Assembly (NCBI GenBank): GCA_016790075.1 | Contig: JAEUPP010000039.1 | Coordinates: 248,001 to 312,000, forward strand | From: Rhodanobacteraceae bacterium | GTDB lineage: Bacteria; Pseudomonadota; Gammaproteobacteria; Xanthomonadales; Rhodanobacteraceae | Direction: 5' to 3' | DNA: 64,000 nt | Shown: in pieces, positions 1 through 64,000 of the stretch | Layout: the number at the start of each line of letters is the position of its first letter | How positions within the stretch are numbered: the first letter of the stretch is position 1 | The notes under the pieces: generated by a model | The model's database searches: none | What the model saw: the letters and a program-made list of their open reading frames with translations, nothing else | What the model was told of the DNA's origin: nothing | Position numbers and translations under genes: made by a program

Positions 1-1783
1 AGCCCTGATCAAGGCCTTCCAGACACTCCTGGCACAGAATGGCCACCAGATTCGCACGCCGGCCGCTGTGGGCGACCAATCGCTCGACCAGCGCTGCCTC
101 GGCAAAACGCAGGTTCAGCACTGCCAGAGGCACGGATGCCAATTCCCGGCAAGCTTCGGGTTCGAGCCCACCTACGCTGATTACCTCGCCAAAATTGCGC
201 AGCGGCGATTGATAGTCGAGTGCCGCTGCCGCATACAGATCCCAGAATCCGGCGAGCAGGAAGTGACAGCTTCCTTCCTCCGATAGCGCACGCATCGCCG
301 CCAGCTCGGCATAGTCGCGCGCGGCATCGGCGCGGAAAAACGGATCGGCCTCGTCAATGAGCAGCAGCAGGCGCTTGCCCGCATGCTGGCGCTTGAGCTC
401 AGCGACGATGGTTTCAAGATCGCTGTCCAGCGCCAGTCCGCTCTGCGCCGCCAGCCGCGGCAGCAGACGATGATCGCGCAGCACGACGTAGACACAGGCG
501 ATCAGCGGATGTTCGCGCAGGCGCCGTTCTATGGCCTTCATGAGGCTGGTCTTGCCCAATTGCCGGCCGCCAATCAGGAGGTAATTCTGCGGCTCGCGCT
601 GCACCACGCGCGCGAGCAAGCTGGCGCGGCCGAAAAACGACGACGCACGGGCAATGCCGCCACGCGTCTGGTAAGGCGATATCCGCGCGAGCCTCAGCTG
701 CTGCGCCATCGCACGTAACAGCACGGGCAACGCATCGCGCGCCAGCAACCAGGCTGTCTGCGTTTCCTGGGCAATGCAGACGAACAAATTGCCGCGATCG
801 GCACAAATACCACGCAAGGCAGTCTCGGCGGCGGCCGATGGAGCCAGAACCAGCATCACGTCGGCACCGCTTTGCAGCGGACGCAGCAGGCGGGCGAGCT
901 GCGCACCGTCCGTTTCATCCCCCGGCAACCAGACCAGACAGCGTTCCAGCGAAACGGGCATCTCGTTGGAGAAAATCCATTCATATACATTGCCTGGCAA
1001 ACTCCATGCGCCGGAGGCCGCGCAGCGCGCACCGACCCGCAGCGCCAGCGCTGCGGCGCGTGTGTCAGGCGGCAGCCGCGGATAACGCAGTGCTTCGCGC
1101 CAGTCAGCCAGTTCCACGCCGGCCGCGGCCAGGGTTGCCTCGCGCCGGTACAACCAGCCCAGTGCCGTATCGATGCGCGGCAGCTGAGCCAGCGGCATGC
1201 GCCGCAGGCGTGCCGGATCGCGCTGAATCGGTGCGATCAGTGGATGGCGCCAGACCAGTAGCACACCGGCCACCAGCAGCACGAGCAAGCACAGCACCAG
1301 CACCGTTACCAGCCAGCGCGAGGTATCGCTGATGAAGGCCTGGTCGGCACGGCAGTTGAGAGGCAGGTAGCGTGCGGGCACCGGCGGGTCGCCGCCGGCG
1401 CAGCTCCATTGGCGTCGCGCCGGGTCCCAGCGATAGACCACGCGCAGACCATGCAGACTGCGCTCCAGGCGCGGCGTGGCACGCACCGTACCGACGATCT
1501 CATACGGCTGCAGCGAGAGCTCGAATACCGCGCCGACCGGTTGCACCTCTACGTTTTGCAGTAGTGCCGGCCATTCGCCACGGTCCAGTACATATTCGTC
1601 CACATGCAGCCGCGCGACAATCAGCTCGTTCCAGCCTTGTGCCAGCCAGGACATGTCACTGGGACGAGTCAGAAAACCGCCGATCAGCGGGTTCCAATGC
1701 GGCATCAGCAAAGCCGTACCGAAGAACCAGGTCGCGACAATCAGCAGGCCGCGGCGCAACCAGATCCTGCTCACTGAACTCAT
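1..1783 (-). CDS. STAND/AAA-like ATPase with two N-terminal membrane segments (partial)
   Basis: The frame is open from an ATG at 1783 to the left edge, about 594 codons, so the 3' end lies outside the window. The start overlaps the stop of the upstream helix-turn-helix gene as ATGA, so the two are probably translationally coupled. Residues about 8-28 and 154-177 are hydrophobic and look like membrane segments bracketing a likely periplasmic domain. An ATPase domain follows: 'FFGRASLLARV', then Walker A GGRQLGKTS (Lys411) and Walker B LLLLIDEAD (Asp477/Glu478), then a sensor-like 'HFLLAGFWD'. This is the layout of a STAND/AAA signalling NTPase anchored in the inner membrane. Target and function are unknown. 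Confidence 0.85.
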   Translation of the reverse strand, partial: MSSVSRIWLRRGLLIVATWFFGTALLMPHWNPLIGGFLTRPSDMSWLAQGWNELIVARLHVDEYVLDRGEWPALLQNVEVQPVGAVFELSLQPYEIVGTVRATPRLERSLHGLRVVYRWDPARRQWSCAGGDPPVPARYLPLNCRADQAFISDTSRWLVTVLVLCLLVLLVAGVLLVWRHPLIAPIQRDPARLRRMPLAQLPRIDTALGWLYRREATLAAAGVELADWREALRYPRLPPDTRAAALALRVGARCAASGAWSLPGNVYEWIFSNEMPVSLERCLVWLPGDETDGAQLARLLRPLQSGADVMLVLAPSAAAETALRGICADRGNLFVCIAQETQTAWLLARDALPVLLRAMAQQLRLARISPYQTRGGIARASSFFGRASLLARVVQREPQNYLLIGGRQLGKTSLMKAIERRLREHPLIACVYVVLRDHRLLPRLAAQSGLALDSDLETIVAELKRQHAGKRLLLLIDEADPFFRADAARDYAELAAMRALSEEGSCHFLLAGFWDLYAAAALDYQSPLRNFGEVISVGGLEPEACRELASVPLAVLNLRFAEAALVERLVAHSGRRANLVAILCQECLEGLDQG

Positions 1784-3051
1784 GCGCCCGCATCGCTCCA
1801 GGCGGCAATGATCTGGCGGCCGGCACGACGCACCGCTTCGCAGCGCCACTCCAGCTGCAGGCCGTCGGCACCGGGCCGGGCGGTCACCAGATTGGCCCAG
1901 AACAGGCGCCGCAGCATCCGGTCAATCAGGTAAGGCTGGGCGCGGCCAAGTACCGCCTGCGCCAGCCAGCCCTCAACGCGCGTGCGCGCCGGCGCATCCC
2001 CCAGCAACGGAACAAAACTCTCCCACAACCGAACGCTGCCCGCGAGGCACTCACCGAGTTGGGGACCGCTCCAGGGGGTATGAGCCGCATGCCAGCGCAA
2101 GGCTTCGTCGATCAGGGCCGGATGGCCGCCGCATTCGAGTTCAAGGCGGCTCAGCAGCGCCGTGTCCACCTGCGTCGGCGGCAGCTCGCGGCAGGCCAGC
2201 GCGCGCAACTCGGCCGGCCCCGGATCCGGCCAGTGCTCGACGCTGGCAATATTCAACAAGGACAGATCTCCACTTTGATACTTGAGTTCGGCAAGACCCT
2301 CACCGCCACAGAGCAGCAGATGCAGTTTGCCGCTATACATTTCGCTGAGGCCACGCAAGATGCCGGCCAGCGCCTCGCGCAGATGCGTTTCACCCTGCTC
2401 AAAGCGGCTGACCAGGCAAAAGACGCGCTCACCGGCGGCGAGACGCCGTTCCAGTGCCGCCTCGAAGGCGAAATCCGAATCCACGCCGTCGAATCCACAC
2501 TGCCCGCCTATGGCCGAAAAGTAATCGCGCGCCTCTGCGCCGACACTGTAGGGCGGCCGTATGTGCAGCACGGCGTCCTGACCGTAGCGCTGGCGCGCCG
2601 TCGCGAGCAGCGTCTCGCGGAACGGCGGCTGGCCCCAATGGGCCTGACTCAGCAACAGCAGGATGGGATAAGGCACAAGCCGCTGCAGCCGGTCGAACAG
2701 CCCGACTATGTAATCGGCATAAGGTTGCCCAGGTGCCTGACTGCCGACCGGATACTCCGGCTCGAAACCCGCACTCGCCAGCAGCCGGTCGGTTTCCGCC
2801 TCGCTAAGCCGCAGATAGCGCGCACAATCCACGAGCTTGTGGCGATGCTTGCGATTGGGCAGCGACAAGCCGTGACGCCAGTTGTTGACCGCCTCGCGGC
2901 TCATTCCGATTTCGGTGGCGACGCCCGAAGCGCTGGCGCGGATGCGGCGCATGAAAGCGGTAAGCAGGCCGGCGAAATCGTCGGGCATGAGTGCATCCAC
3001 GAAGGCTTCAGGATCGCGCACGCTACGCCAGGCCGGCGGAAAGTCAAACAT
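1780..3051 (-). CDS. Helix-turn-helix protein with degenerate ATPase domain
   Basis: This 423-residue protein is the first gene of a coupled pair with the membrane ATPase. Residues 43-60 (VATEIGMSREAVNNWRHG) form an XRE-like helix-turn-helix. The rest has the spacing of the partner's ATPase domain, but the P-loop position reads SQAHWGQPPF (residues 135-144) with no GK[ST], and the Walker B position reads VFCLVSRFEQ with no DE pair. 'LHLLLCGGEGL' matches the partner's sensor region. I infer an ATPase-fold protein that has lost nucleotide hydrolysis and may act as a DNA-binding regulator or partner of the downstream ATPase. The ATG at 3051 follows a 250-base divergent gap. Confidence 0.8.
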   Translation of the reverse strand: MFDFPPAWRSVRDPEAFVDALMPDDFAGLLTAFMRRIRASASGVATEIGMSREAVNNWRHGLSLPNRKHRHKLVDCARYLRLSEAETDRLLASAGFEPEYPVGSQAPGQPYADYIVGLFDRLQRLVPYPILLLLSQAHWGQPPFRETLLATARQRYGQDAVLHIRPPYSVGAEARDYFSAIGGQCGFDGVDSDFAFEAALERRLAAGERVFCLVSRFEQGETHLREALAGILRGLSEMYSGKLHLLLCGGEGLAELKYQSGDLSLLNIASVEHWPDPGPAELRALACRELPPTQVDTALLSRLELECGGHPALIDEALRWHAAHTPWSGPQLGECLAGSVRLWESFVPLLGDAPARTRVEGWLAQAVLGRAQPYLIDRMLRRLFWANLVTARPGADGLQLEWRCEAVRRAGRQIIAAWSDAGA

Positions 3052-3302
3052 GCTGCATACCGTGGCCGCATCCGGTATCGCCCCTGCCCCACTGCATCAT
3101 CGATCACCCGTACCAACGGTCACTGCCAGCGCACAGTGTCGGTGGGCCCCCTTCCGTTTGGAACCCGCTGCTTGTCCAGCACAACCGCCGCGCCCTTGAC
3201 AGGGTGTCAAGCCGGCGTCCGTGGCGCACTCGGCCATTGCCAGCCCACCGCCGCTTACGGAACACCCAGCAACTTTCACTCCACAACCACCAGGAAACCT
3301 CG

Positions 3303-3749
3303 ATGAAATTCTCCCGCCTGCTTGTTCTCGCCGCCCTGTCTGCGCCTCTGATCGCCGCTGCCGCGCCCAACGCAACCGCGCCCAAGGGCGCCGCCAAAGG
3401 AAGCACCACCTTTGCCGTAAGCGCGACCAGTTTCGCGGCCTGGACCATAAACAACACATCGAATCCGCCGCTGACGCTGGAGCGCGGCCGCACCTATATT
3501 TTTGACCTTACCGGCGTGTCCGGCGTCCATCCGTTCAACATCAACACGACCAATACGACCGGCAGTGCGTCGCGCTACAACCAGGGCGTGACCAATAACG
3601 GAGCGACCGGCAATACCGACATCACCTTCGTGGTACCGGCCAACGCGCCGAGCTCGCTGCACTACAACTGCGGCAATCATGCGGCCATGAACGGCAGCAT
3701 CACGGTCATCGATCCCGACGCGATTTTCGCCAGCAATTTCGACGCCTAA
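3303..3749 (+). CDS. Secreted cupredoxin (plastocyanin/azurin-like)
   Basis: This 148-residue protein begins at an ATG preceded by an AGGAA ribosome-binding site. Residues 1-21 form a Sec signal peptide. The mature domain has the type 1 copper ligand pattern: His76 in HPFNI, then Cys123-x2-His126-x2-Met129 in HYNCGNHAAM. It is therefore likely a periplasmic or exported copper electron-transfer or copper-binding protein. It ends in IFASNFDA, a tail shared with two other secreted proteins in this window. Its stop overlaps the stop of the convergent TonB receptor gene, and a paralogue lies on the far side of that receptor. Confidence 0.85.
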   Translation: MKFSRLLVLAALSAPLIAAAAPNATAPKGAAKGSTTFAVSATSFAAWTINNTSNPPLTLERGRTYIFDLTGVSGVHPFNINTTNTTGSASRYNQGVTNNGATGNTDITFVVPANAPSSLHYNCGNHAAMNGSITVIDPDAIFASNFDA

Positions 3750-5887
3750 TCGCCAGAACCCCAGTCCCAGCGCACCCCGACCGACAGCGTGCGGTCGGGG
3801 CCGGGCTCGTAGTAACGCGCATTGCCTTCGTTGACGATGACCGAGCCTATGTAACGCCGGTCAAACAGGTTGTCGATGCGCGCGAACGCCAAGCCCGCAC
3901 CTGCGCGCGAGGTCCAGCGCCGACCGAATTCAAGCTGCGAAATCGCATAGCCTGGCGCGCGCTGACTACCGCTGTCGTTGACCTTCACATCGCCAACAGC
4001 GACGAGCTGCAGGGCCGCATTCCACTCGCCGCGGTACCAGTCCAATCGGCTCGCAAACTGATCGCGCACCGTACCCGGAATGCGTGTGCCCGCTGCGACA
4101 GCCTGGTTTGGACTAGCGCAACCCGCCGTCGCACAGATCGGGAATGTATCGCGAAACCTTGCCGCGAGCCGTGTATACGCGAGCTGCCATCGCCAGCTCG
4201 CGCCTAGCGGCAGACTCGTGGCCAATTCAAGGCCTTCGCGCCGCGCCCTGCCGACATTGCGAAAGCTGCTGCGCCCGCCGAGGTTGCGTGCAACGGCGAG
4301 TTCATCCCGAGTGTCGGCGCGAAACACTGCCGCCTCGACTCGCGCAGCACCAGCGCGCCATTTGAAACCGAGCTCGCCATGACGGCTGCGCGCAGGCAGC
4401 AGATCGAAAGCCAGGCCCGCGGCGCCATCAGCGCGATAGCCCAGCTCATTGAGCGTCGGTGTCTCGAAACCGCGGCCGAACGACAGATAAAACCGCGTGT
4501 CGGCGCGCGGTGCAAAACTGAGCCCGGCTACCGGCGTTGTTTGCGTATAGTCGGCGCTACCGCTGTCGTCAGGGTTCAGGCCAGTCACGTACTGGTCGCG
4601 CGACAGGTAACGGACGCGGCTATGCCGCACGCCCGCCAGCAGCGACCAGCGCTCGGCCATATTCCAGGTGGCCTGCAGATAGGGATCGAAATTACGCGCC
4701 GTATTCCGCTCGTCACGACGCAAGGCGCCGCGTACTCCCAGCGTATCGCCCAGAAAATTTTCAAAACCGCGGCGCTGTTGTCGCAGCGTATCGAACGCAA
4801 CGCCTGCAGATAATCCGAATGGCTGCCCCGCTCCGCCACGGTGCCATGACCAACGCAGGTCGCCGCCGGCGTAGCTGGCGTCGAGATCGACGACACCGCC
4901 GGCACTGGTCGGGGCATTCTGCGCCGCACGCGGCACGCCCAGAAACTGTTCGATCTCGCGATGTCCGGCGTAGGCCATCGCCCGTAACGACGACTGCGGC
5001 GAGATGGCGTGATCGTAGACCACGCCCAGTTGATCCTGCCGCACCGACTTGCGGGTGGCATAGGCCCGCGCCACGGAAGTTGCTGCACGCGGGCTGGCCT
5101 GCGCTTCAGCCCGCGTAAGGCCCAGGGGATCCTGTGCAAACGGGGAGTCGAACCGGTTCACGTGCAGCGCCAGACGCCCTGCCTCACCCAACAGTTTGCG
5201 CAAGGTAAACGTTGCCACTTCACGGCGCGCAGCGCTGTGTTCGCGAAACCCGTCACTATCGCTGCGCGAGATCGCCGCGTGATAACCGAAGTCACTCCCG
5301 CCGCCGCTGAGGCTGGCCGCGTAGCCGCGGCTGCCATAGCTGCCGGCGAGGGCCTGCATGCGCCCGCGCAGCGACGCAGCCCCGTCGCTGGTAAACCAGT
5401 GCACTACACCGCCCGACGAATTGCCGTATAGCGCCGAAAACGGGCCACGCAGCACTTCGATACGATCACCGGCGAACAGCGGGAAATGCGCGATCTGACC
5501 TTGCCCGTCCGGCATGGTAGCGGGAATACCATCGACGTAGAGGCGCAAGCCGCGCACGCCGAAAGTCGCGCGCGAGCCAAAGCCACGGATCGACAGCTGC
5601 GTGTCCTGTGCCTGATTCTGACGCTCGCGCGCGAGCAAGCCGGGCACACCGACCGTGACGCCGCCAAGATTTCCCGGCGGAACGCCAAACTCATCCAGAT
5701 CGACTACGCTGACCGAGGCGGGCAATACAAACGCCTCCTCCCAGTCCAGCCCCACCGAAGAAACCACGATGCCTGGCAGCGACACCGCAGCATCCTGGGC
5801 TGCCGCCGACTGCACAGCGAACCCGGCGGCCAGGACCACACCCGTTCGCATGACGCCCACTCGTATCGTCTTCACATCCTGATCCAT
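3746..5887 (-). CDS. TonB-dependent outer-membrane receptor
   Basis: This 713-residue protein has an N-terminal plug domain with the typical stretch from 'QLSIRGFGSRATFGVRG' through 'LYVDGIPATMPDGQGQ' to 'IEVLRGPFSALYGNSSGGV', followed by a beta-barrel rich in alternating aromatic strands. A second Met at residue 13 (MRTGVVLAAGFAVQSAAAQ) begins a convincing signal peptide and may be the true start, at 5851. Such receptors import siderophores, metals or other scarce ligands using TonB/ExbBD energy. The substrate cannot be read from sequence. The flanking cupredoxin genes hint at a copper-linked role, but this is inference. The C-terminus (VRWDWGSGD) does not end in the usual terminal Phe. Confidence 0.9.
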   Translation of the reverse strand: MDQDVKTIRVGVMRTGVVLAAGFAVQSAAAQDAAVSLPGIVVSSVGLDWEEAFVLPASVSVVDLDEFGVPPGNLGGVTVGVPGLLARERQNQAQDTQLSIRGFGSRATFGVRGLRLYVDGIPATMPDGQGQIAHFPLFAGDRIEVLRGPFSALYGNSSGGVVHWFTSDGAASLRGRMQALAGSYGSRGYAASLSGGGSDFGYHAAISRSDSDGFREHSAARREVATFTLRKLLGEAGRLALHVNRFDSPFAQDPLGLTRAEAQASPRAATSVARAYATRKSVRQDQLGVVYDHAISPQSSLRAMAYAGHREIEQFLGVPRAAQNAPTSAGGVVDLDASYAGGDLRWSWHRGGAGQPFGLSAGVAFDTLRQQRRGFENFLGDTLGVRGALRRDERNTARNFDPYLQATWNMAERWSLLAGVRHSRVRYLSRDQYVTGLNPDDSGSADYTQTTPVAGLSFAPRADTRFYLSFGRGFETPTLNELGYRADGAAGLAFDLLPARSRHGELGFKWRAGAARVEAAVFRADTRDELAVARNLGGRSSFRNVGRARREGLELATSLPLGASWRWQLAYTRLAARFRDTFPICATAGCASPNQAVAAGTRIPGTVRDQFASRLDWYRGEWNAALQLVAVGDVKVNDSGSQRAPGYAISQLEFGRRWTSRAGAGLAFARIDNLFDRRYIGSVIVNEGNARYYEPGPDRTLSVGVRWDWGSGD

Positions 5888-6051
5888 CCGAGTCCGTGTA
5901 TGCGCCAGTGACGCAAGAAATTCCGCACCCTAGTATCGCTGCTGTTGCCGCGGCGCGGCACTTCATGCTCAGGGGTCACACGGCGGGCTGCGGCCACCGT
6001 ATGCGGGCGCACAGTCTTCTTGCACAATCGCCGTTCACCTGGAGAACTCCG

Positions 6052-6489
6052 ATGTCCCTAATGCTCACCCTGTTCGTCCTCGCCACCGCCGCGGCAAGCA
6101 CCAGTGCGCTAGCCGCCGACAGCACGCCACACGGCAGCGTCACGCAGACCTTCCAGGTCAGGGCCAACGGTTCCAATTCGTGGACCATAGACGGCCAAAC
6201 AAATCCAGCGCTAGTCCTGCAGCGAGGCAACACCTACGTGTTTCACCTCAACAGCGTCGGTGCCACCCATCCGTTCAACATCAATACGATGAACGCACCG
6301 GGCCCAAACTTCCGCTACGAAAACGGCGTGACCAACAATGGGGCGACGGGAACAACCGACATTACCTTCATCGTGCCCAACGACGCGCCAGCCACGCTGC
6401 ATTACAACTGTGAGAATCACGTGGGTATGAACGGTCCGATCACGATCACCGCCGCCGACCGGATCTTCAGCAACAATTTCGATCTATAG
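6052..6489 (+). CDS. Secreted cupredoxin, paralogue of the one at 3303
   Basis: This 145-residue protein starts at an ATG 6 bases after GGAG. A signal peptide (residues 1-22, ending ALAA) precedes a cupredoxin domain with predicted ligands His73 (THPFNI), Cys120, His123 and Met126 (HYNCENHVGM). It is clearly paralogous to the protein at 3303: both contain 'GVTNNGATG' and 'DITF[VI]VP'. The C-terminus RIFSNNFDL carries the same tail type. The two genes bracket the TonB receptor, so the three may form a functional group. Whether they carry electrons or bind copper for uptake cannot be decided here. Confidence 0.85.
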   Translation: MSLMLTLFVLATAAASTSALAADSTPHGSVTQTFQVRANGSNSWTIDGQTNPALVLQRGNTYVFHLNSVGATHPFNINTMNAPGPNFRYENGVTNNGATGTTDITFIVPNDAPATLHYNCENHVGMNGPITITAADRIFSNNFDL

Positions 6490-6777
6490 GACCGGCCTGT
6501 ACAGGTATCTGCGAAACAGTTCTCGCGCCCGACGGTACATGTCTAGAAAACTGGCCAATTGCTTGGGCAGCCTGTCGGCGTCCAGGCAGCGCGCAAAAGA
6601 TTGGGGCACGCGAAGCCCCCTGAACAATGATCGGGCACACGCCAAAGAATTAACACATAAAAACCATATAGATACATTGTAAACATATATACAAGCAATA
6701 CATCCTGACCAGGCACCGCCTGGAGCGATTCACTTGCCGCCAGAAACAAGGGATAGCCGCAAGTGCTGAATAGGGCC
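6490..6777. other. AT-rich noncoding stretch
   Basis: No gene is visible between the second cupredoxin and the palindromic repeat. Positions 6640-6710 are markedly AT-rich compared with the surroundings (several ATA/TAT runs). With the adjacent repeat this suggests a junction or insertion zone. I see no convincing terminator or open frame. Confidence 0.5.
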
Positions 6778-6845
6778 TATCCCGCATTTCTCACATCCCT
6801 TTTACTGCGGCCGCCGATACGAAAGGGTGTGAGAAAGGCGGGCTA
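6778..6845. repeat. 68-bp palindromic extragenic repeat, copy A
   Basis: The sequence folds into one long hairpin with outer arms 'cccgcatttctcaca' and 'tgtgagaaaggcggg'. It matches the reverse complement of copy B (44438-44505) at 61 of 68 positions by hand alignment, including the loop segment 'tactgcgg..gccgatacgaa'. This makes it a REP- or MITE-like element dispersed in this genome. Its right end overlaps the chrA stop codon (6843-6845), so the chrA stop is supplied by or conserved within the repeat arm. Confidence 0.8.
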
Positions 6846-8144
6846 GACCCAGCTGGCCAGCAGCCCCGCTGCTGCCGACAGGGCCAGCGTGACGACTACG
6901 CCATAGCGCAGCACGAAGAGACTGCAGCACGCAACCGCAATGGGAACCAGAGAGGCCGCTACAAACGAAGCGGGATCAGGGACAAGCAGGTTCAGCGGCC
7001 CAGTACGCTGCTGTGCCACCTGCGCAAACATTACGTGAACAATAAACCAGACTGAGACGTTGAGAATCACCCCCATGACGGCAGCCGTGATATACGACAG
7101 GGCTCGCTGCAGACGGGGGTGAGCATTCAATCGCTGCAGGTGGGGGGCTCCCAGGAACACCCACATAAAACTCGGCAAGAACAAGGTCCAGATGGCGAGC
7201 GCGCTCGCGGCCGTTGCCATCAGCCAGCCAATAGGACCGGGATACTGGCCGCTACCGGCGAGGAATGCGACGAACTGCAGCACCAGAATCAGCGGCCCCG
7301 GGGTCGTCTCCGCCAGGCCCAGGCCATCGGTCATTTGCGCAACGCTCAGCCACCCCTGCTGTACCGCGTGATCCGCCACGTAACCGAGCACCGCATAGGC
7401 ACCGCCGAATGTGACGACCGCCACTTCGCTGAAGAACAGGGCAATGCGAACAAGCAGGTGATCCGTTCCGAGCAGCACAACGAGTAGCGTTGTGGGGAGC
7501 AGCCAGGCCGCCGCGGTGGCAAGCACCAGCCGGTAGTTGGGCCGATCAGGCGGGCACTCCGGTCCAGCGGAGTTCACCGGCGGCACCTGCGCCGAGAAAT
7601 ACCCACACAAGCCACTTGCCAGCACAGTCAACGGGTAAGGAACAGCAAGCAGGAAGTTGGCGAAAAACGCGGTGACGGCAACCACGATCGCGCCACGAAA
7701 TCGCAGGGCGCGCCGCGCCAAACGGACTACAGCCTGGACCAGGATCGCCATCACGGCACATTTGACGCCGAGCAAGGCCGCAGCCACACCAGGCAGTTGA
7801 GCAGCGCTCACATAGGCCCAACAAAGCCCATACATGACCAGCACACCGGGCAGGACGAACAGCCACCCGGCAACGAGCGCGCCGCGCCAGCCCGCCCGAT
7901 GCCAGCCTATATACGTCGCCAGCTGTTGCGCCTCCGGACCGGGCAGCAACATGCAAAAGTTCAAGGCGGCAAGAAACTGGCTTTCGCTCAGCCACTTCAA
8001 CTCGTCCACGATGCGTCGATGCATCAGCGCGATTTGACCCGCCGGCCCGCCAAACGACAGCAGTCCTATCTTGGCCCAGACTGCGACGTCATAACCCTGG
8101 CGCGGCCGGGACTCGCTTGTTGGCAGCTCACCGGACTGCATCAT
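6843..8144 (-). CDS. chrA: Chromate transporter ChrA
   Basis: This 433-residue, two-domain CHR-family membrane protein exports chromate from the cytoplasm. The N-terminal repeat shows the family motifs 'FGGPAGQIALMHR', 'LNFCMLLPGPEAQQLATYIGW' and 'LPGVLVMYGLCWAY'; the C-terminal repeat shows 'VVTFGGAYAVL' and 'GLAETTPGPLILVLQFVAF'. About ten to twelve hydrophobic segments are visible. The start overlaps the chrB stop (ATGA type), giving the classical chrB-chrA coupling. The stop codon lies inside the palindromic repeat. The protein looks intact, so efflux could still work although its partner is damaged. Confidence 0.95.
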   Translation of the reverse strand: MMQSGELPTSESRPRQGYDVAVWAKIGLLSFGGPAGQIALMHRRIVDELKWLSESQFLAALNFCMLLPGPEAQQLATYIGWHRAGWRGALVAGWLFVLPGVLVMYGLCWAYVSAAQLPGVAAALLGVKCAVMAILVQAVVRLARRALRFRGAIVVAVTAFFANFLLAVPYPLTVLASGLCGYFSAQVPPVNSAGPECPPDRPNYRLVLATAAAWLLPTTLLVVLLGTDHLLVRIALFFSEVAVVTFGGAYAVLGYVADHAVQQGWLSVAQMTDGLGLAETTPGPLILVLQFVAFLAGSGQYPGPIGWLMATAASALAIWTLFLPSFMWVFLGAPHLQRLNAHPRLQRALSYITAAVMGVILNVSVWFIVHVMFAQVAQQRTGPLNLLVPDPASFVAASLVPIAVACCSLFVLRYGVVVTLALSAAAGLLASWV

Positions 8145-9172
8145 TTCGACGCGAACTGCTGCAGCAGACCGTCGAACACGCCGGAGGCGACTTCAATCCG
8201 CGTGAAATCACTATCAAGGCGGGCGCTGATTCCGCTGAGTGCTACCGCCAGGCTGTCGGTTTCCGGATGCTGGTAGCGTTCGTCCTTCAGGTCGATGTCG
8301 TGGATGATCTCGCCTTCGTACATGTCGAATCGCAAAACGTTCTCCGGCAGTACGCGGTCGGAACCCAGGACAAAACGAAACGTGGCTTGTGCATCGATGA
8401 ACCGCCGAATCAACCCGATGCAGGCCATGCGATCTGCTTTGACGATGGCCCGCGTGACCCAGACACGCACCTGGTAGTGTGTCCTGCTCTCGCGTTTGTC
8501 CGCGGACTTCACAGCCTGCCCCTCCTCTTTTTGCTGAAGTTCCGACGTCAGCTGGTCGAGCAACGCACTCGCGACTTCACACCGGGCAGGACTGAAGAAA
8601 TCGCGGCGTTCAATTTCCCTGAAGCGGTTGCGCAGGCGGGCCAGCAGCCTTCGTCCGTCGGCTGGTGCTGCATTGCTCCCGGCCAGTTGCTCGGCGACCG
8701 CCCTCACCTCGCCCTCCGGCACCTCGTACCCGGCCTGCGCCTTTTCCTGGAAGCAGGCGATGAGCTTGGCATTGGAAAGGCCGTCGACGATCCGGGAGCA
8801 CCACAACGTGACCTCGGCGCCGCCTGAGCGGATTTGACGCACAAGCCAGGCGAAGTCCTCATGTGCTTCCTCGGTGGAGGCAAGCAAGCACGAAATCGCG
8901 CCGCAGCTTCTACGCCGAACTTCGCGGCATAGTCTCGGGAGGGATCCCGGGGAGCACCTCGGCCGCGCAGATCTTTGTGTTCGACTCGACCGGCATGGCG
9001 GTTGAAGATCTCGCGACTGCCGATCTGGTCTTTTCGCTTGCGGCGCAAGATGCAACGGCGCAACGGTTCGATCCAAAAGAAGGCCAACGCAGGCTGACAC
9101 GTTTCCGCACAGCCAACGACTCAGTGTGCGCGCCCTGCGCCAGCAGGTGCAGGTCAATGGCGAAGGCAGCAC
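8141..9172 (-). CDS. chrB: ChrB-like chromate resistance protein, 5'-truncated and remodelled
   Basis: Homology to ChrB begins only near residue 96 of this 343-residue open frame (ASTEEAHEDFAWLVRQIRSGG, split here at residue 110) and continues through 'RNRFREIERRDFF', 'VWVTRAIVKADRMACIGLI' and 'RRFIDAQATF'. The first 95 residues are low-complexity Arg/Cys/Ser sequence antisense to an ornithine cyclodeaminase remnant, so the usual N-terminal region (ending '..LRDGVYLLP') is missing. A TTG at 8887 is the only obvious start near the homologous part. In the C-terminal domain, EGE is followed directly by 'IIHDIDLKDERY'. From recall of ChrB sequences, about 28 residues (the 'H.GD.CTFE' region) appear deleted. 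ChrB is a chromate-responsive regulator or accessory protein; this copy is probably impaired. Confidence 0.75.
   Translation of the reverse strand: MLPSPLTCTCWRRARTLSRWLCGNVSACVGLLLDRTVAPLHLAPQAKRPDRQSRDLQPPCRSSRTQRSARPRCSPGSLPRLCREVRRRSCGAISCLLASTEEAHEDFAWLVRQIRSGGAEVTLWCSRIVDGLSNAKLIACFQEKAQAGYEVPEGEVRAVAEQLAGSNAAPADGRRLLARLRNRFREIERRDFFSPARCEVASALLDQLTSELQQKEEGQAVKSADKRESRTHYQVRVWVTRAIVKADRMACIGLIRRFIDAQATFRFVLGSDRVLPENVLRFDMYEGEIIHDIDLKDERYQHPETDSLAVALSGISARLDSDFTRIEVASGVFDGLLQQFASK
8905..9075 (+). pseudogene. Ornithine cyclodeaminase family C-terminal remnant
   Basis: On the plus strand, antisense to the first part of the chrB frame, the translation contains FYAELRGIVSGGIPG and 'QIFVFDSTGMAVEDLATADLVF'-type sequence (8908-9042). 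This is the conserved C-terminal block of the ornithine cyclodeaminase/mu-crystallin family, where 'AELGxVxxGxxPG..' is followed by 'ITxFDSTGxAxxDxATA'. Only about 55 codons survive and no start or upstream domain is present. It abuts the point where chrB homology begins (about 8888), so it marks a recombination breakpoint. Confidence 0.7.
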
Positions 9173-9211
9173 AGAGGCTGCCTTGCTTTCAACATGGCCA
9201 GCGATGCTGCG

Positions 9212-9694
9212 TCAGCCAAGCACGCCGCGCAGATCCTTCTCGATCTTCTCTGGCGTGTCGGTCGGTGCGTAGCGCTTGAGCACACGGCCGTCGCGGCCGA
9301 CCAGGAACTTGGTAAAGTTCCACTTGATACCTTCGGTACCAAGAAAGCCAGCCTTTTCACTTTTCAGCCATTTGTACAATGGATGTGCCTTGTCGCCATT
9401 GACGTCGATCTTGGCGAACATCGGAAAGCTGACGTCATAGGTCAGCGAACAGAAGTTGCGGATCTCGTCGGCATCGCCGGGCTCCTGGTGACCAAACTGG
9501 TCACAGGGAAAACCGAGCACAACCAGCCCTTCATCCTTGTGCTTGCGGTACATGGCCTCCAGCCCGGTGTACTGCGGCGTGAAACCACATTTCGAGGCAA
9601 CATTGACGATCAGCAGCGCCTTGCCTTTGTAGGCTTTCAAGGCCTGCTCGTCACCGTCCAATGTTGTCGCGGAAAAATCATAGGCCGTGGTCAT
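9212..9694 (-). CDS. Glutathione peroxidase family protein
   Basis: This 160-residue protein of the BtuE/Gpx family reduces hydrogen peroxide and lipid hydroperoxides, in bacteria usually with thioredoxin or glutathione as reductant. The N-terminus ends in the active-site block VNVASKCGFTPQY, with Cys in place of selenocysteine. It is followed by 'VLGFPCDQFGHQEP' (second conserved block with Gln) and KWNFTKFLVGRDG (Trp/Asn of the catalytic tetrad). The length is normal for the family. It lies 38 bases downstream of slyD on the same strand, so the two may be co-transcribed. Confidence 0.93.
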   Translation of the reverse strand: MTTAYDFSATTLDGDEQALKAYKGKALLIVNVASKCGFTPQYTGLEAMYRKHKDEGLVVLGFPCDQFGHQEPGDADEIRNFCSLTYDVSFPMFAKIDVNGDKAHPLYKWLKSEKAGFLGTEGIKWNFTKFLVGRDGRVLKRYAPTDTPEKIEKDLRGVLG

Positions 9695-9732
9695 GCTTCA
9701 CCTCGTCAGGGATGGAACGCCGGCTTGAGCAC

Positions 9733-10215
9733 TCAATGATGATGACCGCCTGGACCATGCACATGGCCGTGCATGACCTCTTCGGGCGTTGCATCGCGTA
9801 CCTCGGTGATCTCGATGGCGAAATGCAATGCCTGACCGGCCAGCGGATGATTGCCGTCAATCGTAATCATGTCATCGTCGACGGCCGATACCGTGACCGT
9901 CATGGGCCCATTCGGACCATTGGCGTGAAACTGCATGCCGGGCTCGATTTCATCAACGCCCTGAAACGCGGCTCGCGGCACCGACTGGATCAGGCCGGCC
10001 TGATGCACGCCATAGCCCTCCTCCGGAGCAACGACGACGTTGAACGTATCGCCAGCACTCTTGCCCGTCATTTCGCGTTCCAGGCCAGGCACTATATTGC
10101 CGACCCCATGCAGGTAAGCCAGCGGTTCGCGGCCGGAGGACGAATCGATGACCTCACCTTCGGCGTTGGTCAGGGTGTAGTGAAACGCGGCGACACGTCG
10201 GTCGGCAATCTGCAT
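9733..10215 (-). CDS. slyD: FKBP-type peptidyl-prolyl isomerase SlyD
   Basis: This 160-residue protein has a single FKBP domain with the IF (insert-in-flap) arrangement: 'LTNAEGEVIDSS', 'PLAYLHGVGNIVPGLEREM' and 'VVVAPEEGYGVHQAGLIQ'. It accelerates proline isomerisation and acts as a chaperone. In enterobacteria it also binds nickel for hydrogenase maturation. The short C-terminal tail (HGHVHGPGGHHH) is histidine-rich, compatible with metal binding, but lacks the cysteines and length of the E. coli tail. It sits between dctA and the glutathione peroxidase gene. Confidence 0.93.
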   Translation of the reverse strand: MQIADRRVAAFHYTLTNAEGEVIDSSSGREPLAYLHGVGNIVPGLEREMTGKSAGDTFNVVVAPEEGYGVHQAGLIQSVPRAAFQGVDEIEPGMQFHANGPNGPMTVTVSAVDDDMITIDGNHPLAGQALHFAIEITEVRDATPEEVMHGHVHGPGGHHH

Positions 10216-10302
10216 GGACTTCTCGGAATGGCGCCCGGAACGGGCGGGGGACCAACCGGCGGCTGGATTCGCCGCGGAGCATGAGGGCAGCCTGGCAGCG
10301 AT

Positions 10303-11604
10303 TCAAGTTGCCGCTGCGGCGGATGCCGTGTCCGCGGTCTGATCCTGGGGCCCTGCTGCAAACGCAGCCTTCATTTTCTCGTCGTCGCGCAAGCCTTCCC
10401 AGCGCGCGACGACCATGGTTGCAACCGCATTGCCGATCACGTTCGTGATCGCGCGCGCTTCGGACATGAAACGGTCTACACCCACCACGAGTGCAACACC
10501 TTCGACCGGCACCTTGCCTGCCAATGCACCCAGCGTGGCGATCAGCGTGGTAAGACCCGCCCCCGTGATGCCGGCCGCCCCCTTGGAGGTAAGCAGCAAT
10601 ACACCCAGCAAGACGAGCTCGTCGTACAGGGTCAACGACACACCCAGCGCCTGAGCAATAAAGATCGCCGCCATGGTCAGATAGATACAGGTGCCATCAA
10701 GATTGAACGAATAGCCGGTCGGCAACACCAGGCCGACGACAGAGCGATCGCAGCCCGCCTGCTCCAGCCGCAATAGCAGGCGCGGCAAGGCGGATTCTGA
10801 CGAAGACGTGCCGGCTACCAGCACGATCTCGCGTCGTATGTACACCAGAAAGCGCCACAGCGAAAAACCCGACAGGCGGGCGACAACACCCAGCACGCCG
10901 AACACGAACGCGGCACAGGTCGCGTACACACAGAGCATGAGCCAGCCCAGCGAAACCAGCATGCCAAGGCCAAACTTGCCTATCGAAAATGCCATCGCAC
11001 CAAACGCACCGATAGGTGCGGCACGCATGATCAGCGCGACGATCTTGAACAGCACCTGCGACAACTCGTCGAGCAGGTCAAGCAGACGTCGCCCGGCCGG
11101 CCCCGCCCCCGTCATCGCAACGCCAAACAGCACAGCGACCAGCAGCACCTGCAGCAGGTTGTTGTCGACAAAGGCCGAGACCAGGCTCCTGGGGATGATG
11201 CCAAGCAGGAAACCGGCAAGCGTCTGTTCCTTGGCCGCCTCGACGTAGCTCGCCGTCTTGTTCGGATCGAGATCACCCGGCTGTACGGCGATGCCGACAC
11301 CCGGCTGTGCCACGTTGGCCACGACCAAGCCAATCACGAGCGCTAGCGTCGTCAGCACTTCAAAATAGACCAGCGCCTTGAAACCTATGCGCCCGGAATG
11401 ACGCAGGTCGCCCATGCGCGCCATGCCGACGACGATGGTTAGAAAAATCACCGGGCCAATGATCATCTTGACCAGGCTGATAAAGCCGTCGCCGAACGGC
11501 TTCATGCGCTGACCAAGCTGTGGGTCGAGATGGCCGAGGGCAATGCCGACTACGACGGCGACCAGCACCTGGACGTAGAGATTTTTATAGGCACCGCGCC
11601 ACAT
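10303..11604 (-). CDS. dctA: C4-dicarboxylate:cation symporter DctA
   Basis: This inner-membrane carrier imports succinate, fumarate and malate with protons or sodium (DAACS family). From the ATG at 11604, which has AGGAG seven bases upstream, the product is 433 residues, the family length; an upstream Met at 11700 lacks this support. Visible motifs are '[17 protein letters not shown]', '[19 protein letters not shown]' (serine-rich re-entrant loop) and '[19 protein letters not shown]', then '[19 protein letters not shown]'. A bidirectional terminator separates it from the upstream csp gene. DctA would feed the dicarboxylates oxidised by the sdh operon at 57-60 kb. Confidence 0.95.
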
Positions 11605-11702
11605 CGTTTCAGCTCCTTTGCGGCGGCACGAGGCTAAACCGAAACCCGACCTGGCAGCCCGACTCGTGGCCCACCCAAGCACAGGGCAAAAGAACGGCAA
11701 TA

Positions 11703-11738
11703 AAAAACCCCAGGCGTTTCCACCTGGGGTTTTTTATT
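11703..11738. terminator. Bidirectional intrinsic terminator between csp and dctA
   Basis: An inverted repeat AACCCCAGG...CCTGGGGTT with an eight-base loop is flanked by A-runs on one side and T-runs on the other. On the minus strand it terminates csp transcription before dctA; it would also stop transcription entering from the plus strand. Confidence 0.85.
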
Positions 11739-11758
11739 CTACTGACTGTACCGTTGGA

Positions 11759-11968
11759 TCAGAGAACCTGAACCTGGTCGGCCTGCATGCCCTTCTGGCC
11801 CTGCACGGCGATGAAGCTCACGCGCTGGCCTTCCTGAAGGGTCTTGAAGCCGGTGCCCTGGATCGCGCGGAAGTGCACGAACAGGTCAGCGCCGCTTTCC
11901 GGGGTGATGAAACCAAAGCCCTTGGCGTCGTTGAACCACTTTACGGTGCCAGTCTGACGATTCGACAT
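11759..11968 (-). CDS. CspA-family cold-shock protein
   Basis: This 69-residue single-domain protein has RNP1 (KGFGFI) and RNP2 (DLFVHF) motifs and the family start '[12 protein letters not shown]'. It binds single-stranded RNA/DNA and acts as an RNA chaperone. The ATG at 11968 follows a GGAG site. The 320-base gene-free region upstream leaves room for the long 5' leader typical of cold-shock genes, but no cold-shock box could be assigned. The bidirectional terminator follows 20 bases after the stop. Confidence 0.95.
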
Positions 11969-12289
11969 GTCTTAACTCCATGAAACAATTTAGGGATATC
12001 ACGACCACGGAGCATCCGGGCCGAGACTGAGGTTGCAGGGAGCAAGCAGGGCGAATCGATGAAGCGGATCCAAGGATCAACTGCATCAGGCCACAATTTA
12101 CCGTGACCCAGGCAAACACAGTGCGCACCACGATACTCGCATTTGTGTTTTCTGCCAATAGGTTCAGGCTTTCAGTTCGAGAACGGACTCACTGGAACCA
12201 CGATGTCGCGTTCGCTAGCCGGGTCAGCCGGCGTTTCCCCTGCAACACACTCAGGTTAATGTGCCCCAACCCCGCGAACGGAGAAGGCT
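11969..12289. other. Divergent intergenic region between csp and the TIGR04222-like gene
   Basis: About 320 bases without a gene lie between divergent starts. It should hold the csp promoter and leader (minus) and the promoter of the membrane protein gene (plus). No operator or hairpin stands out. Confidence 0.5.
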
Positions 12290-13714
12290 ATGTCAGACGC
12301 CGCTACGATCTGGTCGGAACCGCAGCGCCAATGCTGGCAGCGCCTGGAAGCACACGATTTCGGCACTTCGGACTGCGCTCTCACGTTTGCGCGCCGGCTC
12401 GCACGCGAGCACGGCTGGAGCGAAACGTTTGCCGCCGGTGCCATCCGCGAATACAAGCGTTTCTGCTTCCTCGCCATCGTCGCCGGACATACGGTTACCC
12501 CCAGCGATGCCATCGACGAAGTCTGGCATCAGCACCTGACCTACAGCCGCGACTACTGGCAGCACTTCTGCCCTAACCTGCTGGGCACGCCGCTGCATCA
12601 CGAACCGACACGAGGCGGACACGACCAGGGACGCCTGCATTACGCGCAGTACGCCGAAACACTGGCCAGTTACCAGCGCTGGTTCGGCCCACCACCAGCT
12701 GACTACTGGCCGGACGCACGCACCCAGACCATGAGCCCCGCACGCTACCGCCGGGTAGACCTGGCTCGCCATTGGGCGCTGCCGCGCCCCTCTATACCCC
12801 GTATCCGCTGGCGCGGGCTAGCCACCGCGGCCGTGTTGCTCGCGGTCGCGCCGCTGTTGCACGCCCTGCCGCTGAATCCGCTGGACCTGGATGGCCCCAC
12901 TTTTCTGCTGCTGTACCTGGCGTTAGCCGCTGTCTGCATCGTCGCTACCGTGCTGCTGCGCCGTTACGCCGACGGCAGCAGCGCCACGGCAGGCAAAAAG
13001 CCGCTGGACACCTGGTCAGCCGCTTACCTCGCCGGCGGCCCCCAACGCGTCGTCGAAGCAGGCATAGCGACGCTACTTGCCAGCGGCCAGGCACGCTGGG
13101 ACCAGCAGAACCACAAGCTCGACGTAAAACATCCGCAACACATCAAGAACTATCCGCTGGACGAAATCGTGCGCGCGGCGGCGACTGATCACACGGTGGC
13201 ACGCATCGCTCGCCGCGTGACGGAAAAACTGCAGCGCGTCCGTGACCCTTTGATCGAACACAAGCTGCTGCTCGATACACGCCGCCGCTGGCTCGTCGGC
13301 CTGGCCAGCGCGTTACCGTTCACCCTGCTTACCGTATTCGGCTGCGTGAAAATCGCAGTCGGTCTGCAACGGGATCGGCCGGTAGATATCCTGGTCTTTC
13401 TGACTCTGCTGGCCAGCGTTACCGCGCTCATGCTGCTGTTCCGCCGACCAACACGCAGCCGCGCCGGTGAGGCCAAACTGCGGGAAATGAAGCTGCAGTA
13501 CACGCATGCGCGCCGTGCGCCGCGAGATTCCGATATTGGCATCGCGGTGGCACTCGCGGGAACCGTCGCCCTCGCAGGAACGGCCTATGCCGACTTCCAC
13601 CGGGAGCAGCCGCCCAGCGGCAGCACCAGCTCCACTGATTCCAGCAGTTGTTCCTCCGACAGCAGCAGCTGCAGCAGCGGTTGCGGAGGATGTGGCGGGG
13701 GCGGCGGGGATTGA
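12290..13714 (+). CDS. TIGR04222-like membrane protein with Cys/Ser/Gly-rich tail
   Basis: This 474-residue protein starts at an ATG eight bases after GGAGA. Residues 1-140 form a soluble His/Trp-rich domain ('DEVWHQHLTYSRDYWQHF') like the glycine-rich-domain/DUF1399 type. Two hydrophobic segments (about 180-200 and 205-227), a cytoplasmic domain and two more membrane segments (about 345-390) follow. The last 28 residues are almost only Ser, Cys and Gly (SSCSSDSSSCSSGCGGCGGG). This architecture matches TIGR04222 proteins of unknown function. The Cys-rich end could bind metal or be a modification site; that is speculation. Confidence 0.75.
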   Translation: MSDAATIWSEPQRQCWQRLEAHDFGTSDCALTFARRLAREHGWSETFAAGAIREYKRFCFLAIVAGHTVTPSDAIDEVWHQHLTYSRDYWQHFCPNLLGTPLHHEPTRGGHDQGRLHYAQYAETLASYQRWFGPPPADYWPDARTQTMSPARYRRVDLARHWALPRPSIPRIRWRGLATAAVLLAVAPLLHALPLNPLDLDGPTFLLLYLALAAVCIVATVLLRRYADGSSATAGKKPLDTWSAAYLAGGPQRVVEAGIATLLASGQARWDQQNHKLDVKHPQHIKNYPLDEIVRAAATDHTVARIARRVTEKLQRVRDPLIEHKLLLDTRRRWLVGLASALPFTLLTVFGCVKIAVGLQRDRPVDILVFLTLLASVTALMLLFRRPTRSRAGEAKLREMKLQYTHARRAPRDSDIGIAVALAGTVALAGTAYADFHREQPPSGSTSSTDSSSCSSDSSSCSSGCGGCGGGGGD

Positions 13715-13859
13715 GTCGCAGCAAGGTGTGCTGGTGCTGCAGCCCGGCCAGCACCAACAAGTGCACATATGCACCGTTTCACCCGCCGAGCCGGCCACGT
13801 TGCCGACGTGGTAGCAACCCGTCACTAGCGAACACTGAAACGGCTGCTGCACTCCAGGC

Positions 13860-13946
13860 TGGTGCCCCGAGCCGGACTCGAACCGGCATGACCTTGCGGT
13901 CGACGGATTTTAAGTCCGTTGCGTCTACCGATTTCGCCATCGGGGC
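13860..13946 (-). tRNA. tRNA-Leu (anticodon UAA)
   Basis: An 87-nt class II tRNA including encoded CCA (complement of 13860-13862). The acceptor stem GCCCCGA/TCGGGGC closes, the anticodon loop reads CTTAAAA (TAA), there is an extended variable arm, and the T-loop GTTCGAGTC is standard. It is the last tRNA of a Gly-Cys-Gly-Leu series downstream of pgsA, equivalent in position to E. coli leuZ. Confidence 0.95.
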
Positions 13947-14004
13947 ACGCGGGTGCAAGCATGCGCGATTGCGCGGCGGCCGGGAAGATCACACCTGTCG
14001 CATA

Positions 14005-14027
14005 CAAAAAACTCCGCAGCGCGGAGT
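14005..14027 (-). terminator. Intrinsic terminator between tRNA-Gly and tRNA-Leu
   Basis: On the minus strand ACTCCGC-GCT-GCGGAGT is followed by six T residues. It lies just after the second tRNA-Gly and could terminate or attenuate readthrough into tRNA-Leu, which may be reached by partial readthrough or its own promoter. Confidence 0.75.
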
Positions 14028-14036
14028 GTTTATGAA

Positions 14037-14112
<76 letters not shown>

Positions 14113-14132
14113 ATTGCATCTTGTCGCGAAGA

Positions 14133-14206
14133 TGGAGGCCTGGGTCGGAATCGAACCGGCGTACACGGCTTTGCAGGCCGCTGCATGACCACTCTGCCAC
14201 CAGGCC
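14133..14206 (-). tRNA. tRNA-Cys (anticodon GCA)
   Basis: A 74-nt tRNA with encoded CCA. The acceptor stem GGCCTGG pairs with CCAGGCC, the anticodon is GCA, and the T-loop reads GTTCGATTC. It lies between the two tRNA-Gly copies, corresponding to cysT in the E. coli glyW-cysT-leuZ block. Confidence 0.95.
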
Positions 14207-14254
14207 ATCTTGCGTATTTTCCGGTTCGACACATGACTGCGTCGCTCCGAAAAA

Positions 14255-14284
14255 ACAAAACCTCGGTTGGCCGAGGTTTTTTTA
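14255..14284. terminator. Intrinsic terminator downstream of the first tRNA-Gly
   Basis: A stem AACCTCGG...CCGAGGTT with A- and T-runs on both sides, active in either direction. On the minus strand it follows the promoter-proximal tRNA-Gly copy and separates it from tRNA-Cys, so the two Gly copies probably belong to different transcripts. Confidence 0.75.
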
Positions 14285-14288
14285 TTCG

Positions 14289-14364
<76 letters not shown>

Positions 14365-14451
14365 ACCGGAGACCGCGCATTGTAGGGATTGGCCGATCGA
14401 TGTCAACACTCGCCACAGACATTCGGACTGCCACGCGCACAGGTCTTGGTT

Positions 14452-15024
14452 TCAGCTATCCCTGTCACGCAGTACAGGCCAAGCTGCACGCACATAGACC
14501 AGGGCCGACCAGATCGTCAGCGTCGCAGCCGCAACCAGCAGATATTCACCGATGCGGTACAACCGCAGCTCAGGGAAATCATGCTGATGCAGCAGCACGA
14601 CGAGCGCGACCATTTGCACGATGGTCTTAATCTTGCCGACCGCAGCGACGCCGACTTTCGCCCGTTGCCCGATTTCAGCCATCCATTCACGCAGCGCTGA
14701 AATGCTGATCTCGCGACCGACGATGACCGCACTGGTAATTGCAAGCATCGGCGTGGGGTTCTGCTGCACAAGCAGGAACAGCGTCACGGCGACCATAAGC
14801 TTGTCCGCGACCGGATCGAGAAATGCACCGAACGCTGAGGTCATGCCGTAGCGCCGCGCAATCCAGCCGTCTAGCCAGTCGGTAAGTGCCGCAGCGATGA
14901 AAATGGCCGCTGCGGCAAGATTGGCGCCGCGAAACGGCAAGTAGAAAACAACCACCATTACCGGTAGCAGCACGATGCGGAACAGGGTCAGCATCGTCGG
15001 CAGAGTCAGGCGTATCGGTCGCAC
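14452..15024 (-). CDS. pgsA: CDP-diacylglycerol-glycerol-3-phosphate 3-phosphatidyltransferase
   Basis: This 190-residue inner-membrane enzyme makes phosphatidylglycerophosphate, the committed step to phosphatidylglycerol and cardiolipin. The CDP-alcohol phosphotransferase signature D-x2-DG-x2-AR-x8-G-x3-D-x3-D is complete (DWLDGWIARR and GAFLDPVADK). Four to six hydrophobic helices are visible. It lies between uvrC and the tRNA cluster on the same strand, an arrangement conserved in gammaproteobacteria. The 195 bases between uvrC and pgsA show no further gene. Confidence 0.95.
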   Translation of the reverse strand: MRPIRLTLPTMLTLFRIVLLPVMVVVFYLPFRGANLAAAAIFIAAALTDWLDGWIARRYGMTSAFGAFLDPVADKLMVAVTLFLLVQQNPTPMLAITSAVIVGREISISALREWMAEIGQRAKVGVAAVGKIKTIVQMVALVVLLHQHDFPELRLYRIGEYLLVAAATLTIWSALVYVRAAWPVLRDRDS

Positions 15025-15219
15025 CAGGGGCTTCCTTGGGAGTGTCTCAAGAAGAAAAATGGAAACCGTCCTGGATTGCTGGAACCAATCGCCTCGGCAA
15101 CACCGGCTCGACCTGATTGCCAGAACGGACTCCCACCTGGACGAGCAGTTTTTTCGCCACAGTCGCCGCCTTCCCTGACCTAACGAATGCCCGCTGAGTG
15201 TGCCACGGCGGCGCGCAAC

Positions 15220-17049
15220 TCAACCATGAAATCGCGCGTAGATACGTTCGGCGAGATCCTTGCTGACCCCTTTGACCTGCATGAGTTCCTCGACACCTGC
15301 CGCGGCAACACCGGCGATCCCGCCAAACTGCTTGAGCAAGGCCGCGCGCCGCCGCGCACCAACTCCGGAAATTTCTTCAAGACTCGACTTTTCGCGGGCC
15401 TTTTCGCGCCTTTGCCGGTGCCCGGTAATCGCAAACCGATGCGCCTCGTCGCGTATAGCCTGGATCAGGTGCGATGCCGGCGAATCCGGCCCTGGCCACA
15501 GGCTGCGCCCGGTCGTCCCGACGATCAGGGTTTCATGTCCGGCACGGCGCTCAGGCCCCTTGGCGACACCGACGACAAGCACGGACACGATACCGAGCTC
15601 GCTGAGCACAGTCAGCGCCTGCCCAACCTGCCCCTTGCCGCCGTCGATCAGCAGAACATCAGGCATGACGCCATCACCTGCAGACAGGCGCTTGTAGCGC
15701 CGCTCCAGCGCCTGATGCATGGCGGCGTAGTCGTCTCCCGCGGTAATCCCGGTGATATTGAAGCGCCGGTAGTGCGATTTTTCCGCACCTTCAGGACCGA
15801 ATACGACACAGGAGGCGACCGTGGCCTCGCCCAAGGTATGACTGATGTCGAAGCACTCGATTCGCAACGGCATCTCGTCGAGCTCCAGCAATTCGCGCAG
15901 TACCTCGAACCGCTCACGCAAGGTCTGGCGGCTTGCGAGCCGGGTTGCGAGCGCGGCGACCGCGTTCTTCTGCGCGAGCTCAAGAAAGCGGGCGCGCTCG
16001 GCCCGTACGCTGGATTTGATCTCGATCTTGCGCTCGGCCTGTACCGCTAGCGCACCGGCCAGCACATCGGAATCGTCGATGGCATGGCTGACGAGAATCT
16101 CCTCCGGCGGAGGTCGCTCCAGGTAATATTGCGCGATAAACGCCGCAAGCACGTCAGCTTCAGTCGCATCCAGCGGCAGGCGCGGAAAGAAATCGCGCGA
16201 GCCCAGACTGATGCCATTACGGAAGAACAGCACGGACACGCAGGCGAGCCCATTGGCTATGCTGCAGCCCAGCACGTCCATGTCCGCACTGGCGCCCTGG
16301 ACGTAGTGACGGGCCTGCAATTGCTTCAAGGTCGCGACCTGATCACGCAGGGCAGCGGCTCGCTCGAACTCAAGCGCCTTGCTCGCGATTTCCATGCGCG
16401 CAACGGTTTCGTCTATGACCTGGTTGCTCTTCCCCTCAAGAAACAGCGCCGCATGCCGCACGCTGGCGGCATAGTCGTCTTCGGCGATGAGCCCGACACA
16501 AGGCGCGCTGCAGCGTTTGATCTGGTATTGCAGGCAAGGCCGTGAACGATTGCGGAAATAGCTGTCCTCGCACTGACGCACGAGAAACAGCTTCTGCATC
16601 AGGCTCAGACTTTCGCGCACCGCATAGCCGCTGGGAAAAGGCCCGAAGTAGCGCCCCTTTTCAGTTTTCGCGCCGCGGTGGAAGCTGATTCGCGGTGCTT
16701 CGGGGCCGGATGAAATAAAAATATACGGGTAGCTTTTGTCGTCACGCAGCAGGATGTTGTAACGCGGCTTCAGCGACTTGATCAGCTGCGCCTCGAGAAT
16801 CAAGGCCTCGCCTTCCGTTCGCGTCAGCGTGGTCTCGATGCGTGCAATCTGCGCGATCATGGCCATGATGCGCGGTTCAAGCCGTGGTTTCAGGAAATAG
16901 CTGCCGACGCGTTTTTTCAGGTCGCGCGCCTTGCCTACATAGAGCAGCTCTCCGCGTGCGTCGATCATGCGATAGACACCGGGTGAACTGCTCAGGTGGC
17001 GGACGAAGGCTTTGCCGTCGAACGGCGCGGTATGCGGGCTGGTTTCCAT
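15220..17049 (-). CDS. uvrC: Excinuclease ABC subunit UvrC
   Basis: This 609-residue nuclease makes both incisions in nucleotide excision repair with UvrA and UvrB. In order it shows the GIY-YIG domain (GVYRMIDARGELLYVGKARD), the Cys cluster around 'SRPCLQYQIKRCSAPCVG', the UVR domain (residues about 205-240), the RNase H-like endonuclease domain with 'ECFDISH' and 'DVLLIDGGKGQ', and a C-terminal helix-hairpin-helix ('ISGVGARRRAALLKQFGG'). Length is typical. It is upstream of pgsA as in E. coli. Confidence 0.97.
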   Translation of the reverse strand: METSPHTAPFDGKAFVRHLSSSPGVYRMIDARGELLYVGKARDLKKRVGSYFLKPRLEPRIMAMIAQIARIETTLTRTEGEALILEAQLIKSLKPRYNILLRDDKSYPYIFISSGPEAPRISFHRGAKTEKGRYFGPFPSGYAVRESLSLMQKLFLVRQCEDSYFRNRSRPCLQYQIKRCSAPCVGLIAEDDYAASVRHAALFLEGKSNQVIDETVARMEIASKALEFERAAALRDQVATLKQLQARHYVQGASADMDVLGCSIANGLACVSVLFFRNGISLGSRDFFPRLPLDATEADVLAAFIAQYYLERPPPEEILVSHAIDDSDVLAGALAVQAERKIEIKSSVRAERARFLELAQKNAVAALATRLASRQTLRERFEVLRELLELDEMPLRIECFDISHTLGEATVASCVVFGPEGAEKSHYRRFNITGITAGDDYAAMHQALERRYKRLSAGDGVMPDVLLIDGGKGQVGQALTVLSELGIVSVLVVGVAKGPERRAGHETLIVGTTGRSLWPGPDSPASHLIQAIRDEAHRFAITGHRQRREKAREKSSLEEISGVGARRRAALLKQFGGIAGVAAAGVEELMQVKGVSKDLAERIYARFHG

Positions 17050-17135
17050 GCGAAGAATTGTCGCGCGAAGCGAGGCTTAGCGGCGTGAGGGTGGCCGAAT
17101 CGAGCCCGAGGGCAACAGCTTGCGCCGGTTTTGCC

Positions 17136-18563
17136 TCATTCGCCGACTGCGACGCGATGGCAACTGCCATTGGTCAGATCGACACGGACTATCTCGTGCG
17201 CGTTGGTATTCGCAATCCACAGGGATCCCTGCCCCAGACTCACGCCTTCGAGTTCGTGGAAGCGGTAAGGCATGTTGAAGCTGCGCGTTTCACCGTTCTT
17301 GAGATTGATCGCCTTGAGCTTGCTGTTGTAGCTGTCGGCGACGAACACAAGGCCGCGCGGATCAACAGCGATACCCTGCGGATGCTGCAAACGCACGGCA
17401 TCGCGTTTGCCTGAGGCATCGCCAAACTCCCAGAGTCCAGCGCCCACCAGGGTCGTGACCCTACGGTCGGCAACGCGGATCACCCGCACCGCACCGGCGC
17501 CTGCATCAGCGACGAACAGCGCCGGACCCAGTGCCGCGATACCGGCTGGCTGGGCGAAGCTTGCATAATGGCCGGTGCCGTCTTCGAGGCCGAACCGCCC
17601 CGAACCCGCAAGCACATCGAGCGTACCGCGCACCAGATCAAGATCCCAGACCTGATGCTGACCGGCCACCGTCACGTACAAATGCTCGTTGTGCAGCGCA
17701 AGATCAACCGGCGCGCACATTCCAATCGCCGCTGGCTGGGTAAACTGCAGCGGCCGGTCGCGACCGACCTTGCCGGTACCAATTACGGTCTCGACATCGC
17801 CCGAGAGCAAGCGAACGCGACGCACGGCGTGATTGCCAGTATCGGCGATATAAAGGCAGTCCTTGCCTAGCGCCAACCCCTGCGGCGAAGCCAGACCGCA
17901 GTCGACCAGGCGTCCGTCCCAGTAACCCGCATTGCCGGAACCGAATTGGCGCAGGATGCGACCTTCCGCAGTGGTTACAAGCACGCGATGGTGCGCCGTA
18001 TCAGCAATGTATAAATGTCTATCCGCCGCAATGACACGCGACGGAAACGCGAGCGGCAGGCGCGGCTCGGGGTGACCGACCGCCGGCCAGCTCTCATAGA
18101 CACGCAGGTCATTGGCAACGGCTTCATCAAGCAGCGCGCTGATGCGATTGTCGATTTCCTGGCGCCGCCCTTCCCCGGTGAAGATCGCCACCGGACGCAC
18201 CTGGGCATCGAGCAGAACGACACTGGGCCAGGCCTGCACGCCCAGCTTCTGCCAGAGCACGAAGCCAGGATCACTCGCTACCGGATGGCGCAGCTGGTGC
18301 CGGTTGACCGCCTTTAGCACTGCCGCGGCGCTGAGCTGCGCGGTGTAGCGCGGAGTATGGATGCCGATCACACAGAGGCCGTCGTGATGCCGGTTTTCCA
18401 GCCAGGCAAGGTCACTCAGCCAATTGACGCTGTTGACATTGTCGTAGGTCCAGAAATACAGCAGGGTGACGCGTCCGCGCAGCTGCTCGCGCTGCGGGAT
18501 CTGGCTGGTGTTGACCCATTCCAGTTCGGCCGGAAACTCGAACACTTCGACCTGCTGCGCCAT
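17136..18563 (-). CDS. Thioredoxin-fold/NHL-repeat protein (NHLRC2-like)
   Basis: From the ATG at 18563 the product is 475 residues; the frame extends upstream to 18605. Residues 1-140 resemble the thioredoxin-like domain of NHLRC2 proteins ('GRVTLLYFWTY', 'WPSVVLLDAQ'). The motif normally read as 'CCINC' is DNVNS here, so no redox cysteines remain. The rest forms an NHL beta-propeller with repeats such as 'LYIADTAHHRVLV', 'LYIADTGNHAVRRV' and 'VFVADSYNSKLKAI'. The function of the bacterial family is poorly known. Without the cysteines a scaffolding or ligand-binding role is more likely than disulfide exchange. Confidence 0.85.
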   Translation of the reverse strand: MAQQVEVFEFPAELEWVNTSQIPQREQLRGRVTLLYFWTYDNVNSVNWLSDLAWLENRHHDGLCVIGIHTPRYTAQLSAAAVLKAVNRHQLRHPVASDPGFVLWQKLGVQAWPSVVLLDAQVRPVAIFTGEGRRQEIDNRISALLDEAVANDLRVYESWPAVGHPEPRLPLAFPSRVIAADRHLYIADTAHHRVLVTTAEGRILRQFGSGNAGYWDGRLVDCGLASPQGLALGKDCLYIADTGNHAVRRVRLLSGDVETVIGTGKVGRDRPLQFTQPAAIGMCAPVDLALHNEHLYVTVAGQHQVWDLDLVRGTLDVLAGSGRFGLEDGTGHYASFAQPAGIAALGPALFVADAGAGAVRVIRVADRRVTTLVGAGLWEFGDASGKRDAVRLQHPQGIAVDPRGLVFVADSYNSKLKAINLKNGETRSFNMPYRFHELEGVSLGQGSLWIANTNAHEIVRVDLTNGSCHRVAVGE

Positions 18564-18692
18564 CACCGTTGTCCCGCTGCTATCGTGCCGGCGGATTATG
18601 CGCAATCCGCCGACGGGGCGTAATACGCTCAGGAAAAGGCTGGTGACTGCAATCCTTGCCGGCAGAAACCGCGCTACGACAAGTCAATGCCA

Positions 18693-19148
18693 TCAGCAGC
18701 GCCCACGCGCCACGACAGCCCGCGAGAATGCCTCGGCCAGGTCGATAACGGCGTCGAAATCGGCTGCCTGACCGTAGTAAGGGTCAGGTACCTCCGGCGG
18801 CAGAGCCAGGTTCGCAAAGGCCAGCGCAAGTGCGCTCTGCGCCGTCGCATCGGCCGGACGCCGCCGCTGGATTTCGACCAGATTGCTGCGGTCAGCCGCC
18901 AGCAGCCAGTCATAGTGGCGGTAGTCGCCGGCACAGAGTTGCCGCGCGCGATGCGCCTCCAGCGAATAGCCACGCCGCAACGCCGAGGCGAGGCTTCGTG
19001 GGTCGGCCCCCTGCCCCAGATGCCAGTCACCGGTACCGGCCGAGGCGATCTCCCAGTCGAAACCGGCTTGCTGCGTGTGCGCGCGCAACACGGTTTCGAG
19101 TACCGGTGAACGGCAAATATTGCCCAGGCAGACCAGGAGAATTTTCAT
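18693..19148 (-). CDS. Low-molecular-weight protein tyrosine phosphatase
   Basis: This 151-residue protein carries the P-loop CLGNICRS near the N-terminus (nucleophile Cys7, Arg13) and the general acid in VPDPYYG (Asp about 122). Such enzymes dephosphorylate phosphotyrosine or phosphoarginine and often regulate exopolysaccharide export when next to a Wzc kinase, but no kinase is present here. The start overlaps the kdsB stop by four bases (ATGA), so it is coupled to kdsB. Confidence 0.93.
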
Positions 19149-19903
19149 GCGCCGGCAAGCAGTGCATTGACGCGCGCAAGGTCTTCGGGCGTATCCACAC
19201 CCGCCGGGAAGGGCTCTGGCGCGATGCGCACCGCAATGCGATAGCCGTGTTCGAGTACACGCAACTGTTCCAGCGATTCGGCCGCTTCCAGCGGCGTACG
19301 CGGCAATTGCGTGTAGCGCCGCAGAAACCCGGCACGATACGCATAAATTCCGATATGGCGCAGGAAAGGCACATCCTGCGGCAACCGATCGCGCGACTGT
19401 ACAAACGCATCCCGCGCCCAGGGCAATGGCGCGCGGCTGAAATACAGAGCCATTTCGCCAGAGGCAACCAGCTTGACGCAGTTCGGATTGAACAGCTCTT
19501 CTGCTGAAAGTACTGGCGTGGCCAGGGTCGCCACCGGCGCATCGTTGGCAATCAGCGCCTCGGCGACCGCGCGTATGCCGCTGGCCGGTGCCAGCGGTTC
19601 ATCGCCCTGCAGATTGACCACTACCGTATCGTCAGACCAGCCACGCTGGGCCACGCATTCGGCCAGCCGGTCGCTGCCCGAGGCATGATCCTGCCGCGTC
19701 ATGCAGACCGTGACCGGCTGTCCGGCCAATGCATCGCGGATGCGCCCGTCGTCAGTCGCAACAACCACTTCCCGCGCACCAGCCGAAAACGCACGCCGCG
19801 CGACGTGAACGATCATCGGCTCGCCGGCGATCAGGCTTAACGGCTTGCCCGGCAGCCGAGTTGACGCGTAACGCGCGGGAATCGCGACGATGAATTCGGG
19901 CAT
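19145..19903 (-). CDS. kdsB: 3-deoxy-manno-octulosonate cytidylyltransferase
   Basis: This cytoplasmic enzyme activates KDO as CMP-KDO for lipopolysaccharide inner-core synthesis. The start at [15 protein letters not shown] (19903) fits the family N-terminus better than a Met six codons upstream. Motifs include the nucleotide-binding '[12 protein letters not shown]', '[10 protein letters not shown]', '[10 protein letters not shown]' and '[13 protein letters not shown]'. The product is 252 residues, the normal length. It is co-transcribed with the low-MW phosphatase. Confidence 0.95.
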
Positions 19904-20274
19904 GGGTGCAGCCGGCAGCAAATGGGCGCGCGATTGTAAGCCGGAGAACGACTACAGAATGCACGTCCCCCCTTTCGCCTGAGCCGCTGCAACACATGCT
20001 TGAGACGTGAGGACCGCGGACATCAGTCCCCGGCGATTGTTGACGTAATGGCTGCGCGCGTACACTGCCGCACGCTGCGGCCCTGGATTAACTTGCGCCC
20101 GCCGGATATTCCTTGCTGCTTCTGCCAAGGCCGCAGATACCGCGCTTTGGCGACGTATCGGCCTCGCTACACAAACGTATGGATGCCTGCCCGGCGGCTT
20201 AAAAAAACCGGGCTACCGGGCAAGCATGCGACTGAACCACTTCACATTCTTCGTTCTTCAGTTCCTGAGTGTTG
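19904..20274. other. Intergenic region upstream of kdsB with a weak terminator
   Basis: About 370 bases without a supported gene. At 20201-20220 the minus strand reads CCGG-TAGC-CCGG followed by seven T residues, a weak candidate terminator for the unrecognised gene that ends at 20275. The remainder should contain the kdsB promoter; no clear box is visible. Confidence 0.4.
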
Positions 20275-21738
20275 TCATTCCTCTCCTGACCAGTTGCGCT
20301 CAAAAAGCTCCTTGGTCGTGTATTCCGCCGTTGGATAATACGGACCCATGACGCTCTCGGCCTGGTTCAACGGGTGGCTCTCGGTCGGGGGCGGAATGTT
20401 CGCTGGCGATTCCGCCCAATCCGGATTGATGACCTGGTACCGCAGGTAGACGACGTTTATCCAGCTTCGTGCGCCCACGTAGTGACCTTCACCGCCACCG
20501 AAATCGAGCCAGATGACGCCATTTTTTCTGGTCGCATTCTTGGGTCGATCTTCCGGCCAGCTCATTACCAGCGTGAAGCAGCCGTCCGCGTCCAACGGAA
20601 CCTCTTCATCAAAGACAGATGTCCAACCAACACCGGAAGGTGCCGATCCGCCTGAGCTACACGACCAGTAGCGCACTTGCGTATTCTGCTCCAGCACCTT
20701 CTGGCGATGCCGGGTTCGGGGGAAAGTGGGCATTTTTCCACGGATGACAACGACCTCGCCAAAGGCCAGGGAAAAACTCTCCATCAGATAAACCGTGCTC
20801 GGGTTATTGGCGAATCCGCCCTTTGAGCTCGCCGGGTACAGCCTCACTCGTTTTTCCGGATCGCTGATGAAGGCCCCTGTAACGTTGTACTGATCGTTCC
20901 AGAACACTTCAAAGGCAGGTCTGCGCTTGCAGGGCGCGTTTCTCGGATCTCTTGAAGCTGCCACCAGGGACAACCATTCATCAAGCGGATAGCCCCCCGC
21001 TTCCCCTGCCTTGGTGACTCGCAATATCTCGGCCATCTCCGGCCCGGTCACCTGCCTTCCGTCTGCGAGGTTGAGTGTGATCTCAGGCAGTCCGTAGGCA
21101 TTCTCGGGCTCCAGTTCGGCAGCGCCCGTTCCGTCATAACCTACGTCCGGAATGTAGACACGTAATGCAAGGTGGACAGGTATTGCTTGATGGCTGCCCT
21201 GGCTCGCCCCTGTATAGATTGTGTTGACCGGCGGGTCGGGCGGTTTGCCCCCTTGGACGACATGTACCGTGTAATTCCGATTGCCCCTGGTGTTCCTGTC
21301 CTGCTCCGGCGAGAAGGGGTTCTTGGACCCAGCATCCGGATTGATGTCGATGTCGATAATGTTGTCGCCGCCATAGAGCTGCCCGGTACTGGACTGCTGC
21401 GCGACGGTGAAGGAAAAGTACCTGGCATGTGGATACTGGCCGCGAATCGTGAGGCTGCACCCCTTCGGCAGCTTGAACTGACCCACGAAGTAGGTACTGC
21501 CCTGATCCGGGTAGAGGTGAGCCTGCTGGATCGGCAACGCGCCCACCAGGCACGCGTACCTGGTCCCCTTGGGCCCGCCCCAGAATATGTCGCCCTGGTA
21601 GCGGCGATTCGTGATCTCAATGGCAGCCAGTGACATCTGCGTCCGTGCGGTAACGTCCCCCGGAAACGCATTGGAGTAAACCTCCCCTGCATCTGGCAGC
21701 TCCGAGCCGGACAGGTCTTTTGCATCAGTCGCCTTCAT
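20275..21738 (-). CDS. Unrecognised 487-residue protein
   Basis: I do not recognise this family. The ATG at 21738 has GAGGTG five bases upstream and is preferred over a GTG two codons earlier. There is no signal peptide or membrane segment. The sequence has many beta-prone stretches and Gly/Pro/Asn turns, including 'GCSLTIRGQYPHARYFSFTV', 'NIIDIDINPDAGSKNPFSP', 'GVIWLDFGGGEGHYVGARSW' and 'NVVYLRYQVINPDW', suggesting beta-sandwich domains. Its base composition looks less GC-biased than its neighbours, and an AT-rich promoter region precedes it, so recent acquisition is possible. It stands alone between kdsB and an NTF2-like gene. Confidence 0.75.
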   Translation of the reverse strand: MKATDAKDLSGSELPDAGEVYSNAFPGDVTARTQMSLAAIEITNRRYQGDIFWGGPKGTRYACLVGALPIQQAHLYPDQGSTYFVGQFKLPKGCSLTIRGQYPHARYFSFTVAQQSSTGQLYGGDNIIDIDINPDAGSKNPFSPEQDRNTRGNRNYTVHVVQGGKPPDPPVNTIYTGASQGSHQAIPVHLALRVYIPDVGYDGTGAAELEPENAYGLPEITLNLADGRQVTGPEMAEILRVTKAGEAGGYPLDEWLSLVAASRDPRNAPCKRRPAFEVFWNDQYNVTGAFISDPEKRVRLYPASSKGGFANNPSTVYLMESFSLAFGEVVVIRGKMPTFPRTRHRQKVLEQNTQVRYWSCSSGGSAPSGVGWTSVFDEEVPLDADGCFTLVMSWPEDRPKNATRKNGVIWLDFGGGEGHYVGARSWINVVYLRYQVINPDWAESPANIPPPTESHPLNQAESVMGPYYPTAEYTTKELFERNWSGEE

Positions 21739-22204
21739 ACTCACCTCAATACAAAAAGTAATATTTAGTTATTTTCTCACAATAGAATTTCCTGTCTTTT
21801 CTTCCACGTGCCGGCACTCAACAGCATGAACACCGGGGCAGTAAGCGAGCTAAAGGCGTATGTCACGATCGACCAGGGATTGTGGCGCTGCATCAGTGTC
21901 CCGATCCGCACGACACAGTAACGTCAGGGTCGGCGGGCAATACGCCTCAAAGCGACTCTCGACGCTTCCGCCCCCCTCCCCTCTTGTGTCGGATGACGGC
22001 GCGCGCATGATGACGCATTTTTTTACATAGTGGAATTAGCTATCTGCGCACGCATTACCCACGACACTGGGCTCCTGCCGCAGCACTCCCCCGCCCGGCG
22101 CCGAGGCCAGGGGGTCGGACATTGCATTTATCGGTTTCGCCGAAAGGCCAGACCAGCCCATGCCTCGAACTGCAACCGGTGTGAGCGAACGGCTAGACCT
22201 TGCG
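21739..22204. promoter_or_regulatory. AT-rich intergenic region, promoter of the 487-residue protein
   Basis: About 465 bases without a gene. Positions 21745-21800 are very AT-rich. On the minus strand TTGTGA is followed by AT-rich sequence including TAAATATTAC before the GAGGTG site, a plausible but unproven promoter. The rest (21810-22200) shows no open frame or repeat I can support. Confidence 0.35.
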
Positions 22205-22597
22205 CTACGCTTGCAACGGCTGCCGATGCACTACCGTGTCGGTGTACTGGTGGAATGAGGCAATCAGGTCCCCATCAAATTTCCACACATGCGCGAATGG
22301 TGCCTTGAAGCTCTTGCCGGTGGCTTTGTAAGTCCCACTGTATTCGCCAAGTGCGACCACGGTAGAGCCCTCCACCACGAACTCCTTGGGCGCAGCAGAA
22401 AAACCCTGCCACTCCGCGCCGATTTTCATGAAAACGTTTTCAAGTACGGCATCGGGGCCGATTGAAATGCCGCCGTAAGGGCCACCAGCAGCTTCGGTCC
22501 AATGCACAGTTGGAGAGAGTGCGCGAAGCACGGAAGGAATGTCGCCGACGGAAAAGGCCTGATAGACGCTGCGCACGAGATCAAGATTTCTGTTCAT
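22205..22597 (-). CDS. NTF2-like/SnoaL-like protein
   Basis: This 130-residue protein from the ATG at 22597 has GGAG six bases upstream; a longer frame to 22633 lacks that support. The sequence pattern 'NLDLVRSVYQAFSVGDIPSVLRAL', split at 20 residues, then 'VHWTEAAGG' and 'FKAPFAHVWKFDGDLIASFHQYTDT' is typical of the nuclear transport factor 2/SnoaL-like cone fold, which includes small isomerases and many uncharacterised proteins. No catalytic assignment is possible. It appears monocistronic. Confidence 0.85.
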   Translation of the reverse strand: MNRNLDLVRSVYQAFSVGDIPSVLRALSPTVHWTEAAGGPYGGISIGPDAVLENVFMKIGAEWQGFSAAPKEFVVEGSTVVALGEYSGTYKATGKSFKAPFAHVWKFDGDLIASFHQYTDTVVHRQPLQA

Positions 22598-22855
22598 AAC
22601 CACTCCGGCAGTGAGCGATTGAACGCCGATCAACCAGCAAGGGCGTGAACGCCAGCCGCCTCACATCAAACGGTCAGAAGACTCGGGCACCCGTATCAAG
22701 GCTATCTGGCGCGCCGCTGACCACCGTCGTGATGACGCTTGCTGCTCCGTACAGTTCCGCGATGTTTCCCGAGTGTTGCTCCATCACCCGGAGAAAGCCA
22801 GCCTTCCCGCGTTGAATGACGGCCACGCAGCGATGTGGCGCAGCGCCGAACCCAA

Positions 22856-24226
<1,371 letters not shown>

Positions 24227-24302
24227 GGGCGCGGGTTCTAATGCGGCGCGGCAGTGTAGCCGCACACGTCCCCGGCCGCACGCCATGTTGCACGTGAATG
24301 CC

Positions 24303-25976
24303 TCAGCCGCCGTCGTCGCGGCGGTCGACAGCAGCCCGGAAGCGACCCAGTTCCACGTCGAACGCAACACTGCGTTTCTGCGGCTCGGCCCCGCGCGCCG
24401 CAGCGGCACGCTTGGTGCTCTTGTTCCGCGCCGGCGCTTTGCGTGGACGCGGCGCAGCCGCTCCTGCCTTCGGCGCTGCTTTTGACGCGGTGGGCGCCTC
24501 GTCCGCCTGCGCAGCGCCGAAGCGCTGATAGGTCGCCTCCACATCACCCGCGCTGAGTTCACCGTCCCAGTCTTCCATAAGAGTCGCGAGCAGCAGCTTT
24601 TCAAATTCGCCGGCGAAGCGCGTCACCACGGATGCCGGATCAGCGACAAGCTTGGCATCGATGATCAAGCCGAAATGCACACGTCCGTTGTAGCTCAGAA
24701 TTGAAATACCCATGCCGATGGTGCCGTTCTGCGGCACCCAGAACATCAGCTCGCGCACCCGCGCACCGGCAAGATAGAGCGGCATCTGCGGTCCCGGCAC
24801 ATTGGTCGCGACTGCCGTCGCCTTGCGGCTGAACAGTTCCAGAGCCGCGCGCTGGATCGCAACCGGCGCCATGCCTACCGCCGCAAGCAGACCGAAGGTC
24901 AGCGCAGCCTGGCGCGAACGCTTGAGCTCACGCATGTTCGCCGCCACACGCTCAAGCCGGCGCAACGGATTGGCCTCGCCTATAGGCAAGTCGAGGAATA
25001 CGAGCCCGAAATGGTTGCCAAGTTTCTTGGCATGTTCCAGCGGCCGCAGATTGACCGGCACGGTGGCCCGGATCGTGAGCCCGTCGGCAGCCTGCCCGCT
25101 GTCAACCAGATGGCCACGCAGTGCGCCGGCAGCACAGGCCAGCAACACATCGTTGACCGTACAGCCCAGAGCCTTGCCCAGGGTCTTGACCTCCTCCAGC
25201 GGCAGCGGCTCGGCCCAGGCCACGCGCTTGCTCACCCCCAGCGGCCCCTTGAACGCCGTGGGTGGATCATCCGGCAGTGACAGCGCAATGGCGAGCTCGC
25301 GGGTGATTTCACCCCCTTCGCGCGCAAGCTCCGCCGCGAGCGCTGGATCTTTCCACATTTCCAGGCCCTTGCCGAGCACCTTCTCGCCGGCGCCAATGGC
25401 CTTGGCAAAGCCGGCCTTGGTCGGTTCCAGCAAGCGCTCCATGACGCCGCCCTGGTCTTTCTTGAGCCAGACTTTCGCCAGCTCCGCATGTTGCTCCACG
25501 GACGGCGAGGCATCGGTCAGCGACAGCAGCACCTGCACCAGAGCAAGGCCGTCGGCATAACAATGATGGATGCGTGAAATCAGCACGCTGCCGCCACGAT
25601 AGTTCTCGACCACATGGAACTGCCATAGCGGCTTGGAATGATCCAGTGGGCTTGAAGCCAGCTGGCTTACCAGTCGCTCAAGCTCGAACTTGTCGGCGGC
25701 ACCGGGCAATGCGGTCAGGCGCACATGCCAGTCGAGGTCGAAGTCGCGATCGGTCTCCCAGGCGGCAGAACTGCCACTGTCAACGGCTTTCTGGCGAAAG
25801 CGGCGGAATGCGAGAAAGCGCTCGGCCAGAAGTTTCTTCAGCGCGGCCAGATCCAGCCGCGTCTCAAACATCAGCACGCCCGTGATCATCATGAGATTGG
25901 TCGGGCTTTCCATGCGCAGCCAGGCCGTATCGACCTTGGACATCGCATCACGCTTGCCACGCAGCACCTCGAACAT
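24303..25976 (-). CDS. Wax ester synthase/diacylglycerol acyltransferase (WS/DGAT)
   Basis: This 557-residue protein starts at an ATG with AGGAG seven bases upstream. The catalytic motif HHxxxDG is present as HHCYADG (His about 138), with the family N-terminus 'DTAWLRMESPTNLMMI' and the conserved 'NVPGP' and 'ISILSYNGRVHFGLI' blocks. It esterifies acyl-CoA with alcohols or diacylglycerol, forming wax esters or triacylglycerol stored as lipid inclusions. Unusually, the last 75 residues form an Ala/Lys/Pro/Arg-rich extension (PRPRKAPARNKSTKRAAAAR), which could anchor the protein to nucleic acid or inclusions. Confidence 0.92.
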   Translation of the reverse strand: MFEVLRGKRDAMSKVDTAWLRMESPTNLMMITGVLMFETRLDLAALKKLLAERFLAFRRFRQKAVDSGSSAAWETDRDFDLDWHVRLTALPGAADKFELERLVSQLASSPLDHSKPLWQFHVVENYRGGSVLISRIHHCYADGLALVQVLLSLTDASPSVEQHAELAKVWLKKDQGGVMERLLEPTKAGFAKAIGAGEKVLGKGLEMWKDPALAAELAREGGEITRELAIALSLPDDPPTAFKGPLGVSKRVAWAEPLPLEEVKTLGKALGCTVNDVLLACAAGALRGHLVDSGQAADGLTIRATVPVNLRPLEHAKKLGNHFGLVFLDLPIGEANPLRRLERVAANMRELKRSRQAALTFGLLAAVGMAPVAIQRAALELFSRKATAVATNVPGPQMPLYLAGARVRELMFWVPQNGTIGMGISILSYNGRVHFGLIIDAKLVADPASVVTRFAGEFEKLLLATLMEDWDGELSAGDVEATYQRFGAAQADEAPTASKAAPKAGAAAPRPRKAPARNKSTKRAAAARGAEPQKRSVAFDVELGRFRAAVDRRDDGG

Positions 25977-26095
25977 GCTCTTCTCCTGCCGCGGCGTGCC
26001 CGCGTTCGCTTCCCGCGTTGTAGCATCGGCGCAGCCCGCGAAAAATACAATGCGGCCGCCGACTGGCCGCTGCCACCACGTTGGAACCCCAGACT

Positions 26096-27247
26096 ATGCA
26101 CCATGCGAGCGACATACTGCTTAGCCTGTTCATCATCTTCGTCGCGGCATAGATCGGTGCCGAGCTCGCCTCGCGCCTGAAGCTGCCGGGCGTCGTCGGC
26201 GAGATCAGCGCCGGTTGCCTGATCGGCCCCTCGGTGCTGGGCTGGGTGACGATCAGCGAGCCGCTGGAAGTGCTTGCCGAGATCGGCGTCGTGTTGCTGC
26301 TGTTCTCCGTAGGCCTGGAAACTCGCCTGGGCGACCTCAAGCAAGTTGGCCGCAGTGCGTTTCAAGTCGGCGTGCTGGGCGTCGTGATTCCGTTTGCACT
26401 CGGTTCGCTCTGGGCCCATGCCAATGGTTTCGACTGGTCCAAGTCGCTGTTCGTGGCGGCGGCCTTTGTTGCGACTTCGGCCGGCATTACGGCGCGTGTA
26501 TTGCAGGAACTGCAGGCGCTGCAGCGCGTGGAGAGCCGCGTGATTCTTGGCGCCGCGATTATCGACGACATCCTCGCCATGCTGCTGCTCGGCGTCGTTG
26601 TTGCGCTGCAGGCCGGGGGCGAAATCAAGGTTGGGCAGCTTGCCGTCGTACTGCTCGAAGCGATCGGCTTCCTTGCGATCATCGGCTGGGTCGGCACGCG
26701 CGTGATGCGGCGCAAGTCGCACTGGCTGGAACGTCCGACCAATCCGCTGTCGCCGCTGACCATCGTCCTGGCCCTGTGCCTGGGTCTTGCCTTCCTGTCG
26801 ACCAAGTTCGGCCTGGCCGCCATCATCGGCGCCTTCCTCGCCGGCATGATCGCCTCGGAAACCGCACAGCGTGAAACGCTGGAACACCAGACCCAGCCGC
26901 TGCTTGCGCTGCTCACGCCATTTTTCTTCGTGGTAACCGGCAGCAAGATTGACCTGGCCGAACTCGCCAACGCCGATGCGCTGATGATGCTCGCCGTCGC
27001 CACACTGCTGGCTATCGCGACCAAGTTCATTGGCGGCTTCCTCGGCGCCTATGCGCTGGGCAAGCGCAGCGCGAGCATCATTGGCGTCGGCATGGTGCCG
27101 CGCGGTGAGGTCGGGGTCGTCATCGCAAGCCTGGGCCTGGGCACTGGCGTATTTTCGCCGCGCGTCTATGCGGTCATTGTTGCCATGTCGCTGCTGACCG
27201 CGATGATCACGCCACCGATACTCGCCTGGCAGCTCAGACGCCCCTGA
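26096..27247 (+). pseudogene. Cation/proton antiporter (CPA2-type) with in-frame TAG
   Basis: From the ATG at 26096 the frame reads MHHASDILLSLFIIFVAA, then a TAG at 26150-26152, then IGAELASRLKLPGVVGEISA without any frame change. Both sides belong to the first helix and loop of a Kef/NapA-like antiporter, so codon 19 has become amber. Downstream the protein is intact: 'GCLIGPSVLGW', the ion-binding Asp pair in AAIIDDILAML, and ten or more hydrophobic segments to the TGA at 27245-27247. Full length would be 383 residues. An internal ATG at 26234 could start a product lacking helix 1 and the conserved Gly-Pro loop. Either a pseudogene, a sequencing error, or suppression. Confidence 0.85.
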
Positions 27248-28667
27248 GGCGCGGCGCCGTGCGATTCCGGTACGCCTGCAGCGCGGCTTCGCGCGACGCC
27301 GCAAGATCGACCATCGGCTGCGCATAGCCGCTGCGCGCAAGCAGATCTGGCTGCTTCCATGGCGCATGCACCGATTTGAACGCAAGGCGCGCAAGCTGCG
27401 GCAACCAGCGCTTCACGTACGCGCCATCGGGGTCAAAACGCTCACCCTGCGTGACCGGGTTGAAAATACGGAAATACGGTGCGGCGTCCGCACCCGTACC
27501 CGCGCTCCATTGCCAGCCCAGCGTGTTGTTGGCGAGATCGGCATCGACCAGCGTGTCCCAGAACCAGCGCGCGCCGTGCCGCCAGTGAATGCGCAGGTTC
27601 TTGCAGAGAAAACTGGCCGTCAGCATGCGTACGCGGTTGTGCATCCAGCCCGTTTCCCAGAGCTCGCGCATGCCCGCGTCAATCATCGGTATCCCGGTTC
27701 GTCCGCGCTGCCAGGCCGTCAGCAGCTCGGTTTCCGGCTCGCGCCAGGCGAAGCCGCCAAAATCCGGATTGAGGTCCTGCTGTGTTGTCTGCGGAAAGTG
27801 GTAAAGCAGATGGTGTGCGAACTCGCGCCAGCCGAGTTCGCGCAGGAATGGCTCGGCGGCCTCGTGGCAGCGCGCGCCACGGCTACAGCCCAGCTCGTGC
27901 AGGGCCCAGTGGATTTGCCGCGGCGAGATCTCGCCAAAGTGCAGATGTGCGGACAGGCGCGATGTGCCGCCGATAGCAGGAATATCGCGCTGCTGCGCAT
28001 AGACCTGCACTACATCCTCGCAGAACGCCGACAGCGCCAGCCCCGCGCCGGCCTCGCCGGGTTTCCAGGCCGAATAAAAACCTGCGTCCCAGGGGCGACG
28101 CGGCAATAGCCCCAGCTGCGCAAGCGCCAGGCCACCGGCCGGCGCGCAGGAGTCTAGGCGTGCCGGCACGCCAGCCGGTGGACTCGGCTGCAGGCGCGCG
28201 CGCAGATTGCGCCAGTACGGTGTGAATACCCGATAAGGCCCGCCTTGTCCCGTGGTGATTTCCCCCGGCTCGGCCAGCAGGCTCGCATTGCCGAGGCAAA
28301 CGGCAACACCTTGCGCCTTCAGCGCCTGCTCCACCTGTTGGTCACGCGCCAGGGCCGACGGCTCATAGAGCCGGTTCCAGTAGACCGCATCCGCGCCGCA
28401 GCGGCGCACAAGGTTCTGCAACACGGCAAGGCTGTCACCGGCGTGGACTTCCAGCGGCGCGCCGCGACGTTCAAGCTCGGCCGCCAGCGCAGCCAGCGAG
28501 TGATGCAACCACCAGCGGCTCGCCGCACCGGGTTCCCAGGGTGATTCCTCGTGCGGGGCATGGATGTACAGCGGCAGAACACGCCTGTGCTGGCGCAATG
28601 CCAGGCTGAGTGCAGGGTTGTCCGCCAGGCGAAGGTCACGGCGAAACCAGACTATGGCAAGACTCAT
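27234..28667 (-). CDS. phr: Deoxyribodipyrimidine photo-lyase
   Basis: This 477-residue class I CPD photolyase repairs cyclobutane pyrimidine dimers using FADH- and blue light. The start is at MSLAIVWFRRDLRLADNPAL (28667). The antenna-binding N-terminal alpha/beta domain is followed by the FAD-binding helical domain with 'SRLSAHLHFGEISPRQI', 'WREFAHHLLYHFP', 'RTGIPMIDAGMRELWETGWMHNR' (split at 20) and 'NTLGWQWSAGTGADAAPYFR'. The 3' end overlaps the convergent antiporter gene by 14 bases. Confidence 0.95.
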   Translation of the reverse strand: MSLAIVWFRRDLRLADNPALSLALRQHRRVLPLYIHAPHEESPWEPGAASRWWLHHSLAALAAELERRGAPLEVHAGDSLAVLQNLVRRCGADAVYWNRLYEPSALARDQQVEQALKAQGVAVCLGNASLLAEPGEITTGQGGPYRVFTPYWRNLRARLQPSPPAGVPARLDSCAPAGGLALAQLGLLPRRPWDAGFYSAWKPGEAGAGLALSAFCEDVVQVYAQQRDIPAIGGTSRLSAHLHFGEISPRQIHWALHELGCSRGARCHEAAEPFLRELGWREFAHHLLYHFPQTTQQDLNPDFGGFAWREPETELLTAWQRGRTGIPMIDAGMRELWETGWMHNRVRMLTASFLCKNLRIHWRHGARWFWDTLVDADLANNTLGWQWSAGTGADAAPYFRIFNPVTQGERFDPDGAYVKRWLPQLARLAFKSVHAPWKQPDLLARSGYAQPMVDLAASREAALQAYRNRTAPRLRGV

Positions 28668-28937
28668 GCGGTAGCGCCCTATGGCAAGCGTAAGTGGATA
28701 ACGGGCAACGCAGGCCAGATCTTCACCTGCCGCCCCCGGACACGAAATACGGACTCCCGCAGCTCGCAAAAAACTGGCTGCGAGTTTCGGCTGCGAGTTT
28801 CAACCACCCGCCATGCCGTCGATCACGGCGTCGACGCAGAGCGGGGCGGCGCCGCCCGACCTGCCCAATTCTGCCCGCAGTTCGCCAGAATTGCGGCCCT
28901 ATACTGGCGTCGCCATTCCCCGCGAGGAACGAGAACG

Positions 28938-31900
28938 ATGCCCGCCTTCGCCCTGCGCTCACGCATGCACCAGACCCGCTGCGCTGCGTTACTCGGCGCG
29001 GCGCTGTTCGGCCTCATTGCCTGCAATGGCTCTGCACCCAATTTGCCGCAAGCACAGGGTTCACCACCGGTGAAGTCGGCGCAGTCCAAGCCAGCTGCAA
29101 CCGGGTTTGTCCTGTCCTCCGCGCAAGCGGCACAGTTTCAGGGCCAGCTTGCCCTGGTGCTCGAATTCAGCCAGCCCCTGGTCGGCGCACAGTCCTTTGA
29201 CGAGCTGCTCACGGTCAAGGACCTCCAGGGCGCTACCGTCAGTGGCAGCTGGGCGCTGGATGAAGACGGTAAAACCCTGCATTTTCCCTATGTACAACCC
29301 AATCAAACCTATGCCGTCACCCTGCGGGGCGAAATCAGCGCGGTTGACGGCCGCACGCTGGGCAGTGGAGACCGGCGCGAAATATTCAGCGGACCACTGC
29401 AGCCGGCGGTCGGCTTCGCCTCCCAGGGCAGCGTGCTCCCGGCGCGGGAGACGCGCGGCCTTCCCGTGGTCTCGGTCAACGTGGCCGAAGTCGACGTGGA
29501 GTTCCTGCGGGTGCGTGACAAGGAACTGTCGACCTTCTTCGCCTCCTACCAGGGGAACGAGCGCCGCTCAAGCTACGATCTTGATGCCGACAGCCATTGG
29601 TGGGGACGCAAGGGCACGCCGGTCGCACGTATCGCCGACTCGGTCTATGCCAACCGCTTCGTGCTCGGCGGCAAGCAGAACGAGCGCAGCCTGACCTATC
29701 TCCCGATCCAGAACATCGCCGAACTGTCGCAGCCCGGCCTGTATTTCGCCGTCATGAAACGTGCTGGCTCGTTCAGCGGTGAATGGGAGACGAGCTACTT
29801 CTTCGTCAGCGATATCGGCCTGCATACACGGGCCTATCGCGAACAGTTGTTCGTGCATGCCGCTTCGCTAAAGTCCGGCACCGCATTGTCCGGCGTTGAA
29901 CTGTCCATAATCGACGCCAAAGGCGAGTCCGTGCTTGATGCCCGCACCGACGCCGACGGCAATGCACTGCTGAACTACACACTCACCGCCAATCAGGTGC
30001 TGGTCGCGCGCAGCGGCAGTGACGTGTCGCTGCTGCCGTTCAATCAACCAGCGCTGGATCTGTCGGACTTCTCCGTCGCCGGCCGGCGCCAGGAATGGTT
30101 CGACGTCTTCGCCTGGTCGGGACGCGACCTGTATCGTCCCGGTGAAACCCTGCGCATCTCGGCCTTGCTGCGCGACGGTGATGGCAAGCCGATCCCACCG
30201 CAGCCCGTGTTCCTGACCTTGAAACAGCCTAATGGGCGCGCCTATAGCCAGGCCAAGCTCGAACCGCGTGAGCTGGGGTACCTGGAATGGTCGCAGGCCA
30301 TCCCGGCTGATGCGCCCACCGGACGCTGGCAGATCGAATTCCGCCTCGATCCGGCGGCCAAGGAAGCGAACCAGGCGCTGGTCCTGCGCGTGGAGGAGTT
30401 CCTGCCGGAGCGGCTCAAGCTTGATCTCGGCAGCTCCCAGGAACGCCTGCGCCCGGGCGACAAGCTCGCGCTTGAGGTACAGGGCGACTACCTCTACGGC
30501 GCACCCGCAGCAGGCAATCGCTTCAGCGCGCGCCTGACCGTCGCCAACGATGCCCATCCACTGGACACGCACAAGGACTTCCACTTTGGCGACCCGACGC
30601 TGGATTGGCCGAAAGAGGCACGCGATGTGCTCGACGAGGCACTGGACGAACAGGGCAAGTTGCGGCGCGACGTGGATGTGCTGGCCGATCTGAAGATCCA
30701 GGCGCCGGTCGCCATCCTGCTGTCGGGCAGTATCTATGAAAGCGGCGGACGCAGCGTCACGCGCACGCTCAAACGCACGGCCTGGCCCGCCGATGCACTG
30801 ATAGGCCTGCGCCCACTGTTTGATCCCAAGGACGGCGCCAGCGCAAACAGCCGCGCTGGCTTTGAGCTGATCCGCAGCAACGCTCAGGGTGAACTGCTGG
30901 CCGCCCAGGGGCTCAAGCTCCGCCTGGTGCGCGAGAACCGCAACTACCACTGGAGCTATGACCGAAGCAGCGGCTGGCGTTTTGATTTCACGCAGAGCCT
31001 GGACACGGTCGAAACGCGCGAAATCACGGCCTCCGCCGGCCAGGCGTTCAAGTTCGACGTACCGGTCGAATGGGGCGGCTATCGCATCGAGGTGCTGGAC
31101 CCCGCAACGGAGCTCCTCACGCGTTACCCCTTCACCGCTGGCTGGAGCTGGAACGACGAGAACCGCGGCCTGGAAGCACGTCCCGACAAGGTCAAGCTCG
31201 CGCTCGACGAGGAACGCTATCGTGCCGGCGATACGCTCAAGGTCACTGTGACTGCACCACAGCCGGGCTCCGGGCTGCTGCTGGTGGAGAGCGACAAGCT
31301 GCTGTACACGCGCCGCATCGACGTCAGTACAGCAGCCACGTTCGAGATACCGGTCACGCCGGACTGGGAGCGCCACGATATCTATATCAGTGCACTCGTA
31401 CTGAGGGGCGGCTCTGCGGCGAGCAAGATCACCCCTGCACGCGCCGTCGGCGTCGCCCATGTCGCCATGGATCGCAGCGAGCGCAAGGTCGCCGTCGAGA
31501 TCAGCGCACCGCAGCAAACCAGACCCGAGCTGCCACTGCCGGTAACGATCAAGGCGCCGGCTCTGGCGGGCAAGAATGCCTATGTCACCGTGTCCGCGGT
31601 TGATGTCGGCATTCTCAACATCACGCGTTTTGCGCGGCCTGATGCGAGTGCATGGTTTTTCGGCCAGCGTCGTCTGGGCATTGATGCCTATGACCTCTAT
31701 GGCCGTCTGGTCGAGAGTTTCGATGGCGCGCTGGCCCGACTGCGCTACGGCGGGGACCTGGCGCCGACCGCACTGCCGCAGGCGCGGCGGCCCACGGCCA
31801 AGGTGCAGACGGTCGATCTGTACTCCGGCGCGGTCAAGCTCGACGCCCAGGGCAATGCCAGGCTCGATCTGCCAGTACCGGACTTCAACGGCACCCTGCG

Positions 31901-33878
31901 CGTGACCGGACTGGTGTTCGGTGAGGATCGCTATGGTGGCGCCGACACCGAGACCGTAGTGCGCGCGCCGCTGGTCGCGGAAGTGTCGACGCCCCGCGTA
32001 CTGGCACCAGGTGACAGTGCTGCCCTGACGCTGGATCTCAGCAACTTCTCCGGCAGCGAGCGCGAATTCCGTGTGCGGCTGGAGGCCGACCCGCCGCTAC
32101 GCATTGCCGACGCAGTGCGTACTCAAAAACTGGCCGATGGCGCGAAGAAAACCCTGCAGTTCACCCTCAGCGCCGATGACGGCCTGGGCGTGGGCAAATT
32201 CCGCCTGTTTGCCGAATCAGCCGAGCTGAGCCTGCGCCGTCAATTCGAGGTCACGCTGCGTCCGGCCTGGCCGGCCGTGCTGCGTTCCTCCGCGCACGTG
32301 CTGCAGCCCGGCGCCGGCCTGGGGCTGGGCACGGGCGCAATGGACGGACTGATGGCGGACTCGGTCAGTGCCACTCTCAGCGTCAGCGCGCTGCCGCCGC
32401 TGCCCTTTGCCAGTGCGCTGCGCGGCCTGCTCGGCTACCCCTATGGCTGCATAGAACAAACCACCAGCCGTGGCTATGGCCTGCTGGCGCTGGACGCGGA
32501 CAACGCAAGGAACCTCGGCATCACGCCGCTGCCGGACACGGCGCGGCAACGCCTGCTCGACGACGCGATCAACCGCATCTCGGCCCTGCAGATACCGTCA
32601 GGGCATTTCTCGACCTGGGGCAGCGACAGTGGCGTCGATACCTTGCTGACGCCCTATGTGACCGAGTTTCTGCTGGACGCCCGCGACGCCGGTTTTGCGG
32701 TGCCCGAAAGCGTGCTGCAGAACGCCCTCAAGCGGATCAGCGATGATTTGCTTTCGGGTGGCCATCCCTACTACGCCTATGACCATGCCGACCACCTGCG
32801 TTTTGCCGATCAGGCCTGGTCGGCCTATGTGCTGGCGCGGGTACAGCGGGCGCCGCTGGGCACGTTGCGGACGCTGTACGACAACGAGCGCAACAAATCC
32901 ATTACTGCACTTCCGCTGGTCCACCTGGGCATAGCGCTGACCCTGCAAGGCGATGCGGCGCGCGGCAGCCAGGCGCTTGCGGAGGCATTCGCCAAGCCGG
33001 TCGAGCGGCCGCGCTATCTCGGCGACTACGGCTCGGAACTGCGCGATGCGGCGCTGATGGTGGCGCTCACGCACCGCGCCGGATTGAACAAGCCCGAATA
33101 TGACGCCAGCGTCGTCGCGCTGGGACGCGAGCTGGTTGCGAAGCAGGGCGCGCGTCCTCTGCATTGGCTCAGTACCCAGGAGCAGAGCGCCATTGCGCGG
33201 CTGGGCAAGGCGCTGATCAGCCGCGCTGAAAGCACGTTCGGCGGCAGTCTCAGCCTCGGCAGCAGCAGCGAAGCCATAGCACCGGCACCACTGTGGAGCC
33301 GCCACTTCAGTGCCGCCGACCTGCAGGCCGGCGTGCGCTTCACGCCAGACGCCGGCACGCCGCTGTACGTCAGTGAGAACGTGGCCGGCGTACCCAGGAG
33401 CGCACCCGCTGCCGATGACAGCGTCGTCTCCATCCAGCGTCAGTGGTATGCCCTGGACGGAACAGTCTGGAATGGCGGCGAACTCAAGGAAGGCCAGGGG
33501 CTCATAGTCGGCATCAAGGTGGAAGCCAAGGAAGCCATGCGGGATGCCTTGCTGATCGATCTGTTGCCGGGCGGTCTGGAGATCGAGAACTTCAATCTGA
33601 CCGACGCCAGGCAATGGACCAATGTCGTCGTCGACGGCGTGCAGATGGCCGAGCGTGCCTACGCTGCCGATGTTCAGCACGAGGAATTCCGCGACGACCG
33701 CTATGTCGCCGCGCTGAACCTTGCACAAGGCCAGCAGGCGCAGGTGTTCTATCTGGTGCGCGCCGTGTCGCCGGGCAACTACGTCGTGCCGCCGACGACG
33801 GTTGAAGACATGTACCGGCCGCAGCTGCGCGGGGTCGCCCGCAGCGTACCGGCGCGAGTGACGGTAGTGCCGCCGTGA
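28938..33878 (+). CDS. Alpha-2-macroglobulin family lipoprotein (YfhM-like)
   Basis: This 1646-residue protein carries a lipoprotein signal with lipobox LIAC (Cys32 or so from the ATG at 28938; an ATG ten codons later is also possible). It has successive macroglobulin-type beta domains, a bait-like region, and the thioester motif GCIEQ near 32450, which covalently traps attacking proteases, followed by an alpha/alpha thioester domain ('LLGYPYGCIEQTTSRGYGLL') and a C-terminal receptor-like domain. Bacterial members sit in the periplasm and protect the envelope. It is directly followed by pbpC, the standard partnership: A2M as defence, PbpC as cell-wall repair. Confidence 0.95.
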   Translation: MPAFALRSRMHQTRCAALLGAALFGLIACNGSAPNLPQAQGSPPVKSAQSKPAATGFVLSSAQAAQFQGQLALVLEFSQPLVGAQSFDELLTVKDLQGATVSGSWALDEDGKTLHFPYVQPNQTYAVTLRGEISAVDGRTLGSGDRREIFSGPLQPAVGFASQGSVLPARETRGLPVVSVNVAEVDVEFLRVRDKELSTFFASYQGNERRSSYDLDADSHWWGRKGTPVARIADSVYANRFVLGGKQNERSLTYLPIQNIAELSQPGLYFAVMKRAGSFSGEWETSYFFVSDIGLHTRAYREQLFVHAASLKSGTALSGVELSIIDAKGESVLDARTDADGNALLNYTLTANQVLVARSGSDVSLLPFNQPALDLSDFSVAGRRQEWFDVFAWSGRDLYRPGETLRISALLRDGDGKPIPPQPVFLTLKQPNGRAYSQAKLEPRELGYLEWSQAIPADAPTGRWQIEFRLDPAAKEANQALVLRVEEFLPERLKLDLGSSQERLRPGDKLALEVQGDYLYGAPAAGNRFSARLTVANDAHPLDTHKDFHFGDPTLDWPKEARDVLDEALDEQGKLRRDVDVLADLKIQAPVAILLSGSIYESGGRSVTRTLKRTAWPADALIGLRPLFDPKDGASANSRAGFELIRSNAQGELLAAQGLKLRLVRENRNYHWSYDRSSGWRFDFTQSLDTVETREITASAGQAFKFDVPVEWGGYRIEVLDPATELLTRYPFTAGWSWNDENRGLEARPDKVKLALDEERYRAGDTLKVTVTAPQPGSGLLLVESDKLLYTRRIDVSTAATFEIPVTPDWERHDIYISALVLRGGSAASKITPARAVGVAHVAMDRSERKVAVEISAPQQTRPELPLPVTIKAPALAGKNAYVTVSAVDVGILNITRFARPDASAWFFGQRRLGIDAYDLYGRLVESFDGALARLRYGGDLAPTALPQARRPTAKVQTVDLYSGAVKLDAQGNARLDLPVPDFNGTLRVTGLVFGEDRYGGADTETVVRAPLVAEVSTPRVLAPGDSAALTLDLSNFSGSEREFRVRLEADPPLRIADAVRTQKLADGAKKTLQFTLSADDGLGVGKFRLFAESAELSLRRQFEVTLRPAWPAVLRSSAHVLQPGAGLGLGTGAMDGLMADSVSATLSVSALPPLPFASALRGLLGYPYGCIEQTTSRGYGLLALDADNARNLGITPLPDTARQRLLDDAINRISALQIPSGHFSTWGSDSGVDTLLTPYVTEFLLDARDAGFAVPESVLQNALKRISDDLLSGGHPYYAYDHADHLRFADQAWSAYVLARVQRAPLGTLRTLYDNERNKSITALPLVHLGIALTLQGDAARGSQALAEAFAKPVERPRYLGDYGSELRDAALMVALTHRAGLNKPEYDASVVALGRELVAKQGARPLHWLSTQEQSAIARLGKALISRAESTFGGSLSLGSSSEAIAPAPLWSRHFSAADLQAGVRFTPDAGTPLYVSENVAGVPRSAPAADDSVVSIQRQWYALDGTVWNGGELKEGQGLIVGIKVEAKEAMRDALLIDLLPGGLEIENFNLTDARQWTNVVVDGVQMAERAYAADVQHEEFRDDRYVAALNLAQGQQAQVFYLVRAVSPGNYVVPPTTVEDMYRPQLRGVARSVPARVTVVPP

Positions 33879-33951
33879 GCAGGGGAGCACGCGGGATGTG
33901 CGCCTCGCTGCCCCGAGTCCATGCGGGGTTGATGACTGGTTTCATCGCCTG

Positions 33952-36306
33952 ATGCTCCCGCGACGAACAACCGCGCTGCGCTGGCTGCGGCGCCTGCTGC
34001 GCCTCGGCATCGCGCTGTGTATCACCGCCTTCGTGCTCGACCGTCTGTTTCCGCTGCCCCTGCCCGTGGCAGATGGCGGCAGCACGGTCGTGCTCGCCCG
34101 TGACGGCACGCCGCTGCGCGCCTTCCCCGATGCCGACGGTGTCTGGCGCTACCCGGTGACGCCGCAGACCGTCTCACCGCTGTACCTGGATGCCCTGCTG
34201 ACCTACGAGGACCGCTGGTTCCGCCTGCATCCGGGAGTTAACCCGCTCGCCCTCGCACGTGCCGCCGCACAACGTGTATGGCATGGACGCACGGTATCGG
34301 GCGGCTCGACGCTGACCATGCAGGTCGCACGCATACTGGATCCGCATTCGCGCACTGCGTTCGGCAAGCTCAAGCAAGTGCTGCGCGCGCTGCAGCTGGA
34401 AGCGCATCTGAGCAAGGACGAAATCCTCAGCCTGTATCTGAATCACGCGCCGTTCGGCGGCACCATCCACGGCGTGGAAGCGGCCGCCTGGGCCTATCTG
34501 GGTAAATCCTCGCAGCGCCTGAGTCATGCCGAAGCGGCGTTGCTCGCCGTATTGCCCCAGGCACCGAGCCGGCTTCGCCCCGACCGCAACGCCGGACTCG
34601 CGCAGCGTTACCGCGACAAGCTGCTCACGCGCCTGTACGAACTGCGACGCTGGGATGCGGCCACGGTAGAAGATGCACGGCACGAAACCGTCACGGCACG
34701 CACGCTGGACCCTCCCCTGTCGGCGGCGCTTCTCGCGCAGCGCCTGCACACCGCACTGCCACAACAGCGCAGCATCCGCTCGACTATCGATCGCGAGTTG
34801 CAGGCGGCCATGGAAGCGCGGGTCAGCAGCTACCTCGCGCGTCTGCCGGAGCGCACCTCCGCTGCGCTGCTGCTGGTCGACAACACCAGCCTCAACGTAC
34901 TCGCCTATGTGGGCTCGGGCACATTCGCCGACATACAGCGCCTGGGCTACATCGATATGGTGCGCGCGCCACGCTCGCCGGGATCGACCTTGAAGCCGTT
35001 CCTGTATGGACTGGCGCTGGACGACGGCCTGATTCACTCGGAAAGCCTGCTCGTGGATGCACCCCAGTCCTTTGGCGACTACCGCCCCGGCAATTTCGAT
35101 CAGGCCTTCAATGGACCGGTCAGCGCCGCCGAAGCGCTGCGCCTGTCACTGAACGTACCGGCGGTCGATCTGCTGGATCGTGTAAGCCCTGCACGCTTTG
35201 CCGCACGGCTGGCCAATGGTGGAGTGGCGCTGCACTGGCCCCAGGGAGCCAGTCCCAATCTAGCGCTGATACTCGGTGGCACAGGCGCGACGCTGGAAGA
35301 TCTGGTCGGCGCCTATGCTGCTTTCAACCGCGGCGGAATCGCCGCCCGCGTGCGGCTGCGTGCCGAAGAACCGCTGGCCGAGCGCCGGCTACTGAGCGCC
35401 GGCGCGGCCTATATCGTGCGCCACATGCTCGAAGCGAATCTGCGCCCGGGCCAGAACCGCGACACGTTTGACCCAGGCCAGCGCGCGCGGCTGGCCTGGA
35501 AGACCGGCACGTCCTATGGGTTTCGCGATGCCTGGGCCCTGGGCACTACGCGGCGCTACACGCTGGGCGTCTGGGTAGGCCGCCCGGACGGCACGCCGGT
35601 ACCCGGCCAATACGGCGCGATCACCGCACTGCCGCTGCTGTTCCAGGCCGTCGACAGCCTGCCGCACTCGCCCGAAGATGCTGCGCCAGCGGTACCGCCG
35701 TCGAGCATCAGCGAAGTGGATATCTGCTGGCCATTGGGCACGGCGTTTGAAGTCGGCCAACCGCAGCTCTGCCAGGAAAAACGCCGTGCCCTGGTCCTGG
35801 ATGACGTGATTCCACCGACCCTTGCCGAGCGCGACGCCAATGCCTGGCAGGCGGCGCGGCTGAGCTTGCGCGTCGATGCCCGCAGCGGGCACCGCCTCAG
35901 CGGCAACTGCAAGGCGCCGACGGAACGCAACCTCGTGCTCGCACGCTGGCCCGCACTCGCCCAGCCCTGGCTCAGCACCTGGCAGCGCAAAGCCTCCCGC
36001 TTGCCGCCGCTGGCACCGGGCTGCAGCGATGATGGCCTGGACCGTGGCGAGCATCTCACCATCGCCGGGGTCACCCCGGGCAGCAGCCTGGTACGTGCGC
36101 CCGGCAGCAAACAGCCGCCACAGCTGGCGCTGCGCGCGCTGGGTACCCAGGGCGTGGTGCAGTGGCTGGTCAACGGCCGCATCAAGGCCGTACTCGATGC
36201 GAACCGGCCGTTTGAGCACGCATTCGACACCCCGGGCCCGCAAGCCGTCACGGCACTGACACCGGCGGGCAGCTATGCACGGGTGGATGTTCAGGTGCTG
36301 CGTTGA
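33952..36306 (+). CDS. pbpC: Penicillin-binding protein 1C
   Basis: This class A penicillin-binding protein has about 784 residues from the ATG at 33952, where MLPRRTTALRWLRRL fits the family; a GTG at 33898 would add 18 residues. A membrane anchor (residues about 15-35) is followed by the glycosyltransferase domain with 'TYEDRWFRLHPGVNPLALAR' and 'GGSTLTMQVARILDP', the transpeptidase domain with SxxK in SPGSTLKPF, SLN ('RLSLNVPA') and KTGTS, and the C-terminal biosynthesis-inhibitor domain (BiPBP_C). It lies 73 bases after the alpha-2-macroglobulin gene and is expected in one operon with it. Confidence 0.94.
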   Translation: MLPRRTTALRWLRRLLRLGIALCITAFVLDRLFPLPLPVADGGSTVVLARDGTPLRAFPDADGVWRYPVTPQTVSPLYLDALLTYEDRWFRLHPGVNPLALARAAAQRVWHGRTVSGGSTLTMQVARILDPHSRTAFGKLKQVLRALQLEAHLSKDEILSLYLNHAPFGGTIHGVEAAAWAYLGKSSQRLSHAEAALLAVLPQAPSRLRPDRNAGLAQRYRDKLLTRLYELRRWDAATVEDARHETVTARTLDPPLSAALLAQRLHTALPQQRSIRSTIDRELQAAMEARVSSYLARLPERTSAALLLVDNTSLNVLAYVGSGTFADIQRLGYIDMVRAPRSPGSTLKPFLYGLALDDGLIHSESLLVDAPQSFGDYRPGNFDQAFNGPVSAAEALRLSLNVPAVDLLDRVSPARFAARLANGGVALHWPQGASPNLALILGGTGATLEDLVGAYAAFNRGGIAARVRLRAEEPLAERRLLSAGAAYIVRHMLEANLRPGQNRDTFDPGQRARLAWKTGTSYGFRDAWALGTTRRYTLGVWVGRPDGTPVPGQYGAITALPLLFQAVDSLPHSPEDAAPAVPPSSISEVDICWPLGTAFEVGQPQLCQEKRRALVLDDVIPPTLAERDANAWQAARLSLRVDARSGHRLSGNCKAPTERNLVLARWPALAQPWLSTWQRKASRLPPLAPGCSDDGLDRGEHLTIAGVTPGSSLVRAPGSKQPPQLALRALGTQGVVQWLVNGRIKAVLDANRPFEHAFDTPGPQAVTALTPAGSYARVDVQVLR

Positions 36307-36434
36307 AATCAACCGCAATGCAACCTGTACAAACTATCTAAGGCAGCAAAGTCGTCTCGAGTAGCTGGCTGAATGGATGCACAGTGGTAGCGATTTCCAC
36401 ACCAAGCGCCGTTCTGCAGCTCAGTCACGCGGTA

Positions 36435-36734
36435 TCAAATCTCGCTTGCATTCCCCGGCAGTACATGCCGGCAATAACGCCATTCGTATACCGGTTGGTC
36501 GTCGAGGTAGACATCGGGTTTAGGCAGGAACGCGACAAAACATGACGTGAGGCCCAGCTCGTCCGCAGTGGCGCGTGCGTAGTCAGCGCCACCGGAACTC
36601 CAGAGGTAGAGAACTGCGCCTTCACTCCAGAGCTCACGGATCCGTGCCACAACCGCGGGCATCGGCAGGCGCTTCGTACCGGCGGTTCGCACCAAGGTAT
36701 CGTCGACATCGACAAAGATCACACGCGCCTTCAT
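36435..36734 (-). CDS. Small HAD-family protein
   Basis: This 99-residue protein shows HAD motif I (VDVDDTLVRT, nucleophile and acid Asp) and a motif II-like segment (LYLWSSGG, Ser/Thr position). A later LDDQP could supply motif IV acids. The cap domain is absent. Such minimal HAD proteins are usually phosphatases, but the substrate is unknown. Its ATG shares one base with the stop of a small upstream open frame (TGATG), suggesting coupling. Confidence 0.75.
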   Translation of the reverse strand: MKARVIFVDVDDTLVRTAGTKRLPMPAVVARIRELWSEGAVLYLWSSGGADYARATADELGLTSCFVAFLPKPDVYLDDQPVYEWRYCRHVLPGNASEI

Positions 36735-36823
36735 CAGCTATTGCTCCTACGCAGTAGCGACGCGCCCCGGTAGCAGTCGCCGCAGCGACTATTGAAGCCA
36801 TTGCGCCGATGCTGCATGTGGTA
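36734..36823 (-). CDS. Possible small Cys-containing protein upstream of the HAD gene
   Basis: A GTG-initiated frame of 29 codons encodes VVYHMQHRRNGFNSRCGDCY plus a basic tail and ends in a TGA that overlaps the HAD gene's ATG. The CxxC pair and coupling are the only reasons to list it; the frame stays open upstream into the 3' end of the Cys-rich membrane gene. It could be chance. Confidence 0.25.
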   Translation of the reverse strand, partial: YHMQHRRNGFNSRCGDCYRGASLLRRSNS

Positions 36824-36858
36824 GACCACACCAACAAGGAACTCGCAAATCTCAGGAC

Positions 36859-37176
36859 CTAAGAACGCCGCACCGGCTTGGGCTCGGTCAGCACCAAGGT
36901 AGCCGGTTTGACCTCCGCCACCGTCGTGCAAGCGCCGCAGCTGCTGCAGCTGCCGGAGGTTGCGCAAGCACTGCCGACGCTGGCCGGAATACGCGCGCGC
37001 AGCCGCGCACCCAGGCGATGCAGAACTATCGCCGCAGGTGCGGCTTCGAGCGCATCGGCGATGCACGCCAGTCCCCTGCCCCACAGCGAAGGCAGATAGC
37101 GGCGCAGCACGCTGACGGCGGCAAGCGCCACCACGACGGCAACGACGGCGTACTGCAGGGCCAGTGAAGCGTTCAA
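36859..37176 (-). CDS. FeoB-associated Cys-rich small membrane protein
   Basis: This 105-residue protein has one N-terminal membrane helix (residues about 7-25), a basic middle and a cysteine cluster CATSGSCSSCGACT. Its ATG overlaps the feoB stop by four bases, so it is the third gene of feoAB. Similar small Cys-rich membrane proteins occur after feoB in many bacteria and are thought to assist FeoB, perhaps by binding iron, analogous in position to FeoC. The exact role is not established. Confidence 0.8.
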   Translation of the reverse strand: MNASLALQYAVVAVVVALAAVSVLRRYLPSLWGRGLACIADALEAAPAAIVLHRLGARLRARIPASVGSACATSGSCSSCGACTTVAEVKPATLVLTEPKPVRRS

Positions 37177-39014
37177 CTCAATGCCTTTGCCATCTGATAG
37201 GTGAGGAACGAGGCGATATAGGCCAGCGCAAACAGATAGCCCGCCGCAACGAAGACATTGCGCCAGGAATTGGTCTCACGCCGGATCACCGCCAGGGTCG
37301 AAATGCACTGCGGCGCAAAGATAAACCAGACCAGCAATGACAAGGCTGTCGCCAGCGGCCACTGGGTCGCAATCAACGGGCCCAGTTCGGCCGCAATCGT
37401 GTCGTCAGAACCCGACAGCGCATAGACCGTGCCCAGCGCCGACACCGCGACTTCCCGTGCGGCCATGCCCGGAATCAGGGCGATACTGATCTGCCAGTTG
37501 AAGCCTATCGGCGCGAATACGACTTCGAGCCAATGTCCCAGGCGCCCAGCCAGGCTGTAGTCGATCGCCGGCCCAGTCGCGCCCTCGGGAGGTGCCGGAA
37601 AACTGGCCAGGAACCACAGCAGTATGGTCAGCGCGAGAATGATGCCGCCGACGCGCTTCAGGAATATCCACGCGCGCTCCCACAGTCCGATTGCGAGATC
37701 ACGCGGGTGTGGCCAGCGATACGACGGCAGTTCAAGCAGCAACGCATGTTCGCTGCGGTCGCGGTGCAGGCGCTTGATGACAAACGCGACCGCGAGCGCA
37801 CTGAGTATGCCCGCGAGATAGAGCGCAAACAGCACCAGGCCCTGCAGGTTGAATATCCCGGCTACCGTGCGCTGCGGAATAAACGCCGCGATCAGCAAGG
37901 TATAGACCGGCAGCCGCGCCGAGCAGGTCATCAGCGGAGCGACCAGGATCGTGGTCAGGCGGTCGCGCGGATCCTGGATGCTGCGCGTGGCCATGATGCC
38001 GGGAATGGCGCAGGCAAAACTCGACAGCAGCGGAATGAACGAACGGCCGCTGAGCCCGGCCTTGAACATCAGGCGGTCGAGCAGGAAGGCCGCGCGGGGC
38101 AGGTAGCCTGATTCCTCCAGCGCGAGGATGAACAGGAACAGGATCAGGATCTGCGGCAGGAATACGAGCACGCTGCCTATTCCCGCAAACACGCCGTCGT
38201 TGAGCAGGCTGCTCAGCGGGCCTGCAGGCAAGGCCGACACGCTCCAGGCACCCAAGGCCTTGATGCCGCCTTCTATACCTTGCATCAGCGGCTCGGCCCA
38301 GGAAAACACGCTCTGGAAGATAAGAAACATCAGGCCGGCAAGCAGCACCAGCCCCCAGACCGGATGCAGGGCGATGCGATCGATCGCATCATCCGTCGCC
38401 GCCGTGCGTGACGGCATGCTTACCGCGGCAGCGAGCAGCCGGCGCGTTTCCGCATGCAGATCCTCGTCCGCCGCACTGACCACAGCCGGGGCCTGCACCC
38501 GGGCATCCAGCCTTTCCACCAGAGCCTTGGCGCCGGAGCGCCGCACGGCCACGGTCTCGATAACCGGAATGCCGAGCTCGCGCTCGAGTGCGGCGATATC
38601 GATACGGATACCACGGCGCACGGCCGCATCCATCATGTTCAATGCAAGCACCACCGGCAGGCCGAGCCGGCGCACCTCGAGCACGAAGCGCAGATGCAGG
38701 CGCAAGTTCGTTGCATCGGCCACACAAACCAGCAGATCCGGGCGCGTTTCGCCAGCCGCAATACCCAGGCATACATCGCGCGTAATCGCTTCGTCAGGAC
38801 TGGCCGCATCAAGGCTATAAGCGCCAGGCAGATCGAGCAGGTCGACCATTCGCCCCGAGGGCGCGGTATAGCGGCCCTGCTTGCGCTCCACCGTGACGCC
38901 GGCATAGTTCGCGACTTTCTGCCGGTTGCCCGTCAGCAGATTGAACAAGGCCGTCTTGCCGCAGTTGGGATTGCCGACCAGTGCGACTCGCAACGCCGTC
39001 TCTGCCGTGCTCAT
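37173..39014 (-). CDS. feoB: Ferrous iron transporter FeoB
   Basis: This 613-residue protein from the ATG at 39014 imports Fe2+ across the inner membrane. The N-terminal G domain has G1 GNPNCGKTALFN, G2/G3 with 'VTVERKQG' and DLPGAYSL, and G4 as NMMD in place of NKMD-like forms. The membrane part has the Gate motifs around 'LLSSFACAIPGIMATRSI' and 'GMAAREVAVSALGTVYAL'. At about 613 residues it is shorter than E. coli FeoB (773), but similar lengths occur in related bacteria. Its start overlaps the feoA stop (ATGA). Confidence 0.95.
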   Translation of the reverse strand: MSTAETALRVALVGNPNCGKTALFNLLTGNRQKVANYAGVTVERKQGRYTAPSGRMVDLLDLPGAYSLDAASPDEAITRDVCLGIAAGETRPDLLVCVADATNLRLHLRFVLEVRRLGLPVVLALNMMDAAVRRGIRIDIAALERELGIPVIETVAVRRSGAKALVERLDARVQAPAVVSAADEDLHAETRRLLAAAVSMPSRTAATDDAIDRIALHPVWGLVLLAGLMFLIFQSVFSWAEPLMQGIEGGIKALGAWSVSALPAGPLSSLLNDGVFAGIGSVLVFLPQILILFLFILALEESGYLPRAAFLLDRLMFKAGLSGRSFIPLLSSFACAIPGIMATRSIQDPRDRLTTILVAPLMTCSARLPVYTLLIAAFIPQRTVAGIFNLQGLVLFALYLAGILSALAVAFVIKRLHRDRSEHALLLELPSYRWPHPRDLAIGLWERAWIFLKRVGGIILALTILLWFLASFPAPPEGATGPAIDYSLAGRLGHWLEVVFAPIGFNWQISIALIPGMAAREVAVSALGTVYALSGSDDTIAAELGPLIATQWPLATALSLLVWFIFAPQCISTLAVIRRETNSWRNVFVAAGYLFALAYIASFLTYQMAKALS

Positions 39015-39259
39015 GGAGTCCCCTCTGCCGTCTGCAGGCAAACACGTGCTGCCTCGCTACGGCGCAGGGCAAAGCGTGTGAAACCTATCTGTACCAGCAA
39101 CGGATCGGCACCTACCGGCCCCCGTGCCACCAGCCGGACCGGTTCGCCGGCGACAAAACCTAGATCCCGCAGACGCCGGGCAATGGGATCGGCGCTGCCG
39201 ACGTCTTCAACTTCACGCACGATGGCGGTGTGGCCCGGAATCAGTTCGGAAAGGCGCAC
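39011..39259 (-). CDS. feoA: Ferrous iron transport protein FeoA
   Basis: An SH3-like small cytoplasmic protein required for FeoB activity. The domain starts at VRLSELIPGHTAIVRE and continues through 'IARRLRDLGFVAGEPVRLVA' to 'RFALRRSEAARV'. A GTG at 39259 yields 82 residues, the family length, but lacks an obvious ribosome-binding site. ATGs at 39331 and 39328 would add 24 or 23 residues and have a modest AGGCGG upstream. The AT-rich segment at 39270-39295 falls in the added part. It resembles a Fur site only weakly (about 9 of 19), so I do not call an operator. Confidence 0.88.
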   Translation of the reverse strand: MRLSELIPGHTAIVREVEDVGSADPIARRLRDLGFVAGEPVRLVARGPVGADPLLVQIGFTRFALRRSEAARVCLQTAEGTP

Positions 39260-39425
39260 GGGCAAGCAGGCACTAAATAAGAATGGTTCGCGATTGTACC
39301 CAAGCAAGCACTGACTTAGATAGCGCATCACCGCCTAAACCGGATCCCGGCCTGTTCGGGTGCTTATCCGGACATTCACCCGCCGCGCCCCGCTATCATC
39401 GGCCTTTCTTTCCGGGACACGCACT

Positions 39426-40220
39426 ATGACTGCCTCCGTTGCGCTGACCATACGCGGCACTGTCGCCGAAGTGCGGCTGGCGCGCCCCAGCGTGCATAAC
39501 GCTTTCGACGAGCAACTGATCGCCGAACTGACCGCAACCCTGCAGACGCTCCAGGCCGATACGGCCGTGCGCGCGGTCGTGCTCACCGGCGACGGCGCAT
39601 CGTTCTCCGCTGGTGCCGATCTCAACTGGATGCGCGCCATGGCCCAGGCCAGCGAGGCGGACAACCTCGCCGACTCGCTGAAACTGGCCACCCTGATGCA
39701 CACGCTGAACTACCTGTCCAAGCCGACCATTGCCCGCGTCAACGGCGCGGCTTACGGTGGCGGTGTTGGCCTGGTCGCCTGCTGCGATATCGCGATCGGC
39801 GTCGAGGGGGCGAAGTTCTCCCTGTCCGAAGTCAAGCTCGGGCTTGTCCCAGCCGTCATATCGCCGTACGTGATCGCCGCGATCGGCGCACGTCACGCGC
39901 GCCGGCTATTCATCACCGGCGAAGTGTTCGATGCGGCTGAAGCACGCCGCATCAACCTGCTGCATGAAACGGTCGCCGCCGACCAGCTCGATGCTGCGGT
40001 AGAGCGCAGCCTGCACTGGCTGGGCAAGGGCGGCCCACTCGCCCAGACCCAGGCCAAGCAGCTGGCGCTGGCCATGGCCGGCATGACCCCGGCCAATCAG
40101 CACGACCTCGACGCTGGCAATGCAGCCCTGATCGCCCGGCTGCGGGTTTCACCGGAGGGCCAGCACGGACTGACTGCATTTCTCGACAAGCGGGCGCCGG
40201 ACTGGGCCCGTAACGACTGA
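39426..40220 (+). CDS. liuC: Methylglutaconyl-CoA hydratase (enoyl-CoA hydratase family)
   Basis: This 264-residue crotonase-fold enzyme has the oxyanion-hole segments 'ASFSAGADLNWM' and 'NGAAYGGGVGLVACCDIAIG' and the downstream 'FSLSEVKLGLVPAVISPYV'. Next to the biotin carboxylase subunit of methylcrotonyl-CoA carboxylase and HMG-CoA lyase, it most likely hydrates 3-methylglutaconyl-CoA to HMG-CoA in leucine catabolism. The start at 39426 gives the family N-terminus. It is the first gene of the plus-strand cluster, divergent from feoA. Confidence 0.88.
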   Translation: MTASVALTIRGTVAEVRLARPSVHNAFDEQLIAELTATLQTLQADTAVRAVVLTGDGASFSAGADLNWMRAMAQASEADNLADSLKLATLMHTLNYLSKPTIARVNGAAYGGGVGLVACCDIAIGVEGAKFSLSEVKLGLVPAVISPYVIAAIGARHARRLFITGEVFDAAEARRINLLHETVAADQLDAAVERSLHWLGKGGPLAQTQAKQLALAMAGMTPANQHDLDAGNAALIARLRVSPEGQHGLTAFLDKRAPDWARND

Positions 40221-40297
40221 CAAACGGCGGCAGTCCAGACCGCTTCCGACACTGCATCGCCCAGCATCGAATCCCGACCAGACCAAGGAACTTCAGG

Positions 40298-40690
40298 ATG
40301 ATTGATCACCTCGGTTTCAAAATCAGCGACTACGACCGCAGCCTGAACTTCTACCAGCAAGTGCTTGCTCCGCTGGGTTATGGCCTGGTCATGGAAGTCA
40401 CACCGGAAATGACCGGCACGGATTCGCGCCATGCAGGCTTTGGCAAGAATGGCAAACCGGATTTCTGGATCGGTACCGGCGGCGAGCCGACCCGCAACGG
40501 ACTGCATATCGCCTTTGTCGCCACCGATCGCGCCGCGGTCGATACCTTCTACGCGGCAGCGCTGGCGGCCGGCGCCAAGGACAATGGCCCGCCGGGTGTG
40601 CGCCCCCTGTACCACCCGAACTACTACGGTGCCTTTGTTATCGATCCCGACGGCCACAATATCGAAGCCGTCTGTCACGCACCGGCCTGA
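40298..40690 (+). CDS. VOC-family (glyoxalase-like) protein
   Basis: This 130-residue vicinal-oxygen-chelate protein has paired beta-alpha-beta3 modules: 'MIDHLGFKISDYDRSLNFYQ' at the N-terminus with a metal-ligand His, 'GLHIAFVATDRAAVDTFY' in the middle and 'GAFVIDPDGHNIEAVCH' with a Glu ligand at the end. Substrate unknown. Family members are isomerases, dioxygenases and lyases. It lies 77 bases after liuC and 45 before liuD on the same strand, so co-expression with leucine degradation is likely. Confidence 0.9.
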   Translation: MIDHLGFKISDYDRSLNFYQQVLAPLGYGLVMEVTPEMTGTDSRHAGFGKNGKPDFWIGTGGEPTRNGLHIAFVATDRAAVDTFYAAALAAGAKDNGPPGVRPLYHPNYYGAFVIDPDGHNIEAVCHAPA

Positions 40691-40735
40691 TCCGGCCCTA
40701 CCCCACGGTCGCCCGCCCATCACGGAACGCAAACG

Positions 40736-42754
40736 ATGCAAGGACTGTTCTCCAAGGTACTCATAGCGAATCGCGGCGAAATCGCCTGCCGCGTAATCCG
40801 CACCTGTCGCCGGCTCGGTATTGCTACCGTCGCCGTGTATTCGGAGGCCGATGCCACCGCGCAACATGTGCGGCTGGCCGACGAAGCCTGGCCTATCGGC
40901 GGTTCGCGGCCGGCCGACTCCTATCTGCGCGGCGACGTGATACTCGCTGCGGCAAAGGAAAGCGGCGCGCAGGCCATCCACCCCGGTTATGGCTTTCTGT
41001 CGGAGAACGCGGATTTCGCCGAAGCCGTGGAAGCAGCTGGCATTGTCTTTATCGGACCTGGCGCCGCGTCCATGCGCAAGATGGGCTCAAAAGCCGGCGC
41101 CAAACTGCTGATGCAGGAGCACAAGGTGCCGGTCGTGCCGGGTTACACCGGCGAGGATCAGGACCCGGCCCTGCTCGCGCGCGAGGCCGAACGTATCGGG
41201 TTTCCGCTGATGATCAAGGCCGCGCACGGCGGCGGTGGCAAGGGCATGCGCATAGTCCGGGCCAAGCAGGAATTCGCCGCCAACCTGGAGTCCTGCCAGC
41301 GCGAAGCGAAGAATGCATTCGGCCGCGACCGGGTGCTGCTGGAGCGCTATGTCGAGCGGCCACGCCATATCGAATTTCAGGTATTCGGCGACCGGCACGG
41401 CAATATCGTGCACCTCAACGAACGCGAGTGCTCGGCACAACGCCGCTACCAGAAAGTGCTGGAAGAAGCGCCTTCGCCGTTCGTGACCCCCGAACTGCGC
41501 GCTCGCATGGGCGATGCGGCCATTGCCGCAGCGCGGGCGATCGACTACGCCAACGCCGGCACAGTGGAGTTTATTGTTGGACAAGGCGGCGATTTCTACT
41601 TTATGGAAATCAATACGCGCCTGCAGGTGGAACACCCGGTAACCGAGCTGACCTTGAATCTCGACCTGGTTGAACTGCAGCTGCGCGTCGCCGCCGGCGA
41701 GGCGCTGCCGGCTTCGCTGGTGCGCAACAAGTCGGTACCGGCCGACGGCCATGCGATCGAACTGCGCCTCTACGCCGAAGATCCGGCACAGAACTTCCTG
41801 CCGGGCTCGGGCCGCCTCAGCACCCTGCGTCTGCCGCAATCCTCGCGCCATGTCCGCATCGACGGCGGGGTGATCGAAGGCGACACCGTGTCGATCTTCT
41901 ACGATCCCATGATCGCCAAGCTCATCGTCTGGGACCGCAATCGCGACGAAGCACTGCAGCGCATGCGCGAAGCGCTGGCGGCGACTGAAATCATAGGGCC
42001 GAAGTCCAACGTCGAATTCCTCGAGCGCCTGGTGCGGCATCCGGCAGTCACCGGCGCGACCATCGATACGGGCTATCTCGACCGGCATCTGGACGAATTC
42101 CTGCCGCAGGCCAACGACACCGTGCCGGGTGCGGTGCTCGCCGCGGCGGCCACTGCGGTACTGCTCGACCAGGAAAACACCGCGCCGCTGCTGGCCGCGA
42201 GCGGCAACGATCCCTACTCGCCCTGGGCACGCGCCGACGGCTGGCGCCTGGGCCATCCGGGCAAGCGCGTGGTGGTGCTGGTACATGCGGGCGAGCGCTT
42301 CGAGATCGCGGCGCATGGCAGTGCCGGCAACTATGCGCTCGACTGGAACGGCAACCATGCCAGCGTGCGCAACGCGCTGATCGTCGACGGCTGCTTCAGC
42401 GCCGAGATCGACGGTGTTGCGCGCCGCTCGCAGACTCGCATCGACGCACAGCACGTGCTGGTGCACGACGGCTGCACGCGCCACAGCTTTGACCGCGCGG
42501 CAGCCTTCGCCTATAGCGCCAGCGGCGGCAGCGGCGGCGACCGCGTCGTTGCACCCATGCCGGGCCGCATCGTGCTGACCAAGGTCAGCGCCGGCGACGG
42601 CGTCAGCGAAGGCCAGGAGCTCGCGATCATGGAAGCGATGAAGATGGAAATCACCTTGCGCGCGCCGCGCGCCGGGACGATAGCCGCCGTGCAGGCCCAG
42701 GCTGGCGAGTTCGTCGAGGCCGACGCCGTGCTGATCAAGCTGGAACCGCAATGA
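40736..42754 (+). CDS. liuD: 3-methylcrotonyl-CoA carboxylase, biotin-containing alpha subunit
   Basis: This 672-residue protein combines a biotin carboxylase (start 'LFSKVLIANRGEIACRVIRT', ATP-grasp glycine loop 'KAAHGGGGKGMRIV', 'QVEHPVTEL') with a C-terminal biotinyl domain whose lysine lies in EAMKMEI. It charges biotin with CO2 for carboxylation of 3-methylcrotonyl-CoA. The transferase (beta) partner is not in this window. Length fits MccA better than AccC (about 450) or propionyl-CoA carboxylase, and the liuC/liuE neighbours support the assignment. The stop overlaps the next gene's ATG (ATGATG). Confidence 0.93.
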   Translation: MQGLFSKVLIANRGEIACRVIRTCRRLGIATVAVYSEADATAQHVRLADEAWPIGGSRPADSYLRGDVILAAAKESGAQAIHPGYGFLSENADFAEAVEAAGIVFIGPGAASMRKMGSKAGAKLLMQEHKVPVVPGYTGEDQDPALLAREAERIGFPLMIKAAHGGGGKGMRIVRAKQEFAANLESCQREAKNAFGRDRVLLERYVERPRHIEFQVFGDRHGNIVHLNERECSAQRRYQKVLEEAPSPFVTPELRARMGDAAIAAARAIDYANAGTVEFIVGQGGDFYFMEINTRLQVEHPVTELTLNLDLVELQLRVAAGEALPASLVRNKSVPADGHAIELRLYAEDPAQNFLPGSGRLSTLRLPQSSRHVRIDGGVIEGDTVSIFYDPMIAKLIVWDRNRDEALQRMREALAATEIIGPKSNVEFLERLVRHPAVTGATIDTGYLDRHLDEFLPQANDTVPGAVLAAAATAVLLDQENTAPLLAASGNDPYSPWARADGWRLGHPGKRVVVLVHAGERFEIAAHGSAGNYALDWNGNHASVRNALIVDGCFSAEIDGVARRSQTRIDAQHVLVHDGCTRHSFDRAAAFAYSASGGSGGDRVVAPMPGRIVLTKVSAGDGVSEGQELAIMEAMKMEITLRAPRAGTIAAVQAQAGEFVEADAVLIKLEPQ

Positions 42755-43446
42755 TGAAACACGAGCGAGGGTTGTCCGCGTTTTGTATCCGAATCACGGC
42801 GAGGTGGCGGTTCGCCGCAGTCGCCACCCTCTGCCTGACGGCGTTGACGGCCTGCGTGGAAACACGTTTCGAATCGCCTCTTGGCGACAACATCGAGAGC
42901 TGCGACATTCAATGGAAAGGGCTTTGGCTAGCCGAGAACGCAGCGCGGGAACATGATGATGGCGCGTTTTACATCGATGAGGAGTGCCGCTTCCACGTGC
43001 TGGATCAGAGCGGGCCAGGCACACCACTGAAACCCATCCACGTGCCGCTTAACTTCGTGCACGACGGCGGCAACGACTACCTCGTCGTGTCCGACGCCCA
43101 GCTCAAGCCGCTGGTCAAGCTCGATCCGCCGCATGCGGTCGAACCGGTGCCGGATAAGTCGTTCTTCTTTGCGCGCTATCGCCTGCGCGGCGACCGCCTC
43201 GACATCTACGACGTCGACGGCGAGCGTGTCGCAAAACTGATTCTCGACGCCAAACTCGAAGGCACCATCAGCAAGACCTCGACCGAGCTCCATGTCTACG
43301 TGCGCGGCAATCGCCGCCAGATGCTGGAAATCGTGCGCAAGCACGACCTGTTCACCAGCAAGCCGCTGCGCATGAAACGCAGCGAGCTGTCGGTCGAGGC
43401 CTACGAGAAAGCGCTGCTCGCACGCCAGCACAAGGAACAGCCATGA
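42751..43446 (+). CDS. Predicted lipoprotein coupled into the liu operon
   Basis: This 231-residue protein has an N-terminal signal with lipobox LTAC (Cys about 35) and no recognised domain. The mature part is rich in charged residues and contains 'DDGAFYIDEECRFHVLDQSG' and 'DKSFFFARYRLRGDRLDIYD', suggesting a beta-rich fold. Its start overlaps the liuD stop and its stop overlaps the liuE start (ATGA each), so it is translated with the catabolic enzymes even though it is predicted to be in the envelope. Function unknown. Confidence 0.8.
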   Translation: MMKHERGLSAFCIRITARWRFAAVATLCLTALTACVETRFESPLGDNIESCDIQWKGLWLAENAAREHDDGAFYIDEECRFHVLDQSGPGTPLKPIHVPLNFVHDGGNDYLVVSDAQLKPLVKLDPPHAVEPVPDKSFFFARYRLRGDRLDIYDVDGERVAKLILDAKLEGTISKTSTELHVYVRGNRRQMLEIVRKHDLFTSKPLRMKRSELSVEAYEKALLARQHKEQP

Positions 43447-44336
43447 CCCAGCCCAGCCAGGTGCGCATCGTCGAAGTCGGCCCGCGCGACGGCCTGCAGA
43501 ACGAAAAGGCCATCATCGCCACGGCGACCAAGATCGAACTCATCGACCGCCTGAGCGCAACCGGACTGCGCAGCATCGAGGCGACGAGCTTCGTGAGTCC
43601 GAAATGGATACCGCAGCTCGCCGACGCGGCCGAGGTCTTCAGTGGCATTACGCGGCGCGACGGCGTGAGCTATCCGGTGCTGGTGCCGAACCTGCAGGGT
43701 TATGAACGCGCCCGCGCCGCAGGTGCGGCAGAAGTCGCGGTATTCGCGGCGGCTTCGGAAGCGTTCAGCCGCAAGAACATCAACGCCGGTATCGATGAAT
43801 CGCTACAGCGCTTTGAACCTGTGCTCGAACGCGCCAAGACCGACGGCGTACGCGTGCGTGGCTATGTCTCCACGGTGCTGGGCTGCCCTTATCAGGGCGA
43901 GGTGCCGCTGACCGATGTGGTGCGCGTCGCGGCAGCCCTGCACCGCGCCGGCTGCTACGAAATTTCCCTTGGCGACACCATTGGCATCGGCACCCCGCGC
44001 AAGGCAGCGGCCATGCTCGCCGCGGTCGCCGACGCCGTGCCCATGGCTGCACTCGCGATCCATTTCCACGACACGCGCGGCCAGGCGCTGGCAAACATCC
44101 TGGCCTGCCTCGAACTCGGTGTCGCTGTCGTCGATGCCGCCGTATCGGGCACCGGCGGCTGCCCCTACGCCAAGGGAGCCAGCGGCAATGTGGCCAGCGA
44201 AGACGTGGTCTACATGCTCGAAGGCATGGGCATCGCGACCGGCGTCGATCTGCCCCGGCTTATCGAGACCGGCCAATGGCTGGCCGCCCAGCTCGGCCGT
44301 GAAACCGGCAGCAAGGTCGGCAAGGCAGCGGCATAG
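43443..44336 (+). CDS. liuE: Hydroxymethylglutaryl-CoA lyase
   Basis: This 297-residue TIM-barrel enzyme cleaves HMG-CoA to acetoacetate and acetyl-CoA, the last step of leucine degradation. Family motifs are 'EVGPRDGLQNE' (metal-binding Asp), 'IHFHDTRGQALAN' (metal His pair) and the lid signature 'GTGGCPYAKGASGNVASEDV' with the catalytic Cys. Length is normal. It closes the plus-strand cluster. About 100 bases later comes the palindromic repeat, copy B. Confidence 0.95.
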   Translation: MTQPSQVRIVEVGPRDGLQNEKAIIATATKIELIDRLSATGLRSIEATSFVSPKWIPQLADAAEVFSGITRRDGVSYPVLVPNLQGYERARAAGAAEVAVFAAASEAFSRKNINAGIDESLQRFEPVLERAKTDGVRVRGYVSTVLGCPYQGEVPLTDVVRVAAALHRAGCYEISLGDTIGIGTPRKAAAMLAAVADAVPMAALAIHFHDTRGQALANILACLELGVAVVDAAVSGTGGCPYAKGASGNVASEDVVYMLEGMGIATGVDLPRLIETGQWLAAQLGRETGSKVGKAAA

Positions 44337-44436
44337 CCAGAGTGGCGCAATCCCAGCCCTTGTAGCCTGGGATATGCCGAGCCTGGACTGCACGGCTCCG
44401 CCGTCGTATCGCCAAATGCCGCGCCGGTAGCGTGTG

Positions 44437-44506
44437 CTAGCCCGCATTTCTCACACCCGTTCGTATCGGCAGCCGCAGTAGAAGGGGCGTGAGAAATGCG
44501 GGCTAG
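44437..44506. repeat. Palindromic extragenic repeat, copy B
   Basis: Perfect 18-bp inverted arms (ctagcccgcatttctcac at 44437-44454 and its complement at 44489-44506) enclose a loop segment. It lies downstream of liuE. Copy A (6778-6845) is this sequence in the opposite orientation with seven mismatches over 68 bases. The conserved loop shows that the pair is a repeat family, not two independent hairpins. It may also work as a transcription terminator or RNA-stabilising hairpin for the liu operon. Confidence 0.82.
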
Positions 44507-44584
44507 TACTGCGGCAGCTGACTGATGTATCCCGCAGCATGTGTTGGCCAGTCGCCCGCAATCGAATCAGACCGGACGGCGCGA

Positions 44585-46315
44585 TCAGACGGCGAACCCC
44601 TCTAGCACTCCGTCAGCCGCAAGCCGTGCAACGGCCCGCTCAACGGTCTCGATACGTGTGCGGTACTTGGGCCAGCCCAGCCGCTTGAGCGCCGCCTCGG
44701 GATTCGCGCTCGCCAGCGCTGCCGACAGCTCGGCGAAGCTACCTCGCCCCTGGTGGAGAATATCCATAATCCACAATGCGGTACGCCAGTCACTGCCATC
44801 GAATCGGGCAACGCGGGCCTTTGCGTGCACGAGCTTGCTGCGCATCTGGTCGATGAAGACCTCGATCTGCAGACGTTTCGCCGCCGGATCCAGACGCAGC
44901 CAGTTCATAAGCCGCGCGGCCACCGAAAGCTCGGCAGCATCGATCGCCGTAGCAGAGGGGTTGAGGAAAGCCATCAGCCGCGCAAGCTGCAGCTCTCGCT
45001 TGCCGTTGGGCCTGATCACCTCAACCACGTGCTCCAGATCTTCCGCAAGGTTACCGTCCACGCGATGCACGGTGATCTTGCCGCTTGCATTGGCGCGTAA
45101 TGCCAGTTCGGGAAAATGCCGCTGCGCATCGGGCAGGGCCAGCAGCGCACGCAGATAGACGACGAAATTCTGTTCCGGCGTATGCGCAGCGAGCTGAGGT
45201 GCGCCAAAGGTGAACGCTGCACGATCGTAGGTGTTCAAGGTGGCGAAACGTGCGCCGCTTTCGGCCAGCAAGGTCGGTTCTATTAAGTGCGCCCACTGGC
45301 CGAGCTCGGCGGCGAAATCTCGCGCCGCATAGCTGCCAAAGCGCAGGCTGTCCTGGATTGAAGTCTTGCCCTGGAACAGCCCCAGCCGCGGCATGTCGTC
45401 GGTAAATTCCGTCACGCTGCCGATGATGAAGCTGTGGCCCGATGCGGAAACGGCGGTATACGTCTTGCCGCTTTTCCGCACGCTGACGATGGCGTCAAAG
45501 TTGTCCGCTGCAGCCAGCACAAAGCCCGTAGCCAGCGCGGGCTTGCGCAACTCTCGAAATAGCGCCTCGTCGACTGCGGAGGGACGTATGGGAAAGCTGA
45601 GATCCAGCGCCGCTGCCGTGCGTGGCCCGAACAGGCCATCGACTTCGAGGCCGCGCATTACCTGGAACGAAATCAGCGCCGCCTGCGTGTTCGGGCCGAA
45701 TGCGCCGTCTACCGGCCCCGGATCAACCCCGGCCGCGGCCAGCGCACGCTGCAGCGCGACCACGTCCGGGCCGCGAAAATTGGGCCGCCTGAGCCAGAGA
45801 TGGCCAACCGGCGCTGCCTCAGCCTCGGCGCTGGCCGACAGCAGGACCGTCGCCGGCACGGCGTAGTCGACCGCCGGCAGCAGACAGCCAATGCTCCAGG
45901 CACGCTGCGCCGCACCATCGAAAACACTGACGCCGAATTCCTTACCGCGGGCTTCCAGCGTGCGCTCGCCATCGCCCAGGGCAAAGGCTACATGACCGAT
46001 CTTGCCGGGAGCTGGCGCCCGGATCAGCGCCGCGCCAGGGATCTTCAGCGCATCCTGCCAGCGGATCACCTGTCCCCGTGTTCGTGCATCGTCATACCAA
46101 TGACCGGAATACGGCTCGGCCTTCGCAACCTGACTGACCTTGCCAGCACCGAAGATCAACCCATAGGCCTGATACGCGCACCAGGAAGCAAATTCAGCGC
46201 AGTCCCAGGGCCCTTTCCAGTTCGCGTTGTCCAGCGGCACCCGCGCGCCCAGCACATAGGCCTGGCCACGGCGGCTAGAGCCGACATCGATAACGTCCTG
46301 ACCCGAAAACGACAT
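44585..46315 (-). CDS. NlpC/P60- or CHAP-like hydrolase with peptidoglycan-binding domain
   Basis: This 576-residue protein has three parts. Residues 1-150 resemble a papain-like cell-wall hydrolase: 'GPWDCAEFASWCAYQ' (Cys39) and 'GKIGHVAFALGDGERT' (His108). Residues about 175-250 are a PG_binding_1 domain ('GPDVVALQRALAAAGVDPGP', 'DGAFGPNTQAALISFQ', then a second 'GLEVDGLFGPRTAAAL'). Residues 260-576 are unrecognised, with 'GAPQLAAHTPEQNFVVYLRA' and a helical end. No signal peptide is visible, so export would need another route (lysis, or a secretion system). An effector or endolysin-like role is possible. Confidence 0.8.
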   Translation of the reverse strand: MSFSGQDVIDVGSSRRGQAYVLGARVPLDNANWKGPWDCAEFASWCAYQAYGLIFGAGKVSQVAKAEPYSGHWYDDARTRGQVIRWQDALKIPGAALIRAPAPGKIGHVAFALGDGERTLEARGKEFGVSVFDGAAQRAWSIGCLLPAVDYAVPATVLLSASAEAEAAPVGHLWLRRPNFRGPDVVALQRALAAAGVDPGPVDGAFGPNTQAALISFQVMRGLEVDGLFGPRTAAALDLSFPIRPSAVDEALFRELRKPALATGFVLAAADNFDAIVSVRKSGKTYTAVSASGHSFIIGSVTEFTDDMPRLGLFQGKTSIQDSLRFGSYAARDFAAELGQWAHLIEPTLLAESGARFATLNTYDRAAFTFGAPQLAAHTPEQNFVVYLRALLALPDAQRHFPELALRANASGKITVHRVDGNLAEDLEHVVEVIRPNGKRELQLARLMAFLNPSATAIDAAELSVAARLMNWLRLDPAAKRLQIEVFIDQMRSKLVHAKARVARFDGSDWRTALWIMDILHQGRGSFAELSAALASANPEAALKRLGWPKYRTRIETVERAVARLAADGVLEGFAV

Positions 46316-46556
46316 AGCGCCTCCACTGGTTGGCCTGACTACAGTGCGGACGATGCTCGCTTAACCAGGAAACGACAAAGCGGCAGGAGCAACCCATGAG
46401 TCACACGACGCAAATGCCATGTTTCGGCCTACGCACAGGCCGACCCTCAGAGCCCAGGCACACTCCGTCCCTGGCAGCCGGCAGATCTGCCCGGTGCGCC
46501 AAATACCGCAGGTGCAGCCAGGCACAACGGCCTCGCTGCAAACCTGGGTCAGGTTC

Positions 46557-46916
46557 CTAGTTGTCAGCCTCCTGGCCGCGCACCTGAGCGGCAGCCTTGC
46601 GATGGGCGTTGCCGCGTGCCTCGCCGCCGCGGCGCCCGATCGCCGCCATGTGCTCACGGTTCTGACTTACCGCTTCACCGCCCTTGCGGCCAGCCTTGCG
46701 TGCTTCTTCCGGAGTAAATTCGTGCGCAGTGCCGCGAGCGTGTGCAGCCCTTCCGCCTTCGCTGGCAATAGCCCGCTGGCGCGTCTCATCCATCGAAGCA
46801 AAACCGCGCCGGCTCATACCGCTGTTGTCCGTTCGGCGCTCGGCCGGAGCCTTGCGGGCATCGTCGCCTCGGCTTTGCACCGAAGCATCAAGTTTGCGCT
46901 GGTCGTTCGGATTCAT
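46557..46916 (-). CDS. KGG-repeat general stress protein
   Basis: This 119-residue hydrophilic protein starts at MNPNDQ (46916), seven bases after GGAGAG. It contains KGG/con-10-type repeats with 'RRGFASMDETRQRAIASEGG', 'FTPEEARKAGRKGGEAVSQ' and 'MAAIGRRGGEARG'. Such proteins are induced by starvation, desiccation or entry into stationary phase; their mechanism is unknown and they are probably disordered. It appears monocistronic. Confidence 0.88.
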   Translation of the reverse strand: MNPNDQRKLDASVQSRGDDARKAPAERRTDNSGMSRRGFASMDETRQRAIASEGGRAAHARGTAHEFTPEEARKAGRKGGEAVSQNREHMAAIGRRGGEARGNAHRKAAAQVRGQEADN

Positions 46917-47296
46917 GGGGCTCTCCAATGATGGCCTTCGTGTCCGACTGCGGCCGTTTCGCCAGATAGGCAAGACGCCGGCCGTGATGTCGAGGCGGCA
47001 TGGAACCACCGCAATGACCATGCCAACCGCACTCAGCAGCGGCGTCGCGTCCTGGCATTCCCCAAGACTATGCTGCGGCGCGACAGAACCCGGGAAGAAC
47101 TCCCGAATCGGTTAAGGAAACTCACCAACCTCTGCCTTGCCGGCATTCTAGTCCCTATGCAGGCGAAGCGCAGAATTTGATTGCCGGCACGCCAAATGCT
47201 CTGGCCGAGGCCGGTTTGATCCGCCCTTCGCAGGTACAGCCCCAAAAACCAGCAGTTGGCCTGAGCCACACCGAGAGGGAAAAAATTGCGGGCCGC

Positions 47297-48796
47297 TCAG
47301 GCCCGGCCTGCAAGCACTTGCTGCGCAATCGCTGCGGCGACGCACCTATCGTCGAACTCAATGCGCTGCTCGACGCCATCGACGTCAACGCTAAGTACGG
47401 TTTCCGCGCCGCGTCCGGCGATCAGCACGGTATCGCCGCACCGCGCAAGGCGCAGAGCCCGCTCGATCGCGGCCCGGCGCTCGTCAATGACCTGGACCTT
47501 GGCCCGCAGCACCGGCTCAACGCCGGCAAGTATCTCAGCCGAGATCTGGCTGAACGCTTCGCCGCGGAAGTTATCTGGGGTAACGATAACAATGTCGGCA
47601 CGCGCCGCGGCTATAGCCCCCATGACCGGCCGCTTGCTGGCATCGCGTTTGCCGCCGCAACCGAAGACGCAGATCAGGCGGCCTGGTGTCAGCGGACGCA
47701 AGGTATCAAGCACGACTTCAAGCGCGCCGGGCTTGTGTGCAAAATCGACGACCACCGCCACCTCGCCGCAGTGCGCGACGCGCTCCATGCGCCCAGGCAC
47801 CGGCTGCATGGCACGCACGCCTTGTTCCAATGCCGCACGCGGCAGTCCCAGCCCATGGGCGAGCGTGACGGCCCCTAGGATGTTCTCCGCGTTGAAGCGG
47901 CCGATCAGCGATGATTCGATCATTGCAATGACGGCACCGTCGAGACGGATTTCTCCGCCTATGCCCGCAGCCGAAACTGCGAGTGCGGCGCCATCAGCAC
48001 GGCGCTGCGCAGCGGCGCTGCCGAACGCAAACAGCGCAGGATCCGGAAACCCTGCCGCCCCGGCGAGCTGTGCCTGCAGTCGCGCGCCCCAGGCATCGTC
48101 GACATTGACTGCCGCACGCGGTGACTTGCCGCGACGGCGCGCCGCGTCAGCGTAGTCGGTAAACAGGCGCGCCTTCGCCGCGAAGTAGTTCTCCATGGTG
48201 TGGTGCAGATCGAGGTGATCTACCGAAAGGTTTGTGAACAGCATGCCGTCGAATGCCACGCCCAGCGTGCGTTCCTGCTCCAGTGCATGCGAAGACACTT
48301 CCATTGCGACGGCGGTGGAACCCGCATCGGCCATGTCGCGCAGGACTCGATTGAGCACGAAGGTGCTCGGCGTCGTGTTCGGCGAGGGCAACACATGACT
48401 GGCATAACGTATGTTTTCGGTCCCGATGACACCGACACGATGGCCGCCGGCCTGCAACAGACTTTCCAGCAGATAGGTCGTTGTGGTCTTGCCGCAGGTA
48501 CCGGTGACACCGACCAGCAGCAACCGCGCGCTGGGATCGCCGTAGTAGACCCGCGCCAGTTCAGCGGCTGCCGCGCGCCGGTTTGCGACGCGTACACACT
48601 GTTCCGGCCGCAGTTGCGGCAGATCGCAATCGCTGACGATCAGCGCAGCGCCGGCCGCCAACGCCTGCTGTAGAAATTCGTCCTTGCGCGCCCGGCCACC
48701 GCCGTAGACAAAAACGCCGCCGGCAACGAGCTCGCGGGTATCGTCGGTGACTATGGGATAGCGCTGAATACAGGCGACAAGCTCTGCAAAATTCAT
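47297..48796 (-). CDS. MurE-like Mur ligase outside the dcw cluster
   Basis: This 499-residue protein (ATG 48796, MNFAELVACIQRYPIV) has Mur ligase layout: an N-terminal substrate domain, a central ATPase domain with P-loop VTGTCGKTTTT (residues 98-108; most MurE have TGTNGKT), 'MEVSSHALEQER' and the carbamylated-Lys region 'HTMENYFAAKARLF', and a C-terminal domain. The usual meso-diaminopimelate recognition motif DNPR reads DNFR (TPDNFRGEAF). The neighbours are not murein or division genes. It is probably a paralogue with altered specificity, or a relocated MurE. It adds an amino acid or similar to a UDP-MurNAc-peptide-like acceptor. Confidence 0.85.
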   Translation of the reverse strand: MNFAELVACIQRYPIVTDDTRELVAGGVFVYGGGRARKDEFLQQALAAGAALIVSDCDLPQLRPEQCVRVANRRAAAAELARVYYGDPSARLLLVGVTGTCGKTTTTYLLESLLQAGGHRVGVIGTENIRYASHVLPSPNTTPSTFVLNRVLRDMADAGSTAVAMEVSSHALEQERTLGVAFDGMLFTNLSVDHLDLHHTMENYFAAKARLFTDYADAARRRGKSPRAAVNVDDAWGARLQAQLAGAAGFPDPALFAFGSAAAQRRADGAALAVSAAGIGGEIRLDGAVIAMIESSLIGRFNAENILGAVTLAHGLGLPRAALEQGVRAMQPVPGRMERVAHCGEVAVVVDFAHKPGALEVVLDTLRPLTPGRLICVFGCGGKRDASKRPVMGAIAAARADIVIVTPDNFRGEAFSQISAEILAGVEPVLRAKVQVIDERRAAIERALRLARCGDTVLIAGRGAETVLSVDVDGVEQRIEFDDRCVAAAIAQQVLAGRA

Positions 48797-49502
48797 GGGG
48801 TGCCTCAGATCGAGCCGGAATCTGGCCTTGGGGTCTCGTGCCGCTTCAGTCAAGGAGACGTCAAGCGCCTGAGATGCCTGTGTCTGGCGGAATTGCAGGA
48901 ATGCGCAAGGGGGCAGAAAGAACGCGCAGCGGAAACTTCTCGAGGTCTTGCATCGACTTCCCTGTGAGGTAGCACGGCGCACCTGCAATCGCTGCCAGGC
49001 TACGCCGAAGTTCTGACGCGCCGCGGGCAAGAAGCGGGCTGGCCTGGGGCAAGGATGGGCGTTGCCCCGGCTGGCGATCATCGCACGAAGCGAGGCGAGT
49101 GCGGATATGTTGGTTTCCGCATCCCTGAGCTGGCCGGAAGCGCGCCCCGAAGCAGTCGCGGAATACCGGACGTCGAAGCAGGGTGCCAGCCCGTCCCACC
49201 GCTGCGCTTTGGATCACAGCCAGCGACGTTTTCACTCCGACAACAGTTCTTGGAAGTGTTGTTCGACGCCAAAACTACAAACCAAAAAAATTCACCCCAG
49301 CAGCTAAAATCTTGACATATTTGTCCAAAAAGACAGTCCCACAGGGCCACAAAATACGGTAGGGTCAACGCTGCCCGGACAAGCGCCCGCCACGCGGAAA
49401 AACCGGCAATGGCGATGCATCAATGCTGGCGCGCTCCAGGCAAGCCGCAAGCAAGGATTTGCGAACGGCCGTAGCCCCTCTTGACACGGATGGCAGCACC
49501 TC
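48797..49502. promoter_or_regulatory. Divergent intergenic region between the MurE-like and LysR genes
   Basis: About 700 bases without a supported gene. Positions 49230-49360 are AT-rich and include TTGACA at 49312-49317 followed by tatttgtccaaaaagacagt, in which TTGTC and GACAG form an imperfect inverted repeat. This is a candidate LysR-type operator (T-N11-A) and promoter for the regulator gene. No -10 box is convincing. The first half (48797-49230) shows nothing I can support. Confidence 0.4.
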
Positions 49503-50444
49503 ATGGACCGATTCGACTCGTTACGACTGTTCACCCGCATCGTGGAGCTAGGAAGCTTCACGCGCGCCGCCGGAGAACTCGGCGTACCCCGCGCCAGCGC
49601 GACTCACGCGATCAAGGCGCTTGAACAACGCCTGGGCTCGCGCCTGCTGGAACGCACGACGCGGCAAGTACGCGTGACTGCGGACGGCCGCATCTACTAC
49701 GACTGCTGCTCACATCTGCTGGCGGAACTTGACGAAGTCGAGGCCAGCCTTTCCGGCGCTGTGCGCGAGGCTCGCGGCGTGCTGCGAGTCGATCTACGCG
49801 GCGGCGCCGCCGCGCAACTGCTGCTACCGCATGTCGATGCCTTCTGCAGCCGTCACCCACTGGTTGACCTTGTAGTCAGCAACGGCGAGCGCCTGCACGA
49901 CCTTATGCGCGGCGACGTCGATTGCGTCGTCCGTGCCGGCGAAACACACGAGCACGCCATGGTTTCGCACCGGATCGCTGCGCTGCCACAAGTCGTCTGC
50001 GCAAGCCCAGGCTACCTGCAACAGCATGGCATACCCGTCAAACCCGACGATCTTGCCCATCATATCGGTGTCGGCTGGCTGCAACGGCAGCGTGACAACG
50101 AGGCCCGCCTACGGCTGGACAGCGCAGAGGGTGTGTGCAACTACCGACTGCGTAGCCGTGTCGGCGTCAGCGACGACGAAAGCTACCTGCTTTGCGCGCT
50201 GCGCGGCTGCGGCCTGATCCAGCTGCCGAGGCTACAGGTCGAAGCACCACTACGTGACGGCAGCCTGGTCGAAGTGCTCGCCGCATACACATCACCAGTA
50301 CTGCCGGTATCGCTGCTGTATCCATCGGCACGGCGCCTCGCACCCGCGGCACAGGCTTTTGTGGACTGGGCGCTGGCAGTCGGCGGCACCTACACTGCAG
50401 CTGCCTCACCAGCAGTGCTGAGACACAATCAAGACGGGCAATAG
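49503..50444 (+). CDS. LysR-family transcriptional regulator
   Basis: This 313-residue protein has the LysR winged helix-turn-helix at residues 1-60 (MDRFDSLRLFTRIVELGSFT, then ASATHAIKALEQRLGSRLLE) and a periplasmic-binding-protein-like effector domain from residue about 90 ('VLRVDLRGGAAAQLLLPHVD', 'VVRAGETHEHAMVSHRIAAL'). It belongs to the CrgA/PrtR-like group by N-terminal pattern. No divergently transcribed target gene is adjacent; the nearest minus-strand gene is the MurE-like ligase about 700 bases upstream. Confidence 0.93.
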   Translation: MDRFDSLRLFTRIVELGSFTRAAGELGVPRASATHAIKALEQRLGSRLLERTTRQVRVTADGRIYYDCCSHLLAELDEVEASLSGAVREARGVLRVDLRGGAAAQLLLPHVDAFCSRHPLVDLVVSNGERLHDLMRGDVDCVVRAGETHEHAMVSHRIAALPQVVCASPGYLQQHGIPVKPDDLAHHIGVGWLQRQRDNEARLRLDSAEGVCNYRLRSRVGVSDDESYLLCALRGCGLIQLPRLQVEAPLRDGSLVEVLAAYTSPVLPVSLLYPSARRLAPAAQAFVDWALAVGGTYTAAASPAVLRHNQDGQ

Positions 50445-50506
50445 ACAAGGATTATTAAATAATACATATACACCAACGATCAGACGCATGTGTGGAAGGC
50501 GTCTGG

Positions 50507-50830
50507 TCACCCATCAACCAAAGGCGGCCTGAAACCGGAAAGCAGCGACTTGTCCGGCACTATCTGACCGTATTGCTGACAACAGATACGCCGCCAATCC
50601 GCTGCCCCGTACTTCACGGCCTCACTGAAGTCACCCCAGATCATGCGCATGCCGTCGAACTGCTGTGTTTTCGGATCCAGGTCCAGGCGCGGATCCGACA
50701 AGACGAACGTGTTGATGCGATCGCCCGCACGCGGCGGCTTGCCGACGATTCACGAGAACACGACGACCTCACCGTCCTTGAACTTGACTGTCTTGGGGAC
50801 GACGTAACCTTGACGGACGTTCAGCACGCG
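50507..50830 (-). pseudogene. DUF1428 (YbaA-like) protein remnant with in-frame TGA
   Basis: The minus-strand translation reads 'VPKTVKFKDGEVVVFS', a TGA at 50750-50752, then IVGKPPRAGDRINTFVLSDP and 'QFDGMRMIWGDFSEAV'. DUF1428 proteins have 'V[KR].K..E.VVFSWI.Y.SRA.RD..N..V..DPRL' and 'PFDGKRMIYGGF', so the stop replaces the conserved Trp (TGG to TGA). The N-terminal half is missing: sequence upstream of about 50830 is unrelated and runs into the stop of the hydrolase gene. A TTG at 50701 begins the longest remaining frame (64 codons). It ends at 50507-50509. Confidence 0.75.
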
Positions 50831-50860
50831 GCTGGGTACCGGATCAAGGCAAGCAGGCAC

Positions 50861-52561
50861 TCACTCGAACGAGTCCGCGAACAAGCGTGGTCCGCATTCG
50901 CTCACCGCAGCAGCGCGGCCATCGACCCAAGCCATGTGGCTGCCCATCGCGGGCGCGGCAACGAACTGCTGCGCCAGTTCGCGCAAGGTCATGCCAGCCG
51001 TGCCAATGAACAGCCGCGAATCGTAGAACTGGACATCGTCATAGGCACCTTCGTGCGCGCGGCAGTCTGGCATCCATAGTGCTGAGCTAGGCACTAGCCC
51101 GCTGTTGTCGGCACCTGTGGCCAGTTCGCTTTGCGTTGCAAATCCGGACAGGAAAGCGTTGGCTTGCGTCAGCAACCGTTGCTGGTGCGCCGACCCCGGC
51201 CCCACCGGCAGCAGCGGAGGACAGGGCGAAAAACCCAGTGCCGCGCAATGGCTGTAGGCTGCATAGGGTCCCCATGGCAGCGCGTGCCCAAGACCGCCCT
51301 GGGTGTGCTCCGCATTGGGATCGCGAAAATCCTCGCGCACCAACGCAGGTGTAGTCTCGTGATGCAGCCGCACATGCAAACGATCACGGCACTTCCAGGC
51401 GTCACCGCCGGCCTGGTGCGCTGCGACACACGACGCATCGAACACGGTTGCCAGACTATCGGCTGGCGAAGTGAACCAGGCCCGGTATTGTTCAAAATAC
51501 CATTCGTTGTCGTTGGACGGATCGCGGAAGAAATCACCACCGTCGTAGGCGCCCAGTGCCATCGAATTGCCGCTGTAGTCGTGCGCAAACAGCCCGGATG
51601 GTGACAACGTATCGAACGCCGCCTCGTTCTCGGGCGTGGGTAGGAAATTGGCGTCGTGGATGACACGGATATCGCCATCGAACCCGGCATACCCGCGCAA
51701 CTGCGAAGCAATACGATCGATGTTGTGATAAAGGCCATGTGCCGCACCGGAGTGGCCGACGAACACGACCTGGTCGGCGTCGGCGATCGACGGCAGCGAC
51801 ACCGGCACCGCCGCAACACCGCCATTGCCGTCGTCCACATAGGTGGTGTACTGCAGCCCTGCCCCACCGGCACCACTGCCGCGCAGCGTATCCAGCGTCA
51901 GGCGCACGATAAGCTGGCCATGCTGGAACAGCGTATAGGCGATTGGTGCCGCCGGCGGCGGCCGTTGCGCTGTCACCGCGTGCGTAGCGCGACCGTTATA
52001 ACGGTCGTAACTGCATTTTTCTATGCGTACGCGGTGAAACCGTGCGAACACCGGATTGCGCACCAGATTCGGCTTGAGCAATCCCTCGGAAGAACCACCG
52101 CTGCCAAAGGTCTTCATCAGCGGCTTGCCGGCCGAGCCCATTTCATCGGCCTCCGCCGGAGTTGCGTAGAGTTGTGCGCACTCCTGGCCGCTCTCGAAAC
52201 TGCCGTTGTCATCGAGATCCTGTGCGCTGCAGGCGCCACCGCCGGTCATTGTGATCAGCCAGCGCGCGGACGGGCCGCCCTCGGCCGGATCGACGTAGAT
52301 GACCGGGCGCGTGCCGTCCAGGCAGCGCACGTTTACGTCGTCATTCAATGTCACCCGGGTGAATTCGCGCAGTTGCGCCGGCGTGACGGGTAGCGCTGGT
52401 GCTGGCTGTGGTACGGCAGTGGGGGACACCGCGCAACGCAGCGACGCGGCCCAGTACGAGTCGCTGCAGGTATTGCCTGTTCCGCCCGCGTTGGCACCAC
52501 CGCCAGTTGCCAGGGCGATCAGACTCATCAGGCGCCAGCCATAACCCGGTTTCTGTAACAT
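50861..52561 (-). CDS. Secreted pectinacetylesterase/Notum-like hydrolase
   Basis: This 566-residue protein begins at MLQKPGYGWRLMSLIALATG (52561), a signal peptide. The catalytic fold is suggested by the oxyanion segment 'WLITMTGGGACSAQDLD', 'FHRVRIEKCSYDRYNGRAT', and the nucleophile elbow 'VVFVGHSGAAHGLYHNIDRI', where Ser lies in GHSGAAHG (pectinacetylesterases have GCSAGG). Many cysteines point to an extracytoplasmic location. The C-terminus CGPRLFADSFE shares the tail type of the two cupredoxins. Substrate unknown; a carboxylesterase acting on acetylated polysaccharide or lipids is plausible. Confidence 0.8.
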   Translation of the reverse strand: MLQKPGYGWRLMSLIALATGGGANAGGTGNTCSDSYWAASLRCAVSPTAVPQPAPALPVTPAQLREFTRVTLNDDVNVRCLDGTRPVIYVDPAEGGPSARWLITMTGGGACSAQDLDDNGSFESGQECAQLYATPAEADEMGSAGKPLMKTFGSGGSSEGLLKPNLVRNPVFARFHRVRIEKCSYDRYNGRATHAVTAQRPPPAAPIAYTLFQHGQLIVRLTLDTLRGSGAGGAGLQYTTYVDDGNGGVAAVPVSLPSIADADQVVFVGHSGAAHGLYHNIDRIASQLRGYAGFDGDIRVIHDANFLPTPENEAAFDTLSPSGLFAHDYSGNSMALGAYDGGDFFRDPSNDNEWYFEQYRAWFTSPADSLATVFDASCVAAHQAGGDAWKCRDRLHVRLHHETTPALVREDFRDPNAEHTQGGLGHALPWGPYAAYSHCAALGFSPCPPLLPVGPGSAHQQRLLTQANAFLSGFATQSELATGADNSGLVPSSALWMPDCRAHEGAYDDVQFYDSRLFIGTAGMTLRELAQQFVAAPAMGSHMAWVDGRAAAVSECGPRLFADSFE

Positions 52562-52725
52562 GCCAAGCCCCCCGCGCAGACTGCACCGTTCAACGCGACG
52601 ATGCAATCTGGGTTGACGGAGCGGCGCTGTTCACGGCGCTCAGCGAACTGATCCGTGGCAGCCAGGATCGTCGCCGGGCACCTGCGTAGGTGGACGCAAG
52701 CCCCGCCCAGGCATGCACCACTGCC

Positions 52726-53433
52726 TCAGCCCTGCGCCGCTACCAGCCGCCCGCCATGCAGCTCCAGCACGCGGTCCATGCGCCGCGCAAGACTGTTGTC
52801 ATGGGTCACGAGAATGAAGCTGGTGCCGACTTCACGATTGAGTTCGAGCATCAGGGCATAGACCTGGGCCGCATTTTTTTCGTCGAGGTTGCCGGTGGGC
52901 TCGTCGCCCAGCACGCAGGCCGGGCGCGTGACCAGCGCGCGTGCCACCGCACAGCGCTGCCGCTCGCCGCCCGACATCTCGCCCGGTTTGTGCTCCAGGC
53001 GCTGACCGAGGCCGACGCGCGCCAGCAGCTCGCCGGCCTCGCGCCGCGCCTGCGCAATCGGCGTGCCGCGGATCAGGAGCGGCATGCAGACATTCTCCAG
53101 CGCAGTAAATTCGGGCAGCAGATGATGAAACTGATAGATAAATCCCAGCGCGCGGTTGCGCAACTCGCCGCGGGCACGATCCGACAACGCCGACATGCGC
53201 TGCCCGGCGACGTCGATCTCGCCGCCACTGGGCGTGTCCAGCCCACCCAGGATGTGCAGCAGCGTGCTCTTGCCCGAACCCGAAGCGCCGACTATCGCCA
53301 GCGTCTCGCCACGGGCAAGGCTGAAGTTCACGTCGACAAGTACCTCCGTGCGCAGGGCGCCTTCCTGGTAGATCTTGGCCACGTTGCTGGCGCGGAGTAC
53401 GACCTCGGACACAGCCGCGGAATCCTTATTCAT
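52726..53433 (-). CDS. lolD: Lipoprotein-releasing ABC transporter ATPase LolD
   Basis: This 235-residue ATPase energises release of outer-membrane lipoproteins from the inner membrane to LolA. Start [12 protein letters not shown] (53433). Motifs: Walker [11 protein letters not shown]-loop '[18 protein letters not shown]' (typical of LolD), signature MSGGERQR, Walker B '[17 protein letters not shown]' and 'VTHD'. The start overlaps the 3' end of the permease gene by eight bases. Last gene of the sdh-lol series. Confidence 0.95.
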
Positions 53434-54667
53434 AGCGCAATGCTGCTGCAGGTTGCGTGCGTGCCGCACGCCAGGCGGGATAGATCGTCGCCACCAGCGA
53501 GAACAGGAACGCGAGTGTCGCAATCAGGCCGACATCGCTCCACTGCATATCCGAGGGCAGATCGCTGATGTAGTAGACGTCAGCAGGCAGCACCGAGATC
53601 TCAAGCTGTTTTTCGATGAACTTGACGATGGCCTCCAGGTTCAGCGCGAGCACGACCCCGAGCAAGGTGCCGATCGCAATACCAATCGCCCCGACCAGCA
53701 CACCCTGCACCATGAACACGCCCATGATGCTGCGCGGGCTAGCCCCCAGCGTGCGCAGTATGGCGATATCCGCCTGCTTGTCCTGCACCAGCATGACCAG
53801 GGTCGAAACAAGGTTGAAAGCGGCGACGGCGACGATCAGCGACAGGATCATGAACATCACGCGCTTCTCCATCGCAATGGCCTTGAAGAAGTTGGAATGG
53901 CCCTGCATCCAGTCGCGCACGCGGTAGAACTGGCCGAGTTCCTGCGACAGCTCGCGCGCAACCGACAGTGCACGGAACATGTCGTCGAGCTTGAGGCGCA
54001 GACCGTCGGGGCCGTCGGTCTGGTACAGGCGCTGCGCGTCTTCAAGATGCACGATGGCCAGACCGGCGTCGTATTCCTCCATGCCGATCTCGAAAACGCC
54101 GATGACGGTAAAGCGTTTCAGCCGCGGCACGGCACCGACCGGCGTAGCGCGAATTTCCGGGGCGTAGACCACGACCTGATCGCCCACGTCGACGCCAAGC
54201 TTGTACGACAGCTCACGCCCGAGCACGATGCCGAAGCGGCCGGCAACCAGTTCGTCGAGTTTGCCGGCCTTCATCTTGCGGTCGACCTCGGACACCTTGG
54301 GTTCTTCCCGCGGCAACACGCCGCGTACGATGGCACCGCCGACCCGGTCGCCCTGCAACATGGCCTCGCGTTCGATGAATGGCGCGGCACCAAGCACATG
54401 GGTGTTGGCCTCGGCTTTTTTCTGCGCGCCGGGCCAGTCCTGCATGCTGCCATCGATGCTGCTGATCGTGGCGTGCGACACCATGCCGAGGATGCGCGTG
54501 CGCAGTTCGTTGTCGAAGCCGTTCATGACCGATATCACCACGATCAGCGCCATGACGCCGACAGCAATACCGGCCATCGATACCAGCGAAATGAAGGAAA
54601 TAAAGTGATTGCGGCGTTTGGCGCGCGTGTAGCGCAGGCCTATGAACAGCTCTAACGGTCGGAACAT
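53426..54667 (-). CDS. lolC: LolC/LolE-type lipoprotein-releasing permease
   Basis: This 413-residue inner-membrane protein starts at [20 protein letters not shown] (54667) and has one N-terminal membrane helix, a large periplasmic domain (residues about 50-270) and three C-terminal helices ('[20 protein letters not shown]', '[20 protein letters not shown]', '[20 protein letters not shown]'). The '[20 protein letters not shown]' motif is diagnostic of LolC/E. Only one permease gene is present here, so it may serve as a homodimer (LolF-like) or its partner is elsewhere. Confidence 0.93.
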
Positions 54668-54764
54668 GGCCGGGGGTAGCAATCCTTGGGTACGGTTCAG
54701 ACCGGACAGCCGGCCGAGAGTGCAATACACGCCAGCACCGCGCAAGGCGGCACCCTGCGCGGAT

Positions 54765-55199
54765 TCAGCGCGGAGTCGGCAGCGCCTCCTGATCCAGCCG
54801 CACGCGCAGCTGGCGGCGCAGGTCGCGATCCATGTTGTCTGGCAGCAGGTAGACGATCACCGCCTGCCCCGCCATCGTGCGCAGCCGCAGTATCAGCATC
54901 AGACCCAGCCCGCTCCAACCCAGCAGCACCGCGCTGACCGCGGTCTGCGATGCATCGAGCAAAGCCCAGCTGCCGTCGGCGTTCCAGCTCGCGCGCAGCC
55001 AGCCCCGTTGTCGCAGGCTGCTTGCCGTGCGCGCCGTGACCAGGACCACGACCAGACTCAATCCCGCAGCCAATCCCGGATAATCGCGCAGTCCGCTGTT
55101 CCATACCGACAACAAGGCCAGCAACGCGACGCAGCCCAGCGTCGCGATCAGCGCGTGTGAAGGTCGCAGCTCAAACGCGATCGCGCGCGCGGATTTCAT
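54765..55199 (-). CDS. YgfX-like small membrane protein
   Basis: This 144-residue protein (ATG 55199) has two hydrophobic helices (about residues 15-35 and 45-60) and the fold region 'WNADGSWALLDASQTAVSAV' followed by 'LILRLRTMAGQAVIVYLLPD', as in YgfX/CptA. It overlaps the sdhE gene by 29 bases, the same pairing as E. coli ygfY(sdhE)-ygfX. YgfX was reported as a membrane partner affecting MreB/FtsZ, though this is debated. Confidence 0.8.
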   Translation of the reverse strand: MKSARAIAFELRPSHALIATLGCVALLALLSVWNSGLRDYPGLAAGLSLVVVLVTARTASSLRQRGWLRASWNADGSWALLDASQTAVSAVLLGWSGLGLMLILRLRTMAGQAVIVYLLPDNMDRDLRRQLRVRLDQEALPTPR

Positions 55200-55419
55200 C
55201 GACGATAGCCTGCCAGTCGGCACGCGGCGCAGGTTCACGCCCTACCAGCCAGTGCCACAGATCGGGATCCTGCGCCTCCAGCAATTCAGAAAACGCCAAC
55301 TGCTGCGATGCGCAGGCCGCGGCGTAGCGCGCATCCAGCCACCAGCCCACGAGCGCGTCGAGCTCGCGCGTGCCGCGGCGGCAACGCCAGCGCAGCCGCG
55401 CAATCGCCGCATCCGTCAC
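55171..55419 (-). CDS. sdhE: FAD assembly factor SdhE
   Basis: This 82-residue helical protein promotes covalent flavinylation of SdhA. The GTG at 55419 (AGGGG upstream) gives VTDAAIARLRWRCRRGTREL, with the family motif RRGTRELD (RGxxELD) that contacts SdhA, followed by 'ELLEAQDPDLWHWLVGREP'. The GTG overlaps the stop of the upstream membrane gene (GTGA), so translation is coupled. Located within the sdh operon, consistent with its job. Confidence 0.92.
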   Translation of the reverse strand: MTDAAIARLRWRCRRGTRELDALVGWWLDARYAAACASQQLAFSELLEAQDPDLWHWLVGREPAPRADWQAIVDEIRARDRV

Positions 55420-55823
55420 AGCCCCTGCCTTGCTGCACGCCGGTGCGCAAGCAGCGCGGCCGCGACACCGATCGAACAGGCTGGCATCACAAAGACCAGG
55501 ATCGCGAGCAGCATACGCAGCCCGTTGATACTGGGCAGGTTCATGCCCAGCGTGAACAGGAAGGTGGCGCACCATGCCCAGAGCAGGCTGCTCCAGCCGC
55601 GCTCGGCGGCCGACTGGCGCGCGACCAGCAAGATACCGAGCACGAACGGCACTAGCACCAATGCCAGCCAGCTGACCGGCGCACGGACGGCACGCCAGGC
55701 CTCCGGGCTTACGCGAAACATGACCCAGGCCGCGGCACCGGCCGCAAGCCCGGCCACCAGGGCGTAGCCCACAAACCGCAGCGGTGAGAATCGGCCGCGT
55801 GCCGGATTCGTGTCGTCACTCAC
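55416..55823 (-). CDS. Small membrane protein between sdhB and sdhE
   Basis: This 135-residue protein starts at a GTG one base after the sdhB stop. It has four hydrophobic segments (about residues 15-36, 48-68, 78-95, 100-125) separated by short basic loops. I do not recognise a named family. Its tight packing between sdhB and sdhE (start spacing one base, GTGA overlap at the end) indicates co-translation with complex II components and perhaps a role in complex II assembly. That role is inference. Confidence 0.8.
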   Translation of the reverse strand: MSDDTNPARGRFSPLRFVGYALVAGLAAGAAAWVMFRVSPEAWRAVRAPVSWLALVLVPFVLGILLVARQSAAERGWSSLLWAWCATFLFTLGMNLPSINGLRMLLAILVFVMPACSIGVAAALLAHRRAARQGL

Positions 55824-55824
55824 C

Positions 55825-56613
55825 TCAAGCTCCCTGGCGCAGCACCATGAGTTTCTTGATTTCGGCGATGGCCTTGGCCGGATTCAGGCCCTTGGGACAG
55901 GTCCGCGCGCAGTTGAGAATGGTGTGGCAACGGTACAGACGGAACGGATCTTCGAGATCGTCCAGGCGTGCGCCGGTGTCTTCGTCACGGCTGTCGATAA
56001 TCCAGCGGTAAGCCTGTAGCAGAATGGCCGGACCGAGATAACGGTCGCCGTTCCACCAGTAGCTGGGGCAGGACGTCGAGCAGCAGGCGCAGAGAATGCA
56101 TTCGTACAGGCCGTCGAGCTTGGCCCGGTCTTCCTTGGACTGCAGCCGCTCCGCATCCGGCGGCGGCGCGCTCTGGGTACGTATCCACGGTTTGATCGAT
56201 GCGTACTGGGCGTAGAAATGGGTCAGATCGGGCACCAGATCCTTGACTACGCTCATGCTCGGCAAGGGGTAGACCGGCACCTCATGCGCCGCGCAGTCGG
56301 CGACCGCCCTGGTACACGCCAGCGTGTTCGTGCCGTCGATATTCATCGCACAGGAGCCGCAGATACCTTCGCGGCAGGAGCGGCGGAAGGTCAGCGTCGG
56401 ATCAATCTCGTTCTTGATCTTGATCAATGCGTCGAGAACCATGGGCCCGCAGCTGGCCATGTCGACGTCGTAGGTATCCACACGTGGGTTCTGGCCATCA
56501 TCCGGATTCCAACGATAGACCTTGAACGTGCGCACCTTGCTGGCTCCGGCCGGGGCCGGAAAGTGCTTGCCCTTTTGCACCTTGGAATTTTTGGGCAGAG
56601 TGAACTCAGCCAT
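55825..56613 (-). CDS. sdhB: Succinate dehydrogenase iron-sulfur subunit
   Basis: This 262-residue subunit passes electrons from FAD to ubiquinone. Start [12 protein letters not shown] (56613). The [2Fe-2S] cysteines are in '[20 protein letters not shown]', the [4Fe-4S] in [15 protein letters not shown] and the [3Fe-4S]/[4Fe-4S] partners in [18 protein letters not shown]. All expected cysteines are present. It is separated from sdhA by an Mpo1-like gene and a 266-base gap with no supported gene. Confidence 0.96.
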
Positions 56614-56879
56614 GTTGCGGACTCCGGGAGGCGGCGATCGCCTCGATTTCTGGCAGCCGGGACGGATCGAACGCAGATGCGGCGACCACGGCCAAGGCAG
56701 GCTGGTGGGAATCGTGAACTTCGCAGGGGACTGCTCGACGGCAATCGGCAAGCACAGGCGAAGCAGGGAAAAAACTCATCGCGACCGGATTCGCAGCGGG
56801 GCGCTCGGTGGCAGCACGCGCACGGTGCATCCGGCCGCCGCCCGGAGCCGTGGCAGCCGCGGGCGCATTGGCGGCATGA

Positions 56880-57230
56880 TCAGCCACGAGCGAAATTCCG
56901 CGCCCATTGCCCGCTCAGCACGAAGCGCGGGAAGGTGATGAATTGTTCGATGACTACGCGCCCGAGAAAATCGAGCGGACCATCGAACGGCACGGGAGCG
57001 ACCGCCTCGCGCTTGTGACCTATGCCCTGCAGGGCAAACCCAAATACGGCCACGCCAAACGCCACGACCGCTCCCAGCCACTGCGCCGCGACCAGCAGGC
57101 GCACGCCGGCCAGGGTGCCGGCAATAAAGGCCGGGACCGCAACACTATGCAGTAGCAGGTTCAGGCGGTCGCGGTGATTGTCCGCGTAACCGCGCCATTG
57201 CCATGCGATCAGCCCGCCTTCTCGTGCCAT
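56880..57230 (-). CDS. Mpo1-like (DUF962) membrane protein
   Basis: This 116-residue protein starts at MAREGGLIAWQWRGYADN (57230), ten bases after the sdhA stop. It shows the Mpo1/YGL010w pattern: 'NHRDRLNLLLHSVAVPAFI' with metal-ligand-like Asn/His, three hydrophobic helices, and 'QGIGHKREAVAPVPF' with His. The yeast homologue is a membrane dioxygenase that shortens 2-hydroxy fatty acids; bacterial roles are unknown. It lies between sdhA and sdhB, an unusual place. Confidence 0.75.
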   Translation of the reverse strand: MAREGGLIAWQWRGYADNHRDRLNLLLHSVAVPAFIAGTLAGVRLLVAAQWLGAVVAFGVAVFGFALQGIGHKREAVAPVPFDGPLDFLGRVVIEQFITFPRFVLSGQWARNFARG

Positions 57231-57240
57231 CGTCCGGACC

Positions 57241-59064
57241 TCAGTAGGTACGCGCCTTCGGCGGAACCGGCTCCACATCGCCGGTAAGCGTATACATGTG
57301 CACCGGACGGTAGTCGATCGCGGTATTGCCGCTCCCGTCAACCGTGCAGATCGTGTGCTTGAGCCAGTTCTCGTCGTCGCGCTTGCCCTCGTGACCGAGG
57401 TTGCCGGCTTCATCGTGAGTCCAGTAGTCCTCGCGTGCCTGCGCACCGCGGGATTCCTTGCGGTTTTCCGCGGAGACCATGGTAACCAGCGCCTGATCGA
57501 GCAGGTTCTGCAACTCCAGGGTTTCGATCAGGTCGGAATTCCAGATCAGCGAGCGATCGGTGACACGTACATCCTTGTAGGCGGCATGGCATTCGCGCAT
57601 GCGCTGCACGCCGCGCTTCAGGCCCGCATCGGTACGGAATACGGACGCGTCTTCCTGCATCGTGCGCTGCATGCGCAAACGCAGATCAGCGGTTGGCGTC
57701 GCGCCATTCGCATGCCGGGCGCGGTCGAGATTGGCCAGCGCCGCATCGCAGACCGAAGCCGGCAGATCCTTGTGCGGCGCACCCGGCTTGATGATTTCCG
57801 CCGCGCGATTCGCCGCCGCCCGGCCGAACACGACCAGATCGAGCAGCGAGTTCGAGCCCAGGCGATTCGCCCCATGTACCGACACACAAGCCGCCTCGCC
57901 GATCGCGAACAAGCCCGGTACCACTGCATCCGGGTTGTCGCCCACCTTGCGCACGACTTCGCCGTGGTAGTTGGTCGGAATGCCGCCCATGTTGTAGTGC
58001 ACGGTAGGAATTACCGGGATCGGCTGCTTGGTCACGTCGACGCCGGCAAAAATATGCGCGCTCTCGGCAATGCCCGGCAGTTTCTCGTTGATGACCTCAG
58101 GCCCCAGGTGCATCAGGTTCAGATGGATGTGATCGGCATTTGTGCCGACGCCGCGACCTTCGCGAATCTCTATGGTCATGGCACGGCTGACGACATCGCG
58201 CGAGGCCAGATCCTTGGCATTGGGCGCGTAGCGCTCCATGAAACGCTCGCCCTTGGAGTTCGTCAGATAACCGCCCTCGCCGCGCACGCCCTCGGTAATC
58301 AGACAACCAGCGCCGTAGATGCCTGTCGGATGGAACTGCACAAATTCCATGTCCTGCAGCGGCAACCCGGCGCGCAGCACCATGCCACCGCCATCACCGG
58401 TACAGGTATGCGCCGAGGTCGCACTGAAATAAGCGCGGCCGTAGCCACCAGTCGCCAGCACGACCGCATGGGCGCGGAACAAATGCAGCGTGCCTTCGGC
58501 CATGTCCAGCGCGATGACGCCGCGACAGACGCCTTCGGAATCCATGATCAGATCAAGCGCGAAATACTCGATGTAGAAACGCGCGTCATGTTTCAGCGAC
58601 TGCTGGTACAGCGTATGCAGAATGGCGTGGCCGGTACGGTCGGCAGCCGCACAAGTGCGCTGTGCCGTGCCCTTGCCATAATGAGTTGTCATACCACCGA
58701 ACGGACGCTGGTAGATCTTGCCATCTTCGGTACGCGAGAACGGCACACCGTAGTGCTCCAGTTCAATGACGGCCGGAATGGCCTCGCGGCACATGTATTC
58801 GATCGCGTCCTGATCGCCCAGCCAATCGGACCCCTTGATGGTGTCGTAGAAGTGGAAGCGCCAGTCGTCTTCGCCCATGTTGCCCAGCGCAGCCGACATA
58901 CCGCCCTGCGCCGCCACCGTATGCGAACGCGTCGGGAACACCTTCGTCAGGCAGGCCGTGTTGAGGCCCTTGGCCGCCATACCGAAGGTGGCGCGCAGGC
59001 CGGCACCGCCGGCGCCCACGACGACGACATCGTACTTATGCTGCTGAATCTTGTAACTTGACAT
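57241..59064 (-). CDS. sdhA: Succinate dehydrogenase flavoprotein subunit
   Basis: This 607-residue subunit oxidises succinate to fumarate. Start [20 protein letters not shown] (59064). Visible features are the FAD dinucleotide-binding GAGGAGL, the covalent-FAD His in [18 protein letters not shown], the capping-domain region, and the active-site Arg/His around '[20 protein letters not shown]' and '[18 protein letters not shown]'. Four bases separate it from sdhD. Flavinylation depends on SdhE, encoded in the same operon. Confidence 0.97.
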
Positions 59065-59068
59065 GTGC

Positions 59069-59452
59069 TCAGCTTCCGAGAGCGATGCGAACGACGGCGA
59101 GGATGCTGGCCAGTGCACCGAGCACGCAGAGGAATTTCACCGCGAGCTGGGACGCGATCTCCAGGCCGGGTGTGTGGACATAGTCTTCGATCACGACTTG
59201 CAGACCGAGCTGCGCGTGCCAGAACACACTGCCCACGAACGCGACCATGAGCACAGCGTGCAGTGGCTGCGCGATCAACGCCCGCGCTCCGGCGTAGTCG
59301 AGGTGCACGAGGCTCAACGCGAGCCAGACGAACCAGCAAGACAGCGGCACCAGGGCGACGGCCGTAATGCGCTGCACGATGAAATGCCGCGTGCCGCTCC
59401 GGGCCGAACCGAGTCCGCGGACTGTCTTGAGCGGAGTGCGTAGACGGCTCAT
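59069..59452 (-). CDS. sdhD: Succinate dehydrogenase membrane anchor subunit SdhD
   Basis: This 127-residue protein from [20 protein letters not shown] (59452) has three membrane helices and the conserved '[19 protein letters not shown]', whose His and Asp/Tyr lie near haem b and the quinone site. The start overlaps the sdhC stop (ATGA). Confidence 0.93.
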
Positions 59453-59844
59453 AGCCCACCTCGCTGCAGCAGTACGCAAATCCAGACCAGCGCCGTGAGC
59501 ACGAACGAACCCAGGACGGCGACCCAGCCGGTCATGACAAAGGTCCTGATCTCGAAGCCCGCGGCCGTGTCCTCAAGCAGATGGCGTAATCCATTGAGCA
59601 GGTGATACGCCAGCGACCATGTCCACCCCAGCAGCAGCAGCTGTCCGGGCATGGAAGCGCAACAGCGCTGTACCTTTGCATACACTTCCGGCCCGCCGGC
59701 CAGGGCGACCAGCAGGCAGACCAGCAACACGGTGCCGCCAGCCAGTGCTACGCCAGCAGCGCGGTGCAGAATCGAAGACACCATTTGGATCTGCCAGCGG
59801 TAGATCTGCAGGTGCGGTGACTTGGGTCTTGCCGCTTGAGGCAT
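59449..59844 (-). CDS. sdhC: Succinate dehydrogenase cytochrome b556 subunit SdhC
   Basis: This anchor subunit of about 131 residues starts at MPQAARPKSPHLQIYRWQIQ (59844; a Met three codons earlier is equally possible). It has the SdhC signature 'VSSILHRAAGVALAGG' (Ser/Arg at the quinone site) and the haem-ligand region 'LAYHLLNGLRHLLEDT'. Three membrane helices are visible. First structural gene of the sdhCDAB order, transcribed after the small SDHAF4-like gene. Confidence 0.94.
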   Translation of the reverse strand: MPQAARPKSPHLQIYRWQIQMVSSILHRAAGVALAGGTVLLVCLLVALAGGPEVYAKVQRCCASMPGQLLLLGWTWSLAYHLLNGLRHLLEDTAAGFEIRTFVMTGWVAVLGSFVLTALVWICVLLQRGGL

Positions 59845-59933
59845 GGTCGCCATCCTTTACGCCAACCGGGGTTCCGATCCGGCGTTGCCACGATCTGCGT
59901 GCGCACTGCGGCGTTCAGCCCGCCTGCACCCGC

Positions 59934-60104
59934 TCAGAAATCGATGCAACGGCCATTCTTCTCCCAGTCGCCGTAGCGGGTAGGCTCCGGCCCCTGGCGG
60001 CCGCCAATTTCGCGCGGACGCGATGGGGCGTCCGCCGGTGCTGGAGCCTTGGACTCGGGCACGGCGCAATCGGGCGGAACTGGCTGGGAAGTGGATTCGG
60101 GCAT
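59934..60104 (-). CDS. SDHAF4-like (DUF1674) succinate dehydrogenase assembly factor
   Basis: A 56-codon frame from the ATG at 60104 encodes a Pro/Ala-rich N-terminus and the DUF1674 block REIGGRQGPEPTRYGD followed by WEKNGRCIDF at the C-terminus. The 'GPEPTRYGDWE' motif is characteristic of SDHAF4, which protects and helps flavinylate free SdhA in mitochondria and alphaproteobacteria. It precedes sdhC by 81 bases, first in the sdh operon, which fits that role. It is too short for most gene finders. Confidence 0.88.
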   Translation of the reverse strand: MPESTSQPVPPDCAVPESKAPAPADAPSRPREIGGRQGPEPTRYGDWEKNGRCIDF

Positions 60105-60301
60105 AGGTCTTGAAGCGGCGCGAAGGTTAACCCCCGGCCGCTACGCCTGACAACCCTTGCGCGGCGCACAACACCGCCCCTCTGCGCCATCTGGCCGAGT
60201 AGAGTGGGCAGCCGGCCCTGTCAGATCGCGCAGCTTGCCAGAGGCGATGAGGGTCCGGTCCGATTTGCGATACTCGCGGCTCCACACCCTGGGGTATCCC
60301 C

Positions 60302-61099
60302 GTGCTACCGTCCGCACCGACCGAACTCATAGAACTTTCCGGCCCCGACGCGGCTGCGTTCGCTCAGGCTCAATTCTGTAACGACGTCGAGCCTCTGCGG
60401 ACAGGCGACAGTCAGCTCAATGCCTGGTTGACCCCTCAGGGGCGAGTGCGCCGCCTGTTTCATTTGATTCGCGCCGATGACAGGCGTTATCTGCTGCTCT
60501 TGCGCGGCGGCAGTGCGGCTGCCGTGCTGCCGCCGCTGCGCATGTTCGTACTGCGCCTCAAGGTCGACATTCGGCAACTGAACGGCTGGCATTGGGCCGA
60601 GGCCGCAGCCGGATCGCTACAGCCCGGTGACTTCAACGCAGCACTGCCCGACAGCCGTCAGCTGATCCTTCGCCAGGGCAGCCCCGTCGACGGCCTGCCA
60701 TTCGCCGAGACACTGGCGCGCGACATCGATGCCGGCCTGCCCTGGCTACCCGATCATGCGCTCGAACAGATACTGCCGTCGTGGCTGACGTTTGCACGAC
60801 TCGGCGCGATCAGCCATACCAAGGGCTGTTACCCAGGGCAGGAAATCGTGGCTCGCCTGCACTTTCGTGGCGGTGGCGACAAACGCGTGCCAGTCCGCTT
60901 GTCGGCACCGTCAGCACTGATCGGCGCGACCGAATTGCGCGATGGCGGCAGCGAGGCCGGGCTTCTGTTGCAATGGGTGCCCGCAGCGGAAGGCGGCAGC
61001 CGCGCGCTCGCCGTCGTACGACGCGAATCAGCCGAAAGCGGAATGCAGCTGCAGGCCGCAGAACACCAGCTCAGTGTCCTTGCGTCAGCTTGGACCTGA
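60302..61099 (+). CDS. ygfZ: YgfZ/GcvT-fold folate-binding protein
   Basis: This 265-residue protein starts at a GTG (MLPSAPTELIELSGPDAAAF). It has the YgfZ signature KGCYPGQEIVAR, whose Cys is essential in E. coli YgfZ, and 'TPQGRVRRLFHLI' upstream. YgfZ uses folate to maintain certain iron-sulfur enzymes such as MiaB, and complex II centres may benefit. In E. coli ygfZ is divergent from sdhE-ygfX; here it is also divergent, but the whole sdh operon lies between. Confidence 0.93.
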   Translation: MLPSAPTELIELSGPDAAAFAQAQFCNDVEPLRTGDSQLNAWLTPQGRVRRLFHLIRADDRRYLLLLRGGSAAAVLPPLRMFVLRLKVDIRQLNGWHWAEAAAGSLQPGDFNAALPDSRQLILRQGSPVDGLPFAETLARDIDAGLPWLPDHALEQILPSWLTFARLGAISHTKGCYPGQEIVARLHFRGGGDKRVPVRLSAPSALIGATELRDGGSEAGLLLQWVPAAEGGSRALAVVRRESAESGMQLQAAEHQLSVLASAWT

Positions 61100-61190
61100 T
61101 CCGAATGAATCAACAATTCACCTGAAGCCCTGCGGCAAAACTCACATATACTCAGGCTATTCAGGCATCAGGTTTATCAGGAGGTCGGCC

Positions 61191-62009
61191 ATGCCCCAGC
61201 ATCGACAAGCCAGCAGGAAGCGTATGCTCCGCGGCGTGATCTGTGCTCTCGGCCTCGCGGCAGCTCCGGCCTGGGCTGACTACAGCTTCGTGGTGGAACC
61301 TATCTACAGCCCGCAGAAGGCCAGCGAAGTTTACAAACCGCTGATCGACTATCTCAGCAAGGCGACCGGCGAAAAATTCACCTTGGTTGCACCGCGAAAC
61401 TATCACTTCTATTGGCGCGACCTGCGCGCAAACGAGAAGTACGACTTTGCGCTGGACGAGGCTCACCTCGCCGACTACCGCAAATCCCGATTCCAATTCG
61501 TACCCCTGGTGCGCACTGCAGAAAGCCAAAGTTATACCCTGGTCACAAATGTCGACCTGCAGGGAAAAAATCTCGACGCGCTCATTGGTCGCAAGATTGT
61601 CTGCATGGGGGCGCCTAGCCTCGGTTATGCGCTACTGCTCGGTTTCTATCCAAACCCAATACAGCAGCCGAATATCGAGTCCTCAGCTGCTTCCTGGCGC
61701 GACGCGGTGGAAGCGGTATTCGCGGGCGAAGCCGAGGCAGCCATGGTGCCAACCTGGCTCAAGGACCAGTACCCGAACCTGACGCCGGTGAAGACTTCGG
61801 CAGAATTTGCCGGCGCCGCCGTATCGGCCGCTCCCGGCGTGCCGGAGGCCACACGAACCAAGGTTGCGCAAGCCCTGCTGAAGCTGGATCAGGATCCGGC
61901 GCTGTCTAACCTGTTGCTGGAGCTTGGCATCAGCAAGTTTGTCGCCGCGAGCCCCGATGACTACAAGGGTGCCGAAGCCATGCTCAAGGGTTTTTACGGT
62001 TACGAATAA
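61191..62009 (+). CDS. PhnD-like phosphate/phosphonate-type binding protein
   Basis: This 272-residue protein starts at ATG 61191 behind a strong AGGAGG site. The signal peptide ends near PAWA (residue 29). The mature protein is a periplasmic-binding-protein fold of the PhnD type: 'VVEPIYSPQKASEVYKPLID', 'LSKATGEKFTLVAPRNY', then 'DFALDEAHLADYR' and 'AEAAMVPTWLKDQYP'. No transporter permease or ATPase genes follow, so it may feed a remote transporter or act as a sensor ligand-binding protein. Confidence 0.88.
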   Translation: MPQHRQASRKRMLRGVICALGLAAAPAWADYSFVVEPIYSPQKASEVYKPLIDYLSKATGEKFTLVAPRNYHFYWRDLRANEKYDFALDEAHLADYRKSRFQFVPLVRTAESQSYTLVTNVDLQGKNLDALIGRKIVCMGAPSLGYALLLGFYPNPIQQPNIESSAASWRDAVEAVFAGEAEAAMVPTWLKDQYPNLTPVKTSAEFAGAAVSAAPGVPEATRTKVAQALLKLDQDPALSNLLLELGISKFVAASPDDYKGAEAMLKGFYGYE

Positions 62010-62132
62010 GCCAAGGCCGCAACCGCCAGAACATTGCAGCGAAAGATAAAACGCGCATTTGTACATTGCCGTGCCACACAAAACGCAACCTGAACCGAAT
62101 GTTAGCCCCGCGTTAACAGCGGCTTCCTGCGT

Positions 62133-62161
62133 TTGACAGCTCCGCTTTTGCCCGTTAGGGT
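62133..62161 (+). promoter_or_regulatory. Sigma70-type promoter for the SleB-like gene leader
   Basis: A perfect -35 box TTGACA (62133-62138) is followed by 17 bases and a -10 TAGGGT (62156-62161). Transcription would start near 62168, about 335 bases before the coding start. It fits the structured leader that follows. Confidence 0.6.
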
Positions 62162-62167
62162 GCGCCT

Positions 62168-62490
62168 CACCAAATCCTAGCGGGTCGCCATTCCCGCACT
62201 CAGAACCGGGTCGAAAGACCCAGCAACCAGATCTCGCGAAGCGTAAGTATTCGGATCGCGAGGTTGTTGGTGGCCGGAGTTTGACTTTACGGCCACCCTG
62301 GTTAGGTGCTTTCGCCCGGAAGGCGGAGGCTAGATAAACCGGTCGTCAGCCCGCGCAGGCCCTGAACGGGGCGAGTAATAGCGCCCGGCCCGGCCACGCC
62401 GCATAACCCAGAAGGCGCGGCGCAACCGACATTCCGGAACCCAAAACGCCAGCGTCGCCCAGACCTGTCGCGCCCAAGGACCGTGTGCAC
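62168..62490 (+). ncRNA. Long structured leader (candidate riboswitch or sRNA)
   Basis: Between the promoter and the coding start the sequence forms at least five consecutive hairpins: GCGGG/CCCGC (62179-62197), GGGTC-GAAA-GACCC (62208-62221), CTCGCGA/TCGCGAG (62232-62262), TGGCCG/CGGCCA (62270-62296) and CGCC-CGGAA-GGCG (about 62313-62325). The GAAA tetraloop suggests tertiary docking, as in riboswitch aptamers. I compared it mentally with c-di-GMP-I, ydaO, cobalamin and other known motifs and found no match. It could be a riboswitch controlling the downstream hydrolase or a separate sRNA. Confidence 0.5.
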
Positions 62491-62502
62491 GGAGGTATGA
62501 GA

Positions 62503-62940
62503 ATGAAGCTGGGCCTGCTGCTCTGGATGACTTCGGTCATGCCGCAACCTATCGCCGATCAGACCTGTCTGGCGGCAACCGTTTATCTTGAGGCCCGCGG
62601 CGAATCGATTCGCGGCCAGATGGCCGTCGCCGAGGTCGGCTTGCACCGACTGGATGACGGCCGCTGGGGCAAGAGCCTGTGTGAGGTGCTAAAGGCGCCA
62701 CGTCAATTCGCATTGTCCATTACTAGCAAAAATTACGAAATTGACAATATGGAAGCGTGGACAAAAGCATGGCTTGTCGCCAGCACCACGCGTAACGCAT
62801 GGCTGCTTCCCGAGAACCTGCGCGTGCGCGTCGTACCGGGCGCAAGTCACTTCGTCGCCAATTACGCCGAGCCGCAAAGCTGGGCGCTCGGTCGCCCGGT
62901 CGCAATCATCGGCCCGCATCGCTTCTACTCGCTGAACTGA
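62503..62940 (+). CDS. SleB-type cell wall hydrolase
   Basis: This 145-residue protein starts at ATG 62503, with GGAGG seven bases upstream; a nearer ATG at 62497 would leave only one base of spacing. The short hydrophobic N-terminus may be a signal. The Hydrolase_2/SleB domain has 'CLAATVYLEARGESIRGQMA' (catalytic Glu), 'LCEVLKAPRQFAL' and the terminal 'GPHRFYSL'. Such enzymes cleave glycan strands (lytic transglycosylase type). It may be controlled by the leader RNA. Confidence 0.88.
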   Translation: MKLGLLLWMTSVMPQPIADQTCLAATVYLEARGESIRGQMAVAEVGLHRLDDGRWGKSLCEVLKAPRQFALSITSKNYEIDNMEAWTKAWLVASTTRNAWLLPENLRVRVVPGASHFVANYAEPQSWALGRPVAIIGPHRFYSLN

Positions 62941-63209
62941 TCAATCCCGCGTCACCTCAGCGCAGCAGCCCCCTGCACTGGGGAATCCAACACTACCTTA
63001 CGAGCGATCCTGCGCAAAAACGGCTTTGCCAGCTCCGCATGAAGTCAGGTGGCTGAGCATGACGCCCCTCCTAGTGCGCTCGCACAACCTGTCGCGTTTG
63101 CTACCATCAGGCCTTGCGGCATGACCATGACCGCAGCGCCGGCCTTGCGCTGCTGCGGTCGCGCGCTTGAGTCAAACAACGACATGTTTTCGCGGCAGGC
63201 AGAGGGCTG

Positions 63210-64000
63210 ATGGAATCGCTATACCGGCGCGTGCGCGAGCTTGATCCCAGGGCCGCCGCTGACGCCCTGCACGACGAAAACGACAGCACCGTAGCCGCCG
63301 TACTGGCGCAGCTGAATCCCGGGCAGGCGGTCGAGATCCTGGAAGAATTCCCGCCAACACGGCGCGAGCGCATTGCCGCCGCCAACAGCGCGGGCGAACA
63401 GTGGCTGGAGGATGTAGCCTGGCCCGAGTCCAGCGTGGGCCGGCTCATGGAAAAACCCAGCGCCGTATTCTCACCGGGCACACGTATCCATGAAGCGATC
63501 GAGGTACTGCGCGAAGCGGTCAAGCAGACCCTGATCACCTATCTGTACGTACTCGATCGCGAAGACCGGCTCGTTGGCGTAGTCGCATTCCGCGAACTGC
63601 TGTTTGCCAATCCGCAGGACACGCTGGCCGAAGTAATGATCCACTCACCATTTGCATTGCGCGGCGATATGGACCTCATCGACGCGATGCATGCCGTGGT
63701 CACACGGCACTACCCGGTTTACCCGGTCTGCGATACCGAAGGTCACCTGATCGGCGTGGTACGCGGCTCGGTACTGTTTGAACAGCAGGCCTTCGAGATC
63801 AGCGCGCAGGCCGGCGCGATGGTCGGCGTCGAGAAAGAAGAGCGCGCCGCAACACCATGGCTGCGTGCGTTGCGATTCCGCCATCCCTGGTTGCAGCTCA
63901 ATCTGCTCACCGCCTTCATTGCCGCTGCGACCGTTGGCCTGTTTCAGGACACGGTCAATCGCATCGTGCTGCTTGCGATCTTCATTCCGGTACTGTCGGG
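63210..64000 (+). CDS. mgtE: Magnesium transporter MgtE (partial)
   Basis: Only the N-terminal 263 residues are inside the window. They contain the MgtE N domain (helical, residues 1-75; 'VAAVLAQLNPGQAVEILEEF'), two CBS domains ('GRLMEKPSAVFSPG' and 'EVMIHSPFALRGDMDL') and the start of the membrane domain ('FRHPWLQLNLLTAFIAAATV'). MgtE is a Mg2+-gated channel whose cytoplasmic N/CBS part senses magnesium. The ATG at 63210 shares bases with the TGA of an upstream 29-codon frame starting at 63121 (TGATG). Confidence 0.93.
   Translation, partial: MESLYRRVRELDPRAAADALHDENDSTVAAVLAQLNPGQAVEILEEFPPTRRERIAAANSAGEQWLEDVAWPESSVGRLMEKPSAVFSPGTRIHEAIEVLREAVKQTLITYLYVLDREDRLVGVVAFRELLFANPQDTLAEVMIHSPFALRGDMDLIDAMHAVVTRHYPVYPVCDTEGHLIGVVRGSVLFEQQAFEISAQAGAMVGVEKEERAATPWLRALRFRHPWLQLNLLTAFIAAATVGLFQDTVNRIVLLAIFIPVLS

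Follow-up and report, generated by a model that had tools for sequence, protein, structure and literature searches.

A short C-terminal tail shared by exported proteins of Lysobacterales as a candidate sorting tag for a second type II secretion system

The window, the whole 64-kb stretch of DNA that was analysed, contains three genes whose predicted exported products end in the same kind of short tail. The genes and tails are as follows.

3303..3749, + strand: secreted cupredoxin-like protein 1, 148 amino acids, with an N-terminal signal peptide, MKFSRLLVLAALSAPLIAA (open reading frame, signal-peptide heuristic, weak cupredoxin match)
3723..3746, + strand: tag IFASNFDA at the C-terminus, with DPDA ahead of the tag; stop codon at 3747-3749 (sequence)
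6052..6489, + strand: secreted cupredoxin-like protein 2 (open reading frame, signal-peptide heuristic, 54% identity to protein 1); the start at 6052 was chosen, and an upstream ATG also passes the heuristic
6463..6486, + strand: tag IFSNNFDL at the C-terminus, with AADR ahead of the tag; stop codon at 6487-6489 (sequence)
50861..52561, - strand: secreted pectinacetylesterase-like protein, 566 amino acids (PF03283, E 1.4e-11; signal-peptide heuristic)
50864..50884, - strand: tag LFADSFE at the C-terminus, with GPR and no Asp ahead of the tag; stop codon at 50861-50863 (sequence)

The three tails reported by the first-pass annotation are all present, each directly before its stop codon. The same annotation had placed them on two unrelated folds. 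The pectinacetylesterase assignment holds on its PF03283 match, while the cupredoxin identity of proteins 1 and 2 is likely, if weakly supported: neither has a Pfam match at 1e-3, and the best match of solved structure for the two is a copper nitrite reductase (E 0.004). The AlphaFold model of protein 1, built on an alignment of only two rows, has a mean pLDDT of 47. Since the two cupredoxin-like proteins are paralogues, the window alone amounts to two independent cases of the tail. Its three motif matches compare with a mean of 0.63 after shuffling, and three were reached in 2 of 100 shuffles, so that on its own the window is thin evidence for a tag. Between the two cupredoxin-like genes lies a gene for a TonB-dependent receptor (3746-5887, - strand), convergent with cupredoxin-like gene 1 and overlapping its stop codon with its own; the best NCBIfam match of the receptor is PqqU (638 bits, under the 1200-bit cut-off of that model). 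Downstream of the second cupredoxin-like gene is a chromate efflux transporter (6843-8144, - strand; TIGR00937, 211 bits, over cut-off).

Across the 5.6-Mb source genome, a DNA search pattern encoding [ILMV]-F-x-[DNSG]-x-F-[DE] finds 66 matches, against 3 for the reversed pattern used as a control. A stop codon follows in frame 0-8 residues past the motif in 40 of the 66, and these, together with the LFADSFE of the window, whose first codon lies outside the pattern, make up 41 terminal carriers. The motif refined from their tags is D-x-[ILV]-F-x-[DNSG]-[GNDS]-F-[ED] with 0-8 trailing residues, in which the positions from [ILV] onward are constrained by the search pattern itself and the upstream Asp position is unconstrained. 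This Asp stands two residues ahead of [ILV]F in 34 of the 41 tags. At position 4, 33 tags have D or N and eight have S or G, and 24 tags have G at position 5, within the limits that the pattern sets on both. The core form D-x-[ILV]-F-x-[DN]-G-F-E recurs at the ends of dozens of unrelated secreted proteins, both in the source bacterium and in many relatives. The motif is followed by no residue in 14 tags, by one in 13, two in three, three in five, four in three, five in one and eight in two; 27 of the 41 thus have 0 or 1 trailing residue and the remaining 14 have 2-8. All 41 coding 21-mers are distinct, which rules out a DNA-level repeat or uptake sequence and implies that selection acts on the peptide rather than on the DNA.

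The 26 remaining matches in the genome include seven that by eye lie inside exported-looking proteins (L013, L036, L039, L043, L048, L053 and L055). The motif is directly behind the signal peptide in L013 and L048 and between domains in others. Some of these internal copies may be chance, like the matches in cytosolic proteins. The initial claim that the tail comes right at the C-terminus is thus too strict, the tag being C-terminal in most cases though not in all. Pfam and NCBIfam models run on 10 tails gave none that covers the tail; two listed matches cover the residues preceding it. A literature search, with preprints and most subscription papers outside its reach, found no description of the tag; the string IFADGFE was absent there, and IFANGFE came up only under titles unrelated to protein sorting. 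The observation of the tag itself is near certain. At another locus (L061), two short open reading frames about 6 kb apart (5014-5295 and 11121-11300, both - strand) share nearly the same ending, TATDR[VL]FFGGFD, and have no recognised signal peptide.

The carriers have the appearance of exported proteins. A custom heuristic in permissive and strict forms, not SignalP, was used to call signal peptides, and a signal-peptide-like N-terminus is found by it in 36 of the 41 terminal carriers, one of the other five being cut by a contig end; this is the N-terminal Sec or Tat signal expected of cargo of a type II secretion system (T2SS). Among the open reading frames called in the fetched stretches, which include 31 of the 41 carriers, the permissive form is positive in 29/31 carriers and 122/260 other frames, and the strict form in 16/31 and 44/260, so that the tail is enriched on signal-peptide proteins by either measure. 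Pfam and NCBIfam scans of 37 carriers give a wide range of folds: subtilases, sortilin-like proteins, a zinc carboxypeptidase, a phospholipase C, GH44, pectinacetylesterase, an ExeM-type nuclease, beta-helix, DUF11, Ig-like repeats and choice-of-anchor domains of the Q, J and D kinds. The same 37 include partial matches to M36 models, six to the rhombosortase-dependent and four to the myxosortase-dependent model, not established as over cut-off.

Among the neighbours that are not carriers themselves, those of an ECF sigma factor family recur most often, at 7 loci, and those of an ABC-ATPase-like family come next, at 4. The sigma factors (TIGR02999, over cut-off) directly adjoin tagged proteins in L128, L137, L143 and L157, the last with a Ser/Thr kinase after the sigma factor. 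In L127 and L046 the ECF sigma factor is some kilobases from the tagged protein, and L059 has one without a terminal carrier.

The tag is concentrated in part of Lysobacterales. In 61 relatives of the source genome the counts of the tail pattern are strongly bimodal. The pattern anchored to a stop codon has at least one match in 103 of 249 genomes of the order, with the control almost empty. Within the family of the window, more than one such match occurs only in genera g1, g5, g16 and g26, and family f2 has more than one only in G387 (21) and G514 (27). Outside the order, 272 genomes of the class give counts mostly near their control, with a maximum of 38 against 13 (G277); a low level of the tag is conceivable in some of them, for example G248, with 16 against 2. 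In named genomes, IFA[DN]GFE followed by a stop is found in at least 120 stretches. Among the matches listed (80 titles) are Tahibacter, Dokdonella, Rudaea, Pseudofulvimonas, Marinicella, Wenzhouxiangella and many Lysobacterales MAGs, which bears out the statement of the first-pass annotation that similar tails occur in Rhodanobacteraceae; Sedimenticola and Alcanivoracaceae MAGs are among the entries labelled otherwise. Among the matches listed, 116 have a true stop, and 65 of the 82 complete frames have a signal-peptide-like start; a handful look like chance, the Bacteroidales and Ferruginibacter records being examples. A genome is here called tag-rich if it has at least five stop-anchored matches, except that G003, G006 and G007 are counted by the pattern without the stop.

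Homologues of one carrier, the phosphocholine-type phospholipase C of the source genome (L045), show the tag to be modular. Homologues occur in 30 of the 61 relatives, and the comparison covers the 19 close ones (L269-L287) of the 30 fetched loci, the distant L288-L298 being left out. The tag is found in 7/7 of those from tag-rich genomes, all of genus g1, and in 0/12 of those from tag-poor genomes. The tag-rich proteins have a conserved SDPAxG, soon followed by LF-x-[DG]-x-F-[ED] with 2-6 further residues and the end, whereas the 12 tag-poor homologues stop at or shortly past SDPAxG. The letters of the tail vary among the close homologues; the hydrophobic-Phe pair, the second Phe and the acid are kept. 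With the enrichment on signal-peptide proteins and the variety of folds, these homologues support the early view of a tag on exported proteins that is added after the fold.

A search for type II secretins reveals two kinds of GspD in the order. The first belongs to an Xps-like cluster (L210, with a GspM of the XpsM kind) and is widespread. The second lies in a gspC-gspD-gspE cluster, here named T2SS-B (L209 in the source genome), which gspF and ftsE/ftsX-like genes adjoin in several genomes; FtsE/FtsX, Rho, thioredoxin, RhlB and GspF near gspCDE were identified by eye. In the secretin tree the T2SS-B proteins split from the Xps-type with full support, with the G057 secretin at the T2SS-B base. 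GspC-B, the GspC of this cluster, has the marks of a GspC component, an HR domain and a PDZ domain encoded beside gspD and gspE.

The first-pass annotation had suggested looking for a gene family whose presence follows the tag, and this PDZ-type T2SS provides one. A panel of 80 genomes was picked to include tag-rich and tag-poor genomes of each family and searched with 11 aligned GspC-B sequences. GspC-B (E<1e-30) is present in 28/29 tag-rich and 12/51 tag-poor genomes, the line having been set after a gap was seen between 3.5e-33 (G390) and 3.9e-21 (G363). G363 and G523, with a weaker GspC match, a PDZ domain and no tags, are counted as negative. By family, the tag-rich and tag-poor fractions are 8/8 and 1/11 in f1, 2/2 and 0/18 in f2, 2/3 and 2/12 in f8, 3/3 and 2/3 in f9, and 4/4 and 7/7 in f10, with 9/9 tag-rich genomes in other families. 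The association was reached in none of 200,000 within-family shuffles, a stratification that is not a full phylogenetic correction. For scale, the same test gives a mild excess of exosortase in tag-rich genomes (family-stratified P 0.02), which is as much as common ancestry can produce by itself. An earlier marker, GspD at 500 bits or more with neighbouring pieces joined (26/28 tag-rich, 5/33 tag-poor), was dropped as crude because G048 has a high-scoring GspD that groups with the Xps-type secretins.

Presence of the system and presence of the tag are not equivalent. The 12 tag-poor genomes with GspC-B show that T2SS-B is insufficient for tags, and all 11 genomes of f10 carry GspC-B regardless of tag count; a genus in which T2SS-B has persisted may have retained many other ancestral genes too. 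G031, of the window's own family, carries T2SS-B but lacks tags, and next to its gspC is a rhombosortase gene (contig 47: 21965-23331); in this genome T2SS-B seems, by gene context, to work with the GlyGly-CTERM route. The exception in the other direction is G393, which has seven genuine-looking tags, no GspC-B, and as its sole GspD over cut-off one of the lower-scoring kind (423 bits); a gap in its 80-contig draft or a recent loss may account for it. On balance, the co-occurrence across genomes favours a tie between the tag and T2SS-B.

The PDZ domain of GspC-B is a candidate for the part that reads the tag. PulC and EpsC have the PDZ strand G-Y-R-[LV]-x-P-G. In GspC of genomes with at least 9 tags, the residue after Gly in the strand G-x-R-[LV] is V, M, L or I in 26/30, while in the other GspC it is Y or F in 15/20, as in PulC and EpsC (Fisher P 1.6e-5 across the 50 GspC, not corrected for kinship). 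The 50 are the 51 GspC less the truncated one of G408, and the 20 include those of G363 and G523. The proline of the strand is found in the alignment in 1/30 of the high-tag GspC and 10/20 of the others. High-tag genomes with an aromatic residue are G411 and G444 (Tyr, 24 and 21 tags), G336 (Phe, 21) and G455 (Phe, 9), and an aliphatic residue is present among the 20 others in G036, G041, G046, G366 and G436. The strand in GspC-B of G031 is G-Y-x-L-x-P. The trailing residues and the internal copies do not favour a strict C-terminal PDZ ligand with a free carboxylate. That the PDZ domain is the tag reader is, on this residue shift, possible at a level well short of even.

Published work on GspC provides a setting for this possibility. 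In XpsC a single helix replaces the PDZ domain, as PMC11981180 describes it. In the account of PMC12369372, the EpsC PDZ domain is required for secretion of VesB, the Ig-fold of VesB bears PDZ-dependent secretion information, and a disordered loop of PelI binds the OutC PDZ domain; PMC7949064 describes T2SS determinants that can sit in flexible loops. These cases resemble the present one in having a PDZ-bearing GspC, to which, in the PelI example, a flexible substrate loop binds. They differ in that the determinants are, in the description of PMC12369372, structural and substrate-specific, whereas here one short sequence is common to tens of presumed substrates.

The reading that we prefer, with slightly better than an even chance, makes the tail a short, linear tag for sorting, which T2SS-B reads after folding and by which it routes the bearer out. 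The bearers would be exported by Sec or Tat and then fold in the periplasm, where the folded protein would display the tag at its end or in a linker. GspC-B would capture the tag, probably via the PDZ domain, and pass the bearer to the pseudopilus and the GspD-B secretin, through which it would leave to the outside or the cell surface. T2SS-B would thus act as a second type II system beside the Xps-type system in many Lysobacterales. The sequences themselves show the tag, where it sits on exported proteins, which close homologues have or lack it, how it is distributed, and its statistical association with GspC-B and with a PDZ residue; export by T2SS-B, the need for the tag and PDZ binding are what we infer. 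Such a mechanism would fit the need of VesB for the EpsC PDZ domain, the information in the VesB Ig-fold and the binding of the PelI loop to OutC, as given in PMC12369372, and the flexible-loop determinants of PMC7949064. The first-pass annotation had proposed an undiscovered receptor; it is probable instead that the partner is a machine already known, whose signal had gone unrecognised, a receptor having the lesser probability given below.

The principal alternative, rather unlikely in our estimate, is retention at the surface: an outer-membrane or matrix receptor would bind the tag outside the cell, and T2SS-B would be only a carrier or co-inherited. The choice-of-anchor Q, J and D domains and the partial M36 matches among the carriers agree with it, since families of these kinds bear anchors elsewhere, and so do the insufficiency of T2SS-B and the tags of G393. 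Retention does not predict the shift of the PDZ residue, however, and no receptor candidate was found, the top recurrent neighbours being the ECF sigma factor and ABC-ATPase-like families. A structural role without a dedicated reader, as a cap or as a shield from C-terminal proteases, is quite improbable for the tail: a tight turn could form at [DN]-G between the two aromatics and some copies are internal, but a generic cap would predict neither the same motif after unrelated folds, nor its absence from close homologues, nor its patchy distribution. A cleavage or transpeptidation site for covalent surface attachment is a shade less probable again. The [DN]-G-F of the motif resembles legumain-type ligase sites, and D or N at position 4 and G at position 5 are common, within the pattern's limits; on the other side, S or G stands at position 4 in eight tags, and the end of every tag 0-8 residues past the motif means that no transmembrane segment follows. 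Peptidase C13 (legumain) as a partner is rejected: it is present in 24/25 tag-poor f1 genomes and missing from ten tag-rich ones (G036, G038, G039, G041, G042, G044, G049, G052, G058 and G060). In f5, G051 has twelve C13 matches, eleven of them in frames of 1267-3586 amino acids, and G040 has three such.

The terminal position and the occurrence of one tag on many folds would also suit a known C-terminal system, be it PEP-CTERM with exosortase, GlyGly-CTERM with rhombosortase, or T9SS, and this is the least probable reading. Exosortase (PF09721) is missing in 11/29 tag-rich genomes. Rhombosortase (TIGR03902) is over cut-off in only 1/29 tag-rich and in 8/51 tag-poor genomes, and both enzymes were rejected as the partner of the tag. 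Profile searches of the source genome give no exosortase match and no rhombosortase over cut-off, and the 10 tails scanned have no family-model match. PEP-CTERM/exosortase and MYXO-CTERM/myxosortase share with the tag the many-to-one logic and, in part, common carrier families (choice-of-anchor, M36-like). The 41 tags of the source genome lack both the tripartite architecture of PEP-CTERM, with a transmembrane helix and a basic cluster following the motif, and the hydrophobic helix behind the motif of MYXO-CTERM. The C-terminal domain of T9SS is likewise a helix-free tag on folded exported proteins. The signal of T9SS, known from Bacteroidota, is a whole domain some 80 residues long, while the tag has about eight residues and is found in Gammaproteobacteria. 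A close parallel in outline is GlyGly-CTERM/rhombosortase with T2SS, as described for VesB of Vibrio cholerae (PMC3237569; see also PMC6219818 and PMC13393428), where several unrelated exported proteins of one genome bear a C-terminal tag that is linked to type II secretion. The tag described here differs in having no glycine run, hydrophobic helix or basic tail, in its length of about eight residues and in its tens of carriers.

How a T2SS picks its cargo is a standing open question. A conserved signal for the outer-membrane step had not been identified so far by the account of PMC11981180, and a linear universal signal is lacking by that of PMC12369372. The tag may be a long-sought address label for T2SS-B, and if so it would be the first common linear signal for type II cargo. 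A fuller form of this proposal, in which the tail is a linear and transferable T2SS signal on tens of unrelated cargoes, read by a specialised GspC PDZ domain and having arisen within Lysobacterales as an alternative to GlyGly-CTERM/rhombosortase, is more tentative, and we regard it as possible rather than probable. With one short sequence on tens of presumed cargoes, a matching machine and a candidate reader, the choice of cargo becomes testable by single deletions and grafts. If the proposal is true, so short a tag would be usable in secretion engineering, and the tag would predict the exported proteomes of a large and mostly environmental group of bacteria.
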